Below, piece after piece: positions 1-64,000 of a DNA stretch of 64,000 nt. Source of the DNA: Sulfurisoma sediminicola (GTDB lineage Bacteria; Pseudomonadota; Gammaproteobacteria; Burkholderiales; Rhodocyclaceae); contig NZ_BHVV01000003.1 in assembly GCF_003865015.1 (NCBI RefSeq), positions 124,001 through 188,000 of the forward strand, written 5' to 3'. The position numbers and the translations under genes were made by a program. Numbering within the stretch: the first letter of the stretch is position 1; each line of letters begins with the position of its first letter. The notes below the pieces were generated by a model. That model was not told where the DNA came from, did not search any database, and worked only from the letters and a program-made list of their open reading frames with translations.

Positions 1-234
1 CTCTCGGCCACCGCCGGCCGCCTTTACGACGAGGCCGCGCCGGTGTCGCGGAAGCTGGTGCAGGAACGCGGCAACCAGATCAACGTCATCCCGGCCGCCG
101 AACTGGAGAAATGGAAGCAGGCCACCGACCGCCTCGACGACGAGTGGGTCGCCGACGTGGGCAAGCGCGGCCATAACGGCAAGGCCCTGCTCGATGCCGC
201 GCGCGAGGCGATCGCCCGCCACAGCCGCAAGTGA
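1..234 (+). CDS. TRAP transporter substrate-binding protein (DctP family), C-terminal fragment
   Basis: The reading frame is open from the first base and ends in TGA at 232-234, so only about the last 77 residues are present. The tail has the pattern typical of DctP-type periplasmic solute receptors: a stretch around AAELEKWKQATD, a W-V pair, then G-x-x-G-K-A-L-L-D-A-A-R-E-A-I. Such proteins bind organic acids in the periplasm and deliver them to a DctQM membrane pair. No DctQM genes follow, so they would lie upstream, outside the window. Ligand specificity cannot be read from this fragment. The family call is fairly good but rests on a short tail. Confidence 0.7.
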   Translation, partial: LSATAGRLYDEAAPVSRKLVQERGNQINVIPAAELEKWKQATDRLDDEWVADVGKRGHNGKALLDAAREAIARHSRK

Positions 235-381
235 GGCGGGGGCCCTGCCCATCTATGACTTTCGTCGAATATACATCGGACATGTAGTGCGCTAGCATCC
301 GCTCCGACGCCATGACCGCATGAAAATTCGCGGCGACACAGCCGCAGCGCATGGCGCGGCAAAGCCAAGGAGGGCAGCGCA

Positions 382-630
382 ATGAGCCACACCGCAGACG
401 ACACGGCGGAGATCATCGAGGACGGCGACACCGTGCGCCTGGCCTCGGGCATCGGGCCCGGCGACCTGGCGGTCGCGCGCAGCGAATGCGGCCAATACCT
501 GCTGATCACCTGCAGCGACGCGCTGGTCGCGATGTACGGCGCCATGGGCGGCAGCGTCGAGGCCGTCGAGTTCGCCGACGGCGGCAGCTATTCGGTCGAG
601 GAGCTGCTCGACGTCATCGGCGAAGCCTGA
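382..630 (+). CDS. Small acidic hypothetical protein (82 aa)
   Basis: I do not recognise this protein. It is strongly acidic, has no signal peptide or membrane segment, and begins with a charged stretch (SHTADDTAEIIEDGD) followed by what looks like alternating beta strands. The ATG is preceded by a strong ribosome site, AAGGAGGG, at about 7 bases. It converges on msrA with about 12 bases between the two stop codons. The clear ribosome site supports it as a real gene; function is unknown. Confidence 0.55.
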   Translation: MSHTADDTAEIIEDGDTVRLASGIGPGDLAVARSECGQYLLITCSDALVAMYGAMGGSVEAVEFADGGSYSVEELLDVIGEA

Positions 631-642
631 GGGTCCCAACGA

Positions 643-1191
643 TCACGGCTTCAGCCGGGCGCGGAACTTCTCGCGCAGCTTGGCCGCCTTGGGGGCGACC
701 ACGGCGACGCAGTAGGGCTGGCGGGGATTGTTGGCGAGGTAGTCCTGGTGGTAGTCCTCGGCCGGCCAGAAAGTCGGCGCCGGCGCCACGGTGGTGACGA
801 TGGGGTCGGGCCAGATTTTCGCGGCATCGAGTTCGGCGATCAATTCGCGGGCGATGCGCTCCTGCTCGTCCGAGTGGGTGAAGATGGCCGAACGGTACTG
901 GCTGCCGACGTCGTTGCCCTGGCGGTCGGGCGTGGTCGGGTCGTGGATGGCGAAGAAGGCTTCGAGCAGGGTCCGGTAGTCGATCCTGGCCGGGTCGAAG
1001 GCGATTTGCACGACCTCGACGTGGCCGGTGCGGCCGTCGCAGACCGAGCGATAGTCGGGATCGGCCGTGTGGCCGCCGCAATACCCCGAGATCACCGAAT
1101 CGACGCCGTCAAGCTGGCGCAGAGCCGCCTCCAGGCACCAGAAGCAGCCGCCGCCGAGGGTCGCCGTCGCGGCCGGGGAAGAGTCTTGCAT
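643..1191 (-). CDS. msrA: Peptide-methionine (S)-S-oxide reductase MsrA
   Basis: This 182-aa cytoplasmic enzyme reduces methionine-S-sulfoxide in free and protein-bound methionine and repairs oxidative damage. The catalytic motif G-C-F-W-C is at residues 15-19 with the nucleophilic Cys16. The family blocks around SGYCGGHTADPDYRSVC, GHVEVVQIAFDP and the F-F-x-I-H-D-P-T-T segment are all present. The frame stays open another 63 codons upstream, but the ATG at 1191 matches the family start and has AGGA about 9 bases before it. Length and motifs fit classical MsrA; no MsrB domain is fused. Confidence 0.93.
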   Translation of the reverse strand: MQDSSPAATATLGGGCFWCLEAALRQLDGVDSVISGYCGGHTADPDYRSVCDGRTGHVEVVQIAFDPARIDYRTLLEAFFAIHDPTTPDRQGNDVGSQYRSAIFTHSDEQERIARELIAELDAAKIWPDPIVTTVAPAPTFWPAEDYHQDYLANNPRQPYCVAVVAPKAAKLREKFRARLKP

Positions 1192-1422
1192 GATGGTATT
1201 CCTGTGTTGCGTCGGGAGCGGCAATGATAGGCGGGGCGGCTCCGCCTGCAAAATATTCCTTGGCATGAGGCCGGCTTTGACATAAGGTGGCGGGGCATTC
1301 GATTCAGGCAGTCGTTGTCCGGTAGTTCGTGCCCTCAGGGTTTCGGTTTTACCAGTCCCATCTACCTTTCTCGCTTGCATTCAGGGCCCCGGCCCGATTT
1401 ATATTTTTTTAAGGAAAGCACA

Positions 1423-1626
1423 ATGGCAACTGGTACCGTCAAGTGGTTCAACGACGCTAAAGGCTTCGGCTTCATCACCCCGGAAGATGGCAGCGACGAT
1501 CTCTTCGCCCACTTCTCCGAAATTCAGGGCAGCGGCTTCAAGTCCCTGCAGGAAGGTCAGAAAGTCAGCTTCGAGGTGAAGATGGGCCCGAAGGGCAAAC
1601 AGGCCTCCGCGATCAAGCCGATGTAA
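1423..1626 (+). CDS. CspA-family cold-shock protein
   Basis: This 67-residue single OB-fold protein binds single-stranded RNA and DNA and acts as an RNA chaperone. RNP1 (KGFGFI) and RNP2 (DLFAHF) are intact, and the start [11 protein letters not shown] is canonical. The ATG is chosen because the family starts exactly there and AAGGAAAG sits about 8 bases upstream. The roughly 230-bp gap before it probably holds the promoter and a long 5-prime leader, as is usual for csp genes, but I could not assign promoter elements with confidence. A strong intrinsic terminator follows the stop codon. Confidence 0.95.
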
Positions 1627-1646
1627 TTTCGGCGCATCGCCAGAAG

Positions 1647-1675
1647 AAACCGCAGCCTCGGCTGCGGTTTTTTTT
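1647..1675 (+). terminator. Rho-independent terminator after the cold-shock gene
   Basis: An 11-bp perfect stem (1647-1657 with 1660-1670) and a 2-base loop are followed by a T-run to 1675. It lies between the convergent cold-shock gene and srkA and ends the cold-shock transcript. Confidence 0.9.
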
Positions 1676-1693
1676 CGTCTGTGGCAGGTGCCG

Positions 1694-2683
1694 TTATGCC
1701 GGCAGCGGCGGCTCGTCCATCAGCGCGATCTGCTCGCGCAGTTCGAGGATGCGTTCCTCCCAGTAGCGCGGCTTGTCGAACCAGGGGAAGGCGAGGGGGA
1801 AGGCCGGATCGCTCCAGCGTCGCGCGATCCAGGCCGAGTAGTGGAGCAGCCGCAGGGTGCGCAGCCCTTCGATCAGATGGAGTTCGCGCGTGTCGAACTC
1901 GGCGAAGTCCTCGTAGCCGGCAAGAATGTCGTGGAGCTGGCGGGTGCGCTCGGAGCGGTCGCCCGAGAGCAGCATCCAGATGTCCTGCACCGCCGGCCCC
2001 ATGCGGGCGTCGTCGAAATCGACGAAATGGGGGCCGCGCGTTTTTCCATCTTCGGTCCACAGCACGTTGCCCATGTGGCAGTCGCCGTGCAGGCGCAGAG
2101 GGCGCACCGTGCCCGCGCGCTCGAAGCACTGTCGTACGCCGTCCAGCGCCTGGGCGGCGACTCCGGCCCAGACGTCGCGCAGTTCGAACGGAATGAAATC
2201 GTGGGCGAGCAGCCAGTCGCGCGGTTCCTCGCCGAAGCTGGTGATGTCGAGTGCCGGCCGGTCGTGGAAAGATTCGATGCCGCCGACCGCGTGGATGCGG
2301 CCGAGGAAGCGCCCCAGCCATTCGAGCACGCCGGGCTGGTCGAGTTCCGGCGGCCGCCCGCCCTGGCGCGGAAAGACGGCGAAGCGGAAACCGGAATGAT
2401 GGTGCAGCGTCGCGCCGTTCAGCCGCAGCGGCGGCACCGCAGGGATCTCTCTCGTGGCGAGTTCCGCGGCGAAGGCGTGCTCCTCGAGGATGGCGGCATC
2501 GGACCAGCGCTGCGGCCGGTAGAACTTGGCCACGACGGGCTGGGCGTCCTCGATGCCGAACTGAAAGACGCGATTCTCGAAGCTGTTGAGCGCCAGCAGC
2601 CGCCCGTCGCCATGCAGGCCGACGCTGTCCAGCGCGTCGAGCGCGAGATCGGGCGTCAGCCGCTGGTACGGGTGGTCGCTCAC
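1694..2683 (-). CDS. srkA: Stress response kinase SrkA (YihE-like) Ser/Thr protein kinase
   Basis: This 329-aa cytoplasmic kinase has the aminoglycoside-phosphotransferase-like fold. Catalytic HGD-x-H-x-G-N is at residues 199-206 and the metal-binding DFDD at 222-225; both match the YihE/SrkA family. The E. coli homologue counteracts MazF-linked stress death and is tied to the Cpx response. The likely start is GTG at 2683, whose GTGA overlaps the TGA of the upstream small membrane protein gene, so the two are probably translationally coupled. Family identity is secure; the physiological target here is unknown. Confidence 0.9.
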   Translation of the reverse strand: MSDHPYQRLTPDLALDALDSVGLHGDGRLLALNSFENRVFQFGIEDAQPVVAKFYRPQRWSDAAILEEHAFAAELATREIPAVPPLRLNGATLHHHSGFRFAVFPRQGGRPPELDQPGVLEWLGRFLGRIHAVGGIESFHDRPALDITSFGEEPRDWLLAHDFIPFELRDVWAGVAAQALDGVRQCFERAGTVRPLRLHGDCHMGNVLWTEDGKTRGPHFVDFDDARMGPAVQDIWMLLSGDRSERTRQLHDILAGYEDFAEFDTRELHLIEGLRTLRLLHYSAWIARRWSDPAFPLAFPWFDKPRYWEERILELREQIALMDEPPLPA

Positions 2684-2907
2684 GCGCCTTCGCGTTCGGC
2701 CAGGCGCCGCAGCACCAGCGGAAAGGCGCCGGTGAGGAACAGCGCGATGGCCGTGACGATCAGCGCCAGCCCGGCTGCGGTGCCGTCGTTGAAGATCGGG
2801 TGCACACCCGCCATCAGGCCGGCGAGGGCGGCGACGCCGACGAGGGTGGCGACGATGCCCAGCGCCGTGAAGGCGAGGAAGGTCCAGGGCCAGTGGTGGG
2901 GTTTCAT
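2680..2907 (-). CDS. Small two-segment inner-membrane protein (75 aa)
   Basis: A 75-aa hydrophobic protein starting MKPHHWPWTF, with two predicted membrane segments (about residues 6-30 and 40-62) and a positively charged C-terminus (RRLAEREG). I do not recognise the family. Its stop overlaps the GTG start of srkA, which makes a two-gene operon likely. The start at 2907 is preceded by a GGAGGAAGC stretch, a usable ribosome site. Function is unknown. Confidence 0.6.
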   Translation of the reverse strand: MKPHHWPWTFLAFTALGIVATLVGVAALAGLMAGVHPIFNDGTAAGLALIVTAIALFLTGAFPLVLRRLAEREGA

Positions 2908-3040
2908 GCTTCCTCCGCAGGGCCGCCCCGGGACCCTCGCCGAGTTGGAGGGCAAGGAGGCATGCGCCCCCCTGTGGGGGGCAGCGAGCCGCTTTTGCGC
3001 CCCGAAGGAAGTCCCCTTGGGGGGCGAGCGTGGGGGGCTC
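2908..3040. repeat. GC-rich hairpin-rich intergenic repeat (dispersed repeat, divergent copy)
   Basis: This 133-bp spacer between the first phenylacetate-CoA ligase gene and the small membrane protein contains several perfect GC hairpins, for example CCCCCC-TGT-GGGGGG near 2968-2982. At 2998-3022 it carries a core shared with the repeats at 5061-5110 and 61300-61350. It probably acts as an RNA stem-loop or REP-like element. No gene is visible in it. Confidence 0.6.
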
Positions 3041-4339
3041 TCATTTGGTTCTTAGATCGATGACGCGCTTCGCCTTGCCGGTCGAGCGTTCGACGGCGCC
3101 GACGTCGGCGACCTCGACCTTGGTGTTGATGCCGATGTAGGATTTGATGTGGTGCTGTAGTTCGCGGGCGGCGGCCTCGCGATCCGCTGCGGAGGCGGCG
3201 AACTCGGGCTTGATCTCGACCCGCACCGCCAGGTCGTCCATGTGGCCGCGGCGCGAGACTTCGAGCACGTAATGCGGCGACAGCTTCGGCGTCTTGAGGA
3301 TGAACTCCTCGATCTGCGAGGGGAACAGGTTGACGCCGCGGATGATCAACATGTCGTCGGAGCGGCCGGTGATCTTGCCGATGCGGCGGAAAGACCGCGC
3401 ACTCGGCGGCAGCAGGCGGGTGAGGTCGCGCGTGCGGTAGCGCACGATGGGCAGCGCCTCCTTGGTCAGCGAGGTGAACACCAGTTCGCCCTGTGCGCCG
3501 TCGGGCAGCACCTTGCCGGTCTCGGGGTCGATGATCTCCGGGTAGAAATGGTCTTCCCAGATGGTCGGGCCGTCGCGGCTCTCGATGCATTCGCAGGCCA
3601 CGCCGGGGCCGATGACTTCGGACAGTCCGTAGAGGTCCATCGCGGCGATGCCCAACCGCGTCTCCAACTCGCGGCGCATTTCCTCGCCCCAGGGCTCGGC
3701 GCCGAACATGCCGCGCTGCAGGCTGCTCTTGGCCGGGTCGAGGCCCTGACGCTCGAACTCATCGACGATGTTGAGCACGTAGGAGGGCGTGCCGACGATC
3801 ATGGTCGGCTTGAAGTCCTGGATCAGCTGCACCTGGCGTTCGGTCTGGCCGCCGGAGACGGGTACCACGGTGCAGCCGACGCGCTCGGCACCGTAATGCA
3901 CGCCGAGCCCGCCGGTGAACAGGCCGTAGCCGTGGGTGACGTGGATGATGTCCTTCCTGGTGCCGCCGGCGGCGCGGATGGAGCGCGCGACGATGCCGGC
4001 CCAGGTGTCGATGTCGTTCCGGGTGTAGCCGACCACCGTGGGCTTGCCGGTGGTGCCGGAGGAGGCATGCACGCGCACCACGTCGTCCATCGGCACCGCG
4101 AACATGCCGAAGGGGTAGGTGTCGCGCAGGTCGGACTTGGTGGTGAAGGGGAATTTCGCCAGGTCGGCCAGCGACTTCAGATCGTCCGGGTGGACGCCGG
4201 CGGCATCGAACTTCGCCCGGGTGTGGGCGACGTTGGCGTAGGCGTGGCGCAGCGATTTCTGCAGGCGTTCGAGCTGCAGCGCGGCGATCTCGTCGCGGCT
4301 GGCGGTTTCGATGGCTTCCATGGACGAGCCTTGGCTCAT
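3041..4339 (-). CDS. paaK: Phenylacetate-CoA ligase, paralogue 1
   Basis: This 432-aa cytoplasmic adenylate-forming enzyme activates phenylacetate with ATP and CoA to phenylacetyl-CoA. The P-loop-like motif SSGTTGKP is at residues 93-100, and YRTRDLTRLLPP and GRSDDMLIIRGVN form the hinge and C-terminal lid. The frame is open further upstream, but the ATG at 4339 gives the family length and aligns with the start of the second copy. That ATG overlaps the stop of the upstream PIN-toxin gene as ATGA, so the ligase may be translated in coupling with the toxin gene. It is a close paralogue of the ligase at 5116-6411. Another aryl acid as substrate is possible. Confidence 0.92.
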   Translation of the reverse strand: MSQGSSMEAIETASRDEIAALQLERLQKSLRHAYANVAHTRAKFDAAGVHPDDLKSLADLAKFPFTTKSDLRDTYPFGMFAVPMDDVVRVHASSGTTGKPTVVGYTRNDIDTWAGIVARSIRAAGGTRKDIIHVTHGYGLFTGGLGVHYGAERVGCTVVPVSGGQTERQVQLIQDFKPTMIVGTPSYVLNIVDEFERQGLDPAKSSLQRGMFGAEPWGEEMRRELETRLGIAAMDLYGLSEVIGPGVACECIESRDGPTIWEDHFYPEIIDPETGKVLPDGAQGELVFTSLTKEALPIVRYRTRDLTRLLPPSARSFRRIGKITGRSDDMLIIRGVNLFPSQIEEFILKTPKLSPHYVLEVSRRGHMDDLAVRVEIKPEFAASAADREAAARELQHHIKSYIGINTKVEVADVGAVERSTGKAKRVIDLRTK

Positions 4340-4761
4340 GAATTGTGGGTGATAGGCAATTGGCCCAGCCGGGTACGTTCCCAGAACTGCCGCGGCGACA
4401 GGATCGGCATGGCCGCGACGGCGCCGAGGTCGAGCAGGGCCTTGTCGCCGGTGACGAAGCATTTGGCGCCGCCGGCGAGCGCGGCGGCGATCAGGGGGGC
4501 ATCGTCGGGATCGGGGATGCCGTCGGGGATGGGGCCGGGCTCACGCACGACCTCGCTCGACTCGGCGATCAGGCTGATGAAGCCGGCCGTCACGGCGGCA
4601 GGAATCCGGAGCTTGGCAGTCAGTATCCGTTCCAGTTCCGCCAGCAGTTCGGCACTGGCGACGAGTTCATGCTCGGCCAGAACGAATTCGAACAACTCGG
4701 CGCACAAGCCCCGCGTGGCCAGGGCGCTGGCCAGCACGTTGGTATCCAGAAAAACCTTCAC
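4336..4761 (-). CDS. PIN-domain toxin of a type II toxin-antitoxin pair
   Basis: This 141-aa protein starts MKVFLDTNVLASAL, the canonical first strand of PIN-domain ribonucleases with the first acidic metal ligand at Asp6. Further conserved acids lie in the ELLAELERIL helix and in the IPDPDDAPLIAAAL and VTGDKALLDL blocks. It follows its antitoxin gene by 6 bases and uses a GTG start at 4761. Family knowledge suggests an RNase inhibited by the adjacent protein. Its stop TGA (4338-4336) overlaps the ATG of the paaK copy downstream, an unusual coupling of a toxin to a catabolic gene. Confidence 0.85.
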   Translation of the reverse strand: MKVFLDTNVLASALATRGLCAELFEFVLAEHELVASAELLAELERILTAKLRIPAAVTAGFISLIAESSEVVREPGPIPDGIPDPDDAPLIAAALAGGAKCFVTGDKALLDLGAVAAMPILSPRQFWERTRLGQLPITHNS

Positions 4762-4767
4762 GATGTA

Positions 4768-4983
4768 TTACGAAACGCTGCTGAACACGTCCTCGTCGGT
4801 GAGGTAGCCGGCCGCTTCGGCATGGGGCAGGGCTTGGGCGCGCAGTGCCTGGAAACGGCGAATGGCAAGCTGGCGGCGCAGCATCTCGCGGGCCAGATCG
4901 CTCTTGGTCCGGTGGGTCGCCTCGGCCAAGCGCGCCAGTTCGGCTTCCATCGGCTCGTCGATGCGCATCGTCAGGGTGGCCAT
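4768..4983 (-). CDS. Ribbon-helix-helix-type antitoxin
   Basis: A 71-aa protein whose N-terminus MATLTMRIDEPMEAELARLA and following RTKSDLAREMLRRQL helix match RHH/CopG-like antitoxins. These bind their toxin and repress their own operon. The ATG at 4983 is preferred over an upstream in-frame start because the beta-strand MATLTMRI is the usual beginning of the fold. The PIN toxin gene lies directly downstream. An AT-rich motif ATGTATTAC occurs just upstream (5005-5013) and again at the toxin start (4763-4771). Confidence 0.82.
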   Translation of the reverse strand: MATLTMRIDEPMEAELARLAEATHRTKSDLAREMLRRQLAIRRFQALRAQALPHAEAAGYLTDEDVFSSVS

Positions 4984-5002
4984 GATCGGTCTCGGGTCGT
5001 GA

Positions 5003-5018
5003 AAATGTATTACATCGT
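5003..5018 (-). promoter_or_regulatory. Candidate operator upstream of the toxin-antitoxin pair
   Basis: The stretch around 5005-5013 (TGTA-T-TACA-like near-palindrome) sits about 20 bases before the antitoxin ATG in an otherwise GC-rich region. The core ATGTATTAC recurs at 4763-4771. RHH antitoxins commonly autoregulate through short palindromes, so this is a plausible operator. The assignment is inferred. Confidence 0.35.
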
Positions 5019-5060
5019 AGCACACGTGAGCCTAGTTGACTTTCGGCTGTCCCGTGATCG

Positions 5061-5110
5061 CCGTCCCGCCAACGCGCCCCGCAGGAAGTACCCTTGGGGT
5101 GCCGACTTTT
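5061..5110 (-). repeat. Dispersed repeat, copy upstream of the toxin-antitoxin pair
   Basis: Read on the minus strand, these 50 bases match 61300-61350 at about nine positions in ten, and similarity continues about ten bases further to roughly 5051. The element contains the hairpin arms ACCCCAAGGGT and CCTGCGGGG. It lies between paaK copy 2 and the antitoxin gene. The 61301 copy is inside a coding sequence. Confidence 0.75.
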
Positions 5111-5115
5111 CCTGC

Positions 5116-6411
5116 TTACTTCGGCCGCTTGTCGATGACCCGCCTGGCCTTGCCGAGCGAGCGCTCGATGTCGCCGACGGCCTTGATGTCCACGCGGGTG
5201 CTGATGCCGATATAGGACTTGATGTGGTGCTGCAGTTCGTGCGCCACGTATTCCTTCTCGGCGGCGGTGGCGGTGGCGAATTCGGGCTTGATCTCGACAT
5301 TCACGGTCATGGTGTCGAGATGTCCTTCGCGGCTGACTTCCAGCTGGTAATGCGGCGACAGCTTGGCCATCTTGAGGATCTGCTCCTCGATCTGCGACGG
5401 GAAGACATTGACGCCGCGGATGATCAGCATGTCGTCGGAACGACCGGTGATCTTGGCGATGCGGCGCATCGAGCGCGAGGTCGGCGGCAGCAGGCGCGTC
5501 AGGTCGCGCGTGCGGTAGCGGATGATGGGCAGCGCTTCCTTGGTCAGCGAGGTGAACACCAGTTCGCCGAGTTCGCCGTCGGGCAGCACTTCGCCGGTGT
5601 TCGGATCGATGATCTCGGGGTAGAAGTGGTCTTCCCAGATCACCGGGCCGTCCTTGCTCTCGACGCATTCCTGCGCCACGCCGGGGCCCATGACTTCCGA
5701 CAGGCCGTAGATGTCGACGGCCTGCATGCCGAAGCGGCGTTCGATCTCGGTGCGCATCTCGTTGGTCCACGGCTCGGCGCCGTGGATGCCGAGCCTGAGC
5801 GAGCTTTTCGTCGCGTCGAGACCCTGGCGCTGGAATTCGTCGGCGATGGCCAGCACGTAGGACGGCGTGACCATGATGATGTCGGGCTCGAAGTCGAGGA
5901 TCAGCTGCACCTGGCGTTCGGTCTGGCCGCCGCCGAAGGGGATGACCGTGCAGCCGAGCCGCTCGGCGCCGTAGTGGGCGCCGAGCCCGCCGGTGAACAG
6001 GCCATAGCCGTAGGACACGTGCACCTTGTCGCCCGGCCGGCCGCCGGCGGCGTGGATCGAGCGGGCCATGAGCGTGGCCCATGTGTCGATGTCGTTCTGC
6101 GTGTAGCCGACGACGGTGGGTTTGCCGGTGGTGCCGGAGGAGGCATGCACGCGCACCACTTTTTCGCGGGGCACCGCGAACATGCCGAAGGGGTAGTTCT
6201 CGCGCAGGTCCTGCTTGGTGGTGAAGGGAAACTTCGCCAGGTCGGCCAGCGTCTTCAGGTCGTCGGGGTGGGCGCCGGCGGCGTCGAACTTGGCGCGGTA
6301 GTGCGCCACGTTCGCATAGGTGTGGCGCAGCGTCTGGCGCAGGCGCTCGAGCTGCAGCGCCGCGATCTCGTCGCGGCTGGCGGTTTCGATGGGTTGGTAG
6401 GCCTGAGCCAC
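5116..6411 (-). CDS. paaK: Phenylacetate-CoA ligase, paralogue 2
   Basis: This 431-aa adenylate-forming enzyme converts phenylacetate to phenylacetyl-CoA, the entry step of the paa pathway. SSGTTGKP lies near residues 91-98, with the same hinge and C-terminal motifs as paralogue 1. Long blocks are identical between the two. It starts at GTG 6411 with GGGAG about 8 bases upstream, 4 bases after the paaI stop, so paaI-paaK form a clear operon. Two ligases may differ in affinity, substrate or oxygen regime. The duplication is visible directly; functional divergence is inference. Confidence 0.93.
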   Translation of the reverse strand: MAQAYQPIETASRDEIAALQLERLRQTLRHTYANVAHYRAKFDAAGAHPDDLKTLADLAKFPFTTKQDLRENYPFGMFAVPREKVVRVHASSGTTGKPTVVGYTQNDIDTWATLMARSIHAAGGRPGDKVHVSYGYGLFTGGLGAHYGAERLGCTVIPFGGGQTERQVQLILDFEPDIIMVTPSYVLAIADEFQRQGLDATKSSLRLGIHGAEPWTNEMRTEIERRFGMQAVDIYGLSEVMGPGVAQECVESKDGPVIWEDHFYPEIIDPNTGEVLPDGELGELVFTSLTKEALPIIRYRTRDLTRLLPPTSRSMRRIAKITGRSDDMLIIRGVNVFPSQIEEQILKMAKLSPHYQLEVSREGHLDTMTVNVEIKPEFATATAAEKEYVAHELQHHIKSYIGISTRVDIKAVGDIERSLGKARRVIDKRPK

Positions 6412-6415
6412 TTTG

Positions 6416-6880
6416 TTATCTCCCTTCTGGCGACCCCGGATTATCCGGCATTTCGAAGAAATGTCCTTTGATCCGGGCGGCGCGGCCGCGGAAGAGGGCG
6501 ACGAGCTTTCCGTCCTGGTTCTCCACTTCGATGTCGTACACGCCGCTGCGCCCGCCCTGCTGGCGGGCGTGTCCGTGGGCGGTCAGCTTGTCGCCGAGGT
6601 GGGCCGGTGCGACGAAACTGATGTCGACGCCCGAGGCTACGGTGCGGTGATTCTGGCTGTTGCAGGCGTAGGCGAAGGCCGTGTCGGCCACGGCGAAGAT
6701 GAAGCCGCCATGGCAGGTGCCATGGACGTTGACCATGTCCTGGCGCACGCTCATCGTCACCCGGGCCGAGCCGGGGCCGACAGCGAGGATCTCGATGCCC
6801 AGGCCCTGGGCGGCGTGGTCCTCGGGCCACATGATCTCGGCGCAACGGCGCGCGGTTTCTTCGGGGGTCGGCGATGTCAT
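6416..6880 (-). CDS. paaI: Hydroxyphenylacetyl-CoA thioesterase PaaI
   Basis: A 154-aa hot-dog-fold thioesterase. The family motif runs through VHGTCHGGFIFAVADTAFA (about residues 52-70), with HGG and the catalytic Asp at about 66. In the paa pathway it hydrolyses dead-end ring-hydroxylated phenylacetyl-CoA derivatives and frees trapped CoA. The ATG at 6880 has GGAG 9 bases upstream; an earlier in-frame ATG at 6934 lacks a ribosome site. It is the first gene of the minus-strand paaI-paaK operon, divergent from paaN across about 140 bp. Confidence 0.92.
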   Translation of the reverse strand: MTSPTPEETARRCAEIMWPEDHAAQGLGIEILAVGPGSARVTMSVRQDMVNVHGTCHGGFIFAVADTAFAYACNSQNHRTVASGVDISFVAPAHLGDKLTAHGHARQQGGRSGVYDIEVENQDGKLVALFRGRAARIKGHFFEMPDNPGSPEGR

Positions 6881-7020
6881 CGTTGGCTGCTCCGGGCAGA
6901 GGGCGTGGGAAGGCGTGGTGTCCGCAAAAGACATGGGGTTAGAATGGGCGGCCGCCGCATTATCGCAGGGGCGGCGCTCCGCAGCGAGGCGCGGGGCGAG
7001 CATCCCGGGAGATCTGACCG

Positions 7021-8694
7021 ATGGCACATCCGCTGTTCGAGAAGCACCAGTCCCTGCTGCAGCGTGCGGTGGAAGCCGTGCGTCGCCGGACCTACTGGAG
7101 CGCTTATTCGGAGAACCCGAAGACTTACGGCGAGAACGCGATCGAGGAGGGGCGCCAGGCATTCATGGCCTACCTCGATGCGGCCTTCTATCTCGACCAG
7201 CCGGGCGTCATGGGGCGGGTGATCGCCGAGCCGTCGCCCTACGGCCTCAACCTCGACATCAGCTTTCCGCGCTGCGCGCCCGACGCGCTCATCGCTGCGG
7301 CCAAGGGCGCGATGCCGACCTGGGTGCGCGCAGGTCCCGACCTGCGCGCCGCGGTCTGCGCCGAGATCCTCGAGCGGCTCAACGCGCGCACCATGGAAAT
7401 CGCGCATGCGGTCATGCATACCACCGGGCAGAGCCTGATGATGGCCTTCCAGACCGGCGGTCCCCACGCGCAGGATCGCGGCCTCGAGGCGCTGGCGCAG
7501 GCATGGAGCGAAATGAAGAACGTGCCCGAGACGGTGGTCTGGGAGAAGCCGCAGGGCGCCCATCCGCCGCTGGTGGTGGAGAAACGCTACACCGTGGCTC
7601 CGCGCGGAATCGCACTGCTGCTCGCCTGTGCCACGTCGCCGACCTGGAACGCCTACCCGGCGCTGTTCGCCAGCCTGGCCACGGGCAACGCGGTGATCGT
7701 CAAGCCGCACCCGAGCGCGATCCTGCCGATGGCGATCACCGTGGCGCTGGCGCGACAGACGCTCAAGGATGCGGGCTTCGATGCCAATCTCGTCAGCCTG
7801 CTCGTCGACGACTCCGGCACGCCGATGGCCAAGGACTTGGCCGTCAACCCCGACATCCGCCTGGTCGATTGCGCCGGGCGCACGGAGTACGCAGAGTGGT
7901 TCGAGGACAACGCCCGCCAGGCCAAGGTGTTCACCCACAAGGCGGGCGTCAATTGCGTCGTCGTCGAATCGACCGACGACTACAAGGGCATGCTGCGCAA
8001 TCTCGCCGTGACGCTGTCGCTGCATTCGGGGCAGACCTCGATGGCGCCGCAGGTGATCCTTGTCTCGAGCGAGGGCATCACGACGCCGGAAGGCACGCAC
8101 GACGCCCACCAGTTCGGCCGCGACCTCGCGCTGGCGATCGGTACGCTGGTCGAGGACAGCGCCCGTGCCGTCGAGGTGCTCGGCGCCATCCAGGGCGCGG
8201 CGACCGTTGCCTGCATCGACGCCATGCGCGAATTCGGCAACGAGTCGGGGCAGATCCTGCGCGATTCCTCCCCGCTGCAGCATCCGCACTGGCCGGATGC
8301 GCGCGTGCATACGCCGTTGCTGCTGCGCGCCGAGATCTCCGACCACCATGTCTTCATGGAGGAGCGCTTCGGCCCGATCAGCTTCGTCGTCGAGACGGCG
8401 ACGAACTCGGAAAGTCTCGCCGTCGCCGAGCGCGCCATGCGCGAAAAAGGGGGCGTCACTTTCGCGGTCTATTCGACCAATCCGGTGATGCAGCAACTGG
8501 CGGAGGAAACGGCGATGCGCGCCGCGGTGGCTCTGTCCTTCAACCTCACCGGCGGACTTTCCCTGACGCAGTCGGCGGCGTTCTCCGATTACTTCGGCAC
8601 CGGCGCCAATCCGGCGGCCACGGCCTCGCTGGTCGATGCGGCCTTCGTCACCAATCGCTTCTACGTGCTCGAAACGCGCCGCGATGCCGGCTAG
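7021..8694 (+). CDS. paaN: PaaN-type aldehyde dehydrogenase homologue with altered catalytic residues
   Basis: A 557-aa member of the phenylacetate-degradation PaaN family, an ALDH-fold protein proposed to act after ring opening. The N-terminus MAHPLFEKHQSLLQRAV, the AGVN segment and the C-terminal FSDYFGTGANPAATASLVDAAFV block fit. The ALDH motif G-Q-x-C reads G-Q-T-S here, with Ser340 where the nucleophilic Cys is expected, encoded by TCG. The segment before AGVN reads THK where a Glu is expected. It may be inactive or do different chemistry. It is divergent from paaI and monocistronic, with a stem-loop downstream (8723-8743). Confidence 0.85.
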   Translation: MAHPLFEKHQSLLQRAVEAVRRRTYWSAYSENPKTYGENAIEEGRQAFMAYLDAAFYLDQPGVMGRVIAEPSPYGLNLDISFPRCAPDALIAAAKGAMPTWVRAGPDLRAAVCAEILERLNARTMEIAHAVMHTTGQSLMMAFQTGGPHAQDRGLEALAQAWSEMKNVPETVVWEKPQGAHPPLVVEKRYTVAPRGIALLLACATSPTWNAYPALFASLATGNAVIVKPHPSAILPMAITVALARQTLKDAGFDANLVSLLVDDSGTPMAKDLAVNPDIRLVDCAGRTEYAEWFEDNARQAKVFTHKAGVNCVVVESTDDYKGMLRNLAVTLSLHSGQTSMAPQVILVSSEGITTPEGTHDAHQFGRDLALAIGTLVEDSARAVEVLGAIQGAATVACIDAMREFGNESGQILRDSSPLQHPHWPDARVHTPLLLRAEISDHHVFMEERFGPISFVVETATNSESLAVAERAMREKGGVTFAVYSTNPVMQQLAEETAMRAAVALSFNLTGGLSLTQSAAFSDYFGTGANPAATASLVDAAFVTNRFYVLETRRDAG

Positions 8695-8722
8695 TGCGTA
8701 AGTAATCAGTAAATGTTTGCTG

Positions 8723-8743
8723 GCCATAATTACAAGTTATGGC
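8723..8743 (+). other. Stem-loop downstream of paaN
   Basis: GCCATAA (8723-8729) pairs with TTATGGC (8737-8743) around a 7-base loop, in the 120-bp gap before sucC. There is no T-run, so it is only a possible terminator or leader structure. Confidence 0.35.
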
Positions 8744-8817
8744 TGGCCGCAGTGCGCACCCGCTCGGCGGGTAACGATCCGCGGCCTCCGACAGGCTGAA
8801 CCCCAAGAGGAAAACCG

Positions 8818-9984
8818 ATGAAGATCCATGAGTATCAGGGCAAGGAAATCCTGCGGAAATTCGGCGTGGCCACCCCGCGCGGCGTGCCGTGCTTTTCCGT
8901 CGATGAGGCCGTCAAGGCCGCCGAGAACCTCGGTGGCAAGGTCTGGGTGGTGAAGGCCCAGATCCATGCCGGCGGCCGCGGCAAGGGCGGCGGCGTCAAG
9001 GTCGCCAAGTCGCTCGACGAGGTGAAGGGCTACGCCGGGCAGATCCTCGGCATGCAGCTCAAGACCCACCAGACCGGCCCCGAGGGGCAGAAGGTGCGGC
9101 GCCTGCTGATTGAGGAGGGCGCCGACATCAAGGCCGAACTCTATGTCGGCATGGTCATCGACCGCGTGACGCAGAAGGTCTGCCTGATGGCGTCCTCCGA
9201 AGGCGGCATGGACATCGAGGAAGTCGCGGCGAAGACACCGGAGAAGATCCACAAGGTTTTCGTCGATCCGGTCGCCGGTCTGACCGATGCCGAGGCCGGC
9301 ACCGTCTGCCGGCAGATCGGCATACCCGAGGCCAGCGTGGTGCAGGGCCGCGCCGTGCTGCAGGGCCTCTACAAGGCCTTCTGGGAGACCGATGCCAGCC
9401 TGGCCGAGATCAACCCCCTGATCGTCACCGGCGACGGCCGCGTCGTCGCGCTCGACGCCAAGATGAACTTCGACTCCAACGCCCTGTTCCGCCACGAGGA
9501 CATCGTCGCCATGCGCGACCTCGACGAGGAGGATCCGGCCGAGATCGAGGCCTCGAAGTTCGACCTCTCCTACATTTCGCTCGACGGCAACATCGGCTGT
9601 CTGGTGAATGGCGCCGGCCTGGCGATGGCGACCATGGACACCATCAAGCTCTTCGGCGCCGAGCCGGCCAACTTCCTCGACGTCGGCGGCGGCGCCACCA
9701 CCGAGAAAGTGACCGAAGCCTTCAAGCTGATGCTGGCGAACCCCAAGGTCAAGGGCATCCTGGTCAACATCTTCGGCGGCATCATGCGCTGCGACACCAT
9801 TGCCAACGGCGTCGTCGCCGCGGCCAGGGAAACCCATCTCAGCGTGCCGCTGGTGGTGCGCATGCGCGGCACCAACGAGGATCTCGGCAAGCAGATCCTC
9901 AAGGAATCCGGCCTGCCTATCATCACCGCCAGCGACATGGCGGACGCCGCCCAGAAGATCGTCACCGCCGTTGCCGGCAAGTAA
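8818..9984 (+). CDS. sucC: Succinate-CoA ligase (ADP/GDP-forming) beta subunit
   Basis: This 388-aa ATP-grasp subunit of the TCA-cycle enzyme interconverts succinyl-CoA and succinate plus nucleoside triphosphate. The start [17 protein letters not shown], the glycine-rich [16 protein letters not shown] loop (around residues 46-62), the [14 protein letters not shown] block and C-terminal [10 protein letters not shown] are all typical. GAGG is present before the ATG. sucD follows after 12 bases. The pair supplies the TCA step that consumes succinyl-CoA, including that from phenylacetate breakdown. Confidence 0.97.
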
Positions 9985-9996
9985 GGAACCCAGACC

Positions 9997-10884
<888 letters not shown>

Positions 10885-10907
10885 CAGCCGGTTTCGATGC
10901 GTGGCAA

Positions 10908-10940
10908 GACGATGCCGGCGCGAGCCGGCATCGTCGCTTT
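10908..10940 (+). terminator. Rho-independent terminator after sucCD
   Basis: A perfect 12-bp stem (10908-10919 with 10924-10935), a 4-base loop and a short T-run (about 10937-10941) separate sucCD from the next gene, whose start is at 10959. Confidence 0.8.
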
Positions 10941-10958
10941 TGCCCTTAGAATCCTTGC

Positions 10959-11912
10959 ATGGCGCTCTATCTGAACGAAGCCGAGGTCGGGAAACTCCTG
11001 ACCATGGACCTGGCGCTCGAAGCCGTCGAGTCGGCGCACCGTGCGCATGCGGCGGGCCGCGCCATCGACATGCCGCGCCAGCGGACGCGGACGGCGACGT
11101 CGACACTGCACATCCTGCAGGGGGCACTGCTCGAGGAGGGGGTGACAGGCTACAAGGCCTACACCACGAGCCGGGAGGCCAACCGCTTTCTGGTCCACCT
11201 GTTCGACGCCGCCGACGGGCGGCCGCTCGCCGTCCTTGCTGCCGACGCCCTCGGCATGATGCGCACGGGGGCCGCGGGTGGTCTCGCCGCGCGCTGCCTG
11301 GCGCGGCCCGAGTCCGCCACGGTCGGGGTATTCGGCGCCGGCTGGCAGGCGCAGAGCCAGATCGCGGCCTTGTGCCGGCTGCGGCCGATCGAACGGGTCA
11401 AGCTCTATTGCCGGGACGAGGAACGGCGCCGTGCCGGAGCCGCCGACTTTTCGCGCCGCTTCGGCGTCGAGGTCGCTCCTGCCGCCAACGCCGAGGAGGC
11501 CGTGCGCGGCAGCGACATCGTCGTCACCATCACCAGTTCCTCGCACCCCGTCTTCGACGGCGACTGGCTGGAGGAGGGCGCTCATGTCACGGCGGCCGGT
11601 TCCAATTCATTGATTCGTCATGAAATCGACGAGAAGACGGTACGCCGTGCCGGTGTCGTTTGCGTCGATGGCCGGGCCACGGCGCTGCGCGAGGCCGGCG
11701 ACCTGCTGCCGGCGCTGGAAAAGGGCCGGCTGCAGGAGGGACAACTGGTGGAACTCGGCGAACTGCTGACGGGTACGCGTTCCGGCCGCAGTGATCCGAG
11801 CCAGATCACCCTGTTCGAATCGCAGGGCATGGCGATCCAGGACCTCGCGCTGGCCGTCCGGCTCGTGGCGCTGGCCCGACAGAACGGCCTCGGCAGCGAA
11901 TTGCCGTATTGA
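10959..11912 (+). CDS. Ornithine cyclodeaminase / mu-crystallin family protein
   Basis: A 317-aa NAD(P)-binding protein of the OCD/mu-crystallin family. The Rossmann motif GAGWQA is at residues 126-131, the M-R-T-G-A segment at about 101-105 and a conserved Lys at about 66. Members include ornithine cyclodeaminase, alanine dehydrogenase and ketimine reductases, so the substrate cannot be assigned from sequence alone. It stands alone between the sucCD terminator and the signalling cluster. Confidence 0.85.
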   Translation: MALYLNEAEVGKLLTMDLALEAVESAHRAHAAGRAIDMPRQRTRTATSTLHILQGALLEEGVTGYKAYTTSREANRFLVHLFDAADGRPLAVLAADALGMMRTGAAGGLAARCLARPESATVGVFGAGWQAQSQIAALCRLRPIERVKLYCRDEERRRAGAADFSRRFGVEVAPAANAEEAVRGSDIVVTITSSSHPVFDGDWLEEGAHVTAAGSNSLIRHEIDEKTVRRAGVVCVDGRATALREAGDLLPALEKGRLQEGQLVELGELLTGTRSGRSDPSQITLFESQGMAIQDLALAVRLVALARQNGLGSELPY

Positions 11913-12152
11913 GCAATATGGCCTTCACGCTCACTGTGTTTATGTCGCCGGCGCCGCGCCGGCGGCGGTATCCCTCGTGGACGCTGCCCCCGCAGGGGGC
12001 GTCTGCTCCGTCGGGGCGGCCCTTCGGGAGCAGAAATCATTTGACGTAGTTGAGGTTTGGCTGTAAGAATTGACCTTATGATCCTGTTTTATTAAGTAGT
12101 TGTTCCGAAACAGGGTGGCTCGGATGTCGAAAGGACAGGGGGAGTCCCGTCG
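11913..12152 (+). promoter_or_regulatory. 240-bp spacer with hairpin repeats before the signalling cluster
   Basis: The left half (about 11945-12035) is dense in GC palindromes, including a CGCCGG/CCGGCG pair, CCCCCGCAGGGGG and a longer TCTGCTCC/GGAGCAGA pair. It probably ends the upstream transcript and looks REP-like. The right half is AT-richer and contains TTGACG (12041) and TTGACC (12070) hexamers with only weak -10 partners. A promoter for the kinase operon is likely here but cannot be fixed. AGGGGGAG near 12136-12143 is the ribosome site for the TTG start at 12153. Confidence 0.45.
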
Positions 12153-14735
12153 TTGAGCAAGGCCAATTTCCTGAAGACTGACTGGTTCTTCGGCCTCGTC
12201 GTGAGCCTGGTCGTGCTGGGCTTTGCCGGCGGCGAACTGCTGCAGAGCCTGGAACGCAAGGCCTACGATCTCGGCATGGGGATGACCTCGCGCGCGCCGT
12301 CCGATCGCGTCGCGGTCATCGCCATTGACGAGCAGAGCCTCGCCAACATCGGCCGCTGGCCGTGGTCGCGCGACGTGATGGCGGACATGGTGGAGAAGCT
12401 CGCCGCCGCCAAGGCGAAGGTCATCGCCCCGGTGATTCTGTTCTCCGAGCCGCAGCTCGATCCGGGCCTCGCCTACATCAACAAGCTGACCGAGCTCTAT
12501 ACCCAGGCCGGCGGTCTGCCGTCGACCGCCACGCCGGAGGAACTCGCTGCGCAGAACCCGCTGCTGGCGCAGATGGCGGGGCTGCTGTTCGAGGCGGAAA
12601 AGAAACTTAACACCGATCGCCGTCTCGCCGCGGCTTTCGCGCAGGCCGGCAACGTCGTGCTGCCCATCTCCTTCCGCCTCGGCCAGCCGCAGGGTCGCCC
12701 CGACCGCGAGCTGCCTGAATTCGTCAGGAAGGACGGGATCGGCGCGCCGGCCGGCAGTGGCTTCCCGACCGTGAATGCCGATGCGCTGGTGATCGAGCCG
12801 CTGGGCAAGGTCGCCGCGGGCGTCGGCCACCTCAACGTGACGCCCGATGTCGACGGCGCGATCCGCACCGAGCCCCTGGTGCTGACTCACTTCGACCAGA
12901 CCTACCCGGCGTTGTCGCTGATGGTCGCGGCGAAAAGCCTCAACCTGAAGCCCGCCGACATCCAGGTCGTCCCGGGCGAAGCGGTCAAACTCGGGCGGCT
13001 GCGCATCGGTACCGACGGCATGGCGCGCATGATGACCTTCTACTACCAGGACAAGGCGCCGGGCCAGCCGGCCTTCGCCGTCGACTCCTTCTTCGACGTC
13101 AAGAGCGGCAAGATTCCGCTCGACAAGTACCGCGACAAGATCGTGCTCATCGGCGCCACGGCGGCGGGGGCCAGCAGCCTGTTCGTCACGCCGGTGTCGC
13201 CGGGCATGCCCTCGGTGCTGATGGAAGCGCACGCCGTATCTTCGATTCTTTCCGAACATTTCTTCGTCGCGCCGAGCTGGGGCTTCTGGGCCGAGAGCGG
13301 CGTGTTCCTGCTCGTCGCGGTCTACCTGATCGCGCTGCTGCCGCGCCTGTCGGCGGGCATGGCCGCCGGCGTCACCCTGCTGTTGCTGGCGCTGTTGATC
13401 GGTGCCCACTTCGGTCTGATGACGACCCGGCTGATGTGGCTGCAGCTGATGGTGCCGGCGACGCTGCTGCTGGTCGGCCACCTGCTGCTGACGATCAAGC
13501 GCTTCGTCGTCACCGAGCGCGGCAAGGAGAAGTCGGACCTCGAATCGGCCGAATCGAACCGCATGCTGGGCCTCGCGTTCCAGGGCCAGGGGCAGCTCGA
13601 CATGGCCTTCGACAAGTTCCGCAAGTGCCCGCTCGACGAGCAACTGATGGAGAACATGTACAACCTTGGACTCGATTTCGAGCGCAAGCGCCAGTTCAAC
13701 AAGGCCGAGGCGGTGTTCCGTTACATGGCCGGCTTCAACCCCAAGTTCAAGGATCTCGAGCAGCGCCTCAACCGCGCCAAGCAGATGTCGGAAACGGTGA
13801 TCCTCGGCGGCGCCACGGCCCATCCCGGCGGCACCATGATGATGGTCGAAGGCACCGAGAAGCCGATGCTGGGACGCTACCAGATCGAGAAGGAGCTGGG
13901 CAAGGGTGCCATGGGCGTCGTCTACCTCGGTCGCGATCCGAAGATCAACCGCGTCGTCGCCATCAAGACCATGGCGCTGTCGCAGGAGTTCGACGCGGAC
14001 GAGCTGAAGGACGTCAAGGAGCGCTTCTTCCGCGAGGCCGAGACCGCCGGCCGCCTCAACCATCCGTACATCGTGCAGATGTACGACGCCGGCGAGGAAC
14101 ACGACCTCGCCTACATCGCGATGGAGTTCCTCAAGGGCAAGGACCTGGTGCCCTTCACCAAGCCGGCCAACCTGCTGCCGCTGCCCAAGGCGATGAGCAT
14201 CGTCGCCCGCGTCGCCGAGGCGCTGTCGTACGCCCACGCCAACCAGGTCGTGCATCGCGACATCAAGCCGGCCAACTTCATGTACGAGCCGGAATCGGAC
14301 CAGGTCAAGGTCACCGACTTCGGCATCGCCCGCATCACCGACTCCTCCAAGACCAAGACCGGCATGGTCCTGGGCACGCCGAGCTACATGTCGCCCGAGC
14401 AACTGGCCGGCAAGAAGATCGACGGTCGCTCCGACCTGTTCTCGCTCGGCGTCACCCTCTACCAGATGGCCTGCGGCAAGCTGCCGTTCGAGGGCGAGTC
14501 GATGGCCCAGCTGATGTTCAAGATCACCAACGATTCCGCGCCCGACATCCGTACCATCCGGCCCGACGTGCCCGACTGCCTCGTCGCCATCATCAACCGC
14601 GCCCTGGTCAAGGACCCGGAGCAGCGCTACCAGACCGGCGGGGAAATGGCCAAGGATCTGCATGCCTGCCTCGCTCTGGTCGGCGGCGCCGGCGGTGCCT
14701 CTGCCACTGCGTCCGCCGTGGATATCGCCATCTAG
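12153..14735 (+). CDS. CHASE2-sensor serine/threonine protein kinase
   Basis: An 860-aa membrane kinase. It has an N-terminal membrane anchor (about residues 10-30), a CHASE2 extracytoplasmic sensor (about 35-390), a block of membrane helices (about 375-450), a linker with TPR-like helices, and a PknB-type kinase domain (about 574-840). The glycine loop follows RYQIEKELGKG, the ATP Lys is at 605, H-R-D at 701-703 and D-F-G at 722-724, so the kinase looks active. The start is TTG with a strong GGGGGAG site. It begins a cluster containing its likely PP2C antagonist and an FHA reader. The periplasmic signal is unknown. Confidence 0.92.
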   Translation: MSKANFLKTDWFFGLVVSLVVLGFAGGELLQSLERKAYDLGMGMTSRAPSDRVAVIAIDEQSLANIGRWPWSRDVMADMVEKLAAAKAKVIAPVILFSEPQLDPGLAYINKLTELYTQAGGLPSTATPEELAAQNPLLAQMAGLLFEAEKKLNTDRRLAAAFAQAGNVVLPISFRLGQPQGRPDRELPEFVRKDGIGAPAGSGFPTVNADALVIEPLGKVAAGVGHLNVTPDVDGAIRTEPLVLTHFDQTYPALSLMVAAKSLNLKPADIQVVPGEAVKLGRLRIGTDGMARMMTFYYQDKAPGQPAFAVDSFFDVKSGKIPLDKYRDKIVLIGATAAGASSLFVTPVSPGMPSVLMEAHAVSSILSEHFFVAPSWGFWAESGVFLLVAVYLIALLPRLSAGMAAGVTLLLLALLIGAHFGLMTTRLMWLQLMVPATLLLVGHLLLTIKRFVVTERGKEKSDLESAESNRMLGLAFQGQGQLDMAFDKFRKCPLDEQLMENMYNLGLDFERKRQFNKAEAVFRYMAGFNPKFKDLEQRLNRAKQMSETVILGGATAHPGGTMMMVEGTEKPMLGRYQIEKELGKGAMGVVYLGRDPKINRVVAIKTMALSQEFDADELKDVKERFFREAETAGRLNHPYIVQMYDAGEEHDLAYIAMEFLKGKDLVPFTKPANLLPLPKAMSIVARVAEALSYAHANQVVHRDIKPANFMYEPESDQVKVTDFGIARITDSSKTKTGMVLGTPSYMSPEQLAGKKIDGRSDLFSLGVTLYQMACGKLPFEGESMAQLMFKITNDSAPDIRTIRPDVPDCLVAIINRALVKDPEQRYQTGGEMAKDLHACLALVGGAGGASATASAVDIAI

Positions 14736-14744
14736 GCCAAGCTC

Positions 14745-15575
14745 ATGGACATCTCCCAGGCCCTCAAGATCGTCGCCCGCACCGACCCGGGGATGGTGCG
14801 TTCGCAGAACGAGGACGCGGTCTTCGCCAACCCGCAGCGCGGCTTCGTCGTGCTGGCCGACGGCATGGGCGGCTACAACGCCGGCGAGGTGGCGAGCGGC
14901 ATGGCCACGACCGTGCTCGGTACCGAACTGGACAAGGCCTTCGCCCAGCGCCCGCCGCATGAAAGAGTGGCTGGCGGCAAGCTGTGGGCGCATGCCGCAC
15001 TCGAGGCCGAGATCGCCCGCGCCAACGGCGCCATCTACCAGGCGGCGCTGAGCCAGCCGCAATACGCCGGCATGGGCACCACGCTGGTCGCGGCGGTGTT
15101 CCACGACAACAGTCTCACGGTGGCCCATATCGGCGACTCGCGGCTCTATCGACTGCGCGGCGAGGAGTTTCAGCAGATCACCCGCGACCATTCGCTGCTG
15201 CAGGAGCAGATCGACAGCGGCATGCTCACGCCGGAGGAGGCCAAGCATTCGCAGAACAAGAATCTGGTGACCCGCGCGCTCGGCGTCGATCCGACGGTCG
15301 AACCCGAGATCCGCGACTACGAGGTCCGGGTCGGCGACGTCTACCTGCTCTGTTCCGACGGACTCAACGACATGGTCGATGACGGCGAGATCGGCATGAC
15401 GCTTTCCGCGCTGGCGGCCAACCTCGAGCTCTGTGCCACGCAATTGATCCAGATGGCCAACGACAACGGCGGCCGCGACAACGTATCGGTGATTCTCGTC
15501 AAGGTGGCCGGGGACTTCGGCGTGCCGCGCGGGATAGCTTCCTGGTTGGCGCGGTTGCTGGCATGGTTAAAATGA
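14745..15575 (+). CDS. PP2C-type (PPM) serine/threonine protein phosphatase
   Basis: A 276-aa soluble phosphatase with the PPM signature: RSQNEDAVF near residue 20, ADGMGGYNAGEVAS at about 39-52, HIGDSRLYRLRG, LCSDGLND and GGRDNVSVILV. The metal-binding Asp residues are in place. It starts 9 bases after the kinase stop codon, so it is almost certainly co-expressed and expected to reverse kinase phosphorylation. A hydrophobic tail (about residues 262-276, WLARLLAWLK) might give a weak membrane contact. Confidence 0.94.
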   Translation: MDISQALKIVARTDPGMVRSQNEDAVFANPQRGFVVLADGMGGYNAGEVASGMATTVLGTELDKAFAQRPPHERVAGGKLWAHAALEAEIARANGAIYQAALSQPQYAGMGTTLVAAVFHDNSLTVAHIGDSRLYRLRGEEFQQITRDHSLLQEQIDSGMLTPEEAKHSQNKNLVTRALGVDPTVEPEIRDYEVRVGDVYLLCSDGLNDMVDDGEIGMTLSALAANLELCATQLIQMANDNGGRDNVSVILVKVAGDFGVPRGIASWLARLLAWLK

Positions 15576-15598
15576 CGTAGTTATGAAGGAAGATCGCG

Positions 15599-16369
15599 AT
15601 GACTGACAAGGCGAAACTCATACTCAGCATGGATGGCCTGGTGCTCAAGGAAATTCAGCTCAGCAAGGAGCGGATGACCATCGGGCGCAAGGCGCACAAC
15701 GACATCCAGATCGACAATCTCGCCATCTCCGGCGAGCATGCCGTCATTGTCACCATGCTCAACGACTCCTTCCTCGAAGACCTCGGCAGCACCAACGGCA
15801 CCTTCGTCAATGGCCAATCGGTGAAGAAGCACTTCCTGCAGAACGGGGACACCATCGAGCTCGGCAAATACCGCCTCAAGTACATCAACGAGGTGGCGCA
15901 CCAGGCACCGGCGGCCGACTTCGAGAAGACTATGATCATGCGCCCGGGGATGATGGGCAAGGCTGCGGAGCACCCGGCTCCGAAGGGCGCGGGCGACACC
16001 CAGGTCGGCATGGCGGAGGCGCATCCGCCGACGGCACCGGCCGTCGCATCCGCCGCAGCCGCAGCAGCCGCCGCCACGGTTGTGCCGGTAGCTCAGCCAT
16101 CACTGCCGCTCGGCTCGATCCAGGTTCTTTCCGGCGCCAATGCCGGCAAGGAGCTCGAACTGACCAAGACCCTGACGACGCTGGGCAAGCCCGGCGTGCA
16201 GGTGGCGGTGATCGCCCGCCGGCCGCAGGGCTATTTCATCACCCATGTCGAAGGCGCAAACTTCCCCATCGTCGACGGCAAGGCCATCGGCGTCGAAGCC
16301 CACAAGCTCCAGGACAACGACGTGGTCGAACTGGCCGGGGTCAAGATGCAGTTCTTCATCAAGACCTGA
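15599..16369 (+). CDS. FHA-domain protein (two FHA-like halves)
   Basis: A 256-aa cytoplasmic protein. The N-terminal FHA domain (about residues 20-95) keeps the phosphothreonine-binding core TIGRKAHNDIQID, SGEH and the LGSTNGTFVNG loop. An Ala/Pro-rich linker (about 120-165) leads to a second beta-rich half (about 167-256) that resembles a degenerate FHA repeat without the Ser-x-x-His core. It probably reads threonine phosphorylation made by the neighbouring kinase. Position between the phosphatase and cyclase suggests it bridges the two parts of the cluster. Confidence 0.9.
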   Translation: MTDKAKLILSMDGLVLKEIQLSKERMTIGRKAHNDIQIDNLAISGEHAVIVTMLNDSFLEDLGSTNGTFVNGQSVKKHFLQNGDTIELGKYRLKYINEVAHQAPAADFEKTMIMRPGMMGKAAEHPAPKGAGDTQVGMAEAHPPTAPAVASAAAAAAAATVVPVAQPSLPLGSIQVLSGANAGKELELTKTLTTLGKPGVQVAVIARRPQGYFITHVEGANFPIVDGKAIGVEAHKLQDNDVVELAGVKMQFFIKT

Positions 16370-16420
16370 CGCCGGCGGCGTTCCGCCAGCGCCGACTTTC
16401 TGCAGCGGCCTCAGACCGGC

Positions 16421-18652
16421 ATGTCCCCGATGAAACAGAATCTGCCCCGCTTCCTGCTCGGATTGCTGGTGCTGGCCGTGCTGCTCGGCCACGCGGCCGG
16501 CATCTATCGCATCGGCGTCATCGAGCACTTCGACGCGATCATCTACGACACCAAGGTGCGGCTGACCATGCCGCGCAATGTCGACGACCGCTTGGTCATC
16601 CTCGACATCGACGAGAAAGCCCTGGCCGAGGTCGGGCGCTGGCCATGGAATCGCGAGCGCATGGCGACGCTGATGAACAAGCTGTTCGACCGCAACGGCA
16701 TCGCGCTGCTCGGATTCGACATCGTCTTTGCCGAACGCGATGCCAGTTCCGGCCTGCCGGTGCTGGAGTCGCTGGCGAAGAAGGACGGGCGCGAGGCGGC
16801 CGCGATTCAGGGGGTGCTGAAGGAACTGCGGCCGACGCTGGACTACGATGCGCTTTTCGCCGCGTCGCTGAAGAAGCGTGCCATCGTCCTCGGTTACTAC
16901 CTCTCGAGCAAGGAGGGCGGCACCAGCTCCGGCGCCTTGCCGCCGCCGACCCTGCCGGCGGGAACGTTCGCCGGACGCAACATCGCCTTCACCAGCTGGA
17001 CGAACTACGGGGGCAACCTGCCGGAGTTCCAGAAGAATGCCGCCAGCGGTGGCCACTTCAACCCGCTGGTGGACTTCGATGGCATGTCGCGCCGGGTGCC
17101 GGTGCTGGCCGAATACAACGGTGCGTACTACGAGTCATTGTCGCTGGCGATGGTGCGGGCGCTGCTCGGTTTCCCGCCGGTCGTGCCGGGCTATGCCGAG
17201 GGTAGCGACAAGAGCTATGCCGGCCTCGAATGGCTGGAATTGCCGACCGCGCGCGGTACGCTGCGCGTCCCGGTCGACGCCAACGTCGCGGCCTTGGTCC
17301 CCTACCGCGGCTTCCAGGGCAGCTACCGGTACATTTCAGCGGCCGATGTGCTCGCCGATCGCATTCCCGCCGAGCAGCTGCAGGGCAAGATCGTGCTGAT
17401 GGGCACCACGGCGCCCGGCCTGATGGACCTGCGCGCCACGCCGGTCGGTGCAACCTACCCCGGCGTCGAGGTCCACGCCAACCTGATCTCGGGCATGCTC
17501 GATGGCGCCGTCAAGTACCGTCCGGCCTATGTGCTTGGCGCCGATGTCGTGCTGGTACTGCTCGCCGGTGCGGTGATGACTTTCCTGCTGCCCCTGCTTT
17601 CGCCCTTCCGCGCCAGCATCGTCGCCCTGATCGTGCTGCTGTTCTTGCTCTCGGTGAACCTTGCCTTCTGGCACGTCGGCAACATGGTCCTGCCGCTGGC
17701 CACCGGCCTGCTGCTGGTGATGCTGCTCTACGCATTGAACATGTCCTGGGGCTATTTCGTCGAATCGAAGGCCAAGCGCCAGTTCACCGAGCTGTTCGGC
17801 CAGTATGTGCCGCCCGAACTGGTCGACGAGATGGCGAAGAACCCCGAGGGTTACACCATGGACGGCCGCAAGGCCGAACTGACGGTGCTGTTCTCCGACA
17901 TTCGCGGCTTCACGACGATCTCGGAAGGGCTGCAGCCGGACCAGTTGGCGACCCTGATGAACCTCTACCTCGGTTCGATGACCGAGGTCATCCGCAAGCG
18001 CCGCGGCACGCTCGACAAGTACATCGGCGACGCCATCATGGCTTTCTGGGGTGCGCCGGTGGGCGACGCCGAACATGCCAGGAACGCCGTGATCACGGCG
18101 ATGGAAATGCAGCGGGCGCTGCACGACCTCAATCCCGAGTTGCTGGCCAAGGGTTGGCCCGAACTGAAGATCGGCGTCGGCGTCAACACCGGCACCATGA
18201 CCGTCGGCGACATGGGCTCGCCGGTGCGCAAGGCCTACACGGTGATGGGCGACGCGGTGAACCTCGGCTCCCGGCTGGAAGGCATCACCAAGCAGTACGG
18301 CGTCGGCATCATCGTCGGCGAGGGTACCCGCGAGCTGACCAAGAAAGACTTCGTCTATCGCGAGCTCGACCGGGTGCGGGTCAAGGGCAAGGCCGAGCCG
18401 GTCGGCATCTACGAGCCGCTCGGTCTCGAGGGCCAGGTTGCCAAGGAGGATCTGGAGGAACTCAAGCTGTGGAACCAGGCCCTGCGGGCCTATCGTTCCC
18501 AGGACTGGGACCAGGCCGAGGTCATGCTGCTCAACCTGTCGCGCATCCACCAGTGTTACCTGTATGATCTCTACGCCAAGCGTGTCGCCCATTGCCGCAA
18601 GGAGCCCCCGGGCGAGGGCTGGGACGGCGTGACGACATTCGAGACCAAGTGA
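16421..18652 (+). CDS. CHASE2-domain class III adenylate/guanylate cyclase
   Basis: A 743-aa membrane cyclase. It has a signal anchor (about residues 8-30), CHASE2 sensor (about 35-340), three hydrophobic helices (about 367-445) and a class III cyclase catalytic domain (about 475-650). The metal-binding residues are present at F-S-D-I (Asp493) and in YIGDAIMAFWGAP (Asp537). A helical C-terminal extension of about 70 residues follows. It makes cAMP or possibly cGMP. The adjacent phosphodiesterase-like and cyclic-nucleotide-binding genes suggest a local circuit. Starts at 16421 and 16430 are both possible. Confidence 0.92.
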   Translation: MSPMKQNLPRFLLGLLVLAVLLGHAAGIYRIGVIEHFDAIIYDTKVRLTMPRNVDDRLVILDIDEKALAEVGRWPWNRERMATLMNKLFDRNGIALLGFDIVFAERDASSGLPVLESLAKKDGREAAAIQGVLKELRPTLDYDALFAASLKKRAIVLGYYLSSKEGGTSSGALPPPTLPAGTFAGRNIAFTSWTNYGGNLPEFQKNAASGGHFNPLVDFDGMSRRVPVLAEYNGAYYESLSLAMVRALLGFPPVVPGYAEGSDKSYAGLEWLELPTARGTLRVPVDANVAALVPYRGFQGSYRYISAADVLADRIPAEQLQGKIVLMGTTAPGLMDLRATPVGATYPGVEVHANLISGMLDGAVKYRPAYVLGADVVLVLLAGAVMTFLLPLLSPFRASIVALIVLLFLLSVNLAFWHVGNMVLPLATGLLLVMLLYALNMSWGYFVESKAKRQFTELFGQYVPPELVDEMAKNPEGYTMDGRKAELTVLFSDIRGFTTISEGLQPDQLATLMNLYLGSMTEVIRKRRGTLDKYIGDAIMAFWGAPVGDAEHARNAVITAMEMQRALHDLNPELLAKGWPELKIGVGVNTGTMTVGDMGSPVRKAYTVMGDAVNLGSRLEGITKQYGVGIIVGEGTRELTKKDFVYRELDRVRVKGKAEPVGIYEPLGLEGQVAKEDLEELKLWNQALRAYRSQDWDQAEVMLLNLSRIHQCYLYDLYAKRVAHCRKEPPGEGWDGVTTFETK

Positions 18653-18688
18653 TGACGTGGATGAAGGCGAGCGCATGAGGGCTGGGGT

Positions 18689-19456
18689 ATGAAGGTTCGC
18701 ATCCTGGGCTGCAGCGGCGGCATCGGCGGCCGCCACCTGCGCACGACCTCGATACTGGTCGACAACGACATCCTGATCGACGCCGGCACCGGCGTTGCCG
18801 ACCTGTCGATCGCCGAGCTGGCGCAGATCGACCATGTGTTCCTGACCCACAGCCACCTGGACCACATCGCCAGCCTGCCGCTGCTGATCGACACCGTCGG
18901 CGACATGCGCAACCGGCCGCTGACGGTGCATGCGACTGACGCCACCATCGAAATCATGCGGGCCCACATCTTCAACTGGGCGATATGGCCGGATTTCTGC
19001 GAGATTCCGAATCCGACGAAGCCCTTCATGCGCTACGAGAACCTGGCGATGGGCGAGACGGTCGATCTCGAGGGGCGCCGCATCACTGCCCTGCCGGCCA
19101 ATCACACCGTTCCCGCCGTGGGCTACCAGCTCGATTCGGGGACTGCCAGCCTGGCTTTTTCGGGCGACACCGGTCCCTGTCCGGAACTCTGGGCCGCCGT
19201 CAACAAGATCGACAACCTGCGCCACCTGATCATCGAAACCGCCTTCTCCAATCGCGAGCGGCGGCTGGCGATGACCTCCAAGCACCTGTGCCCCAGCATG
19301 CTGGTCGAGGAACTGGCCTATCTGCAGCGTGACGTCGAGATCTACATCACCCATCTCAAGCCGGGACAGATCGAACTGACCATGCAGGAGATCGAGGACG
19401 GCGTGGGCGAGCTGCGTCCGCGCATGCTGCAGAACAATCAGGTGTTCGAACTCTAG
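18689..19456 (+). CDS. Metallo-beta-lactamase-fold phosphodiesterase (class II cNMP PDE-like)
   Basis: A 255-aa soluble MBL-fold hydrolase. The metal motif THSHLDH is at about residues 53-59, followed by NHTVPAVGY, the FSGDTGP Asp block and ITHLKPGQIE, so all metal-ligand positions look intact. The layout resembles class II 3-prime,5-prime-cyclic-nucleotide phosphodiesterases. Its place directly between the cyclase and a cyclic-nucleotide-binding protein supports cNMP hydrolysis. That substrate is inferred from context. Confidence 0.85.
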   Translation: MKVRILGCSGGIGGRHLRTTSILVDNDILIDAGTGVADLSIAELAQIDHVFLTHSHLDHIASLPLLIDTVGDMRNRPLTVHATDATIEIMRAHIFNWAIWPDFCEIPNPTKPFMRYENLAMGETVDLEGRRITALPANHTVPAVGYQLDSGTASLAFSGDTGPCPELWAAVNKIDNLRHLIIETAFSNRERRLAMTSKHLCPSMLVEELAYLQRDVEIYITHLKPGQIELTMQEIEDGVGELRPRMLQNNQVFEL

Positions 19457-19465
19457 GTCCGGCGG

Positions 19466-20554
19466 ATGGGTGCGAACAGCAGCGACACTGTCGTTCCGAC
19501 CCTTGCCCGGCTGCAGCCGCTGGCGGCCCTCGGCGCCGACAGCCTGCGTGGGCTGGCACCGCATTGCCATCGCGAACGGGTGACGCGCAACCTCGACCCG
19601 TTCCAGTTGCGCGACTGGCAGGGCCAGGTGGTCTACCTGGTCAAGGGCGAACTCAAGCTGGAATTCGATGACGGCGCGATCCAGGTCATCGTCGGCGGCT
19701 GGGGCGACGCCCTCTTTCCCATCGGCCGCGGGCGGCTGGTGCCGGTAGCGACCAAGGCGATCACCGATGTGGAAATGCTGCGTTTCGACGAAGATCTCGT
19801 CGACATCATGATGACGTGGGACCAGATCGCCGCTTCCGGCCAGCAAGTCGCCGAAGGCGAGGCTGCCAACTGGCGCACCATGTCCGGCATGTTCACGGTG
19901 CAGAGCCTGACGCAGGGCGTGTTCGCGTCGATGCCGCCGGCCAACATCGAGCGTCTGCTGGGTCGTTTTCAGCGCATCCCGGTCAAGCGCAGCCAGCAGA
20001 TCATCCGCCAGGGCGACCCCGGCGACTACTACTACCTGATCGAACGCGGCCGCTGCACGGTCACGCGCGAAGTGGCGGGCGCCCGCGTCGAGCTGGCCGA
20101 ATTGCGCGCGGGCGATTCCTTCGGCGAGGAGGCGCTCGTTGCCGACACGGTGCGCAATGCGACGGTGGCGATGAGGACCGATGGCGTGCTGTTGCGCCTG
20201 GACAAGGCCGACTTCATGGAGTTGTTGCGCGAGCCGTTGCTGCAACGGCTGTCGCCGACAGAGGCGCAGCAGCGAATTGCTGCCGGCGCCCAATGGATCG
20301 ACGTACGCTTCCCGGCCGAGTACAAGTGCGATGGCCTGGCCGGCGCCATCAATGTTCCGGTCAACGAGATCCGCCAAGCCGCCGCCGGACTCGATCCGTC
20401 CAGGGAGTACATCGTCTATTGCCAGACCGGGCGGCGCAGTTCTGCCGCCGCCTTCCTGCTGTCACAGCGCAGCCTGCATGCCCATCTGCTCGAAGGCGGC
20501 CTCAAAGCGCTGCTTGCCAGCGGCACAAGCACTTCCAACAAGGGTTTGACATGA
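19466..20554 (+). CDS. Cyclic-nucleotide-binding protein fused to a rhodanese domain
   Basis: A 362-aa cytoplasmic protein. The N-terminal third resembles a degenerate cNMP-binding barrel (about residues 10-130). It is followed by a clearer CNB domain (about 150-260, with GDPGDYYYLIERG and the ELRAGDSFGEEALV phosphate-binding cassette) and a C-terminal rhodanese domain (about 262-355) with active-site Cys319 in YCQTGRRSS. The rhodanese may carry sulfane sulfur or act as a redox sensor. The gene lies 9 bases after the phosphodiesterase gene and overlaps the next start as ATGA. Confidence 0.9.
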   Translation: MGANSSDTVVPTLARLQPLAALGADSLRGLAPHCHRERVTRNLDPFQLRDWQGQVVYLVKGELKLEFDDGAIQVIVGGWGDALFPIGRGRLVPVATKAITDVEMLRFDEDLVDIMMTWDQIAASGQQVAEGEAANWRTMSGMFTVQSLTQGVFASMPPANIERLLGRFQRIPVKRSQQIIRQGDPGDYYYLIERGRCTVTREVAGARVELAELRAGDSFGEEALVADTVRNATVAMRTDGVLLRLDKADFMELLREPLLQRLSPTEAQQRIAAGAQWIDVRFPAEYKCDGLAGAINVPVNEIRQAAAGLDPSREYIVYCQTGRRSSAAAFLLSQRSLHAHLLEGGLKALLASGTSTSNKGLT

Positions 20555-22932
20555 GCACCACAATGTCCTCGCCACAGGATCCGGGCGGCCTCTCCGATGT
20601 CGGCAGCCGCCTGGCCTTCTTCAAGAACCTGCAGACCGTCACCAACAAGATCCACGCGACGTCGAACGTCGACGAGATCATGCTGGAGCTGTCGCAGGAC
20701 GTCTGCAGCCTGTTCAATGCCGATCGCCTGACCATCTATTCCATCGGCGAGGACAAGGCCTCGATCGTTTCCAAGGTCAAGACCGGCCTCAATTCCTTCA
20801 AGGACCTGAAGCTGCCGATCGCCGACCAGAGCATCGCCGGGCACGTCGCGCTGGCGCGCAAGATCGTCAACATTCGCGACGTCTATGACGACGGCGAGCT
20901 CAAGGCGATCCACCCGCAATTGCGCTTCCTGCAGGAAGTGGACAAACGCACCGGTTACCGCACCAAGCAGATGCTGGTGGCGCCGATCGTCGATCTCCAG
21001 AACGGCGAACTCATGGGCGTCGCCCAGATCATCAACAACAAGGCCGGCGTGCCCTTCGCCGCGGTGGCCGAGGAAGGCATCAAGGGCCTCTGCGAAACGC
21101 TGGCGATCGCCTTCAGCCAGCGCAACAAGCCGGCGCAGGTGGCCAAGTCCAAGTACGACCATCTGGTGCTGGATGCGATCATCGCCGCGCCGGAACTCGA
21201 ACTGGCGACCCGCACGGCGCGGCGCAAGAACGTAGACGTCGAGGAGATTCTCATCACCGAGATGCAGGTGCAGCCCGACAAGATCGGCGCCGCGCTGTCC
21301 AAGTTCTTCGGCGTACCCTACGAGCCGTTCCGCAATGACCGCATCAAGCCCGTGGATCTGATGAAGAACCTGCGGCGCGAGTATGTCGAGCAGAACCAGT
21401 GGCTTCCGGTCGAGGAGACTTCCGAAGGGATCATGGTGTTGTGCATGGATCCCGAGCAGGTCAAGGGTTCTCGCGTCGTCAACAACGTTTTCTCCCGCGC
21501 CAAGATCGCCTACCGCGTGACCACCATCCGCGAGTTCAGGCAGACGATGGATCTCTTCTTCGGCGGCGGCGGGGCGACGCCGTTTACCGACGACACATCG
21601 GTCGGCGACCTCCTGTCAACGCTGGATCAGGGTGAAGAGTCGGGCGAGGGCCTCGCCGAGGACGTCTCCGCCGCAGCGGACAACGAACTGGTCAAACTGG
21701 TGAACAAGGTGATCGTCGACGCCTATCAGCAGGGCGCCTCCGACATCCACATCGAGCCCGGCATCGGCAAGGACAAGGTCTCGATCCGCTTCCGCAAGGA
21801 CGGCTCGCTCGCCAAGTACATCGAGATTCCCGCCAGTTACCGCGCCGCCATCGCCGCCCGCCTCAAGATCATGTGCGACCTCGATATCGCCGAGCGGCGC
21901 AAGCCGCAGGACGGCAAGATCAAGTTCAAGAAGTTCGGCCCGCTCGACATCGAGCTGCGCGTTGCCACCATCCCGACTACCGGCGGCGTCGAGGACATCG
22001 TGATGCGCATCCTGGCGGGCGGCGAGCCGATTCCGATCGACAAGCTCGGCGTGCTGCCGATCAACCTGACCAAGCTCAAGGAATGCATCTCCAAGCCCTA
22101 TGGCCTGTTCTTCGTCTGTGGCCCGACCGGCTCGGGCAAGACGACGACGCTGCACTCGGTGCTCGGCTTCCTCAACACGCCCGACACCAAGATCTGGACC
22201 GCGGAAGACCCGGTCGAAATCACCCAGAAGGGCCTGCGCCAGGTGCAGGTCAACAAGAAGGCCGGACTGGACTTCCCCATGGTGATGAAGGCCTTCCTTC
22301 GTGCCGATCCGGACATCATCATGGTCGGCGAGATGCGCGACGCCGAAACCACCGGCATCGGCATCGAGGCCTCGCTCACCGGCCACCTCGTGTTCGCCAC
22401 GTTGCACACCAACAGCGCGCCGGAATCCATCATCCGCCTGCTCGACATGGGCATGGATCCCTTCAACTTTTCCGATGCCCTGCTCGGCATCCTGGCCCAG
22501 CGCCTGGCCAAGCGCCTGTGCAAGTGCAAGGAGTTCTACTCGCCGGATGCCGACGAAGTGCGGTTGTTCATGACCGAATACTGCTCCGAGCTGGTGAATA
22601 CGGACAACTTCAAGAAGGACCAGCGGGCGGCCATGGAGGCGACCTACCAGCGACTGGTCAAGGATTACGGCAAGGACGGCAAGCTGCAGTTTCCCCGGGC
22701 CAAGGGCTGCGACACTTGCGGCGGGTCCGGCTACAAGGGCCGGGTCGGCTTGCACGAGCTGATGGTCGGCACCGAACCGACGAAGAAGCTGATACAGGAG
22801 CACGCCAGGGTGTCGCAGCTCTTCGCCCAGGCGCTGCAGGACGGCATGCTGACGCTGAAAATGGACGGGATGGAAAAGGTGTTGCAGGGCGTCACCGATC
22901 TCAAGCAGGTGCGCGCAGTCTGCATCAAATGA
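20551..22932 (+). CDS. GAF-domain PilB/GspE-type secretion ATPase
   Basis: A 793-aa protein. It has an N-terminal GAF domain (about residues 20-190), a GspE/PilB N-domain related to MshEN modules (about 200-330) and a type II/IV secretion ATPase domain. Walker A GPTGSGKTT is at 524-532, followed by the VGEMRDAET Walker B and TLHTNSAPE histidine box. Cys pairs in the LCKCKEF and CDTCGGSGYKGR segments form the usual zinc site. Such ATPases power pilus extension or type II secretion. The GAF fusion and the signalling operon suggest a ligand-controlled motor. The ATG overlaps the upstream stop. Confidence 0.92.
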   Translation: MSTTMSSPQDPGGLSDVGSRLAFFKNLQTVTNKIHATSNVDEIMLELSQDVCSLFNADRLTIYSIGEDKASIVSKVKTGLNSFKDLKLPIADQSIAGHVALARKIVNIRDVYDDGELKAIHPQLRFLQEVDKRTGYRTKQMLVAPIVDLQNGELMGVAQIINNKAGVPFAAVAEEGIKGLCETLAIAFSQRNKPAQVAKSKYDHLVLDAIIAAPELELATRTARRKNVDVEEILITEMQVQPDKIGAALSKFFGVPYEPFRNDRIKPVDLMKNLRREYVEQNQWLPVEETSEGIMVLCMDPEQVKGSRVVNNVFSRAKIAYRVTTIREFRQTMDLFFGGGGATPFTDDTSVGDLLSTLDQGEESGEGLAEDVSAAADNELVKLVNKVIVDAYQQGASDIHIEPGIGKDKVSIRFRKDGSLAKYIEIPASYRAAIAARLKIMCDLDIAERRKPQDGKIKFKKFGPLDIELRVATIPTTGGVEDIVMRILAGGEPIPIDKLGVLPINLTKLKECISKPYGLFFVCGPTGSGKTTTLHSVLGFLNTPDTKIWTAEDPVEITQKGLRQVQVNKKAGLDFPMVMKAFLRADPDIIMVGEMRDAETTGIGIEASLTGHLVFATLHTNSAPESIIRLLDMGMDPFNFSDALLGILAQRLAKRLCKCKEFYSPDADEVRLFMTEYCSELVNTDNFKKDQRAAMEATYQRLVKDYGKDGKLQFPRAKGCDTCGGSGYKGRVGLHELMVGTEPTKKLIQEHARVSQLFAQALQDGMLTLKMDGMEKVLQGVTDLKQVRAVCIK

Positions 22933-23100
22933 CAATGCGGCCCGCTCCCCCCGGCCCCCTCTCGCGAGGGGGAGCCTGCGTCCTCGTTGTGCTCAACTGT
23001 CACGGGGCACTTCGTGCTGGTGCCGGGACGGATTGCGGCTTCGCCGCGTGCCGTCCGGCCTTGGGGCGGCCCTGCGGCCGGACTGTACCGCGAGGTTGAG
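22933..23100 (+). other. 168-bp spacer with two GC stem-loops inside the signalling cluster
   Basis: CCCCCTC (22955-22961) pairs with GAGGGGG (22966-22972). A second set of GCGGC/GCCGC hairpins lies at about 23034-23095. There is no T-run, so these may attenuate or stabilise the mRNA rather than terminate it. No gene is seen here. Confidence 0.4.
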
Positions 23101-24720
23101 ATGGATTCGGTCGAAGACCTGTTCCGCCGACTCGAGCAGCTCAACGCCATTGGCGCCGCTCTCTCCAAGGAGCGCGACATCAATCGGCTGCTCGAGAACA
23201 TCCTGGTCGCCGCCAAGACCATCACCCACGCCGACGGCGGCACGCTCTACCGCATTACCGAAGACGGCCAGGCGCTGCGCTTCGAGATCGTGCGCACGGA
23301 TTCGCTGAACATCGCGCTGGGCGGTACGACCGGCAAGCCGATCACATTTCCCGATCTGCCCCTCCACGACGAGGCGGGCAAACCGAACAATTTCCTCGTC
23401 GCCGCCTACGCCGCTCTCCACGACGCGACGGTGAATGTCGCCGACGCCTACACCGAGGCGGGGTTCGATTTCTCCGGTACCCGCAAGTTCGACCAGCGCA
23501 CCGGCTATCGCTCGCAGTCGTTCCTGACGGTGCCGCTGAAGAACCACGAGAACGAGATCATCGGCGTTCTCCAGCTCATCAATGCCATACACCAGGAGAG
23601 CGGCAAGGTCGTACCGTTCTCCGCCGCCGACCAGCGCCTGGCCGAATCGCTCGCCTCGCAGGCGGCGATCGCGCTGACCAACCGCCAGTTGATCTCCCAG
23701 CTGGAAACCCTGTTCGAATCCTTCATCAACCTCATCAACCTCGCCATCGACGAGAAGTCGCCCTACACGGGCGGGCACTGCCAGCGCGTGCCCGAACTGA
23801 CGATGATGATCGCCGAGGCCGTCAATGCCACCACCGACGGCCCGCTGGCGGACTTCCAGATGACCGACAAGGACCGCTACGAGCTGAAGATCGCGGGCAT
23901 GTTGCATGATTGCGGCAAGGTCACCACGCCGGTGCATGTCGTCGACAAGGCCACCAAGCTGCAGACGCTGTTCGATCGCATCTATCTGGTCGATACCCGT
24001 TTCGAGGTGCTCAAGCGCGATGCCGAGATCGATGCGCTGCGCCAGCAACTGGCCCTGCGTGAAAGGCGCGATACCGCCGCCGAGGAGGCGATCCGCGGCC
24101 GTTACCAGGCGGAACTGACCGCGTTGCAGGATGAACGCGAATTCCTGCGCAAGTCGAATGTCGGCGTCGAAGCCATGTCCGAGGCCGATCAGCAGCGCGT
24201 GCGCGACATCGGCCGGCAACACAAGTGGCGCAACGTCGAAGGCGTCGAGGCGGATTTCCTCACCGCCGACGAGATCGAGAACCTCAGCATTCGCGCCGGC
24301 ACGCTGACGCAGAAGGAGCGCGAGATCATCAATTACCACATCGTCGCGACGATCAAGATGCTCGAACAGCTGCCTTGGCCCAAGCACCTGCAGAACGTGC
24401 CCGAGTACGCCGGCGGCCATCATGAGCGCATGGACGGCAAGGGCTACCCGAAGGGACTGACGCGCGAGCAGATGTCGCTGCAGGCACGGATGATGGGCAT
24501 CGCAGACATTTTCGAGGCACTGACCGCGCGCGACCGGCCGTACAAGCACGGCATGAAGCTGTCGCAGGCGATGTCCATCATGGAGAATTTCAGGAAGAAC
24601 GGGCACATCGATCCCGACTTGTTCGATGTCTTCGTGCGCCAGGGCGTCTTCGGCAAGTACGCGGCACGCTTTCTCGATGGCGCACAGATCGATATGGCGG
24701 ATGTCGCCACACCCGATTGA
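23101..24720 (+). CDS. GAF domain HD-GYP phosphodiesterase with a long insertion
   Basis: A 539-aa protein. The GAF domain (about residues 10-205) precedes an HD-GYP domain, the family that degrades c-di-GMP. The H-D pair is at 269-270 (MLHDCGK), and HHERMDGKGYP carries G-Y-P at 448-450. In ordinary HD-GYP domains these two motifs lie about 65 residues apart; here they are about 180 apart, with an inserted charged, coiled-coil-like helix (about 305-360). The metal residues look intact. The start at 23101 has AGGTTGAG before it. It is probably the c-di-GMP arm of the cluster. Confidence 0.9.
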   Translation: MDSVEDLFRRLEQLNAIGAALSKERDINRLLENILVAAKTITHADGGTLYRITEDGQALRFEIVRTDSLNIALGGTTGKPITFPDLPLHDEAGKPNNFLVAAYAALHDATVNVADAYTEAGFDFSGTRKFDQRTGYRSQSFLTVPLKNHENEIIGVLQLINAIHQESGKVVPFSAADQRLAESLASQAAIALTNRQLISQLETLFESFINLINLAIDEKSPYTGGHCQRVPELTMMIAEAVNATTDGPLADFQMTDKDRYELKIAGMLHDCGKVTTPVHVVDKATKLQTLFDRIYLVDTRFEVLKRDAEIDALRQQLALRERRDTAAEEAIRGRYQAELTALQDEREFLRKSNVGVEAMSEADQQRVRDIGRQHKWRNVEGVEADFLTADEIENLSIRAGTLTQKEREIINYHIVATIKMLEQLPWPKHLQNVPEYAGGHHERMDGKGYPKGLTREQMSLQARMMGIADIFEALTARDRPYKHGMKLSQAMSIMENFRKNGHIDPDLFDVFVRQGVFGKYAARFLDGAQIDMADVATPD

Positions 24721-24780
24721 GCGAAAAGGTCGGCGCTGCCACCACGGCGACGGGCGCTGCCGCAGTCTGTGGGGCGTGAG

Positions 24781-26817
24781 ATGAAGCACCGGGGTGCCAC
24801 GGATCCAGATGTCGCCGCGATCCTTTCCCATATGGCCAGGGGCGATCTGGCCGCCCTTGACGCACCCGCGACGCGACTGCTGAAACGGGATCGGGCGCAT
24901 CCGGTCGGCATCAAGGCGCGATCGGCGTTCCTCATCGGCCAAGGCAAGCAGCGCGATGCGCTGCTCCTGCTGCGGCAGGGCACCGCCCATCACCCGGGTG
25001 ATGCCGAGATGTGGAACAACCTCGGCATCGTGCTGTCCGACCTCGGGCGTCACGACGAGGCCATCGAACAGTTCAGGCGTGCCCTGCGCATCGCGCCGGG
25101 CCAGGCCGACCCCCTCGCCAATCTCGCCAACGCCCTGCTGAAGCGCGGCATGCTCGAGGAAGCGATCGCGGCGGCGCGGCAGGCGGCTGCGACAGACCCC
25201 GGGCATCCGCAGGCGTTCAATACCCTCGGGGCCGCGCTGCTGCGCGCCGGCGAGAAGGAAACGGCGCTCGAGGCGTTTTCGGTGGCGGTGGGCAACAGCC
25301 CGGAGTCGCTACAGGTGTTCACCAATTTCATCACCGCTTTGCTGGAACTGCGACGCTTCGCCGATGCCGTTCATTGCATGCGCCCGGCGCTGGACAACAG
25401 CGACGCCGAACCCGGCGAGCGCGACCTGCTGCTGCCGCTGATGTTTCGCGCGCAGAGGGCGATCTGCGACTGGACCGCGGACGAGGCACTGCCCGCCGTC
25501 CTGACGGGCCTGGTGGGGCGTGGCGTCGAGCCGGGACCGGAACCGTTCTTTTTGACGCACGTGGAGGACATCAGCCCGGCAACGCAGCGACGCTGCGCCG
25601 AGAATTACGGCCGGGCCTATCTGGCGAACGTCTTCGGCGGGGCCTTGCCGCGGCCGCTTTGCGATAACTCAGCAGACGCCGGCGTGGCGGCGACACGTCC
25701 CTTGCGCGTCGGCTTTCTCTCGGCCGATTTTCGCGCCCATGCGGTGAGCGAACTCGCGGTCGGGGTCTTCGAGGCCTTCGATCGTGCGGCCTTCAGCGTC
25801 TACGGCTACGCCTACGGAACCGACGATCCGGGCCCGCTGCGCCAGCGACTGAAGAATGCCTTCGACGTGTTCCGCGACATCGACCACCTCTCGTTCGCCG
25901 ACGCCGCGCGGGCGATATTCGATGACGGCATCGACGTGCTCGTCGACATGGCGGGTTGGACCAGCCAGTCCCGCATGGCCATCACGGCCTATCGCCCTGC
26001 GCCCGTCATCGCGCACTGGCTGGGATTCCCAGGTACGCTGGGATTGTCGGGTTGCGTCGACTACCTGATATCGGACACCTGGGTCACGCCCCCCGAACGT
26101 GCCGCGGACTACACGGAACGGCTGGCCCTGCTGCCGCACAGCTACCAGCCAAGCAGCCGGGTGGAGTCACCGCGGCCCCGGCCCGTTCGCGCGGAAGCAG
26201 GCCTGCCGGAGGAAGCCTTCGTCTTCGCCTCCTTCAATCAGAGCACGAAGATCACGCCGCAGGTCTTCCGCCTGTGGTGCGAGTTGTTGCGACGGCATCC
26301 TGCCGCGCTGCTCTGGATCGGCTTTCAGGACGAGTCGGCGCAGGAAAGCCTGCGCCGCGAAGCGGCGGCCCAGGGCATCACCGCCGCGCGCATCGTCTTC
26401 GCTCCCTGGGCGCCGCTGGAACGGCATTGGGACCGGCTCGGCCTCGCCGATCTTGCCCTGGATACCTTCCCCTATGGGGGCCACACCACGGCAAGCGACA
26501 TGCTCTGGGCCGGGGTGCCCTTGGTCGCATGGGCCGGGCCCACCTTCGCCAGTCGGGTGGCCGCCGGCCTGGTGCGGGCGGTCGGGCTGCCGGAACTGGT
26601 GGTCGGCTCGGCGGAGGAATATCTGGCCCTGGCGGACGGGTTGGCGAAATCGCCCGATCGCCTGGCCGAACTGCGGGAAAGACTGCAGGGCGCACGTTCC
26701 AACAGCGCCTTGTTCGATACCCGGCGTTTCGCCAGGGACTTCGAGCGTTTGCTGCGGGCGATGTGGAATGCCCGTCGCGATCGGTCGGCTGCCCCGATCA
26801 GCGTGGGCGGCTATTGA
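24781..26817 (+). CDS. TPR-repeat O-GlcNAc-transferase-like (SPINDLY/GT41) glycosyltransferase
   Basis: A 678-aa cytoplasmic protein. TPR repeats (about residues 40-190, for example NNLGIVLSDLGRHDEAIEQF) are followed by a GT41 catalytic region (about 300-665) with RVGFLSADFRAHAV, the AHWLGFPGTLG block, FASFNQSTKITP and LDTFPYGGHTTASDMLWAGVPLV. Bacterial members transfer sugars to protein side chains. Its place between a pilus-motor-like signalling cluster and the pilin gene makes pilin or pilus glycosylation an attractive guess, but no substrate is shown. A GTG at 24769 is the alternative start. Confidence 0.9.
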   Translation: MKHRGATDPDVAAILSHMARGDLAALDAPATRLLKRDRAHPVGIKARSAFLIGQGKQRDALLLLRQGTAHHPGDAEMWNNLGIVLSDLGRHDEAIEQFRRALRIAPGQADPLANLANALLKRGMLEEAIAAARQAAATDPGHPQAFNTLGAALLRAGEKETALEAFSVAVGNSPESLQVFTNFITALLELRRFADAVHCMRPALDNSDAEPGERDLLLPLMFRAQRAICDWTADEALPAVLTGLVGRGVEPGPEPFFLTHVEDISPATQRRCAENYGRAYLANVFGGALPRPLCDNSADAGVAATRPLRVGFLSADFRAHAVSELAVGVFEAFDRAAFSVYGYAYGTDDPGPLRQRLKNAFDVFRDIDHLSFADAARAIFDDGIDVLVDMAGWTSQSRMAITAYRPAPVIAHWLGFPGTLGLSGCVDYLISDTWVTPPERAADYTERLALLPHSYQPSSRVESPRPRPVRAEAGLPEEAFVFASFNQSTKITPQVFRLWCELLRRHPAALLWIGFQDESAQESLRREAAAQGITAARIVFAPWAPLERHWDRLGLADLALDTFPYGGHTTASDMLWAGVPLVAWAGPTFASRVAAGLVRAVGLPELVVGSAEEYLALADGLAKSPDRLAELRERLQGARSNSALFDTRRFARDFERLLRAMWNARRDRSAAPISVGGY

Positions 26818-26833
26818 CGCTAATTGCACCAGA

Positions 26834-26850
26834 GTGACAATTTTTGTCAC
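26834..26850. promoter_or_regulatory. 17-bp palindrome upstream of the pilin promoter
   Basis: GTGACAA (26834-26840) and TTGTCAC (26844-26850) form a perfect inverted repeat about 42 bp upstream of the sigma54 -24 element. The arms contain TGTC, the core of known PilR boxes. It may instead act as a hairpin ending the upstream transcript. PilR binding is inference. Confidence 0.45.
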
Positions 26851-26891
26851 TTCTTGCATGCCACAGCGCCCGTATATCGGGGATGCCACCC

Positions 26892-26907
26892 TGGCTTGAG
26901 ACTTGCT
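26892..26907 (+). promoter_or_regulatory. Sigma54 (RpoN) promoter of the pilin operon
   Basis: TGGCTTG-AGAC-TTGCT matches the -24/-12 consensus, with GG (26893-26894) and GC (26905-26906) at the correct spacing. Transcription would begin near 26918, about 45 bases before the pilin ATG. RpoN/PilR control is standard for pilA genes. Confidence 0.8.
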
Positions 26908-26961
26908 TTACTGTTCGAGCCGGCTGCCTATAGGCGGGCTTCATTCAAAGGAGAATTTCAG

Positions 26962-27144
26962 ATGAAATCACTGCAAAAGGGTTTCACCCTTATCGAGCTG
27001 ATGATCGTGGTCGCGATCATCGGCATCCTCGCTGCGATCGCCATCCCGCAATTCAGCGAGTACACCAAGAAAGCCGAGAACAAGGCGGCGCAATCCGATG
27101 CGCGCAACGTCCTGACCTCTGCCATCGCCAACTCGCAAAGCTAA
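26962..27144 (+). CDS. pilA: Short type IVa major pilin, PilA-N type
   Basis: A 60-aa prepilin. MKSLQKG is cut before Phe8 by prepilin peptidase; the mature protein of 53 residues begins [18 protein letters not shown] with the conserved Glu5. Mature aromatic residues are Phe1, Phe24 and Tyr27, positions also aromatic in the Geobacter PilA-N pilin. The globular head of normal pilins is absent. AAAGGAGAA precedes the ATG. It shares a transcript with the secreted protein 11 bases downstream, under a sigma54 promoter. Being short is a property of the gene: a good stop codon and an intact neighbour argue against a frameshift. Confidence 0.9.
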
Positions 27145-27155
27145 GGAGCTGAGAC

Positions 27156-27563
27156 ATGAAAAAATTTGCTACTTTCGCTGCGCTGGCGCTGGTCGCCTCC
27201 ACTTCCGCCATGGCCGGGGATATCACCGATCCGGCGCCGGGCGCCACCAACCGTGACGTCTGCACCGGCGCTACCGCCGCCAAATACAACGTCGCCGGCG
27301 GCCCCGGCTCGCCCTACACCACGACCGGCTCGTTCCTCAAGACCGGCTTTGCGGTGCAGTGCTCGTCCAATACCTTCGTGACCTTCCAGAACCGCTCCGG
27401 CACGGTGTTTACGGTCGGCGCCTCCTCGGCCAAGGGTAACCAGAGCTACAAGGGCAGCAGCAACGGCGGCGCCGTGGTGCTGCACCTGGCCTGCGGCCAA
27501 TCCACCACGCCGTGCGCTCAGTCCGACGCACAGACCGCTGCGACGGCCGCTTCCTCGATGTAA
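27156..27563 (+). CDS. Small secreted pilin partner (PilA-C-like)
   Basis: A 135-aa protein with a clear Sec signal peptide (MKKFATFAALALVASTSAMA, cleavage after residue 20) and a Gly/Ser/Thr-rich mature part with four Cys (36, 69, 113, 120), enough for two disulfides. There is no prepilin motif. It directly follows the short pilin and has a strong AAGGAGCTGAG ribosome site. Geobacter has the same order: PilA-N followed by a PilA-C head protein needed for pilin stability. Homology to that PilA-C was not tested; the role is inferred from position, size and export. Confidence 0.7.
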   Translation: MKKFATFAALALVASTSAMAGDITDPAPGATNRDVCTGATAAKYNVAGGPGSPYTTTGSFLKTGFAVQCSSNTFVTFQNRSGTVFTVGASSAKGNQSYKGSSNGGAVVLHLACGQSTTPCAQSDAQTAATAASSM

Positions 27564-27586
27564 TTCGGGAACTGTCGTAACGGAAG

Positions 27587-27608
27587 GCGCGCCTGCGGGC
27601 GCGCTTTT
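27587..27608 (+). terminator. Rho-independent terminator after the two pilin genes
   Basis: GCGCGCC (27587-27593) pairs with GGCGCGC (27598-27604) around a 4-base loop, followed by TTTT. It should separate abundant pilin mRNA from the exporter/polysaccharide genes, possibly with readthrough. Confidence 0.75.
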
Positions 27609-27635
27609 CGTTTGGGGAGCCGAAAAATCGGGACC

Positions 27636-29600
27636 ATGATGCATTCCGCCGCGCGTCGCGCATACTTGGCGAATGGGGCCGTGCTCCTGCTCGCGGCGGG
27701 CCTCTGGTGCATCAGCCATCCCTACGTCGGCATGGTCGAGCACGACGCCCGGGTCTATTCCCTCCTCGTCGCTCACTGGCTTTCCCCGGAAGCCTATGCC
27801 CGCGATCCCTTCTTCCTGTTCGGCTCGCAAGACCGCTACTCCGCCTTCACGCCGCTCTATGGCCTGCTGGCGAGCCGCATCGGGCTGGCCAATGCGGCGC
27901 TGGCGATATCCGCCCTCGGCGGGGTGCTGTGGGTGGCCGCCGCGGCCACAGTTGCGCGCGCCGTTCTCGACGACCGGCGGCTGCAAGCGTTTGCGCTGCT
28001 GTGCTGCGCGATCCTTTCCCTCAATTACTCGCCGAACGCCGCGACCTTCGTTCTCAACGAAGGCTTCCCGACCGCGCGCAGCATCGCCCTCCCGTTGGGA
28101 GCGCTTTCGCTGGGCCTGGCCATGCACGGACATTTTCGCAGCGCGGTCCTCGCCGCCCTGGCGGCCACGGCGCTGCATCCCCTGCTCGGTATCTGGCCGC
28201 TCGTTTTCGTCGTTGCGCACAGGCTGGCCGATCGAACGATCCTCCTGTTGGTTCTCGCCGCCGCGCTGTTGCCGTTGGCGCTCAACTGGGCCGGCGCGAG
28301 CCAGATGCAGCGCATGGACCCGGCCTGGGAGAGTATCGCCCGCCACTCGAGCCGCGACCTGTTCGTCGGCACGGCGGGAACCGCGCGCATCGACGCGATT
28401 CTCGCCTGGCTGTCGCTGCTGCTGTGGGCCGGGCGGCTCGCAGCGCAGCCCGTAGGCCGCTGGTACGGCCTCGGCGCGGTCATCGGGGCGTCGGGGTTCC
28501 TGCTGGCGCAGATCGCGTCCTACTATTACCCGGCGATACTCATCGTCCAGGCGCAGCCCTGGCGGGCGATGTGGGTCGCGGTCTTCCTCGGGGTCTTCGC
28601 GCTGGCGCAGCTGCTGGGTCATGCGTGGCGTGGACCGCATCGAATCTGGTGGGCGATCGGCGGCCTGCTGCTTTACATCCTGACCGACTGGGCCGGCTAC
28701 GCCCTGTTCGCGAGCTGCGCCTTGCTCCATCCGCCGCTGGCCGAGCGCACGGCGATCATCGCCCGCCGGATCGACGCGCGCGCGCGCCGCTTCGCACCGA
28801 TTCTCCTCCTTGGACTGTTCGTTGCCGTGGTTCCCGGCTATGTCCAGGACCTGACGATTCTGGGCGGGGGCATCGCACGGGATTTCCAGAGCGGCGTGCC
28901 GCTGCTCGACGGCTTCCTGTTGGCAGGGGGATTGGGTGTCGGCGCGCTGTTCCTCGCCTGGCTCGCGACCTCGGCATTGGCGCCGGGCCTGCTGCTGGCC
29001 GGCAGCGCGACACTGTTCGTGTTCGCCGCGGCGCATTGGGACCAGCGCCGCGACAGCTACAGCGCATGGGAGGGGCGGGAAGCCTCCCAGGCTGCACCGC
29101 TGTTCGGCGGTGCGATACGTCGCGGCGAGGTCGTGCTGTGGCCGGACGCCATACCCGAGCGCGTCTGGCACGAATTGGGAACGGCCAATTACGGCAGCTC
29201 GGACCAAGCGATCGGCGGCATCTTCTCGCGCGAGAAGACCTTCGAACTGCTGCGGCGCAGGCAGCGCCTCGCCATCGCTTCGCTGGCCGAATCGTGGCCC
29301 CTGTCGGCGGCGGAACAGTCGGATCTGCTGAATCGCTACCGCCGGCTTACCGGGGAAAGGCTCGACGAAAAGGGCAACCTGCACGAAAGCTACATGCGGC
29401 CGATCAATCTCACCGGTCCCGGCATGCTCTTCGCGTGCGAGGACCCGGCCCTCGACTGGGTGATTTCCCCGAGGCCGCTCGCACAGCCGGTGCTGCGCCC
29501 GATTTCGACCGGGGAGTCGCAGGGCGCTTGGCTATACTCTTGTGCCGGGTTGCGCGCCGTCCCGCAGGCGCCGACTTTTTCGACCAAGGCAGCGGGGTAA
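27636..29600 (+). CDS. Large polytopic membrane protein of unknown function
   Basis: About 654 aa with roughly ten to twelve hydrophobic helices over the first 480 residues and a soluble C-terminal part of about 170 residues. I do not recognise a domain with certainty. The early charged loop MVEHDARVYS after the first helix recalls acidic motifs in membrane glycosyltransferases of the GT-C type, but evidence is weak. Starts at TTG 27612, ATG 27636 and ATG 27639 are possible. It is the first gene after the pilin terminator and precedes the ABC permease by 23 bases. Confidence 0.7.
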   Translation: MMHSAARRAYLANGAVLLLAAGLWCISHPYVGMVEHDARVYSLLVAHWLSPEAYARDPFFLFGSQDRYSAFTPLYGLLASRIGLANAALAISALGGVLWVAAAATVARAVLDDRRLQAFALLCCAILSLNYSPNAATFVLNEGFPTARSIALPLGALSLGLAMHGHFRSAVLAALAATALHPLLGIWPLVFVVAHRLADRTILLLVLAAALLPLALNWAGASQMQRMDPAWESIARHSSRDLFVGTAGTARIDAILAWLSLLLWAGRLAAQPVGRWYGLGAVIGASGFLLAQIASYYYPAILIVQAQPWRAMWVAVFLGVFALAQLLGHAWRGPHRIWWAIGGLLLYILTDWAGYALFASCALLHPPLAERTAIIARRIDARARRFAPILLLGLFVAVVPGYVQDLTILGGGIARDFQSGVPLLDGFLLAGGLGVGALFLAWLATSALAPGLLLAGSATLFVFAAAHWDQRRDSYSAWEGREASQAAPLFGGAIRRGEVVLWPDAIPERVWHELGTANYGSSDQAIGGIFSREKTFELLRRRQRLAIASLAESWPLSAAEQSDLLNRYRRLTGERLDEKGNLHESYMRPINLTGPGMLFACEDPALDWVISPRPLAQPVLRPISTGESQGAWLYSCAGLRAVPQAPTFSTKAAG

Positions 29601-29623
29601 TCTGTGAACTGGGGAAGATAGCG

Positions 29624-30424
29624 ATGTTGTCGTTCTTGCTTTCCGCATTGCGCGCCGGCCTGCGCAGCCGCGGCATCCAGGCGGTGCTGGTGTTCGGCGT
29701 CCTGCTGGTTGCGGTCGCCTACCTTTCCGCGGCGTTTTCGCCGCGCCAGCCGAAGACGGTCGCCCTCGACGTCGGCCTCTCCGGCATACGCTTCTCGCTG
29801 GTGCTGTTCGCGCTTTTCTGGGTGCAGGAACTGGTGGCCCACGAGATCCAGCGCCGCTCGGTTCTTTTCGCCTTGACCTATCCGGTGGCGCGCGGCCAAT
29901 ACCTGGTCGGCCGCTATCTCGCGGTGCTCGGCATGCTCGCCCTCGCGGCCCTGATGCTGGGCATGCTGCTCTGGGTCGTCGTGCTCAACGCCGGAGGCCG
30001 CTATGAACAGGCTTTCGCCGTTGCGCCGGGCGGGCCCTACTGGTTGACCATCCTCGGGCTCTGGGCCGATGCGGCGGTGGTCACGGCGTTCGCGCTCTGG
30101 ATCGCCAGCCTCTCAACGGTGCCGATGCTGCCGCTGGCGCTGGGACTGGCGTTCGCCGTCGCCGGCAAGAGCCTCGGCGCCGTCGCCGAGTATCTCTCGC
30201 GGGGAGCCGAAGGCGACGCGGAGATCATGCGGCTGGCGCCGGTTGTGGACAAGATCCATTGGCTGTTGCCGGACCTGTCGCGGCTGGACTGGCGCGCCTG
30301 GCCGATGTACGGCGTGGCGCCCGATGCGGCGGCGATGGCGGGTGCGGCGATCGTCGCGCTGGCCTACGTCGCCTTGCTGGTGACGTTGGCGGTAATCGCA
30401 TTCAACCGCCGCGAGTTCGAATAG
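29624..30424 (+). CDS. ABC-2 type transporter permease
   Basis: A 266-aa membrane protein with six predicted helices and the ABC-2 pattern: an N-terminal helix, then VQELVAHEIQRRSVLFALTYPVARGQYLVGRYLAVLG as a coupling-helix region (positions 29825-29940), and a C-terminal helix ending FNRREFE. It should pair with the ATPase at 31284-32180, with a repeat protein encoded between them. ABC-2 exporters move polysaccharides, lipids or drugs. Context favours an envelope or extracellular polymer. Confidence 0.85.
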   Translation: MLSFLLSALRAGLRSRGIQAVLVFGVLLVAVAYLSAAFSPRQPKTVALDVGLSGIRFSLVLFALFWVQELVAHEIQRRSVLFALTYPVARGQYLVGRYLAVLGMLALAALMLGMLLWVVVLNAGGRYEQAFAVAPGGPYWLTILGLWADAAVVTAFALWIASLSTVPMLPLALGLAFAVAGKSLGAVAEYLSRGAEGDAEIMRLAPVVDKIHWLLPDLSRLDWRAWPMYGVAPDAAAMAGAAIVALAYVALLVTLAVIAFNRREFE

Positions 30425-30430
30425 ACGGCG

Positions 30431-31282
30431 ATGAAGCTCGCGGCCAACGGGAAACTCTTGCTCGTGGCGCTCGTCGCCGCGGCCCTGTTCGTTGCATCCG
30501 CGCAGCGGCTCAAGGTCATGCCGCGACAGATCGTGAATGTCGAAATGCAGGTCGCGTTGCCCTTATTCGTCCAGGTGGCGATGGCCGCGGGAGACCGTTT
30601 CCTTGCAGCGAACATCGCGGCCATCCGTGCCATCTGGGTTAACAGCTTCAACATGAAACCCGAGGAGTTCGGAATCCTCGCCAAGGTGCAGCAGGACGTC
30701 GCTTGGCTGAACCCGGCGCACGAGGACAACTACTACGTCGCGGCGGCGATCCTGCCCTGGGCCGGCGAGGTCGACGCGGCGCAGGCGATTCTCGCCCGGT
30801 CGACGGTGGCCCGCCGTTTCGACTATCAGCCCGCCTTCTACTACGCCTTCAACCAGATGCACTTTCGGGGCGACGCGATCGGCGCCTCGGCCTGGCTGCG
30901 CGAGGCCGCGGAATACCTGCCCGAGGGGGACGAGCGCGTGCAGATGCAAAACCTCGCGGCGATCTGGCTGGACAAGGCCGGGGATCTCGATCTCGCCATC
31001 CGCGTCGTCGAAGGTCTGGCGAAGCAGGCCAGCCGCAGGGATTTCCGCCGCTATCTCGAAATGCGCGTCACCCGCCTGCGCATGCTGAAGGATCTGCGCG
31101 CCGCCGCCGCCGATTACCGCCAGCGCTTCGGTCGCCCGCCCGCGGCCCTGCAGGCGCTGGCGGCGTCAGGCGTGGTGGCGCAAATTCCGCAGGACCCGTT
31201 CGGTCTCGGCTTTGCCATCGACGCAAACGGCCAGGTCGTGCTGGGCAACGCGCCGCCCCCGGCGCCCGAAGGACAACACTGA
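30431..31282 (+). CDS. Membrane-anchored TPR-like repeat protein
   Basis: A 283-aa protein with an N-terminal signal anchor (about residues 8-26), helical repeats over about 80-235 (for example the AWLREAAEYLPEGDERVQMQ region) and a C-terminal segment IPQDPFGLGFAIDANGQVV, a motif also found at the end of pseudopilin-like and TPR proteins in pilus and secretion loci. It lies 6 bases after the permease and 1 base before the ATPase, so it is probably a functional part of the exporter. Specific role unknown. Confidence 0.75.
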   Translation: MKLAANGKLLLVALVAAALFVASAQRLKVMPRQIVNVEMQVALPLFVQVAMAAGDRFLAANIAAIRAIWVNSFNMKPEEFGILAKVQQDVAWLNPAHEDNYYVAAAILPWAGEVDAAQAILARSTVARRFDYQPAFYYAFNQMHFRGDAIGASAWLREAAEYLPEGDERVQMQNLAAIWLDKAGDLDLAIRVVEGLAKQASRRDFRRYLEMRVTRLRMLKDLRAAAADYRQRFGRPPAALQALAASGVVAQIPQDPFGLGFAIDANGQVVLGNAPPPAPEGQH

Positions 31283-31283
31283 A

Positions 31284-32180
31284 ATGACCGCCGCGATTTC
31301 CATCACCGATCTAAAGAAGACCTATTCGCGCACCTGGGCGTCGCCGTCCTTCGAGGCCCTGAAGGGGGTCACGCTCACCGTCGAGGCCGGCGAGACCTTC
31401 GGCTTCATCGGCCCCAACGGCGCGGGGAAGAGCACGACGATCAAGATTCTCACCGGCGTGATGTCGCCGAGCGGCGGGGTGGCCCGGCTGTTCGGCGTCG
31501 ATGTCGGTGCGCCCGAGTCGCGGCGCGGCCTCGGCTATGTCCCGGAGAACCCGAGCCTGCCCGACTACCTGACGCCGTTCGAGATCCTGTCCATGGGCCT
31601 CGAGCTGCATCGACACAAGCCTGCCGATGCCCGCGCCCATTGCATGAAGTGGCTCGATCGCCTGGGGCTGGCCGACGTGGCGAACAAGGTGGTGCGCGGA
31701 TTTTCCAAGGGCATGGCGCAGCGCACGGCGCTGGCCCACGCGCTGGCCGTCGAGCCGCGCCTGCTGATTCTCGACGAGCCCCTGTCCGGGCTGGATCCGA
31801 TCGGGCGTCGCGAGGTCGTCGACATCCTTTCCGAGTACCGCCAGCAGGGCGGATCGATTTTTCTCACCTCGCACGTCCTGCACGATGTCGAGCGCCTGGC
31901 GGACCGCTTCGGCCTGATCCACAAGGGCGAGCTGCGCGCGGTGCGCACGCCGGGCGAGCTGGTCGGCGAGGACGAGCGCGTGCTGGTGCGCACGGAGGGC
32001 CCGGCGCTCGCGCTGGACGGGCTGCAGGCGGAGCCGGGCGGCCGCTGGACGGTCGAGATCGCGCGTCCCGCGCTCTGGGAAACCCTGCGCACGCTGGAGG
32101 CCGCCGGGCACACGCTGATCGAGGTCAAGCCCGCGCTGTCGCTCGAGGCGGCCTTCCTGCACGTGGTGAAGGGTGCCTGA
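31284..32180 (+). CDS. ABC transporter ATP-binding protein
   Basis: A 298-aa ABC ATPase. Walker A is GPNGAGKST (about residues 47-55), the signature loop reads FSKGMAQR, a common ABC-2 variant of LSGGQ, and Walker B plus D-loop is LLILDEPLSGLDPIG. A C-terminal extension of about 80 residues is typical of drug/polymer ABC-2 ATPases. It starts 1 base after the TPR gene stop and energises the permease at 29624-30424. In Geobacter a similar ATPase (XapD) lies near the split pilin genes. The family is certain, the cargo is not. Confidence 0.93.
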   Translation: MTAAISITDLKKTYSRTWASPSFEALKGVTLTVEAGETFGFIGPNGAGKSTTIKILTGVMSPSGGVARLFGVDVGAPESRRGLGYVPENPSLPDYLTPFEILSMGLELHRHKPADARAHCMKWLDRLGLADVANKVVRGFSKGMAQRTALAHALAVEPRLLILDEPLSGLDPIGRREVVDILSEYRQQGGSIFLTSHVLHDVERLADRFGLIHKGELRAVRTPGELVGEDERVLVRTEGPALALDGLQAEPGGRWTVEIARPALWETLRTLEAAGHTLIEVKPALSLEAAFLHVVKGA

Positions 32181-32190
32181 GGCCGAGACG

Positions 32191-32589
32191 ATGCAGGCAA
32201 GCGCGTATCGCCCGCCGGTGGCGGAGTTCGGTCGCTACTTCGCCGTCAGCCTCATCGCCCTGGCGACGGACGTCGGTGTGCTGATGGTCGCGGCCTGGTT
32301 CGTTCATTACCTGTGGGCTGCGACGCTCGGTTTCGTGGTCGGCGCCGCGGTCAGCTATTACCTGGCGACGCGCTGGGCGTTCGCGCAGCGCCGCTTCGCG
32401 CGACGACCGCGCACCGAATTCATCGCCTATGTCCTGATCGGCGCCATCGGCCTCGGCTTGAACAATCTGGTGATATTCCTCATGGTCGATTTTCTCGGCG
32501 TGGCCCTGCTGATCGGCAAGGCCGCCGCCGCAGTCGCGACCTTCGTCTTCAATTACGCGGCGCGCAAGTTCGCGCTGTTCAGGACGTAG
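32191..32589 (+). CDS. GtrA-family membrane protein
   Basis: A 132-aa protein with four predicted membrane helices. It has the GtrA pattern: FGRYFAVSLIALATDVGVL, the WAATLGFVVGAAVSYYLATRWAF helix pair (32311-32379) and C-terminal FNYAARKFALF. GtrA proteins are thought to flip polyprenyl-linked sugars or assist lipid-linked sugar transfer. It begins 10 bases after the ATPase gene; a GTG at 32173 overlapping that gene is an alternative start. With the glycosyltransferases nearby it suggests glucosyl-type modification of a lipid-linked glycan. Confidence 0.88.
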   Translation: MQASAYRPPVAEFGRYFAVSLIALATDVGVLMVAAWFVHYLWAATLGFVVGAAVSYYLATRWAFAQRRFARRPRTEFIAYVLIGAIGLGLNNLVIFLMVDFLGVALLIGKAAAAVATFVFNYAARKFALFRT

Positions 32590-32595
32590 GCGGTC

Positions 32596-34155
32596 GTGGA
32601 CAAGCCCCTGGTCGTCATCATCGGCGCCGGTCCGGCCGGCCTGACTGCAGCGCTGGAACTGGTACGCGACGGCCGCATGCGGCCGCTGGTGCTGGAGGCT
32701 TCACGGGATGTGGGCGGGATTTCCCGTACCGTGGAGTACAAGGGCAACCGCATGGACATCGGCGGCCACCGTTTCTTTTCCAAGTCGGACTGGGTGATGG
32801 ACTGGTGGCGCGAGATCCTGCCGCCGGCGGCCGACGGCGAGGTCGAGATCGCCTATCAGGGCAAGCGCAGAAAAGTCAGCGCTGGCGACACGGCGGCGCG
32901 TGCGGACGGACTGGTCATGCTGGTGCGCAACCGCCTTTCGCGCATCTATTTCCTGCGCAAGTATTTCGACTATCCGATCAAGATCAATGGCAATACGCTG
33001 CGCAATCTCGGCCTCGTGCGCCTTGCGCGCATCGGGCTGAGCTATGCGTGGGCGCTGGCGTTCCGCCGAACGCCGGAACGGACGCTGGAGGACTTTCTGG
33101 TCAATCGCTTCGGTGCCGAGTTGTACCGGACCTTCTTCCGGGACTACACGGAGAAGGTCTGGGGCGTGCCCTGCGCGCAAATCAGCGCCGAGTGGGGGGC
33201 TCAGCGCATCAAGGGGCTGTCGGTCGTCGAGGCCATCCGCCACGCGTTGCGCAAGGGCAGGCAGCACCGCGAAACGCGGACCAGCCTCATCGAGCATTTC
33301 CTCTATCCGCGGCTCGGGCCCGGACAGCTATGGCAGGAGGTGGCGCGGCGGGTCGCCGAGCAGGGCGGCGAGATCCGCTTCGGCTGGCGGGTCGTCGGTG
33401 TCCGCCACGACTCGAACCGGGTGGCGGCCGTCGTCGCGGCTCACGAGAATGGCGAGACGCTGGAGCTTGCCGCGGAACATGTGATCTCGACCATGCCGGT
33501 CAAGGATCTCGTCGCCGGCATGCAACCCGCGGCGCCGGCGGATGTCGCCGCCATCGCGGCGGCATTGCCCTACCGCGATTTCATCACCGTCGGGCTGTTG
33601 GTGTCGCGCATGAAGACCAACCACCAGGCGCGCAGCGTGAATCCGAACCACATGCCCCCGGACAACTGGATCTACGTGCAGGAACCCGATGTCCGCATCG
33701 GCCGGTTGCAGGTATTCAACAACTGGAGCCCCGACCTGGTCGCGGATGCCGATCGCATCTGGCTCGGCCTCGAGTATTTCTGCCAGGAGGGTGATGACCT
33801 CTGGTGCCGGCCCGATGCGGAAATGCTGCGTTTCGCCGCGGGCGAACTGGAGAAGATCGGCATGATTGACAGCGTCGATGTACTCGACGGCACGGTGATC
33901 CGCGTGCCGAAGACCTACCCGGCCTATTTCGGCGCTTACGAACAGTTCCCGCGTGTGCGACAGTGGCTCGACGGGCTCGACAATCTCTGGCTCGTCGGGC
34001 GCAACGGCATGCACCGCTACAACAACCAGGACCACTCGATGCTGACCGCGCGGCTGGCGGTGGAGCATATCCTCGCCGGCAGCCGGGACAAGGCGGCGCT
34101 CTGGGCCGTCAACATCGACGACGAATATCACGAGGAGGCGAAGGCGCCGCGATGA
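32596..34155 (+). CDS. FAD-dependent amine oxidase/UDP-galactopyranose-mutase-like oxidoreductase
   Basis: A 519-aa flavoprotein. The N-terminal dinucleotide site [17 protein letters not shown] (about residues 6-22) is followed by the [12 protein letters not shown] segment typical of the protoporphyrinogen oxidase/UDP-Galp mutase-like group found in polysaccharide loci. The C-terminal [16 protein letters not shown] block closes the FAD site. It uses a GTG start 6 bases after gtrA and overlaps the next gene as ATGA. It may modify a sugar nucleotide; the substrate is not evident. Confidence 0.82.
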
Positions 34156-35300
34156 GCGAAATCGCCGTATCGGCCGTGATGCCCTGCCTCAACGAGGAAC
34201 GCACCCTCGGCGCCTGCATCGAGAAGGCGCAGGGGGCGTTCCGCGCCCTGGGCATCGTCGGCGAGGTCGTCGTCGCCGACAACGGCTCGACCGACCGCTC
34301 GGTCGAGATCGCCGCGGCGCTCGGCGCCCGCGTCGTGCACGAGGCGCGCAAGGGCTACGGTGCGGCCCTGACGGCGGGGATCGCGGCGGCGCGCGGTCGT
34401 ATCGTGGTCATGGCCGATGCGGACGATTCCTACGACTGGGCGGCGCTCGGGGATTTCGTGCGCCAGGTCGATGCGGGCTACGACCTGGTCATGGGCAATC
34501 GCTTCAAGGGCGGCATCGAGCCGGGAGCGATGCCGCCGCTGCACCGCTATTTCGGCAACCCCGTGCTCTCGACCCTCGCGCGATGGATGTATCGCATCCC
34601 GATCGGCGACTTCCATTGCGGCATGCGCGCTTTCCGGCGCGATGCCTTTGAGCGCATCCAGCCGCGCACCTCGGGCATGGAGTTCGCCACGGAGATGGTG
34701 GTCAATGCCGCCCATGCCGGCCTGCGCATCGCCGAGATCCCGACCCGCCTGTATCCCGACAAGCGCGATCGTCCGCCGCACCTGCGCTCATTCCGCGATG
34801 GCTGGCGGCATCTGCGCTTCATGCTGACCTATGCACCCGACGTCCTTTACCTCGCCCCCGGGATGATCATGTCGGTGCTTGGAGTGGCCGGCATGATGCT
34901 GCTCGCAACCGGCCCGGCGACCATCGGCGGCGGCTTTCGGCTGGGCATCCATTTCCTGGCGCTGGCCAGCCTCCTGGCCCTGCTCGGAACGAATGTCACG
35001 GCCTTCGGCCTGGTGGCTCGCCTGGTCAATGCGAAGCGAAATCCGATACGTCCGGAATCGCTGTTCGGACGCTTGCTGCAGCAATTCACGCTGGAGCGGG
35101 GTATCGTCCTTGGGGGAGCCATGTTCTTTTGCGGACTGATAGTCGACGCGTGGATATTTTCCGAATGGGTCTCCCGTCGCTTCGGCGACATGTCGGATAC
35201 GGTGCATTCCGCCTTTGTCGCCTCGACCTTCATGGTGCTCGGAATCAATGTCGTTTTCGCGGCGTTCCTGTTCAACATGATTCGCGACGAAGGAAAGTGA
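34152..35300 (+). CDS. Family 2 glycosyltransferase with C-terminal membrane helices
   Basis: A 382-aa protein of the DPM1/undecaprenyl-phosphate glycosyltransferase type. The GT-A domain (about residues 1-230) has [12 protein letters not shown] and the metal motif [10 protein letters not shown]. It is followed by about four hydrophobic helices (about 235-375). It probably transfers a sugar onto polyprenyl phosphate, which fits the GtrA protein upstream. Its ATG overlaps the stop of the previous gene. Confidence 0.88.
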
Positions 35301-35307
35301 ATATTTC

Positions 35308-36618
35308 GTGCCGGGCGCGATGGGCCGTCGTTCAGTAGCAAAGATGCCTGGGGCGGGGGGACTGTTGCTGCCGCTGGCGGCGCTGAACTTGGCGGCGGCC
35401 TTCCTCGTGCAGCTGGTCGTTCTCGCGCGAATCGGCCCGGGCAGCGCCACCGATGCCTTCATGGCGGCGGCGACGCTGCCGCAGATGCTGGCCGGCATGG
35501 CTTCGGCCGTATTGGGTAGCGTTCTGGTGCCGATGCTGGCCGGCGAGTCCGGAGAGCAGCAGAGCAGCGATGGCTGGTTTCTGCTACTTGCCGTCGGTGC
35601 CATTTTTTTGGCTGCCGCAGCGTTGTTGAGCCTGACGGCGGATTCCTGGGCAGGGTGGCTGTTCCCGGGCTTTTCCGCAGACGCTGCCCGTTTTTGCGCG
35701 GACCTCGCCCGCATCCAGGTTTTTTCCATGGCATTCGCGGCGATGAATTCGGTTCTCGTCGCGGTGTGTTATGCGCGCGGCCAGTTCGTTCGGGTCGAAG
35801 CCATCACCCTGCTCGTCGTCGGGACTTCCGCCGGGATCCTCTATTTCTCGCTGCCGATTCACGGCATCGTGGCCGCAGCGTGGACGGTCACACTGACCGC
35901 GCTTTTCCAGATGCTCCTGTTGCTGCCCGCGCTCGGGCGTCCTCGGCAAATGGGCTCGGCCGCCCGCAATGCGTCCCAAGCCTGGAAGCGGATCAGGCCC
36001 CTTCTGGCGGGGAACATCTACCACAAGAGCGATGTCGTGATCGACCGCTATCTTCTCTCCATGGCCGGTGCCGGCGACATGACCTTGTTCGCCCTGGCGC
36101 AGCAGTTCCACGGCGCGGCAGCGGGCCTTTTCGGCAAGGTATGGGGCAATACGGCGATACCCGATCTCGCCGTATGCGCCAAGCGCGGAGATATGCCGGG
36201 TTTTGTCGGGCTGTATCGCCGCCGGCTGGCGATTCTCGCCCTGGTGGGTGGCGCCTGCTACATCCTGCTGTTGATCGCCGGCCAGCCCGCTTTGGCATTG
36301 CTGCTCGGCCACGGCAAGACATCGGCGGGCGATATCGCTACGCTGTGGCAACTCATGGTGGCTTCGGGCGGAGTCCTGCTGTTCGGCTGTGTTGGCGTGC
36401 TCGTGGCAGGGGCCTACTATGCACTGGGCGATACCAGGACACCGACCTATCTGAGCATGGCAAGCTTCACGTTGTTCGTCGCAGTCAAGTATTTCGCCTT
36501 CCAGTCATTCGGCGCCATCGGGGTCGCACTGGCTGCAAGCGGCTATTTCGCCGTCAATACCCTTTTTCTGGCCGGATTGCTTCCAGCCAGGTTGCGCAAC
36601 AAGGTCGGGACGCGATAG
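35308..36618 (+). CDS. MurJ/MVF-type lipid-linked oligosaccharide flippase
   Basis: A 436-aa polytopic protein with about twelve to fourteen hydrophobic helices. It resembles the MOP-superfamily MurJ branch: an early GPGSATDAFMAAATLPQML segment and a DVVIDRYLLSMAGAGDMTLFALAQQ region (36031-36105). It should translocate the lipid-linked glycan built by the neighbouring transferases. The start is uncertain among GTG 35308, ATG 35320 and ATG 35344. It stands inside the polysaccharide cluster, so a dedicated role is more likely than housekeeping MurJ. Confidence 0.82.
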   Translation: MPGAMGRRSVAKMPGAGGLLLPLAALNLAAAFLVQLVVLARIGPGSATDAFMAAATLPQMLAGMASAVLGSVLVPMLAGESGEQQSSDGWFLLLAVGAIFLAAAALLSLTADSWAGWLFPGFSADAARFCADLARIQVFSMAFAAMNSVLVAVCYARGQFVRVEAITLLVVGTSAGILYFSLPIHGIVAAAWTVTLTALFQMLLLLPALGRPRQMGSAARNASQAWKRIRPLLAGNIYHKSDVVIDRYLLSMAGAGDMTLFALAQQFHGAAAGLFGKVWGNTAIPDLAVCAKRGDMPGFVGLYRRRLAILALVGGACYILLLIAGQPALALLLGHGKTSAGDIATLWQLMVASGGVLLFGCVGVLVAGAYYALGDTRTPTYLSMASFTLFVAVKYFAFQSFGAIGVALAASGYFAVNTLFLAGLLPARLRNKVGTR

Positions 36619-36623
36619 CCGGG

Positions 36624-37583
36624 ATGCATTGCACGACTGAATCCCGGCCATGTCCGTTCGGCTGTCCGCCGGACGACGAATTGCTGTTTGTCGGGCGCGA
36701 TCGGCTGCACGGAGTTCCGGGTGAATTCCCGGTCGTCCGGTGCCGCAATTGCGGACTGATCCGGACCGACCCCCGTCCTACTGCGGAGGCGATGGGCGCC
36801 TACTATCCCGATGACTACGGCCCCTACATCGGCAGCCGGATTCCGGGCGGCAGCCAGGTGCCGACGCGCCGGCAGAAGGTGCTTGACCCGTTGCTGCGTC
36901 GCATATTCCGGTTCAATACCAATGTGGTACCCGACCTGCCACCCGGGCGCATGCTGGAAGTTGGCTGCGCCAGCGGGTCGTTTCTGGCGCAGATGGCCTC
37001 GGTCGGCTGGACGGTAAGTGGCATCGAATTCTCGCCCGCCGCCGCAGCGGCGGCCCGCGGCGCCGGCTACGACGTCTTCGCCGGAACGGTCGCGGCGGCG
37101 CCGGAACCGGCCCACGCTTACGATCTGATTGCCGGCTGGATGGTCGTCGAACATCTTCATGATCCAATGAATACCCTGGGTACGCTCGCCCGCTGGACAC
37201 GCCCGGGGGGCTGGCTCGCGATATCCTTGCCCGATGCCGGGGCCCTGGAGTTCCGCTTGTTCAAGGGCGCCGGCTACGCCCTTCAATTGCCAACTCATCT
37301 GTACCATTTCACGCCCCGGACGATAACGATGCTCCTGGAACGGAGCGGATGGCGGGTCGAACATGTCTACCACCAGCGGGTGCTGAACAATCTGATGGGA
37401 AGCATCGGCCACAAGTTGGAGGACTGGGGGGCGCCACTCGCCCTGAGCAGGATGTTTCGCAGCTATCCGCAACGTGCCGGCCGGTGGGCATTGATCCTTT
37501 ATCCCATCGCGTGGCTGCTCGCCGCCATGGGGCAGACCGGACGCATGACGGTCCTGGCGAGAAGGGACGGCAAGGGCTCATGA
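36624..37583 (+). CDS. SAM-dependent methyltransferase with N-terminal Cys motif
   Basis: A 319-aa class I methyltransferase. The N-terminus has Cys pairs in a zinc-ribbon-like arrangement (CPFGC and VRCRNCGL) found in sugar methyltransferases of this group. The SAM site is LEVGCASGSFLAQMASVGW, with AGWMVVEHLHDP and the WTRPGGWLAISLPD block following. It probably methylates a glycan residue. The coding frame overlaps the next gene by ATGA. Confidence 0.87.
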   Translation: MHCTTESRPCPFGCPPDDELLFVGRDRLHGVPGEFPVVRCRNCGLIRTDPRPTAEAMGAYYPDDYGPYIGSRIPGGSQVPTRRQKVLDPLLRRIFRFNTNVVPDLPPGRMLEVGCASGSFLAQMASVGWTVSGIEFSPAAAAAARGAGYDVFAGTVAAAPEPAHAYDLIAGWMVVEHLHDPMNTLGTLARWTRPGGWLAISLPDAGALEFRLFKGAGYALQLPTHLYHFTPRTITMLLERSGWRVEHVYHQRVLNNLMGSIGHKLEDWGAPLALSRMFRSYPQRAGRWALILYPIAWLLAAMGQTGRMTVLARRDGKGS

Positions 37584-38551
37584 GTACGGGTACGCCGGGC
37601 AGGGATTGGCCGAAGGTCACGATCATGATCCCTACCTATGGTCAGGCCGACATGGTGCTCCAGGCGATCGATAGTGCCCTGGCGCAGGACTATCCGAACC
37701 TGGAAGTGATCGTCGCCGACGATGCCTCGCCCGACAACACGTGCGAGGTGGTGGCGGGGCGCAGCAATCCGCGTCTGCGCTACCACCGCAACCGCGAGAA
37801 TCTCGGCCGCGTCGCCAACTACCGCAACACGCTCTACGATTTGGCAACGGGCGAGTGGGTGGTCAATCTCGATGGAGACGATCGCTACACCGATCCCGGG
37901 TTCGTGAGCGCCGCGATGGCGGTCGCGCTGTCCGACAGCGCCGTCGTCATGGTCTCGGCCCGCCGCACGGTCGAGCGGAACGGCCTCATCGTGGACGTGA
38001 CCCGAATTCCCGAGGCACCCTGGCTGGATGGCCTCGACCTCGTGCGCGGCCTCCCGGCGGTTTCGTATCACTTGCCGCACATGACGACCCTCTATCGCCG
38101 GGCCCCGGCAATGGAACTGGGCTTTTACCGGATGGACCTGATCAGCGGCGACTGGGAATCGCTCTACCGCCTTGCCTTACATGGGCGTGTGGCCTTCGTC
38201 GACAGGATCGTCGGTGCCTGGCGTGCCGGGGAGGCCAACGCCAGCCGCGTGGCCGACTGGCGTGCGCGCGCAAGCAATCTGCAGATCTGGCCGGCCATCT
38301 TCGTGGAGGCGGTGCAGGCGGGATTGCCCCGCAGTGAGGCGGCGAGGGTGCAGGCACTGACGATGTCCTATTTCGCCTATCTCGGCTTTTCGGACGTGCT
38401 TGCCAGTGCGGGAGCAGGGGCGGCCTGGCGGTATCTCGCCGTGCTGTGGCGCGAGCAGCGGCCGACGGCATGGCGCCTGCTGCTCGATCCGCGCTGCCTG
38501 CTGCGCCTCGGCATCGCCGCGGTGGCGCCGCGCTCGCGGAGGCCGCGATGA
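37580..38551 (+). CDS. Family 2 glycosyltransferase
   Basis: A 323-aa soluble GT-A enzyme. It starts with VTIMIPTYGQADMVLQAIDSAL, then EVIVADDASPDNT and the metal motif VNLDGDDRYTDP near residue 100. The C-terminal third is helical with a basic tail. It overlaps the methyltransferase upstream and the DUF616-like gene downstream by ATGA, so the block is tightly coupled. The acceptor sugar is unknown. Confidence 0.9.
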   Translation: MSTGTPGRDWPKVTIMIPTYGQADMVLQAIDSALAQDYPNLEVIVADDASPDNTCEVVAGRSNPRLRYHRNRENLGRVANYRNTLYDLATGEWVVNLDGDDRYTDPGFVSAAMAVALSDSAVVMVSARRTVERNGLIVDVTRIPEAPWLDGLDLVRGLPAVSYHLPHMTTLYRRAPAMELGFYRMDLISGDWESLYRLALHGRVAFVDRIVGAWRAGEANASRVADWRARASNLQIWPAIFVEAVQAGLPRSEAARVQALTMSYFAYLGFSDVLASAGAGAAWRYLAVLWREQRPTAWRLLLDPRCLLRLGIAAVAPRSRRPR

Positions 38552-39282
38552 CGCAGCGGCGGATCGCCATCTACACCTGCATCGCCGGCAACTACGACGA
38601 TTTGCTGCAGCCGGCGGTTGCGGAAGCGGGGGCCGACTATTTCTGCTTCACCGACCAGCCGTTGGCGGATGCCAAGCGGTGGCAGCTGCGGCCGTTGCCC
38701 GAGTTCCAGGATGACGGCAGCCTTGCCAGCCGCTACGTCAAGATGCATCCGCATCGCCTCTTTCCGGATCACGACGCCAGTGTCTATGTGGACGCCAATG
38801 TCCGTGCCCTCGACGGCATCGTGGCGCTTGCCGAGGATGCCTTGCGTCGGGGATGCCTGGCGATGTACCGGCATCCCTTCCGCAGCCGCCTGGCGGACGA
38901 GGCGGACGAGTGCGCCCTGCTCGGCTACGATTTCCTCTGGCGCTTCCGCCGCCTGATGCGCCGCTACGCGGCGGAGGGATTGCCGCCCGCGGTCGCGCTG
39001 GTCGAGGCGAACGTGCTGATGCGGCGGCATCACGATCCGACGCTGATCGCCGCCATGGAGCTGTGGTGGAGCGAATACCGCTCGGGCATACGTCGGGACC
39101 AGCTCTCCCTGCCCTATGCGCTGTGGAAGCAGGGGGTCGATGTCGTCGACCTCGGGCGCAGCGACGCGCGATTCGACCGGGAGCATTTCGCCATGACGCC
39201 GCTCCACAAGCATCGGTCGGTGCCGGCGCGACAATGGTTCCTGCGCATCTTCAATCGCCTGCTGATGGAGCTGGGGCGGTGA
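38548..39282 (+). CDS. DUF616/TOD1-MUCI70-like glycosyltransferase
   Basis: A 244-aa protein with the DUF616 pattern: IAIYTCIAGNYDDLLQP at the start, FCFTDQPL, ASRYVKMHPHRLFPDHDASVYVDAN (38727-38800) with the D-x-N in place of D-x-D, and a C-terminal DQLSLPYALWKQGV segment. Such proteins are retaining or putative hexosyltransferases. It overlaps both neighbours and belongs to the glycan cluster. Confidence 0.82.
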   Translation: MTQRRIAIYTCIAGNYDDLLQPAVAEAGADYFCFTDQPLADAKRWQLRPLPEFQDDGSLASRYVKMHPHRLFPDHDASVYVDANVRALDGIVALAEDALRRGCLAMYRHPFRSRLADEADECALLGYDFLWRFRRLMRRYAAEGLPPAVALVEANVLMRRHHDPTLIAAMELWWSEYRSGIRRDQLSLPYALWKQGVDVVDLGRSDARFDREHFAMTPLHKHRSVPARQWFLRIFNRLLMELGR

Positions 39283-40223
39283 TGCCGCGCGTCGGCGTGG
39301 TCCTCGGCACGTGCAACGGCGCGCGCTTTCTGGGCGAGCAGCTGGATTCGGTTGCCCGTCAGAGCGGCGCCGACTGGCGCCTGCTCGCGTCCGACGACGG
39401 TTCCGTCGATGCCACGCTCGAAATTCTGAATTCCTTCGCGGCGGCGTGGCCGGGAAGGGTGGAGGTTCGTGCCGGCCCACGTCTGGGTTTCGCACGCAAC
39501 TTTCTTTCCATGCTGGAGAACCCCGGATTCGATGCGTCATTCTGGGCGTTCTGCGACCAGGACGACGTGTGGCATGACGACAAGCTGTCGCACGCGGTGG
39601 GCTGGCTGGCGACCGTTGCGGGCGATCGCCCGGCCCTCTATTGTTCGCGAACGGCACTGGTGGATGAGAACGGAACCCGCCTCGGCGCATCCCCGGATTG
39701 GCGGCGACCGCCCGATTTCCGCAACGCGCTGGTTCAGAACATCGCCAGCGGCAACACGATGGTGTTCAACGAGGCCGCCCGCAGGCTCGTCGCCGGGGCG
39801 GGTGCGGTCGGGGTGCCCTTTCACGATTGGTGGGCGTACCTGCTCGTCGCCGGCTGTGGCGGCGAGGTGCGATTCGATCCGGTGCCGCGTGTAAGCTACC
39901 GCCTGCACGGTGAAAATGCGCTGGGCCCCTGGGGTGGGTGGCGGGCTTGGCGGCATCGCTCGAAATTGCTTGCGGACGGGACCTATGGCGGCTGGCTGGA
40001 CGAGAATCTGGTGGCGTTGAGCGGCATGGAAAGCCAGCTCGGTGACGCGGCCCGGGCCACGCTGGCCCGCTTCCGCGCGATGCGCAAGGCGCGCGGCCTG
40101 CGGCGCGGCGTCGAGCTGATTCGTTCCGGCGTGTTCCACCAGAGCACGCTTGGGTACCTTGGGCTGCTCGTCGCAGCATCGCTCGGAAGATTGGCAAGGC
40201 CAGGACATGATGACGCTATCTGA
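39282..40223 (+). CDS. Family 2 glycosyltransferase (rhamnosyltransferase-like)
   Basis: A 313-aa GT-A enzyme starting MPRVGVVLGTCNGARFLGEQ, with LLASDDGSVDAT and the metal motif FCDQDDVWHDDKL near residue 90. The VPFHDWWAYLL block typical of dTDP-rhamnosyltransferases is present. The ATG at 39282 overlaps the previous stop by one base; a GTG at 39279 is the alternative. It extends 17 bases into the next gene. Confidence 0.88.
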   Translation: MPRVGVVLGTCNGARFLGEQLDSVARQSGADWRLLASDDGSVDATLEILNSFAAAWPGRVEVRAGPRLGFARNFLSMLENPGFDASFWAFCDQDDVWHDDKLSHAVGWLATVAGDRPALYCSRTALVDENGTRLGASPDWRRPPDFRNALVQNIASGNTMVFNEAARRLVAGAGAVGVPFHDWWAYLLVAGCGGEVRFDPVPRVSYRLHGENALGPWGGWRAWRHRSKLLADGTYGGWLDENLVALSGMESQLGDAARATLARFRAMRKARGLRRGVELIRSGVFHQSTLGYLGLLVAASLGRLARPGHDDAI

Positions 40224-41010
40224 CATCTTTCGTTTTGCGGGCCGCCTTGCCGCGGCCCATGTTCGCTATGGCCGCGTTCTGCTGTCGGAACGCCTGTTCG
40301 GCGATGCGGGGACGAGGTCGCGCCGTTCCCCGGTAGGCCGGCACAGCCTGTACTTCGCCGGGAAGGCGGTGCAGCTTTGCCGGGGGACCGGAGTCGAGAT
40401 CGGGTCCCTGCACAAGCGCTTGCCACTCGTCGCCAGTGTCCTGTATCTCGATGTGCGGAAGACGACAGAGCTGCGCGAGATCTACCGGAACGACGAGCGG
40501 GTGTCGCATATCGGGCAGGTACATCTGGTCGCCCCCGGCAGCCGGTATCCGTTCATCGACGACAATGCATTCGATTTCGTGGTGAGCAGCCATGTCCTCG
40601 AGCACACCTGCAATCCGCCGCGCCAGATCGAGGAATGGCTCAGGATCGTGCGTCCGGGGGGCATCGTCTACATGATCGTTCCCGACAAGCGCTTCTGCTT
40701 CGACCGTCGGCGCGAGGTCACCCCGCTCGAGCATTTCGTCGACGAGTTCGAAAGCGATGCCGCGTCGATCACCATGGATCATTACCGGGACTACATAGTC
40801 AATACGAATGGGGAGGACGGGCTGGTGCGGGATACCTCCGATGCCCACATCGAGTCGTGTTGGCGGCAGCAGGGAAGCATCCATGCACATACCTTCACGG
40901 CGGATTCGTTCCGACAGTTCCTGGACTTTTTCGCCGGCAGGTTGTCGTACCAACTGGTGCATTTCGATGCCGACCGGCTGGACATGCATGCGGCATTGCG
41001 CAAGCTCTGA
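40207..41010 (+). CDS. SAM-dependent methyltransferase of the glycan cluster
   Basis: A 267-aa protein with a degenerate class I methyltransferase core: TGVEIGSLHKRLPL replaces the usual SAM loop, LDVRKTTELREIY follows, and FVVSSHVLEHTCNP and RIVRPGGIVYMIVPDKR are clear. The C-terminal FTADSFRQFLDFF region fits sugar or lipid methyltransferases in polysaccharide loci. The start codon lies within the end of the preceding glycosyltransferase gene. Substrate unknown. Confidence 0.8.
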   Translation: MMTLSDIFRFAGRLAAAHVRYGRVLLSERLFGDAGTRSRRSPVGRHSLYFAGKAVQLCRGTGVEIGSLHKRLPLVASVLYLDVRKTTELREIYRNDERVSHIGQVHLVAPGSRYPFIDDNAFDFVVSSHVLEHTCNPPRQIEEWLRIVRPGGIVYMIVPDKRFCFDRRREVTPLEHFVDEFESDAASITMDHYRDYIVNTNGEDGLVRDTSDAHIESCWRQQGSIHAHTFTADSFRQFLDFFAGRLSYQLVHFDADRLDMHAALRKL

Positions 41011-41077
41011 TGCGGATCGCTGCAATGGCGTCGATCCGGCCCGGCAGACGCTTCGAGCTTTTTGCTGAGTAGGCATC

Positions 41078-42028
41078 GTGGCCACGCCCCCGCATTCCGC
41101 CACGGCCTGCGATGTCGCGCATGAGCGCCCGGACGATCGCGTCGTGGCGATCATCGTCACCTTCCATCCGGATCCGGTGGCCTTGCGTCGCCTGGTCGAT
41201 TCCCTGCTGCCGCAAGTCGACGGATTGGTGGTCGCGGACAACGGTTCCGATGGCGTGGCCAACGCGTGCCTTCTCGAGCTTCCCCCAGGTTTTGCCCGTT
41301 GTCTCGATATGGGCGGGAACCGTGGGGTTGCTGACGCCCTGAACCGTGGCATCGAGGCGGCGTTCGCGTCCGGCGCGTCCCACGTGATGTTGTTCGACCA
41401 GGACAGCCTGCCGGCGGAGGACATGACAACGCAGTTGATGTCCGCATGCCGTCGCCTGGAGAGTCAGGGTCGCCGCGTGGCGACCGTGGGGCCCCGGTAC
41501 CTCGATCCGCGGTCCGGCCATGTTTCCCCGTTCGTGGCGACCAAGGGCTTGTGGTTGCGTCGGGTCGAAGCGCCGACGCCGTCGACACCTGTCGAAGCAG
41601 ACTTCCTGATCACCTCGGGTTCGCTGATTTCCCGGGAGAGTTGGGCCGCCATCGGCCCGATGGCAGGCCCGATGTTCATAGACTATGTCGACATCGAGTG
41701 GGGTCTGCGCGCGCGGTGGAAGGGCTTCGCGTCGTACGGCGTCCCGGCGGCGCGCCTCAGTCATTCACTGGGAGACCGGCGCATGAATTTCCTCGGCCTG
41801 TCCGTGCCGCTGCACAGTCCGCTGCGGCACTACTATCAGATACGCAACCCGCTCTGGCTTTATCGCCAGCCCTGGATTGCCCTGAACTGGAAACTGGTCG
41901 ACGGATTCCGTCTGCTGCTGAGGTTTGCCTTCCATGCTGTCTTCGTCCCGTCGCGCATGGCGAACATTCGGTACATGTTGCGCGGTCTGCTGGACGGGCT
42001 GGCCGGGCGACAGGGACGGCTCGAGTAG
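41078..42028 (+). CDS. Family 2 glycosyltransferase (RfbF-like rhamnosyltransferase)
   Basis: A 316-aa enzyme with VVAIIVTFHPDPVALRRLVDSL, LVVADNGSDG, NRGVADALNRGIE, MLFDQDSLPAED as the metal motif (about residue 110) and FLITSGSLISRESW plus YVDIEWGLRAR, all typical of galactofuranosyl- and rhamnosyltransferases. The start is GTG 41078. There is a 67-base gap from the previous gene, the largest inside the cluster. The C-terminus has a short hydrophobic stretch near residue 285. Confidence 0.88.
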   Translation: MATPPHSATACDVAHERPDDRVVAIIVTFHPDPVALRRLVDSLLPQVDGLVVADNGSDGVANACLLELPPGFARCLDMGGNRGVADALNRGIEAAFASGASHVMLFDQDSLPAEDMTTQLMSACRRLESQGRRVATVGPRYLDPRSGHVSPFVATKGLWLRRVEAPTPSTPVEADFLITSGSLISRESWAAIGPMAGPMFIDYVDIEWGLRARWKGFASYGVPAARLSHSLGDRRMNFLGLSVPLHSPLRHYYQIRNPLWLYRQPWIALNWKLVDGFRLLLRFAFHAVFVPSRMANIRYMLRGLLDGLAGRQGRLE

Positions 42029-42036
42029 GCGGCGCG

Positions 42037-43740
42037 ATGTCGGTTGCTGAACACGGCTGTCGCGATTTTCTGCGGGCCAGCGTCATCATCACGCTGGCCG
42101 CGATGGCCTACATCTACTGGTTCGCGGAGCCGGACGGGCCGATATTCCATCGCTTGCTGTATCGCCACGACCTGGCAGGGGCCATCGGGCTGCTTTTTCT
42201 GCTTGCGCTGCTGCCGCTGTCGAAGCGCGTCGCCCTCGATCCAACCGCGATTGCGCTGGCAGTGGCCCGCTACCACTGGCTGATCGCGGGAATGGTCTGG
42301 CTTCTTCTGAGCATTGGAAGCCGCTATCTGTATCACAGCCATCCGCTGTCGATGGATGAATACGCGGCATCGTTCCAGGCCGCGGTATTCGCCAACGGCA
42401 GCCTCGCCGGCCGCGTGCCACCGCAGTTGATGGACTGGGTGCTTCCGGACGAATTCCAGGGGCACTTCTTTGCCGTGAACCGTGTGACCGGAGATCTGGC
42501 GTCGGCCTACTGGCCGGGATTCGCGCTGCTGCTCGCCCCTTTCGTCTGGCTGGGAATTCCCTGGGCCTGCAACCCGCTGATCGTCGCCGCGTCCGTGTTG
42601 TTGGCCGGCCAGTTGGCACGCGAGGTCGTGGGACAGGAGAGCGCCCGCGGCTGGGCCATTCTCCTGGCGCTCGCGTCGCCGGCGTTCACCCTCAACGGCA
42701 TTTCCTTCTATTCGATGCCGGCCCACCTGCTGTTCAACCTGATCTTCGTCTGGCTGCTGCTTCGTCCGTCGCCGGGACGAGTCTTCCTGGCCGGGGTCGT
42801 CGGCTCCTTCGCCCTCGTCCTTCACAATCCCTACCCCCATCTCCTGTTTTCCCTGCCATGGCTCGCCTGGCTGGTATTTCGTCGCGACGGCGGGATGCGA
42901 AACGCGCTGCTTCTCGCGCTCGGCTATATGCCCTTGCTGCTGCTGCTCGGCGTGGGCTGGATCGCCACCCTCGGCGCGCTGCGACAGCTTGGTCAGGCGA
43001 CCGTGACGTCAGGGGCCCAGGCCGAGCAATGGCCATGGCTCGTACGGGTGGCGATCGGGCTCACGCGTCCATTCCACTTCCCCGACGAGATCACTCTGAG
43101 CCGGAGGCTCGCGAGCCTGGTGAAGCTCTGGCTGTGGAGTGCGCCGTTCCTCCTTTTCATGGCCGTGCTGGCGGCGAATCGCTTGCGGAATCCGCTGCTG
43201 AAACTGATGGGCGCATCCCTGCTGCTGACGATTCTCGGCTATTTCCTCGTGCCGGTCACGCAAGGACACGGTTGGGGCGATCGCTATAGCCATTCGGCCT
43301 TCGGCGTGCTGCCGGTGCTCGCGGCCGCATGGATGTGCAGCACTCCAGCGCAAGGCAATCGCGACGCAACATTGTTGCCGCTGGTCGCCAAGGCGGCTTT
43401 GTTGAGCCTGCTGCTGGCGACCGGATTGCGCGCCTGGCAGATAGGCACGTTCATGAACGATCACCTGGCGCAACTGCCGCCATACCCGAAAGACCGCCCG
43501 GCCATCGTGTTTGTCGGCAAGGGATACTATTCGCGTGACCTCGTCCAGAACGATCCGTGGCTACGGACGCAGCCCTGGGTGTTCGCCAGTCGCGGCAAGG
43601 ACGTCGATATCGATGTGGCGGAAAAGCTTCTTCCCGGCGGCTGCATTTATGCGGATGGCTGGCATGGCTGGACGTTCGCTGTTCCCGGCGACAAGTCCCG
43701 GCAGCCATCGGTTACCACATCGAAGCCGTCACCCTGCTGA
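42037..43740 (+). CDS. Polytopic membrane protein, probable GT-C glycosyltransferase
   Basis: A 567-aa protein with about eleven hydrophobic helices and a soluble C-terminal tail of about 90 residues. After the third helix comes SHPLSMDEYAASFQAAVF, which places a D-E motif in the first large loop as in ArnT/PMT-like GT-C enzymes. The overall plan resembles the protein at 27636-29600. It is the last gene of the plus-strand glycan cluster and converges on galE with 50 bp between them. Confidence 0.75.
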   Translation: MSVAEHGCRDFLRASVIITLAAMAYIYWFAEPDGPIFHRLLYRHDLAGAIGLLFLLALLPLSKRVALDPTAIALAVARYHWLIAGMVWLLLSIGSRYLYHSHPLSMDEYAASFQAAVFANGSLAGRVPPQLMDWVLPDEFQGHFFAVNRVTGDLASAYWPGFALLLAPFVWLGIPWACNPLIVAASVLLAGQLAREVVGQESARGWAILLALASPAFTLNGISFYSMPAHLLFNLIFVWLLLRPSPGRVFLAGVVGSFALVLHNPYPHLLFSLPWLAWLVFRRDGGMRNALLLALGYMPLLLLLGVGWIATLGALRQLGQATVTSGAQAEQWPWLVRVAIGLTRPFHFPDEITLSRRLASLVKLWLWSAPFLLFMAVLAANRLRNPLLKLMGASLLLTILGYFLVPVTQGHGWGDRYSHSAFGVLPVLAAAWMCSTPAQGNRDATLLPLVAKAALLSLLLATGLRAWQIGTFMNDHLAQLPPYPKDRPAIVFVGKGYYSRDLVQNDPWLRTQPWVFASRGKDVDIDVAEKLLPGGCIYADGWHGWTFAVPGDKSRQPSVTTSKPSPC

Positions 43741-43790
43741 TCGGACGTCTGATACGTGGCCTCGGCGGCTCCCCAGTCGCCGCGGCTTGA

Positions 43791-44801
43791 CTAAGATGCG
43801 TTGGCCAGAACGGTCTGTTGCCAGCGCCAGGCATCGGCGCACATGGTATGCAGGTCGCGTCGTGCCTGCCAGCCGAGCAGGCGTTGTGCCAGATCCGCAG
43901 TTGCCCAATAACGGGCAACATCGCCCGGCCGGCGGGCAACCATGCGATGCGGAACCGGCCTGGTGCTTGCCGCGGCGAAGGTGCCGATCACCTCGAGAAC
44001 CGAGTATCCGCGCCCGGTACCGAGATTGACCGTGACCAGACCGCCTTCGCGACCGAGGTAGTTGAGCGCGGCCAGATGGCCTTCGGCGAGGTCCATGACA
44101 TGGATGTAGTCGCGGACGCCGGTCCCGTCGGGCGTCGGATAATCGCCGCCAAAGACGCTGACGTACGGGCGCATCCCGGCCGCGACTTGCGCGACATAGG
44201 GCATCAGGTTGTTTGGAATGCCTTGGGGCGACTCGCCGATCAGACCGCTTTCGTGTGCCCCGACCGGATTGAAGTAGCGCAGGCATGCAATGCGCCAATC
44301 CGGCTCGGCGGCATGCAGGTCGGAAAGCGTATCTTCGATGAAGAGCTTGCTGCGCGCATAGGGGCTGGTGGCGGAGCGCGGGGAGTTCTCCGTGACCGGA
44401 ACTTCCGCCGGATCGCCATAGACGGTGGCCGACGAGGAGAACACGAGGGTCCGTACATCCGCGCGACGCATGGCGCCGAGCAGTTCGAGCGTGCCGCGAA
44501 CATTGTTGTCGTAATAGGCCAGCGGCCGGGAGACGGACTCGCCGACCGCCTTGAGTCCGGCGAAGTGCATGACGGCCTCAATCGCCTGGTCGGCAAGGAT
44601 GCGATCGAGCAGGGCTCCGTCGCGAATGTCACCCTCGCGGAACGCGATGTCCCGACCGGTCAGGGCCTTGAGGCGGTCCACGACGTCCGCCCGACTGTTG
44701 CTGAGGTTGTCGACGATGATCAGATCGTGGCCGGCCTCGGCGAGCGTCGTGCAGGCATGCGAGCCGATGAAGCCGGCGCCGCCGGTAACAAGAATTTTCA
44801 T
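43791..44801 (-). CDS. galE: UDP-glucose 4-epimerase
   Basis: A 336-aa NAD-dependent extended SDR. GGAGFIGSH is at residues 7-15, SSSATVYGDP carries the catalytic Ser/Thr, and S-P-Y-A-R-S-K the Tyr-x-x-x-Lys pair. It interconverts UDP-glucose and UDP-galactose, which could feed the glycosyltransferases encoded on the opposite strand. The ATG at 44801 begins the canonical MKILVTGG. It lies 14 bases downstream of the MacB-like permease gene and is probably transcribed with the efflux genes. Confidence 0.95.
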   Translation of the reverse strand: MKILVTGGAGFIGSHACTTLAEAGHDLIIVDNLSNSRADVVDRLKALTGRDIAFREGDIRDGALLDRILADQAIEAVMHFAGLKAVGESVSRPLAYYDNNVRGTLELLGAMRRADVRTLVFSSSATVYGDPAEVPVTENSPRSATSPYARSKLFIEDTLSDLHAAEPDWRIACLRYFNPVGAHESGLIGESPQGIPNNLMPYVAQVAAGMRPYVSVFGGDYPTPDGTGVRDYIHVMDLAEGHLAALNYLGREGGLVTVNLGTGRGYSVLEVIGTFAAASTRPVPHRMVARRPGDVARYWATADLAQRLLGWQARRDLHTMCADAWRWQQTVLANAS

Positions 44802-44815
44802 GTCGTCACGTCGCC

Positions 44816-46051
44816 TTATTCGTAGCGCAATGCCTCGATGGGAAGAAGGGACGACGCCTTGCGCGCCGGGTAGTAGCCGAAGAAGATGCCGACCGCCGCG
44901 GCGAAGCCCACGGCCAGGCCGATCGCTGCGACCGACAACTCGGTGCGCCAGCCGGCCAGTTCGCCGACGAGGAAGGAGCCGCCGACGCCGAGGATGATGC
45001 CGACGATGCCGCCGATCAGCGAGAGGGTGACGGCCTCGACCAGGAACTGCGAGAGGATGTCGCGGCCGCGGGCGCCGACGGCCATGCGCAGGCCGATCTC
45101 GCGGGTGCGCTCGGTGACCGAGACCAGCATGATGTTCATGATACCGATGCCGCCGACCAGCAGGCTGACCGAGGCGACGGCCGCGAGCAGCATCGCCAGC
45201 ACTTTCGATGAGGCCTCCTGCGCCTGGAGGATTTCCGAGAGGTTGCGCACGAAGAAGTCGTCGTCCTGGCCCGGCTGCAGGCGGTGGCGCTGGCGCAGCA
45301 GGTCGCGCATTTTCTCCTCGGCCGCCTTCATGTCGGTGCCCTGGCGGATTTTGACGGTGATGGAGCCGACGCTGCGGGACTTTGCCATGGCCGAAGCGCC
45401 GAGGACGCGCTTGCGCGCGGTCGAGATGGGCATCAGGATCACGTCGTCCTGGTCCTGCCCCATCATGTTCTGGCCCTTCTTGTCGAGGATGCCGATCACC
45501 GTCAGTGGCACCTTGCGCACGCGGATCACCTGGTCCAGCGGCGTGGCGTCGCCGAACAGGTTCTTCGCCACGGTCTGCCCGATCAGGGCGACCTTGGCGG
45601 CGCTGTTCATTTCCGCCTGCTCGAAGCCCCGCCCCTCGCCGATCGGCCACTCGCGTGCGTCAAGGTAGTCCGGCGTGATGCCGAAGAAGCTGGTCGACCA
45701 GTTGGCGTTGCCGGCGACGACCTGACCGCTGCCGCGCAGGCTGGGCGCGGCCGCTGCGATTTCCTCGAGTTCGCGGCCGATGGCGTAGGCGTCGTCCTCG
45801 GTGATGGTCTGCTGGCTGCCGGCGCTGCCGCGGGCGCCGCCCGAGAGCGGTGCACCCGAGAAGACCATGATGATGTTGGAGCCGAGACTGCGGATCTGGT
45901 CCTCGACACGCGCCTGGGCGCCGTTGCCGACGGCGATCATGACGATCACCGCCGCCACGCCGATGATGATGCCGAGCATGGTCAGCGCCGAGCGCATCTT
46001 GTTCACGCGCAGCGCGGCCAGGGCGATGCGCAGGGTTGCGCGGAAATTCAT
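44816..46051 (-). CDS. macB: MacB-type ABC transporter permease
   Basis: A 411-aa permease. It has an N-terminal helix (about residues 20-45), a large periplasmic MacB-PCD domain (about 50-275) and three C-terminal helices in the FtsX fold, including [29 protein letters not shown] (45064-45150). In E. coli MacB the ATPase and permease are one chain; here they are split. It overlaps the ATPase gene by ATGA (46048-46051). With MacA and an outer-membrane channel encoded elsewhere it would export peptides, macrolides or lipids. Confidence 0.92.
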
Positions 46052-46800
46052 GCGGTCTCCACGACTGGCAGGGCGGCCAGCGTCGCCGCAGCGTCGACGG
46101 CATCGTTGGTGCGATCCTCCACGACGTGGCCGTCGCGGAAGCTCACGATGCGCGAGGCGGCCGCGGCAACATCGTGCTCATGGGTGACGAGGACGATGGT
46201 GATGCCTTCGCGGTTGAGCGCCTGCAGCAGGGCCATGATCTCGACGCTGGTGCGCGAGTCGAGCGCGCCGGTCGGTTCGTCGGCAAGGACCAGCATCGGG
46301 TCGTTGACGAGGGCACGGGCGATGGCGACGCGCTGCTGCTGGCCGCCGGAAAGCTGCGTCGACTGGTGGTCGAGCCGGTCGCCGAGGCCGACCTGGCGCA
46401 GCCTGTGGGCGGCCCGCTGGTGACGATCGGCGCCGTGGATGCCTGCATAGAGCAGGGGCAGGGCGACATTGTCGACGGCGCTGGTGCGCGCGAGCAGGTT
46501 GAAGTGCTGGAAGACGAAGCCGATCTTGCGGTTGCGGACGGCGGCGAGTTGGTCGGCGCTGAGGCGCGAGACCTCCTCGCCACCGAGCCAGTATTCGCCG
46601 CCGCTCGGATGGTCGAGGCAGCCGAGGAGGTTCATGAAGGTGGATTTGCCCGAGCCGGACGGGCCCATCACGGCGACGAATTCGCCGGCGGCGATTTCGA
46701 GCGAAATGCCGCGCAGGGCGTGCACGGTGGTGCTGCCCATGCGGTATTCCTTGGCGAGACCGGCGGTGCGGATCAGCGGCGCGCCGGAAGCCGGGGACAT
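46048..46800 (-). CDS. MacB-type ABC transporter ATP-binding protein
   Basis: A 250-aa LolD/MacB-family ATPase. Walker A is [12 protein letters not shown], the signature is [15 protein letters not shown] and Walker B is [14 protein letters not shown]. The N-terminal [18 protein letters not shown] is typical of this group. It lies between the adaptor gene (14-base gap) and the permease gene (ATGA overlap). It powers mechanotransmission through the MacB-type permease rather than classical transport. Confidence 0.94.
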
Positions 46801-46814
46801 GGCGCGATCTCCGG

Positions 46815-48077
46815 TCAGAACAGGCGCATGCCGGGCGGCGTCGCCGCCTTCGTCGTCGGCCCGCCGCCGACGATCACCTGCGCCCCTTCGGCAACTTCCT
46901 CGGAGAGCAGCTCGGTGGCGGTGCCGTCGGTGATGCCGAGTCGTACCTCGACGGCCTTGGGCTGGTCATTGCTGCCCGGCAACCAGAGCTTGCCGCTGCG
47001 TCCCTTGCCCGGCTCGCCGGAGCCCTTGCCGGCGCGTTCCGGCTTTGCGTTGCCGGCTTTGGCCTCCTCGGCATTCTGCGGTGGCTTGAAACGCAGCGCC
47101 GCATTGGACACCTTGAGCACCGCGTCCTTCTGGGCGGTGACGATGCGCACGTTGGCGGTCATGCCGGGCAGCAAATTGAGCTGCGGATTGGCGGCCGAGA
47201 CGATGACCGTATAAGTGACGACGTTGGAAACGACCTGCGCCGCCTTGCGTACCTGCATCACTTCGCCTTCGAAATTGCGGCCGGGGAAGGCGTCGACGGT
47301 GAAGGTGGCCTTCTGGCCGAGGCGCACGCGGCCGACGTCGGCCTCGTCGATCGAGGTCTCGACCTGCATGTCGGTGAGATTCTTGGCGATGATGAACAGC
47401 TCGGGCGCTTGCAGGCTCGCCGCGACGGTCTGCCCGGTATCGACGCTGCGCTTGACGACGATGCCGTCCACGGGCGAGCGGATCGCGGTGCGATCGAGGT
47501 CGACCTTGGCCTGTGCCAGCTGCGCCTCTCGCTGCCGTACCAGCGCCTCGCTGTTCTTGGCCTGGGCCTCGGCCACCTGCGCCTGGGCCTTGGCGGCATC
47601 GAGCGTGGTCTGCGCCTTGTCGCGCTCGGCCGGCGAGATGAAGCTCTTCTCGACCAGAGTCTTTTTGCGCTCGAAATCGCGCTCGGCCTCCATCTGATTG
47701 ACCTTGGCCTGGAGTTGCTGGGCACGCTGGACGTTGACGGCCGCGCGCGCGGCGTCGATGTCGGCCTCGGCCTGACGCACTTTTTGCTGGAAGGTTTCCG
47801 GGTCGATGCGGGCGATCAGTTGCCCTTCCTTCACCGTCGAGTTGAAATCGACGAGTATTTCCTTTATTTGCCCGGAGACCTGCGAGCCGACCTGAACCGA
47901 GACCACCGGGTTGAGCGTGCCGGTGGCGGCGACTGCCGCCGTCAGCGCACCGCGTTCGACCTTGGCGAATTTGTAGGGAGCTGCATCCGCGCTCGGTCCC
48001 AGCCACTTCCAGGCGACGAGGCCGCCGCCGAGCACCAGCACGCCTGCGAGTCCGATGACGAGGTTGCGTCGATTCAT
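46815..48077 (-). CDS. macA: MacA-type periplasmic adaptor (membrane fusion protein)
   Basis: A 420-aa protein with an N-terminal anchor (about residues 5-25, [18 protein letters not shown]). The barrel-sandwich lipoyl halves read [28 protein letters not shown] and [20 protein letters not shown] (positions 47885-47802 and 47493-47434). Between them is an unusually long coiled-coil hairpin (about 95-190), as in MacA, and beta-barrel and membrane-proximal domains follow. It bridges the inner-membrane MacB complex and an outer-membrane TolC-type channel. A Gly/Lys-rich insertion lies near residues 350-372. Confidence 0.92.
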
Positions 48078-48206
48078 GCGGCCATTCTAGCGGATGGCCA
48101 TAGGGTGACGCGGACGAAGCTGTAACGGCGTGTTGCCGTGCCACCGGAAAAATTTGTGCGGAGCGGTATCCCTTGGGACGGCGCTGGCGGCGCGGCGCAG
48201 CGGCGC

Positions 48207-49925
48207 TCAGGCCAGGCCTGGGTTCTTCTCCAGGCCGATGAGCGTGGGCTGGTTGAGCTGGCGCGGTGTCACGACCTTCTTGTCGCGCAGCCACTTCCCG
48301 ACAACGTCCCAGATCGGCTCGCCACTGACGCCTTCGCCGACCGGCGCCCAGCCGGCGACCTTGTATTTCCGCGTGGCGTCGAGCAGCCGGCCGTTGAGGC
48401 GCATGTCGCTGATGCGGCTGCCGGCTTTGGCGTTGGGGTTGCAGGCGTAGGTCAGGCCGCCGACGCGCACCATGTCCCCGCCCTGCTGGTAGTAGGGGTC
48501 GGGATTGAACAGGTTGTCGCCGACATCCTCGAGGACGCCCTTGATCTGGTCGCCGGTGAGTTCGGAGAGCGTCGAGGTCGGGTAGGTGATGGCGGTCTGG
48601 TCCATCAGGTGCTCGAAGGTGATGGCCTGCCCCGGCAGGATGGTGGTGCCCCAACGGAAGCCGGGCGAGAAGCCGATCTCGGCGCCGCGCACCTCCATCA
48701 TCGCGTCGAGGATCAGCTGGTCCCAGGAGCCGTTGAAGTTGCCGCGGCGGTAGAGCAGGCCCTCGGAGACGGCGAGCTTCTCGTCAAGCTTGGCCTTGTA
48801 GGGTGCGCGCACCTTGTCGATCAGCGCGGCCATCTCGGCATCAGCCGGCAGGAGGTTGGCGAACACCGGGAGCAGGCGGTACTTGAAGCCGGAGACCTTG
48901 CCGCCCTTGACGTCGAAATCGAGCACGCCGAGGAACTTGCCGTTGGAGCCGGCGTTGGTCACCAACGTAACGCCCTTGGCGTTCTTTATCTGCACCGGCT
49001 GGGGCACGCCGTCATGGGTGTGGCCGCCCATGATGGCGTCGATGCCGGTGACGCGCGAAGCCATCTTGAGGTCGACATCCATGCCGTTATGGGAGAGAAC
49101 GACGACGACCTGCGCGCCCTTGGCCCTCGCCTCGTTGACGACCTTCTGCATGTTCTCGTCCTGGATGCCGAAGGTCCAGTCCGGCACCATCCAGCGCGGG
49201 TTGGCGATCGGCGTGTAGGGGAAGGCCTGGCCGATCACCGCCACCTTGACGCCGTTCATCTCGCGCAGGGAATAGGGCGAGAACACCGGGTCGCCGAAGT
49301 CGGTGGTCTTGATGTTCTGGGCGAGGAACTCGATCTTCCCCTTGAAGTCCTTCTCGACGATCTCCTTGACGCGCTCGTGGCCCAGCGTGAACTCCCAGTG
49401 GCCGGCCATCAGGTCGACGCCGAGCAGCCTGCAGGCATCGACCATGTCCTGGCCCTTGGTCCATAGCGCCGTGGCCGAGCCCTGCCATGTGTCGCCGCCG
49501 TCGAGCAGCAGCGCGCCGGGACGGCCGGCGCGGACCTGCTTCACCAGAGTGGCGAGGTGGGCGAAGCCGCCGACCTTGCCATAGGTCTTGGCCGCCTGCT
49601 CGAAGTCGAGGTAGGTGAAGGCATGCGCCTCGCTGCTGCCCGGCTTGATGTTGAAGGCCTTGAGCAGGTGCTCGCCGACGAGATGCGGCGCCTTGCCGAC
49701 CGCACTGCCGAAGCCGAGATTGACGTTCGGCTCGCGGAAATGGATCGGCAGCAACTGCGCATGGCAATCGGTGAAATGCAGGAAATGCACGTTGCCGTAG
49801 CGCGGCAGGTCGTAGAACTTGTCGGCGCCCTGCGCGGCGAGCAGGTCGCGCGAGTTCAGGGCGAAGCCGGCGGCGGATGCGGCGGCGAGAATCTGCAGGA
49901 ATTCGCGGCGGTTCATCGAGGACAT
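48207..49925 (-). CDS. soxB: Thiosulfohydrolase SoxB
   Basis: A 572-aa periplasmic dimanganese enzyme that hydrolyses sulfate from the Cys-bound sulfur chain on SoxYZ. The Tat signal has NRREFLQ (about residues 5-11). Metal-ligand blocks are HFTDCHAQ, LLDGGDTWQGS, GHWEFTLG, LSHNGMD and GGHTHDG. The ATG at 49925 has AAGGAG 9 bases upstream. It is the last gene of soxYZAXB and is separated from soxX by an intrinsic terminator-like hairpin. No soxCD follows. Length and motifs are full. Confidence 0.97.
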   Translation of the reverse strand: MSSMNRREFLQILAAASAAGFALNSRDLLAAQGADKFYDLPRYGNVHFLHFTDCHAQLLPIHFREPNVNLGFGSAVGKAPHLVGEHLLKAFNIKPGSSEAHAFTYLDFEQAAKTYGKVGGFAHLATLVKQVRAGRPGALLLDGGDTWQGSATALWTKGQDMVDACRLLGVDLMAGHWEFTLGHERVKEIVEKDFKGKIEFLAQNIKTTDFGDPVFSPYSLREMNGVKVAVIGQAFPYTPIANPRWMVPDWTFGIQDENMQKVVNEARAKGAQVVVVLSHNGMDVDLKMASRVTGIDAIMGGHTHDGVPQPVQIKNAKGVTLVTNAGSNGKFLGVLDFDVKGGKVSGFKYRLLPVFANLLPADAEMAALIDKVRAPYKAKLDEKLAVSEGLLYRRGNFNGSWDQLILDAMMEVRGAEIGFSPGFRWGTTILPGQAITFEHLMDQTAITYPTSTLSELTGDQIKGVLEDVGDNLFNPDPYYQQGGDMVRVGGLTYACNPNAKAGSRISDMRLNGRLLDATRKYKVAGWAPVGEGVSGEPIWDVVGKWLRDKKVVTPRQLNQPTLIGLEKNPGLA

Positions 49926-49944
49926 GGAACGGACTCCTTGGGGT

Positions 49945-49971
49945 CAAAAAAGCCTGGCCGCGGCCAGGCTT
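49945..49971 (-). terminator. Intrinsic terminator or attenuator between soxX and soxB
   Basis: On the minus strand a perfect 9-bp stem with 4-base loop (49971 to 49950) is followed by six T residues (49950-49945). It lies 20 bases before soxB, so it should reduce readthrough from soxYZAX into soxB. Confidence 0.75.
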
Positions 49972-49987
49972 CCTGTCGGACGGCGTG

Positions 49988-50602
49988 TTACTTGTTGACC
50001 GGCGACTCGGGATCGAGCAGCAACGCTACCAGATGGCGGATCTGCTCCGGCCTGAGTGCGCCGACATGGCCGAAGCGCGGCATCTCGGAGCAGACGTTGT
50101 AGGACTTGGCATTGTAGATCTTGCTGTAGACGTACTTCTGCATGTCCGCCGTATTGCCACGCAGCTTGCCGAAATGGAACAGGCTGGGGCCTACGGTGCC
50201 GAACGACGTCTCCTTCGGCGCGATCTGGTGGCAGTTGTAGCAGTTGCCACCTACCGGGAGTCCCGGCTCGTCGGTCCAGGTGAAGCCACGACCGGACTGG
50301 GCGATCTTCTCGCCTTCCTTCCAGTCGCCCATCAGTTTGCCGTCGGCGGGATACTTCACGCCTGCCATCTGGTCGGCCTCGAGGCGCTTGGTGATGTCGG
50401 CCGGCGGCTGGTTGCCGGTACGGTTGCAGATGGCCTGGAGTCCGTCCTCGAAAATGCGGTCGGCCGTGGCCTGGCCCTTGGTGACGAAATCCTGCTTCAT
50501 CATGACCAGCGCCTTGGCGCGATGGTCGGAATCGGAGAATGCTGCGGGCGCGGCGGCAATCATGGCCATCGCCACCAGCGAATTGCGTGCGGTAGTTTTC
50601 AT
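49988..50602 (-). CDS. soxX: Sox monohaem cytochrome c SoxX
   Basis: A 204-aa periplasmic cytochrome with a Sec signal peptide (about residues 1-22) and one haem motif CYNCH at 121-125. The distal Met is probably in CSEMPRFGH. It pairs with SoxA, which oxidatively couples thiosulfate to the SoxY cysteine. The length is on the long side for SoxX because of an N-terminal extension before the cytochrome domain. GGGAG precedes the ATG. It begins 12 bases after soxA. Confidence 0.94.
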   Translation of the reverse strand: MKTTARNSLVAMAMIAAAPAAFSDSDHRAKALVMMKQDFVTKGQATADRIFEDGLQAICNRTGNQPPADITKRLEADQMAGVKYPADGKLMGDWKEGEKIAQSGRGFTWTDEPGLPVGGNCYNCHQIAPKETSFGTVGPSLFHFGKLRGNTADMQKYVYSKIYNAKSYNVCSEMPRFGHVGALRPEQIRHLVALLLDPESPVNK

Positions 50603-50614
50603 GTTGTCTCCCTG

Positions 50615-51499
50615 TTAGCGCTTGATGCCCGGGCCGGTGTAGGTCACCCCGTTGGCGTTGGCGGTCATGTAGGTCAGCAGGGCGGTGACGGTGTCCGAAG
50701 CGTATTTCGGCTCAGGGAAGCGCTGCTGGCGGAAACAGTCACCCATGCGCCACTGGTGGGTGAGCATGACATTGCCGGTCATGCGATAGCCGGGCCAGCC
50801 GAGGACGGCCATTGCTGCCCCCTTCTGCGTCGAGATGTTGGGCAGCTGCTGCATACGGATGCGCTTGCCATCGGCACCGTGGCAGGTGTTGCAGGAGAAG
50901 TCGTAGGGACCGGCGCGGTGCTTGACCACTTCCTTGCCGACCTCGTAGACGTCCTTGACGTGGGGATCCTTCATCGGTACGGCGAATTTCATGTCTTTCG
51001 AGTTGGCGGCGACGTAGGTGACCAGCGAGGTCTGTTCCGGCGTATAGGTACCGGAGGCAAAGGGTTTGGCGTGGAGGTCAGCCTCCTTGAAGCCCTGCTT
51101 CTCGACCATGCACCAGACGATGCGGCGCTCGGCATCCATCACCTTGCCGGCGTCGGCGAAATAGCGCGGCATCTGCACGTAGGCACCCTTGACGACGCCG
51201 ACGCCGAGACCGAGGTCGCAGCTCTCGGCGAGCGAGACGTTGTTGGGGCCGCGCTTCGTCTTCCACATTTCCTCGCCCTGGGCCTCGAACAGTTCGGCCG
51301 GATTGCCTTCCTCGATCATCTTGGCGCGAAACTTCTCGAACTCGAGGGTGGCCGCGTCCTTTTCCTCGACCGGGGCGGCGGAGGGCTTGGCGGCTTTCTT
51401 GGAAGCTGCGGGCTTGGCGGCGGCTGCCGGCTTGTCCTGGGCGATTGCGGGGCTGATGGCCAGGGCGAATGCCGCGGCCGCAACGAGCGCTTGTCTCAT
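50615..51499 (-). CDS. soxA: Sox cytochrome c SoxA (monohaem type)
   Basis: A 294-aa periplasmic protein with a Sec signal (residues 1-20), an Ala/Lys-rich linker (about 24-45) and one haem motif CNTCH at 203-207. The active-site Cys that becomes a persulfide is Cys255 in MGDCFRQQRFPEP. Cys94 and Cys130 stand where dihaem SoxA has its first haem and probably form a disulfide. The start is uncertain: ATG 51499 gives a cleaner signal peptide, while ATG 51511 adds MEEG. Together with SoxX it starts thiosulfate oxidation. Confidence 0.94.
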   Translation of the reverse strand: MRQALVAAAAFALAISPAIAQDKPAAAAKPAASKKAAKPSAAPVEEKDAATLEFEKFRAKMIEEGNPAELFEAQGEEMWKTKRGPNNVSLAESCDLGLGVGVVKGAYVQMPRYFADAGKVMDAERRIVWCMVEKQGFKEADLHAKPFASGTYTPEQTSLVTYVAANSKDMKFAVPMKDPHVKDVYEVGKEVVKHRAGPYDFSCNTCHGADGKRIRMQQLPNISTQKGAAMAVLGWPGYRMTGNVMLTHQWRMGDCFRQQRFPEPKYASDTVTALLTYMTANANGVTYTGPGIKR

Positions 51500-51547
51500 T
51501 CCTTCCTCCATTGGGGCGGGCTTGGTGTCCCGCCTGATTTTGTTATC

Positions 51548-51571
51548 GGGACGGAGTCGCGGCTCCGTCCC
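51548..51571 (-). other. Stem-loop between soxZ and soxA
   Basis: A 9-bp perfect stem (51548-51556 with 51563-51571) with a 6-base loop lies in the soxZ-soxA gap. It lacks a T-run on the minus strand, so mRNA stability or partial attenuation is likelier than full termination. Confidence 0.45.
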
Positions 51572-51588
51572 TCTGGTACAGCGTTGAA

Positions 51589-51903
51589 TCAGGCGACGGT
51601 GGCTTCGTCGGTACGCGAATCGCCTTTGTTGTCCTGCCACTTGACCACGACCTTGTCGCCGGCCTTGGCGCCCTTGACCTTGAAGCCGAACACCGGGTTG
51701 GTCGAAATCGAGGTGCCGGTCTCGCTCTGCACCACGACCTTGCCGCCGACTTCCACGGTGAACTGCTGGATGAACACTGCGGGGATCGTCTGGTTGGTTT
51801 TCGGATCCTTGCGCTGGCCCGTTTCCATCGGGTGGCTCATGAGGATCTTGATGTCGGCAAAATCGCCCTTCATCTGGGCGCGAACTTTCATTGGGCTTCC
51901 CAT
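51589..51903 (-). CDS. soxZ: Thiosulfate oxidation carrier SoxZ
   Basis: A 104-aa beta-sandwich protein that forms the SoxYZ carrier. Family blocks KVRAQMKGDFADIKILMSHPMETG and FIQQFTVEVGGKVV are present, as is the C-terminal DNKGDSRTDEA. There is no signal peptide, as expected: it is co-exported with SoxY by the Tat route. It follows soxY after 36 bases with AGGAAAG before the ATG. Full length. Confidence 0.96.
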   Translation of the reverse strand: MGSPMKVRAQMKGDFADIKILMSHPMETGQRKDPKTNQTIPAVFIQQFTVEVGGKVVVQSETGTSISTNPVFGFKVKGAKAGDKVVVKWQDNKGDSRTDEATVA

Positions 51904-51939
51904 AGCGTCTCTTTCCTTTTCGAATTCGTGAGGGTTCGC

Positions 51940-52413
51940 TCAGCCGCCGCAGCCGCCGGCGGTGACCTTGACTTCCTTGCTGGCCGTGAAGTACTTGCCG
52001 TCGGAGGTCTTGGCCACGGCGCGCACGATGGAGGTCTGGCCCATCTTCAGGCGTAATGCAACGTCGGCCATGGCGCCGTTGGCGAAGTTGAAGGCCGCCG
52101 AGAGGGGATACGGATTCTTGTCGATGAAGACAGCGATCGAAATGGTGTTGGGAATGTTGCTGGTGACATCGACCGGCACCACGGCGCCGTTCTCGGCGAT
52201 GTCGGGCGCGTTGAGCTTGAGGTCCTTGCTTTCGGCGGTGGAGGCGGCGCCGACGGCCTTCATGGCGGCGGGGGTGTCCTTGGCTTCGAAGGCGGCCTTG
52301 TTCCACTCCATGGCTAGCACCTGGGTGGGCTTGAGCAGGCCGGCGGTGAGCGCGGCAGCCAGCACGCCGCTGGCACTGGCGCCCTTGAGCACGGTTCTAC
52401 GCAGAATGTTCAT
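51940..52413 (-). CDS. soxY: Thiosulfate-binding carrier SoxY
   Basis: A 157-aa periplasmic carrier. A Tat-type signal (NILRRTVLKG, residues 2-11) precedes the beta-sandwich, and the C-terminus ends VTAGGCGG, the swinging-arm motif whose Cys carries the sulfur intermediate. The ATG at 52413 is chosen because AGGAGG sits 4-5 bases upstream; an ATG 24 bases earlier is less likely. It is the first gene of soxYZAXB. Confidence 0.96.
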   Translation of the reverse strand: MNILRRTVLKGASASGVLAAALTAGLLKPTQVLAMEWNKAAFEAKDTPAAMKAVGAASTAESKDLKLNAPDIAENGAVVPVDVTSNIPNTISIAVFIDKNPYPLSAAFNFANGAMADVALRLKMGQTSIVRAVAKTSDGKYFTASKEVKVTAGGCGG

Positions 52414-52474
52414 CGTTCCTCCTGGGTTGAAATTCATTCATCAATGCAAATGGTTGTAGCGTAAGACGCAGCAA

Positions 52475-52495
52475 CGTAGGGGATTATTCCCTACG
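52475..52495. promoter_or_regulatory. Inverted repeat upstream of the sox operon
   Basis: CGTAGGG (52475-52481) and CCCTACG (52489-52495) form a perfect 7-bp inverted repeat with a 7-base AT-rich spacer, about 60-80 bases before the soxY ATG and just downstream of moaC. It could be an operator for a dimeric regulator. On the plus strand it is followed by AT-rich sequence but has no clear T-run. Confidence 0.45.
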
Positions 52496-52519
52496 ATATG
52501 AAAAAATCCAGTCGACACC

Positions 52520-53014
52520 TCAAATGTCGGCTCTGGCGGCACGCCAATGGCCTGATTTGCCTCCCATTTTTTCGAGCAGGCGGAGTTCGCCGACGACCAT
52601 GCCGCGGTCGACGGCCTTGAGCATGTCGTAGATGGTCAGCAGCGCGACCGAGACGGCGGTGAGCGCCTCCATTTCGACGCCGGTGCGGCCTACGGTTTGT
52701 GCCGTAACCTCGCAGGTCACGCTGTTGTTGGCGTCGTCGATGACGAACTCGGCGGCGACGCGGGTCAGTGGCAGCGGGTGGCAGAGCGGGATCAGCTCGG
52801 AGGTGCGTTTGGCGCCCTGGATGGCCGCGACGCGGGCGATGCCGAGCACGTCGCCCTTCCTGGCGTCGCCGGCCTTGATCAAAGCCAGGGTCGCCGGCTG
52901 CATGCGGATGGTGCCGGCGGCACGGGCGACACGTTCCGTCTCGGCCTTGGCGCCGACGTCGACCATGTGTGCCTGGCCAGCCTTGTCGAAGTGGGTCAGG
53001 GCAGCTTGTGACAT
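52520..53014 (-). CDS. moaC: Cyclic pyranopterin monophosphate synthase MoaC
   Basis: A 164-aa enzyme of molybdenum cofactor synthesis that forms cPMP from the MoaA product. Family motifs [11 protein letters not shown], the [21 protein letters not shown] helix (52689-52627) and KAVDRGMVV are complete. It is divergent from the metalloprotease gene and 106 bp upstream of soxY on the same strand. There is no other Moco gene nearby, so it appears to be a scattered housekeeping gene. Confidence 0.96.
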
Positions 53015-53079
53015 GCGCTTACAAATCCCCGTGTTTGGCGACCGGCGAACTTCCGGCCCGAAACGCTATCATAGCCGCC

Positions 53080-54522
53080 ATGCGCCTTCCTTGGCTTATT
53101 CCACCACTCGCCGCCGCGATGCTGGCCCTGGCACCCGCTGCGGTTGCCGAGGGCTTGCCGGACCTCGGGGACGTCGCTCAGGTCGATCTGTCACCACAGG
53201 CCGAAAAGCAGATCGGTGCATCGATCTTTCGCGACATCCGCCTGCGCGAGGCAAGTTATCTCGATGATCCCGAGATTACGGGCTACCTCAACCGTCTCGG
53301 CATGCGCCTAGTGGCGCACAGCGGTGAGGCGCGGCAGGATTTCCAGTTCTTCGTGCTGCGCGATTCCACCCTCAACGCCTTCGCCATGCCCGGCGGTTAC
53401 ATCGGTGTCCATACCGGCCTGATCGCCGCGGCGCAGTCCGAATCGGAGCTGGCATCGGTGATTGCGCACGAAATCTCCCATGTCACCCAGCATCATCTTG
53501 CCCGCATGGTGGGCAAGCAGAGCCAGGCGCAGCTAGTGTCAATGCTGGCGTTGGCCGTCGCCGTTCTCGCGGCGCGTAGCAACAGCGAGCTTGCCACCGG
53601 GGCAATGATGGCGGGCCAGGCCGCGGGGTTGCAGAGCCAGCTCAATTACTCGCGCGACTTCGAGCGCGAGGCCGACCGCCTCGGTATCAATCTGCTCGAA
53701 AATTCGGGTTACGACATCCGCGGCATGGGCAGCTTCTTCGAGCGACTGCAGAATTTCGGCCGGCTCTACGAGAACAACGCGCCGGTCTACCTGCGCACCC
53801 ATCCGCTGACGACCGAGCGCATCGCCGATATGGGCAACCGCATTTCGCAGCGGCCCTACCGACAGGTTCCCGACTCGCTCGACTTCCTTCTGGTGCGCGC
53901 CAAGTTGAAAGCGCAGGAGGATGATGCGCGCGAAGCGGTCACCCACTTCGCCAGCCTGGTCAAGGAGCGCAAGTTCAGCTCCGAGCCGGCCGCCTATTAC
54001 GGCTATGCGGTGGCACTGACCCGCTTGAAGGACTGGGCCGGGGCCGAGCGTGAGCTGGGACAGGCGCGCCGCTTCAAGGCGGCGTCACCGATGGTCGAGA
54101 CGCTCGCCGCCGAGTTGCGTCGGCAGCAGGGAGACGCCGACGGCGCCTTTCGCCTCTTGCGTGCCGCGGCGCAGCGCTATCCGCAGGAGCGCGCCGTGTC
54201 CTACGCGTTGATGGAGACCTTGCTCGGCGCCGGGCGGCTGGACGAGGCGCAGCAACTCGGCGTTGCCGATGTCCAGCTCTATCCCTCCGACACCCGGATG
54301 CTCGGCCTGCTGGCGAAGACCTATGCCTTGCTGGGCAAGGTCGCGCGCCAGCACCGCACCCAGGCCGAGGTCTATGTCGCCAACGGCCAGCTGCTCGCCG
54401 CCATCGAACAGCTGCAATTCGCGCAACAGGCACGGGACGGCGATTTCTACGACCAGGCGCAGATCGACGCGCGCCTGCGCGAACTCAAGCGCCAGCAGGC
54501 CGAGGAAATGCGCCGCCGCTAG
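53080..54522 (+). CDS. bepA: M48 metalloprotease with TPRs (BepA/YfgC-like)
   Basis: A 480-aa periplasmic protein with a signal peptide (about residues 1-23), an M48 peptidase domain with zinc motif HEISH (130-134) and downstream E-x-x-x-D in EREADRLG, then helical TPR-like repeats (about 290-460). BepA acts in outer-membrane protein quality control, assembling or degrading LptD and BAM substrates. The ATG at 53080 gives the correct signal peptide. It converges on sat. Confidence 0.9.
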   Translation: MRLPWLIPPLAAAMLALAPAAVAEGLPDLGDVAQVDLSPQAEKQIGASIFRDIRLREASYLDDPEITGYLNRLGMRLVAHSGEARQDFQFFVLRDSTLNAFAMPGGYIGVHTGLIAAAQSESELASVIAHEISHVTQHHLARMVGKQSQAQLVSMLALAVAVLAARSNSELATGAMMAGQAAGLQSQLNYSRDFEREADRLGINLLENSGYDIRGMGSFFERLQNFGRLYENNAPVYLRTHPLTTERIADMGNRISQRPYRQVPDSLDFLLVRAKLKAQEDDAREAVTHFASLVKERKFSSEPAAYYGYAVALTRLKDWAGAERELGQARRFKAASPMVETLAAELRRQQGDADGAFRLLRAAAQRYPQERAVSYALMETLLGAGRLDEAQQLGVADVQLYPSDTRMLGLLAKTYALLGKVARQHRTQAEVYVANGQLLAAIEQLQFAQQARDGDFYDQAQIDARLRELKRQQAEEMRRR

Positions 54523-54535
54523 GTTCGTGCTGTGC

Positions 54536-54561
54536 CGGCTGCGGCGGGGATGCCGCAGCCG
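54536..54561. terminator. Stem-loop between convergent bepA and sat
   Basis: A 10-bp perfect stem (54536-54545 with 54552-54561) and 6-base loop lie in the 48-bp gap between the two converging genes. There is no clear T-run on either side, so it is a possible bidirectional terminator. Confidence 0.5.
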
Positions 54562-54570
54562 ATATGCACA

Positions 54571-55761
54571 TCAGGCCTTATCCTGGCTCTGATAGTAGTC
54601 CGAGAGGATCTTTGCAACCTCGGGGCGGGAAAACTCCGGCGGAGGCGCTTCGCCGCGGCCGAGCATCTCGCGCACCTTGGTGCCGGACAGCGTGATGAAG
54701 TCTTCCTTGGTGTGGCCCGGAGCTTCGCGCATCATCACCACGCGACCGAGCTTCTTCGACCAGGCGGTATTGTCGGCCATGAACATCTCGATCTTCAGCG
54801 CGCCTTTGGGCACATCGTCGAAGATGGCTTGCGCGTCGAAGGGACCATAGTAGTCGCCCACGCCCGCGTGGTCGCGGCCGATGATGAAGTGCGTGGCACC
54901 CATGTTCTGGCGGAACACGGCATGCAGGACGGCCTCGCGCGGCCCGGCATAAAGCATGTCGAAGCCGTAGCCGGTCACCATCGCGCTGTTGGGCTTGAAG
55001 TACAACTCGACCATCTTGCGGATGCAGGAATCGCGCACCGGCGCCGGGATATCGCCTTTCTTCAGCTTGCCGAGCAGCATGTGGATGACCAGGCCGTCGG
55101 TGCCGAGGCGCTCCATGGCCATGTGGCAGAGCTCTTCGTGCGCGCGGTGCATCGGATTGCGGGTCTGGAACGCGACCACTTTTTTCCATCCGCGTTCGGC
55201 GATTTCGTTGCGGATCTCGACCGCGGTGCGGAAGGTATCCGGAAATTCGGTCTGGAAATAGCTGAAGCTCAAGACCTTGATCGGGCCGGAAACCAAGTAG
55301 CGACCGGCGGAGTTGAAGGCCGCCACGCCGGGATGCTCCGGATCCGTCGTGCGATAGACCTTCTCGGTCATGAGGCGCATCTGCTCTTCGCTGGCTTCCT
55401 CGATCGCTTCCACGTCCATGACCGCCAGGATTGGGTTCCCCTCGACGTTGGGGTCGCGCAACGCAATGTGCTTGTGGCCCTTGATGGCGCTGATGTCCTT
55501 GGTCAGGTTCAGGACCGGCACGGGCCAGAAGAGGCCGCTGGTAGTCTTCATGTGTTCCGCGGTGCTAAGGGCGTCGGCCAGATTCATGTATCCGGTCAGC
55601 GGGTTGAAGTAACCCGACCCCATCATCACCGCGTTGGCGGCGGCGGCAGAGGAAAGCAGCATCGAGGGCAGCGACGCCGCCTTATGCGTCAGCGCCTGAT
55701 GCTCGGCTACGTCATACACGAACAGCGGATTCAGCTGCTCGGAACCGTGTGGCTTAATCAT
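54571..55761 (-). CDS. sat: Sulfate adenylyltransferase (dissimilatory, homo-oligomeric Sat)
   Basis: A 396-aa ATP sulfurylase. The nucleotide motif QTRNPMHRAHE, the GRDHAGVGDYYG block and the FITLSGTKVREML region are intact. In sulfur oxidisers it runs in the direction APS plus pyrophosphate to sulfate plus ATP, the substrate-level phosphorylation step after AprBA. It is the single-chain type and unrelated to assimilatory CysDN. GGGAGG precedes the ATG. It is divergent from aprBA over 380 bp. Confidence 0.96.
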   Translation of the reverse strand: MIKPHGSEQLNPLFVYDVAEHQALTHKAASLPSMLLSSAAAANAVMMGSGYFNPLTGYMNLADALSTAEHMKTTSGLFWPVPVLNLTKDISAIKGHKHIALRDPNVEGNPILAVMDVEAIEEASEEQMRLMTEKVYRTTDPEHPGVAAFNSAGRYLVSGPIKVLSFSYFQTEFPDTFRTAVEIRNEIAERGWKKVVAFQTRNPMHRAHEELCHMAMERLGTDGLVIHMLLGKLKKGDIPAPVRDSCIRKMVELYFKPNSAMVTGYGFDMLYAGPREAVLHAVFRQNMGATHFIIGRDHAGVGDYYGPFDAQAIFDDVPKGALKIEMFMADNTAWSKKLGRVVMMREAPGHTKEDFITLSGTKVREMLGRGEAPPPEFSRPEVAKILSDYYQSQDKA

Positions 55762-56141
55762 TCTTGATCCTCCCGTCGATGTTTGGCTTCGAAGCCGGCA
55801 AAATACAACAAGCCCAATGGCGTTTCGATCAAATATTCTTCTTCGGGGGTGTCAATGTCTAATTGGCGTTGTCAAGGGCAAAGTGCGGAAAAAACCAGCC
55901 ATTTGATCTCGATCAAACATTCCGCAAAAAACAATTGGTGCGCCTTATTCACCAATCAAAAATCGGGATTATCCTGTTGCGAGTAAGGTGATAGCCTCAC
56001 TCTGTTTCATGATGTAGTCAAAGCCACCGTTCCCGCCGGAAGCGGATTCGCGATACGCCGCCGGCCAAGGTTGGGTTCGGGTCTGAATGGACCGCTGAAA
56101 AACAAGAACAGCGGATTGTTAGCTAGCAAGGAGAGTAAGTA
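55762..56141. promoter_or_regulatory. 380-bp divergent promoter region of sat and aprBA
   Basis: No gene is seen. The stretch is markedly AT-richer than its surroundings. It contains a perfect FNR/ANR-type box TTGAT-CTCG-ATCAA (55903-55916), a half-site ATCAA at 55828-55832, and a 7-bp inverted repeat ATTGGTG/CACCAAT (55934-55940 and 55950-55956). Individual -10/-35 elements could not be fixed. The right end holds AAGGAGAG, the ribosome site of aprB. Confidence 0.65.
55903..55916. promoter_or_regulatory. FNR/ANR-type binding site
   Basis: TTGAT-N4-ATCAA is an exact match to the FNR consensus, about 140 bp from the sat ATG and 225 bp from the aprB ATG. It suggests oxygen- or NO-responsive control of the sulfite-to-sulfate genes by an FNR/DNR family protein. 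Confidence 0.7.
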
Positions 56142-56615
56142 ATGCCTACCTTTGTTCGTACCGAGAAGTGCGATGGCTGCAAGGGTCAAGACAAGACCGC
56201 CTGCATGTACATCTGCCCGCACGACCTGATGAAGCTCGACAAGGACGGTTCCGATACCGGCCACGCCATGAAGGCCTTCAACCAGGAGCCGGAGCAGTGC
56301 TGGGAGTGCTATTCCTGCGTCAAGATCTGCCCGCAGGGCGCCATCGAATGCCGTCACTACGCTGACGTCGTGCCGCTGGGCGGCTCGGTGCAGCCGATGC
56401 GCGGTTCCGATTCCATCATGTGGACCATCAAGTTCCGCAACGGCAACATCAAGCGGTTCAAGTTCCCGATCCGCACCACCCCCGAGGGCTCCATCGATCC
56501 GTTCGGCGGCAAGCCGATGCCGAAGCTCGCCGACCTGAACATCGACGGCGTCTTCACCAAGGAAGTCATGGGTGGTTTCCGTGCCGGCAACCCCGCCGAA
56601 CTGATCCGCAAGTAA
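56142..56615 (+). CDS. aprB: Adenylylsulfate reductase beta subunit
   Basis: A 157-aa cytoplasmic iron-sulfur subunit. Two [4Fe-4S] clusters are bound by CDGCKGQDKTACMYICP (about residues 8-24) and CWECYSCVKICP (about 47-58), and a C-terminal tail wraps AprA. It passes electrons between AprA and the membrane quinone partner. The start has AAGGAGAG before it; aprA follows after 21 bases. Full length for the family. Confidence 0.97.
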   Translation: MPTFVRTEKCDGCKGQDKTACMYICPHDLMKLDKDGSDTGHAMKAFNQEPEQCWECYSCVKICPQGAIECRHYADVVPLGGSVQPMRGSDSIMWTIKFRNGNIKRFKFPIRTTPEGSIDPFGGKPMPKLADLNIDGVFTKEVMGGFRAGNPAELIRK

Positions 56616-56636
56616 TCTTTGATCGAGGAATAAAAA

Positions 56637-58664
56637 ATGGCTGGTACTTTTGACAAACCGGAAGTCGTCCAGGAAGAACTGGACATCCTGCTGGTCGGCG
56701 GCGGCATGGCCTGCTGCGGAACGGCTTATGAAATCATGCGCTGGGCCGAGGCCGTCAAGGCCGAGACCGGCAAGGACCTTAAGATCAAGCTGGTCGACAA
56801 GGCCGCGCTGGACCGTTCCGGCGCCGTGGCGATGGGCCTCTCCGCCATCAACACCTACATCGGCGACAAGCAGGACCCCGCCGACTACGCCCGCATGGTC
56901 TCCAACGACCTGATGGGCATCACCCGTGACGACCTGGCCTACGATGTCGGCCGCAACGTCGATGACTCCGTCCATCTGTTCGAAGAGTGGGGCCTGCCCA
57001 TCTGGAAAACCGATGCCGCCGGTGTTCGCCACGACGGCGCCGATGCCATCAAGGAAGGCCTGCCCGCGCTGAAGGACGGTGGTCAGCCGGTGCGTTCGGG
57101 CAAGTGGCAGATCATGATCAATGGCGAATCCTACAAGTGGATCGTCGCCGAAGCCGCCAAGAAGGCGCTCGGCCTCGACCGCATCCAGGAGCGTGTCTTC
57201 GTCGTGCATCTGATCAACGACAAGAACGATCCCACCCGAATCGCGGGCGCCGCCGGTTTCTCGGTGCGCGAGAACAAGATCTACATCTACAAGGCCAAGG
57301 CCATCATGCTGGCCGCCGGCGGTTGCGTAAACATCTTCCGTCCGCGTTCCGTTGGTGAAGGCACGGGCCGTGCCTGGTACCCGGTGTGGAACGCCGGTTC
57401 GACATACGCCATGGCTGCCGAAGCCGGCGCCGAGATGACCATGATGGAAAACCGTTTCGTTCCCGCCCGCTTCAAGGACGGTTACGGCCCGGTCGGTGCC
57501 TGGTTCCTGCTGTTCAAAGCCAAGGCCGCCAACGCCTACGGCGAAGACTACATGGCCAAGAACAAGGACATGCTGAACGACTACCCGCCCTACGGGCAGG
57601 CCGCCGTTCCCGCTTCCTGCCTGCGCAACCACCTGATGCTCAAGGAGATGAAGGAAGGCCGCGGCCCGATCTGGATGGACACCGTCACCGCGCTGGCCAA
57701 GCTGCGCGAGACCCTGTCGCCGAAAGAGGTCAAGCACCTCGAAGCTGAGGCCTGGGAAGACTTCCTCGACATGTGTATCGGTCAGTGCGGCGTCTGGGTC
57801 GGCGAGAACATCGAGCCCGAGAAGAAGATGTCCGAGCTGATGCCGACCGAGCCCTACCTGCTCGGCTCGCACTCCGGCTGCTGCGGCATCTGGGTGTCCG
57901 GCCCGACCGACGTCGGTGCCCCCACCGACGAGACCGAAGCTGGCGTGCCCGCTCACCTGCCGAAGGGCTGGAACTGGGGCTACCGCTCCATGACCACCGT
58001 CAAGGGTCTGTTCACCGCCGGTGACGGCGTGGGCGCTTCCGGTCACAAGTTCTCCTCCGGTTCGCATACCGAAGGTCGTCTGGCTGCCAAGGCCATGGTC
58101 AAGTACTGCCTCGACAACCCGGATCTCAAGCTGGAGTTCGACGAGACGACCGAACAGATCGCCGACGCGATCTGGAAGCCGGCCCGCACCTTCCTCGAGT
58201 TCAAGGACTACACGACCGCCATCGACGTCAACCCCAACTACATCACGCCGAAGATGCTGCAGTTCCGCCTGCAGAAGATCATGGACGAGTACGTTGCCGG
58301 TTGCGCCACCTACTACAACACCAACGACAAGATGTTGGCTGTTGCGGAAGAGAAGCTCGAGATGCTGAAGGAAGACGCCCAGAAGATGCGTGCGAAGGAT
58401 CTGCACGAGTTGCTGCGCGCCTGGGAAAACTACCATCGCATCCTGACGGCCGAAGCCCACATGAAGCACATCCAGTTCCGCGAAGAGAGCCGTTACCCCG
58501 GCTTCTACTATCGCACCGACAAGAACTTCGTCGATGAGAAGAACTGGCACTGCTTCGTGAACTCGATCTACGACAAGAAGTCGAAGAAGTGGACCTGCTT
58601 CAAGCGTGCCCACGTCGATCTTATCGACAAGTCGAAGCTGTTCAAGGCTGCCGCGCCGCACTAA
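56637..58664 (+). CDS. aprA: Adenylylsulfate reductase alpha subunit
   Basis: A 675-aa FAD enzyme that interconverts APS and sulfite plus AMP; in an oxidiser it forms APS. The FAD site LLVGGGMACCG is near residues 17-27, with the VDKAALDRSGAVAMGLSAIN block and the C-terminal FREESRYPGFYYRTD region. Length is full. No aprM or qmoABC gene, the usual membrane partners, lies beside it. A strong terminator follows. Confidence 0.97.
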   Translation: MAGTFDKPEVVQEELDILLVGGGMACCGTAYEIMRWAEAVKAETGKDLKIKLVDKAALDRSGAVAMGLSAINTYIGDKQDPADYARMVSNDLMGITRDDLAYDVGRNVDDSVHLFEEWGLPIWKTDAAGVRHDGADAIKEGLPALKDGGQPVRSGKWQIMINGESYKWIVAEAAKKALGLDRIQERVFVVHLINDKNDPTRIAGAAGFSVRENKIYIYKAKAIMLAAGGCVNIFRPRSVGEGTGRAWYPVWNAGSTYAMAAEAGAEMTMMENRFVPARFKDGYGPVGAWFLLFKAKAANAYGEDYMAKNKDMLNDYPPYGQAAVPASCLRNHLMLKEMKEGRGPIWMDTVTALAKLRETLSPKEVKHLEAEAWEDFLDMCIGQCGVWVGENIEPEKKMSELMPTEPYLLGSHSGCCGIWVSGPTDVGAPTDETEAGVPAHLPKGWNWGYRSMTTVKGLFTAGDGVGASGHKFSSGSHTEGRLAAKAMVKYCLDNPDLKLEFDETTEQIADAIWKPARTFLEFKDYTTAIDVNPNYITPKMLQFRLQKIMDEYVAGCATYYNTNDKMLAVAEEKLEMLKEDAQKMRAKDLHELLRAWENYHRILTAEAHMKHIQFREESRYPGFYYRTDKNFVDEKNWHCFVNSIYDKKSKKWTCFKRAHVDLIDKSKLFKAAAPH

Positions 58665-58681
58665 GCTGCCAGCAGCATCTG

Positions 58682-58720
58682 ACCGGACGTCCCTCTTGCA
58701 GGGGCGTCCGGTTTTTCTTT
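58682..58720 (+). terminator. Rho-independent terminator after aprBA
   Basis: ACCGGACG (58682-58689) pairs with CGTCCGGT (58705-58712), with further inner CCCT/AGGG pairing, and TTTTTCTTTTC follows. Confidence 0.88.
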
Positions 58721-58814
58721 TCACGATGGCGATGGCCTTGTTTTCAAAGGGGTGACCTCAAGCGTAAGCTGCGAGGTGTCCTTCGCAAACCAGACCGATT
58801 CAAAGAGGTGTGAG

Positions 58815-59765
58815 ATGTCCCAGCCCGACGTTCCGTTTCCGCAAAGCCCCGTCGTCCCGACCATGGTCGACGGCGACCACACGATCCAGTTTTCCTGCCA
58901 CAAGGGCATTTCCTGCTGGAACGCCTGTTGTTCCAACATCGACATCTCGCTGACGCCCTACGACATCGTCCGCCTCAAGAAGCACCTCGGCATCAGTTCC
59001 ACCGAGTTCCTGCGCGACTACACCGTGCCCTATGAGATGGAAAAGGATGGCATGGCCGGCGTCAAGCTGCGTCCCATCGAAAACGGTACCGCCTGCCGCT
59101 TCATGCAGCCCGAGGGCTGCGGCGTCTACGCCGATCGTCCGACTGCCTGCCGCTACTACCCGGTGGCCCTGCTGTCGATGCGCCGCCAGGACGAATATGT
59201 CGATCGCCAGTCCTATGCCATCGTCAAGGAAGATCACTGCAAGGGCCACGAGGTTGCGCGCAGCATCAGCGTCGACGACTACCGCAAGGAACAGGGCCTG
59301 CCGGAATACGACGAGTTGGCCCGCGGCTGGCGCCAACTGGTGCTGAAGAAGAAATCCTCCGGCCCCACCATCGGCACGCCTTCGCTCAAGAGCCGACAGC
59401 TTTTCTTCATGGCCAGCTACGACATCGACACCTTTCACAGCTTTGTCGAAAGCGAGGCTTTTTCCAGGCTGTTCGCGATGACCGATGATGAGCGGACGCT
59501 GATCCTCGCCGACGACGTCGAGTTGTTGCAGTTTTCCTTCCGCTTTCTCAGGCAGGTGCTGTTCGGCGAACAGAGCATCGCGCTCAACGAGGAAGCTGCC
59601 AAGGAACGGCTGGAAAGCTGGAAGGCGCGCCAGATCGAGATCGAACGCGAGGCCGCCGAGAAGCGCGCCAAGCTCGACGAGGAAATGGCCCGGGAAGGCT
59701 TCAACGAGGAAGATTCCGGCCTTGGCGTCTGCGACGACGACGGCGCCAGCTGCGCGCGCGACTGA
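58815..59765 (+). CDS. YkgJ-family cysteine-cluster protein
   Basis: A 316-aa soluble protein. Cys28, Cys34, Cys38 and Cys39 (FSCHKGISCWNACC), then Cys94, Cys102 and Cys112 (TACRYYP), form the CxxCxxxCC-type zinc or iron-sulfur cluster of the YkgJ family. The C-terminal third contains a charged coiled coil (about residues 270-300) and a final Cys pair. The ATG at 58815 has AGAGGTG before it. It follows the aprBA terminator and lies 9 bases before the CbbQ-like gene, so it is in the ykgJ-cbbQ-cbbO unit. Function is unknown; a metal or electron-transfer role is possible. Confidence 0.85.
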   Translation: MSQPDVPFPQSPVVPTMVDGDHTIQFSCHKGISCWNACCSNIDISLTPYDIVRLKKHLGISSTEFLRDYTVPYEMEKDGMAGVKLRPIENGTACRFMQPEGCGVYADRPTACRYYPVALLSMRRQDEYVDRQSYAIVKEDHCKGHEVARSISVDDYRKEQGLPEYDELARGWRQLVLKKKSSGPTIGTPSLKSRQLFFMASYDIDTFHSFVESEAFSRLFAMTDDERTLILADDVELLQFSFRFLRQVLFGEQSIALNEEAAKERLESWKARQIEIEREAAEKRAKLDEEMAREGFNEEDSGLGVCDDDGASCARD

Positions 59766-59774
59766 GGTTCCCTC

Positions 59775-60590
59775 ATGCAAGACGTCGAGTTGATTTCGCC
59801 GCAACTGGCGATCCTGGACGAGGAGCCCTACTACCACGCCGTCGGCGACGAGGTGCCGCTGTTCGAGTCGGCCTGGCGCAACCGCCTGCCCGTACTGCTC
59901 AAGGGCCCGACCGGGTGCGGCAAGACGCGCTTCGTCGAGTACATGGCGTGGAAGCTCAAGCGGCCGCTGGTTACCGTGGCCTGCCATGACGACCTCACCG
60001 CCGCCGACCTGGTCGGCCGCTACCTGATCGTCGGCGGCCAGACGGTGTGGATGGACGGCCCGCTCGCGGCTGCCGTGCGCGCCGGCGCCATCTGCTATCT
60101 CGACGAAGTGGTCGAGGCGCGCAAGGACACCATGGTGGTGATCCATCCGCTGGCCGACTCGCGCCGCGTGCTGCCGATCGAAAAACGCGGTGAGCTGGTG
60201 CATGCCCCCGCGGGCTTCATGCTGGTGATCTCCTACAACCCGGGCTACCAGAGCGTGCTGAAGGAACTGAAGCAGAGCACGCGGCAGCGCTTCGTCGCCT
60301 TCGAGTTCGATTATCCCGATGCGGAATTGGAAGCGGCCATCGTCAGCCGCGAGACCGGCATCGGTGCCGATGTCGCCGCCAAGCTGGTGAAGTTCGCCGC
60401 GATGACGCGCAATCTCAAGGGCAGCGGCCTCGATGAAGGGGCCTCGACCCGCCTGCTGGTGCATGCCGGCAAGCTCATCGTCGACGGGGTGCCGCCGGTG
60501 GCCGCCTGCCGCGCCGCCATCGCCCAGGCCGTCACCGACGAGCCGGAGATGCTGGCGGCGGTGCACGAGATGTCTTCCTCGATCTTCTAA
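59775..60590 (+). CDS. cbbQ: CbbQ/NirQ/NorQ family MoxR-type AAA+ ATPase
   Basis: A 271-aa AAA+ ATPase. Walker A GPTGCGKT is at residues 44-51, [12 protein letters not shown] forms Walker B, and ISYNPGYQ plus [11 protein letters not shown] the sensor region. CbbQ with CbbO reactivates inhibited RuBisCO, while close relatives NirQ/NorQ activate NO reductase. No cbbL/S/M or nor genes lie in the window, so the client is not decided here. It overlaps the next gene by one base (TAATG). Confidence 0.88.
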
Positions 60591-62722
60591 TGTTGACGCC
60601 GGAAACGGCACAAGACATCGAGCCGCTGCTCGAACGCTGGCTTGAGGCCGAATTCACGCGCCACCCGGTTGCACCGCTCGCCGAGTCGATCGCCGCGCTG
60701 CCGCGGCGGCAGCGCGAGTTCGCGCTGGACTGGGTCAAGCGCACGGCGACGGTCAATGTGCATGTCGCGCACATGGTGGCGCGCCATGTGCCGGCCATGC
60801 TCGCCCACATGGATGCCCGCACGGTCGAAGCGTGGATCATGCAGGCGATGGACGCCTGCGACCGCGACGGACTCAAGGCCGCGCTCGAGGTGCTGCGTGA
60901 CCCGCAGCGCTTCGTCCGCCTTGGCCGCGAGCATGCGGCTGGCGCGGTTTTCGACGACATTGCCGGCATCTTGCGCAGCTTCGTTTGCGGCCTCGCCGGT
61001 CGGGCGCTGCGTCTGGAACAGGGCGACGCGACGTGGACCGACGGCGAGACGCTGTACCTGCCGCCGGTGGTCGCCGAGATGGAAAGCGCCTCCGACAATT
61101 TCCAGCTGGCGAAGGCGATGGTCACGCTACTCTGGGCACAGACCCGCTTCGGCACCTTCCGCGCCGACGTCCTTGCACACTGTGCCCGTTTTCCCGACCC
61201 GGCGCGGGCGCAGCGGGTGTTCCATTCCCTGGAGACCCTGCGCCTCGAGGCATGCATCGGTCGCGAGTTGCCCGGCCTGGCGCGCGAAATGCGCCGCATG
61301 AAAGTCGGCACCCCAGGGGTACTTCCTTCGGGGCGCGCTGGCGGGACGCCGAACACGGCCTGGCTGGACTACGCGGTACGGCTGGCGGCGCCGGCGAGCA
61401 CGGTCGAAGACACCCTGAACCTCCTGGCCAGCGCCTATGCCGATGAGCCTGCCGTGCCGCCGTGGCAGGGGCAACTCTTCCCCGAAAGGGTGGCGGAGCT
61501 GATGGCCGCCCGTATCGAGCGCGAGAAGATGCTGCTACGGGTGAAGCTCGACACCCTGCTCGAGGAACGTCAGCAGGCGCCACGCGACGGTGCGCTGGCG
61601 CCGGAGATTGCACTCAAGGCACTGGAAAGCGAGGTGATGGAGCTGCCGCGCTTCGAGATGACCATCGATGCTGCGCCGGTGCCGATCCCGGAGGACATCC
61701 GCCAGCTGCTGACATCGATCCAGCTCGACCTCGGCGAGATTCCGCCGGAATACCTGCAACCCGCCGGCCCAGGCGAGTATGACCCGAGCCTGATCCAGCC
61801 CGAGCAGAAAGACCCCGACGAGGTGTGGAAGGGCACCTACCATGAGGAGGGCGCGATGTTCTTCCCCGAGTGGGACTACGGCCGCCAGCACTATCGCAAG
61901 AACTGGTGCGTTGTGCGCGAGAAGGACGTGGCAGCGGTGGATGACGAGTTCGTCGCCGGTGTGCTGCGCCGCTATGCCGGGCATGCGCGCCAGCTGCGCC
62001 GTACCTTCGAGGCCATGCGCGATGCCGACCGCCGCGACAAGCGCCAGACCGAGGGCGACGACGTCGACTTCGATGCGCTGGTCGAGAGCATCGCCGAGCA
62101 TCACGCCGGACAGGAATGGAACGATCGCGTGCTGTCGCGTCTGCACCGATCGGAGCGCGACATCGCCGCGCTGTTCCTGATCGACATGAGCGGCTCGACC
62201 CAGGGCTGGATCAACGAGGCCGAGCGCGCGGCGTTGATCCTGCTGTGCGAGGCCTTCGAGGCCCTGGGCGACCGCTATGCCATCTACGGCTTTTCCGGCA
62301 TGACGCGCAAGAAGTGCGAGATTTTCCGCATCAAGCGCTTCGACGAACCCTACGACGAGACGGTGCGTGGCCGCATCTCCGGCGTGCGGCCGCAGGACTA
62401 CACGCGCATGGGTTTCGCCATCCGCCATGCCACCGAGCTGCTGCTCGAGGTCGAGGCGAAGACGCGCCTGCTGATCACGCTGTCGGACGGCAAGCCCGAC
62501 GACTACCACGACAACTACCGCGGCAAGTACGGCATCGAGGACACACGGCGCGCGCTGCTCGAAGCCACCCGCGCCGGCATCCGGCCGTTCTGTATCACCC
62601 TCGACCAAGAAGCCCGCGACTACCTGCCGCACCTCTACGGCGCGGCGCGCTACACCGTGGTCGATGATGTGGCGCGCCTGCCGTACAAGGTGGCCGACAT
62701 CTACCGCCGGCTCACGGTGTGA
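60590..62722 (+). CDS. cbbO: CbbO/NorD-type VWA-domain protein
   Basis: A 710-aa adaptor partner of the CbbQ ATPase. A long helical N-terminal region leads to a C-terminal VWA domain whose MIDAS motif is D-M-S-G-S beginning at Asp532 (LFLIDMSGSTQGW); ITLSDGKPDDYHDN follows. Residues about 237-256 (MKVGTPGVLPSGRAGGTP) are encoded by a copy of the dispersed repeat at 61300-61350, an in-frame insertion in a linker. The frame is intact across it. Whether the client is RuBisCO or another metalloenzyme is open. Confidence 0.88.
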   Translation: MLTPETAQDIEPLLERWLEAEFTRHPVAPLAESIAALPRRQREFALDWVKRTATVNVHVAHMVARHVPAMLAHMDARTVEAWIMQAMDACDRDGLKAALEVLRDPQRFVRLGREHAAGAVFDDIAGILRSFVCGLAGRALRLEQGDATWTDGETLYLPPVVAEMESASDNFQLAKAMVTLLWAQTRFGTFRADVLAHCARFPDPARAQRVFHSLETLRLEACIGRELPGLAREMRRMKVGTPGVLPSGRAGGTPNTAWLDYAVRLAAPASTVEDTLNLLASAYADEPAVPPWQGQLFPERVAELMAARIEREKMLLRVKLDTLLEERQQAPRDGALAPEIALKALESEVMELPRFEMTIDAAPVPIPEDIRQLLTSIQLDLGEIPPEYLQPAGPGEYDPSLIQPEQKDPDEVWKGTYHEEGAMFFPEWDYGRQHYRKNWCVVREKDVAAVDDEFVAGVLRRYAGHARQLRRTFEAMRDADRRDKRQTEGDDVDFDALVESIAEHHAGQEWNDRVLSRLHRSERDIAALFLIDMSGSTQGWINEAERAALILLCEAFEALGDRYAIYGFSGMTRKKCEIFRIKRFDEPYDETVRGRISGVRPQDYTRMGFAIRHATELLLEVEAKTRLLITLSDGKPDDYHDNYRGKYGIEDTRRALLEATRAGIRPFCITLDQEARDYLPHLYGAARYTVVDDVARLPYKVADIYRRLTV
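61300..61350 (+). repeat. Dispersed repeat copy inside the CbbO-like coding sequence
   Basis: The sequence matches the minus strand of 5061-5110 in about nine of ten positions, and shares a core with 2998-3022. It is a multiple-of-three insertion that keeps the reading frame and encodes a Gly/Pro-rich segment. Confidence 0.75.
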
Positions 62723-62740
62723 TCGCCGTGCCGCCATCCG

Positions 62741-62833
62741 CTATCGCGAGGAGAGCATTTCTTGCTCGACCGCCTTGTAGCGCAGTTGCTTCATCAACGC
62801 CGACAACGCGCCGACGTTAGTCGGCAAAGTCAT
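62741..62833 (-). CDS. Possible 30-aa small protein downstream of the methyltransferase
   Basis: An ATG frame begins 7 bases after the stop of the methyltransferase gene and runs to TAG at 62741-62743. It encodes MTLPTNVGALSALMKQLRYK followed by AVEQEMLSSR, an amphipathic basic helix. There is no strong ribosome site. It could be a coupled small gene or the relic of a longer one. Evidence is weak. Confidence 0.25.
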   Translation of the reverse strand: MTLPTNVGALSALMKQLRYKAVEQEMLSSR

Positions 62834-62840
62834 TGCTTGC

Positions 62841-63926
62841 CTAGCCTGACTGGTTGGACGCCGTAGGCGGCACTTTTCCCCAAACGGCGTAGATCGGGTC
62901 GGACAGCTTCGTCATGCGGTAGTACTTGTCATCCGGGGGGCGCGGCAGGCCGCGCAGCGATTCGGCGTGTAGATCGGAAAATTTCCCGCTGCGCGAGAAA
63001 TACTCGAGCACGAGGCCGATGCGCTCGAACGGATGCAACTCGCTCCACAGGCGGATGGCCTTGGGCGGAAACCAGCGCTCCGAGAAACTCGCGAGGAAGA
63101 TACCCCCCGGCTTGAGCACCCGCGCGACCTCATCGAAGACAGCCAGTGGCTGCACCAGATATTCGACCGAGAGAGCGCAGAGCACGGTGTCGAATTCCGC
63201 CGCGGCGAAGGGCAGGGTCGGATTGGCATTGAGATCCTGCACGACGTGTTGTGCCAGCCTCGGATTTCGTGCCAGTTCGTCGGCGTTCATGCCCAGCCCG
63301 GATACGGATACGCCGATGTCGGTGGCGTCATCCGGCAGGTGCGAATTGCAGCTCGCCATGAGATCGAGCACGCGCATGCCGGGTGCAAGGAAGCGCCGAT
63401 GCAGTATGCGCATATGTTCCAGGGCCGTCGCATCGAGGTGGTCGACGAAGCGCGGGGCGGCATAGAAGTCGCCGTCGCTGCCTTCATCGCTGCGGGCGAA
63501 GTCCTCGCCCAGCGGCGAGGTTGCCGCGCCCCCGGCCAGCACTGCCTGCATGCCGGGGCCGTTGGCCAGCAACTGCGGCAGGAGGTCGCCGGCTGCCGCA
63601 GCGGGCTGCGACGATGCTGACGATAGCACCGTCGCGTCGATTGCCAGGGGCAGGCCGGCCAACGGCGGGTTGAGATCGACGGTGACGGTCTGCGCGTCGG
63701 CGTCGATGACGCGCATCGGAGCGCGGTCTCCCGCGCTGAAATCCTGGCGGCCGGCGAGGACAAGACGGGGAAACCAGCGCCCCGGGCGCGGCTCGATGCG
63801 CTGCCCGCCCAGGGCGATCGGCCAGTCGCTGCGTGCCGTCGCGATGCGAAGTCGAGCATCGGCGGGGCCGAGCAGCATGCCTTCGGCGACGGTGGCAGCT
63901 GCACCGAGACTAGGTTGGGAGTGCAA
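62841..63926 (-). CDS. SAM-dependent methyltransferase with SlyD/FKBP-like N-terminal segment
   Basis: At least 361 aa. Residues about 60-105 (DFSAGDRAPMRVIDADAQTV, then VDLNPPLAGLPLAIDATVL) closely follow the distal beta-strands of SlyD-type FKBP proteins. A class I methyltransferase occupies about 150-340, with MRVLDLMASCNSHLP as the SAM site, FDTVLCALSVEYLVQP and RVLKPGGIFLASFSERW. The TTG at 63926 is the only start inside the window, but the frame stays open to the right edge (63998), so the true start may lie outside. Substrate unknown. Confidence 0.75.
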   Translation of the reverse strand: MHSQPSLGAAATVAEGMLLGPADARLRIATARSDWPIALGGQRIEPRPGRWFPRLVLAGRQDFSAGDRAPMRVIDADAQTVTVDLNPPLAGLPLAIDATVLSSASSQPAAAAGDLLPQLLANGPGMQAVLAGGAATSPLGEDFARSDEGSDGDFYAAPRFVDHLDATALEHMRILHRRFLAPGMRVLDLMASCNSHLPDDATDIGVSVSGLGMNADELARNPRLAQHVVQDLNANPTLPFAAAEFDTVLCALSVEYLVQPLAVFDEVARVLKPGGIFLASFSERWFPPKAIRLWSELHPFERIGLVLEYFSRSGKFSDLHAESLRGLPRPPDDKYYRMTKLSDPIYAVWGKVPPTASNQSG

Positions 63927-64000
63927 GGAACTCTCGCCAATCCGGATGTTTGAAGGATCGATGCCATGGAAGATGCGGCGGTCGCGATAGTGCGCACGGC

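Follow-up and report, generated by a model that had tools for sequence, protein, structure and literature searches.

The window, the whole stretch of 64,000 nucleotides, contains a run of genes extending from a protein kinase to a c-di-GMP phosphodiesterase, all on one strand and separated by short gaps or overlaps. Within it lies a gene for an extension-type ATPase of the domain order GAF-MshEN-T2SSE, referred to here as the GAF-ATPase. The features are, in order:

12153..14735, + strand: CHASE2 Ser/Thr protein kinase with intact HRDIKPAN and DFG motifs
14745..15575, + strand: PP2C phosphatase of the Stp1/IreP type, above the NCBIfam cut-off
15599..16369, + strand: FHA-domain protein
16421..18652, + strand: CHASE2 class III nucleotide cyclase, catalytic residues of the K-T (adenylate) type, best PDB matches bacterial adenylate cyclases
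18689..19456, + strand: metallo-beta-lactamase (MBL)-fold protein, HSHLDH motif, matching the class II cAMP phosphodiesterase family
19466..20554, + strand: cyclic-nucleotide-binding (CNB) and rhodanese protein, phosphate-binding cassette FGEEAL..RNATV
20551..22932, + strand: GAF-ATPase, 793 aa
20668..21111, + strand: GAF domain of the GAF-ATPase, cyclic-nucleotide type, residues 40-187; pocket residues R59, T61, D131 and T134
21307..21573, + strand: MshEN-like N1 domain of the GAF-ATPase, lacking the c-di-GMP motif, residues 253-341
21676..22911, + strand: T2SSE motor core of the GAF-ATPase, residues 376-787, with Walker A and B, Asp and His boxes and Cys pairs
23101..24720, + strand: GAF-HD-GYP c-di-GMP phosphodiesterase, probable ATG at 23101; the ORF opens at 22987 with TTG

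The GAF-ATPase ORF is complete from ATG to stop, and a 4-base overlap joins its start codon to the stop codon of the gene before it. Domain searches recover the neighbours that had been named in the sequence-only reading of this DNA: the gene upstream encodes a cNMP-binding/rhodanese protein, the one downstream a GAF-HD-GYP protein. The description of the protein as a complete motor ATPase fused to an N-terminal GAF sensor is likewise borne out. In Pfam searches, the T2SSE core scores 367.8 bits, the GAF domain scores 36.3 bits against a cut-off of 22.4, and the MshEN region passes weakly (27.0 bits against 23.1). Walker A (GPTGSGKTTT, residues 524-533), the Walker B region (DPDIIMVGEMRD, residues 586-597) and the His box (HLVFATLHTNSAPES) are all present, together with Cys pairs at 657/659 and 720/723. 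Most of the Walker A and B, Asp box, His box and Cys-pair positions are invariant in 45 betaproteobacterial orthologues, which share 66-82% identity with the window protein, and in these invariant columns the GAF-ATPase has the motor features of the PilB class (Walker A and B, Asp and His boxes, zinc Cys pairs). Both zinc Cys pairs that had been read from the sequence exist, although the first is C-K-C (22519-22527; residues 657 and 659), one residue short of the C-x-K-C found in the majority.

A motif search of the N-terminal part of the protein did not find the RLGxxLVxxG-type c-di-GMP motif of MshEN domains. This speaks against c-di-GMP gating through the MshEN region, and leaves the earlier hint of gating via this domain unsupported. 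In a full-length structure model the motor core is poor, with a pLDDT below 50 over much of residues 440-650; this part of the model is unreliable, and hence only the GAF and N1 domains of it were used.

Class assignment of the motor

The GAF-ATPase scores far below the NCBIfam cut-offs of the three families to which it might have been assigned: 470.9 bits against 675.65 for PilB (TIGR02538), 407.8 against 630.25 for GspE (TIGR02533) and 382.8 against 850 for TfpB (NF053534). A tree of 87 motor cores, with SH-aLRT support values, agrees with these scores. The betaproteobacterial GAF-ATPases form one group (support of 100), which joins a DUF4388-fused sister group and the GAF-ATPases of a gammaproteobacterial family and another class in a clade (support of 99) apart from PilB, TfpB, GspE and Msh-like ATPases. 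PilB occupies one side of a branch (support of 93) that excludes the GAF-ATPase, the outcome on which the sequence-only reading had been staked beforehand; owing to long branches, the deeper branching order is unsure. Score and tree together rule out both an ordinary PilB that has been relocated and a GspE or Msh-type identity. When the GAF-MshEN part was used as the query, it was found in 41 of 399 genomes of the phylum.

Comparison with these better known motors reveals both common and distinguishing features. The GAF-ATPase shares its T2SSE motor core and N1 domain with PilB, and probably also its platform partner, PilC, but differs in its extra GAF domain, its separate clade and its position outside the pilBCD operon. 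TfpB, which in Acinetobacter baylyi serves as a second motor for T4P extension, is PilB-like and likewise encoded away from pilC (NF053534; PMC8213720); it nevertheless belongs to a clade separate from the GAF-ATPase, and the TfpB of the window genome has no GAF domain. The DUF4388-MshEN-T2SSE ATPases of the sister clade, with 50-59% core identity, have DUF4388 or no recognised N-terminal domain in place of the GAF, and are encoded outside the signalling operon. With the MshE and MshEN ATPases gated by c-di-GMP, the shared principle would be second-messenger gating through an N-terminal domain; the difference is that the window N1 domain is without RLGxxLVxxG and the sensor is instead the GAF. 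Within the sister clade (L138-L146), the MshEN match is stronger, and several members have an intact RLGxxLVxxG-like motif.

The GAF sensor and its signalling operon

All 19 PDB sequence matches to the GAF domain are to CyaB2, to enzymes of the PDE2/5/6/10 type or to one HD-GYP protein. The structure model of the domain (mean pLDDT of 75.7) has cyclic-nucleotide GAFs and an HD-GYP-linked GAF as its top fold matches, with the GAFs of phytochrome and PtsP further down. Fold and nearest relatives therefore both place the domain in the cyclic-nucleotide class. The contacts of CyaB2 with cAMP are Arg291, Thr293, Asp356, Asn359 and Ile308 (PMC4411481). These positions align to R59, T61, D131, T134 and V76 of the GAF-ATPase, such that the first four give the window domain ligand-contact residues like those of CyaB2 GAFb. 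Among the aligned sequences, R59 and D131 are each conserved in 113/113, position 61 holds either T or S in 113/113, and position 134 holds T, S or N in 112/113. The R-x-T position occurs in other GAFs too, and hence D131, T134 and Q159 weigh more.

The NKFDE motif, a hallmark of cyclic-nucleotide GAFs, is less uniform. It is incomplete in the betaproteobacterial members, which keep N162, F169 and E174 and have the changes of K to N and D to A together, while in 13 distant members the N, K, F and D are retained almost throughout. In PDE2, alanine changes in NKFDE abolish cGMP binding (PMC11977230); the joint loss of K and D in the betaproteobacterial sequences could be compensated, or could reflect an altered affinity. 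The tandem GAFs of the Anabaena adenylate cyclase CyaB2 (1YKD) and those of PDE2/5/6/10 provide the best sequence matches and near-best fold matches, with the cAMP contacts conserved. The GAF-ATPase differs from these enzymes in that its output is a pilus-type motor, its GAF is single and its NKFDE is only partly kept.

The genes flanking the GAF-ATPase form one conserved signalling operon, which had gone unnoticed in the sequence-only reading. The catalytic motifs of the kinase, cyclase, MBL protein and HD-GYP enzyme read as intact. Inspection by eye identifies the two metal-binding Asp residues, the Lys-Thr purine pair and the Asn-Arg pair of a class III cyclase (motifs FSDIRGF, KYIGDAI and YTVMGDAVNLGSRL). 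The CNB domain of the CNB-rhodanese protein matches those of PKG and PKA and keeps the phosphate-binding cassette, and the GAF of the neighbouring HD-GYP protein also matches cyclic-nucleotide GAFs. Conservation was counted over the 42 loci from Betaproteobacteria whose 10 kb flanks are complete: within 10 kb of the GAF-ATPase, the cyclase is present in 37/42, the HD-GYP gene in 36/42, the MBL gene in 35/42, PP2C and FHA genes in 33/42, the kinase in 30/42 and the CNB-rhodanese gene in 13/42. In several loci of another class of the phylum, homologues with approximately 40% identity have a CHASE2 cyclase gene, a GAF-HD-GYP gene or both as neighbours, in a different order and often on the opposite strand. 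The maintenance of this link to the cyclase and HD-GYP gene through rearrangement argues for function. The link is missing from the gammaproteobacterial homologues.

Other gene arrangements are also observed in this class. An 886-residue fusion of response regulator, MBL and CNB domains is encoded near one GAF-ATPase, with genes for a histidine kinase and CheD (L203:4176-6836), and an ORF of the same length lies in a similar neighbourhood in another genome (L204:12645-15305), the likeness being one of length and neighbours. In two genomes, a second GAF-MshEN protein is encoded beside the GAF-ATPase (L200:2417-3739 and L201:2394-3695); the copy at L200, of 440 aa and with no ATPase core, could be a regulatory subunit or a decoy.

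A cyclase gene beside the GAF-ATPase was not found in the gammaproteobacterial members or in some of the betaproteobacterial ones. Two gammaproteobacterial genomes have no CHASE2 protein, and the same is essentially true of genome G027, from the family of the window genome. The gammaproteobacterial GAF-ATPases at G165:C4:3680749 and G417:C1:408035 lie beside ribosomal protein genes, as seen in G165. With neither a nearby cyclase nor any CHASE2 protein in these two genomes, any ligand must come from elsewhere. The persistence of homologues where no CHASE2 cyclase is found, and the incomplete NKFDE in the window's lineage, would both fit a T4aP extension motor whose GAF binds some other small molecule, or serves assembly or contact with the kinase, FHA or HD-GYP protein. 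This is nevertheless unlikely, given that the domain matches cyclic-nucleotide GAFs almost exclusively, that its pocket residues are nearly invariant, and that the genes linked to it encode a cyclase, a CNB protein and an enzyme resembling a phosphodiesterase. Gating of the GAF by a cyclic nucleotide is favoured with reasonable confidence by these sequence comparisons, and cAMP is the likely ligand because the cyclase is co-encoded. Of the direct small-molecule gating that had been proposed, it is therefore the GAF route that is well supported, as the protein does not group with PilB and the region both scores and folds as a GAF; the MshEN route is unsupported, its motif being absent.

Loss of pilB and the pairing of motors with platforms

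The window genome (2.995 Mb in 8 contigs, 99.99% complete) encodes three other extension-type ATPases (C4:72483, C3:84033 and C3:318772) and three of the PilT type; its TfpB is at C4:71772-73667. As had been claimed, the GAF-ATPase is encoded away from pilus and T2SS operons: no such gene is present among the window genes examined, and the nearest loci on the same contig are at C3:82-88 kb, approximately 36 kb ahead of the window, and at C3:317-324 kb, approximately 130 kb beyond its end. The gene also lacks the adjacency to pilC that characterises pilB, as pilC maps to a different contig (C1:339172). Relatives that have PilB show the gene order ffh-ccsA-CorC-pilB-pilC-pilD. In the pilC-pilD operon of the window genome pilB is gone, with approximately 160 bp between CorC and pilC (L048 8014-8173; G000:C1 ~339013-339172), whereas L265, L267 and L268 carry pilB at this otherwise empty site. 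This pilC without pilB, also overlooked in the earlier reading, is the probable partner of the GAF-ATPase.

Across the family, the PilC of T4aP is found in 143/151 genomes. PilB is present in 108 of these 143, and is next to pilC in 105 of the 108; three of the 108 are under the NCBIfam cut-off but have PilB adjoining PilC, and two of these three are placed with PilB in the tree. The GAF-ATPase is present in all 35 of the PilC genomes from which PilB is absent, compared with 68 of the 108 that have it (Fisher p = 2e-6), a value that ignores shared descent and overstates the case, since the 35 genomes are related members of 17 genera and the number of loss events is far smaller than 35. The three family genomes with neither PilB nor the GAF-ATPase are also without PilC. 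TfpB, or a fragment of it, is present in 33 of the 35 pilB-less genomes, the exceptions being G002 (83% complete) and G027 (99% complete).

Extension-type ATPases were matched with T2SSF platform genes in four genomes, leaving aside short PilT-type and other secretion ATPases: G027; G252, a 100% complete genome in a single contig from a different family of the order; and the gammaproteobacteria G165 and G417. In each, every other extension-type ATPase has a T2SSF neighbour and the GAF-ATPase alone is without one; conversely, the single T2SSF gene without an ATPase neighbour is pilC, which is followed by pilD. As the other platforms each have a neighbouring ATPase, PilC is the only one that is free. 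PilQ is over its cut-off in all four genomes, and their orphan PilC proteins, along with those of three genomes of another class, form one clade with PilB-adjacent PilC (100/99). The T4aP assignment draws its strongest support from this pairing of motors and platforms in well-assembled genomes, and the match of orphan motor to orphan platform is the one observation that points to a physical partnership between the GAF-ATPase and PilC. On this basis, the GAF-ATPase is probably a T4aP extension motor.

TfpB as the sole replacement for PilB is insufficient: every PilC genome without PilB has the GAF-ATPase, and an unpaired TfpB is missing from two family genomes as well as from G252, G165 and G417. 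A different role for the GAF-ATPase would be that of an auxiliary or regulatory ATPase, which modulates TfpB or PilB, for instance by competing for the platform, and does not itself drive assembly. Its co-occurrence with PilB in the 68 family genomes, the TfpB found in most pilB-less genomes, including that of the window, and the precedent of two-motor systems (PMC8213720) are consistent with such a role. It is nonetheless improbable, as the catalytic core is fully conserved and the four genomes used for the bookkeeping keep PilC and PilQ with neither a pilC-linked PilB nor another unpaired extension-type ATPase. That the protein instead powers a filament or secretion system encoded elsewhere would agree with the lack of a link to pilus genes at any locus examined, the gammaproteobacterial homologues having only ribosomal protein genes and aconitase beside them, but is highly improbable with PilC the only free platform in the four best-assembled test genomes.

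TfpB can extend pili in Acinetobacter, where PilB and TfpB share the pilus (PMC8213720). Since the window genome also has an unpaired TfpB, the GAF-ATPase may have a second motor beside it there, the two serving one pilus in the manner of the Acinetobacter pair.

Proposed cyclic-nucleotide control of pilus extension

A review of PilB control describes cAMP as acting on type IV pili via gene expression and c-di-GMP as binding the N1 domain of the motor, and makes no mention of GAF domains (PMC11656802). The Pil-Chp/CyaB/Vfr system of Pseudomonas aeruginosa likewise places type IV pili under the control of cAMP, but does so at the level of transcription through Vfr (PMC11656802), whereas cAMP is predicted to act on the GAF-ATPase motor itself. 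No report of a GAF-fused or cAMP-binding pilus motor was found in the literature searched.

The reading that is narrowly preferred overall is that the GAF-ATPase is a T4aP extension motor, replacing or partnering PilB, that is gated by cAMP. It would work on the genome's PilC platform as the extension (assembly) ATPase, with the co-encoded CHASE2 cyclase making cAMP, the most likely ligand, and the MBL-fold phosphodiesterase removing it. Binding of the cyclic nucleotide to the N-terminal GAF would couple the signal directly to pilus extension, whether by activation or by inhibition. This signal would also be received by the GAF-HD-GYP enzyme, thereby lowering c-di-GMP, and by the CNB-rhodanese protein. 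The broader proposal is finely balanced: that these proteins are a third class of T4aP extension ATPase, which stands in for PilB in several lineages, is switched through the binding of cAMP to its own GAF, and is encoded with a cyclase, phosphodiesterase, kinase and phosphatase as a unit also tuning c-di-GMP via the GAF-HD-GYP protein. If true, cAMP would be able to influence pilus extension post-translationally, by way of a cyclic-nucleotide sensor carried on the motor, and the GAF-ATPase would explain how many Betaproteobacteria retain a type IVa pilus without PilB; in some relatives, it would be the only motor left for the pilus.

The CHASE2 kinase, PP2C phosphatase and FHA protein may represent a phosphorylation arm of the same unit. 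Directly after the operon (24769-26817) is a gene encoding TPRs and a glycosyltransferase of family 41 (O-GlcNAc transferase-like), which near the locus in some relatives has only distant homologues, with 27-39% identity.
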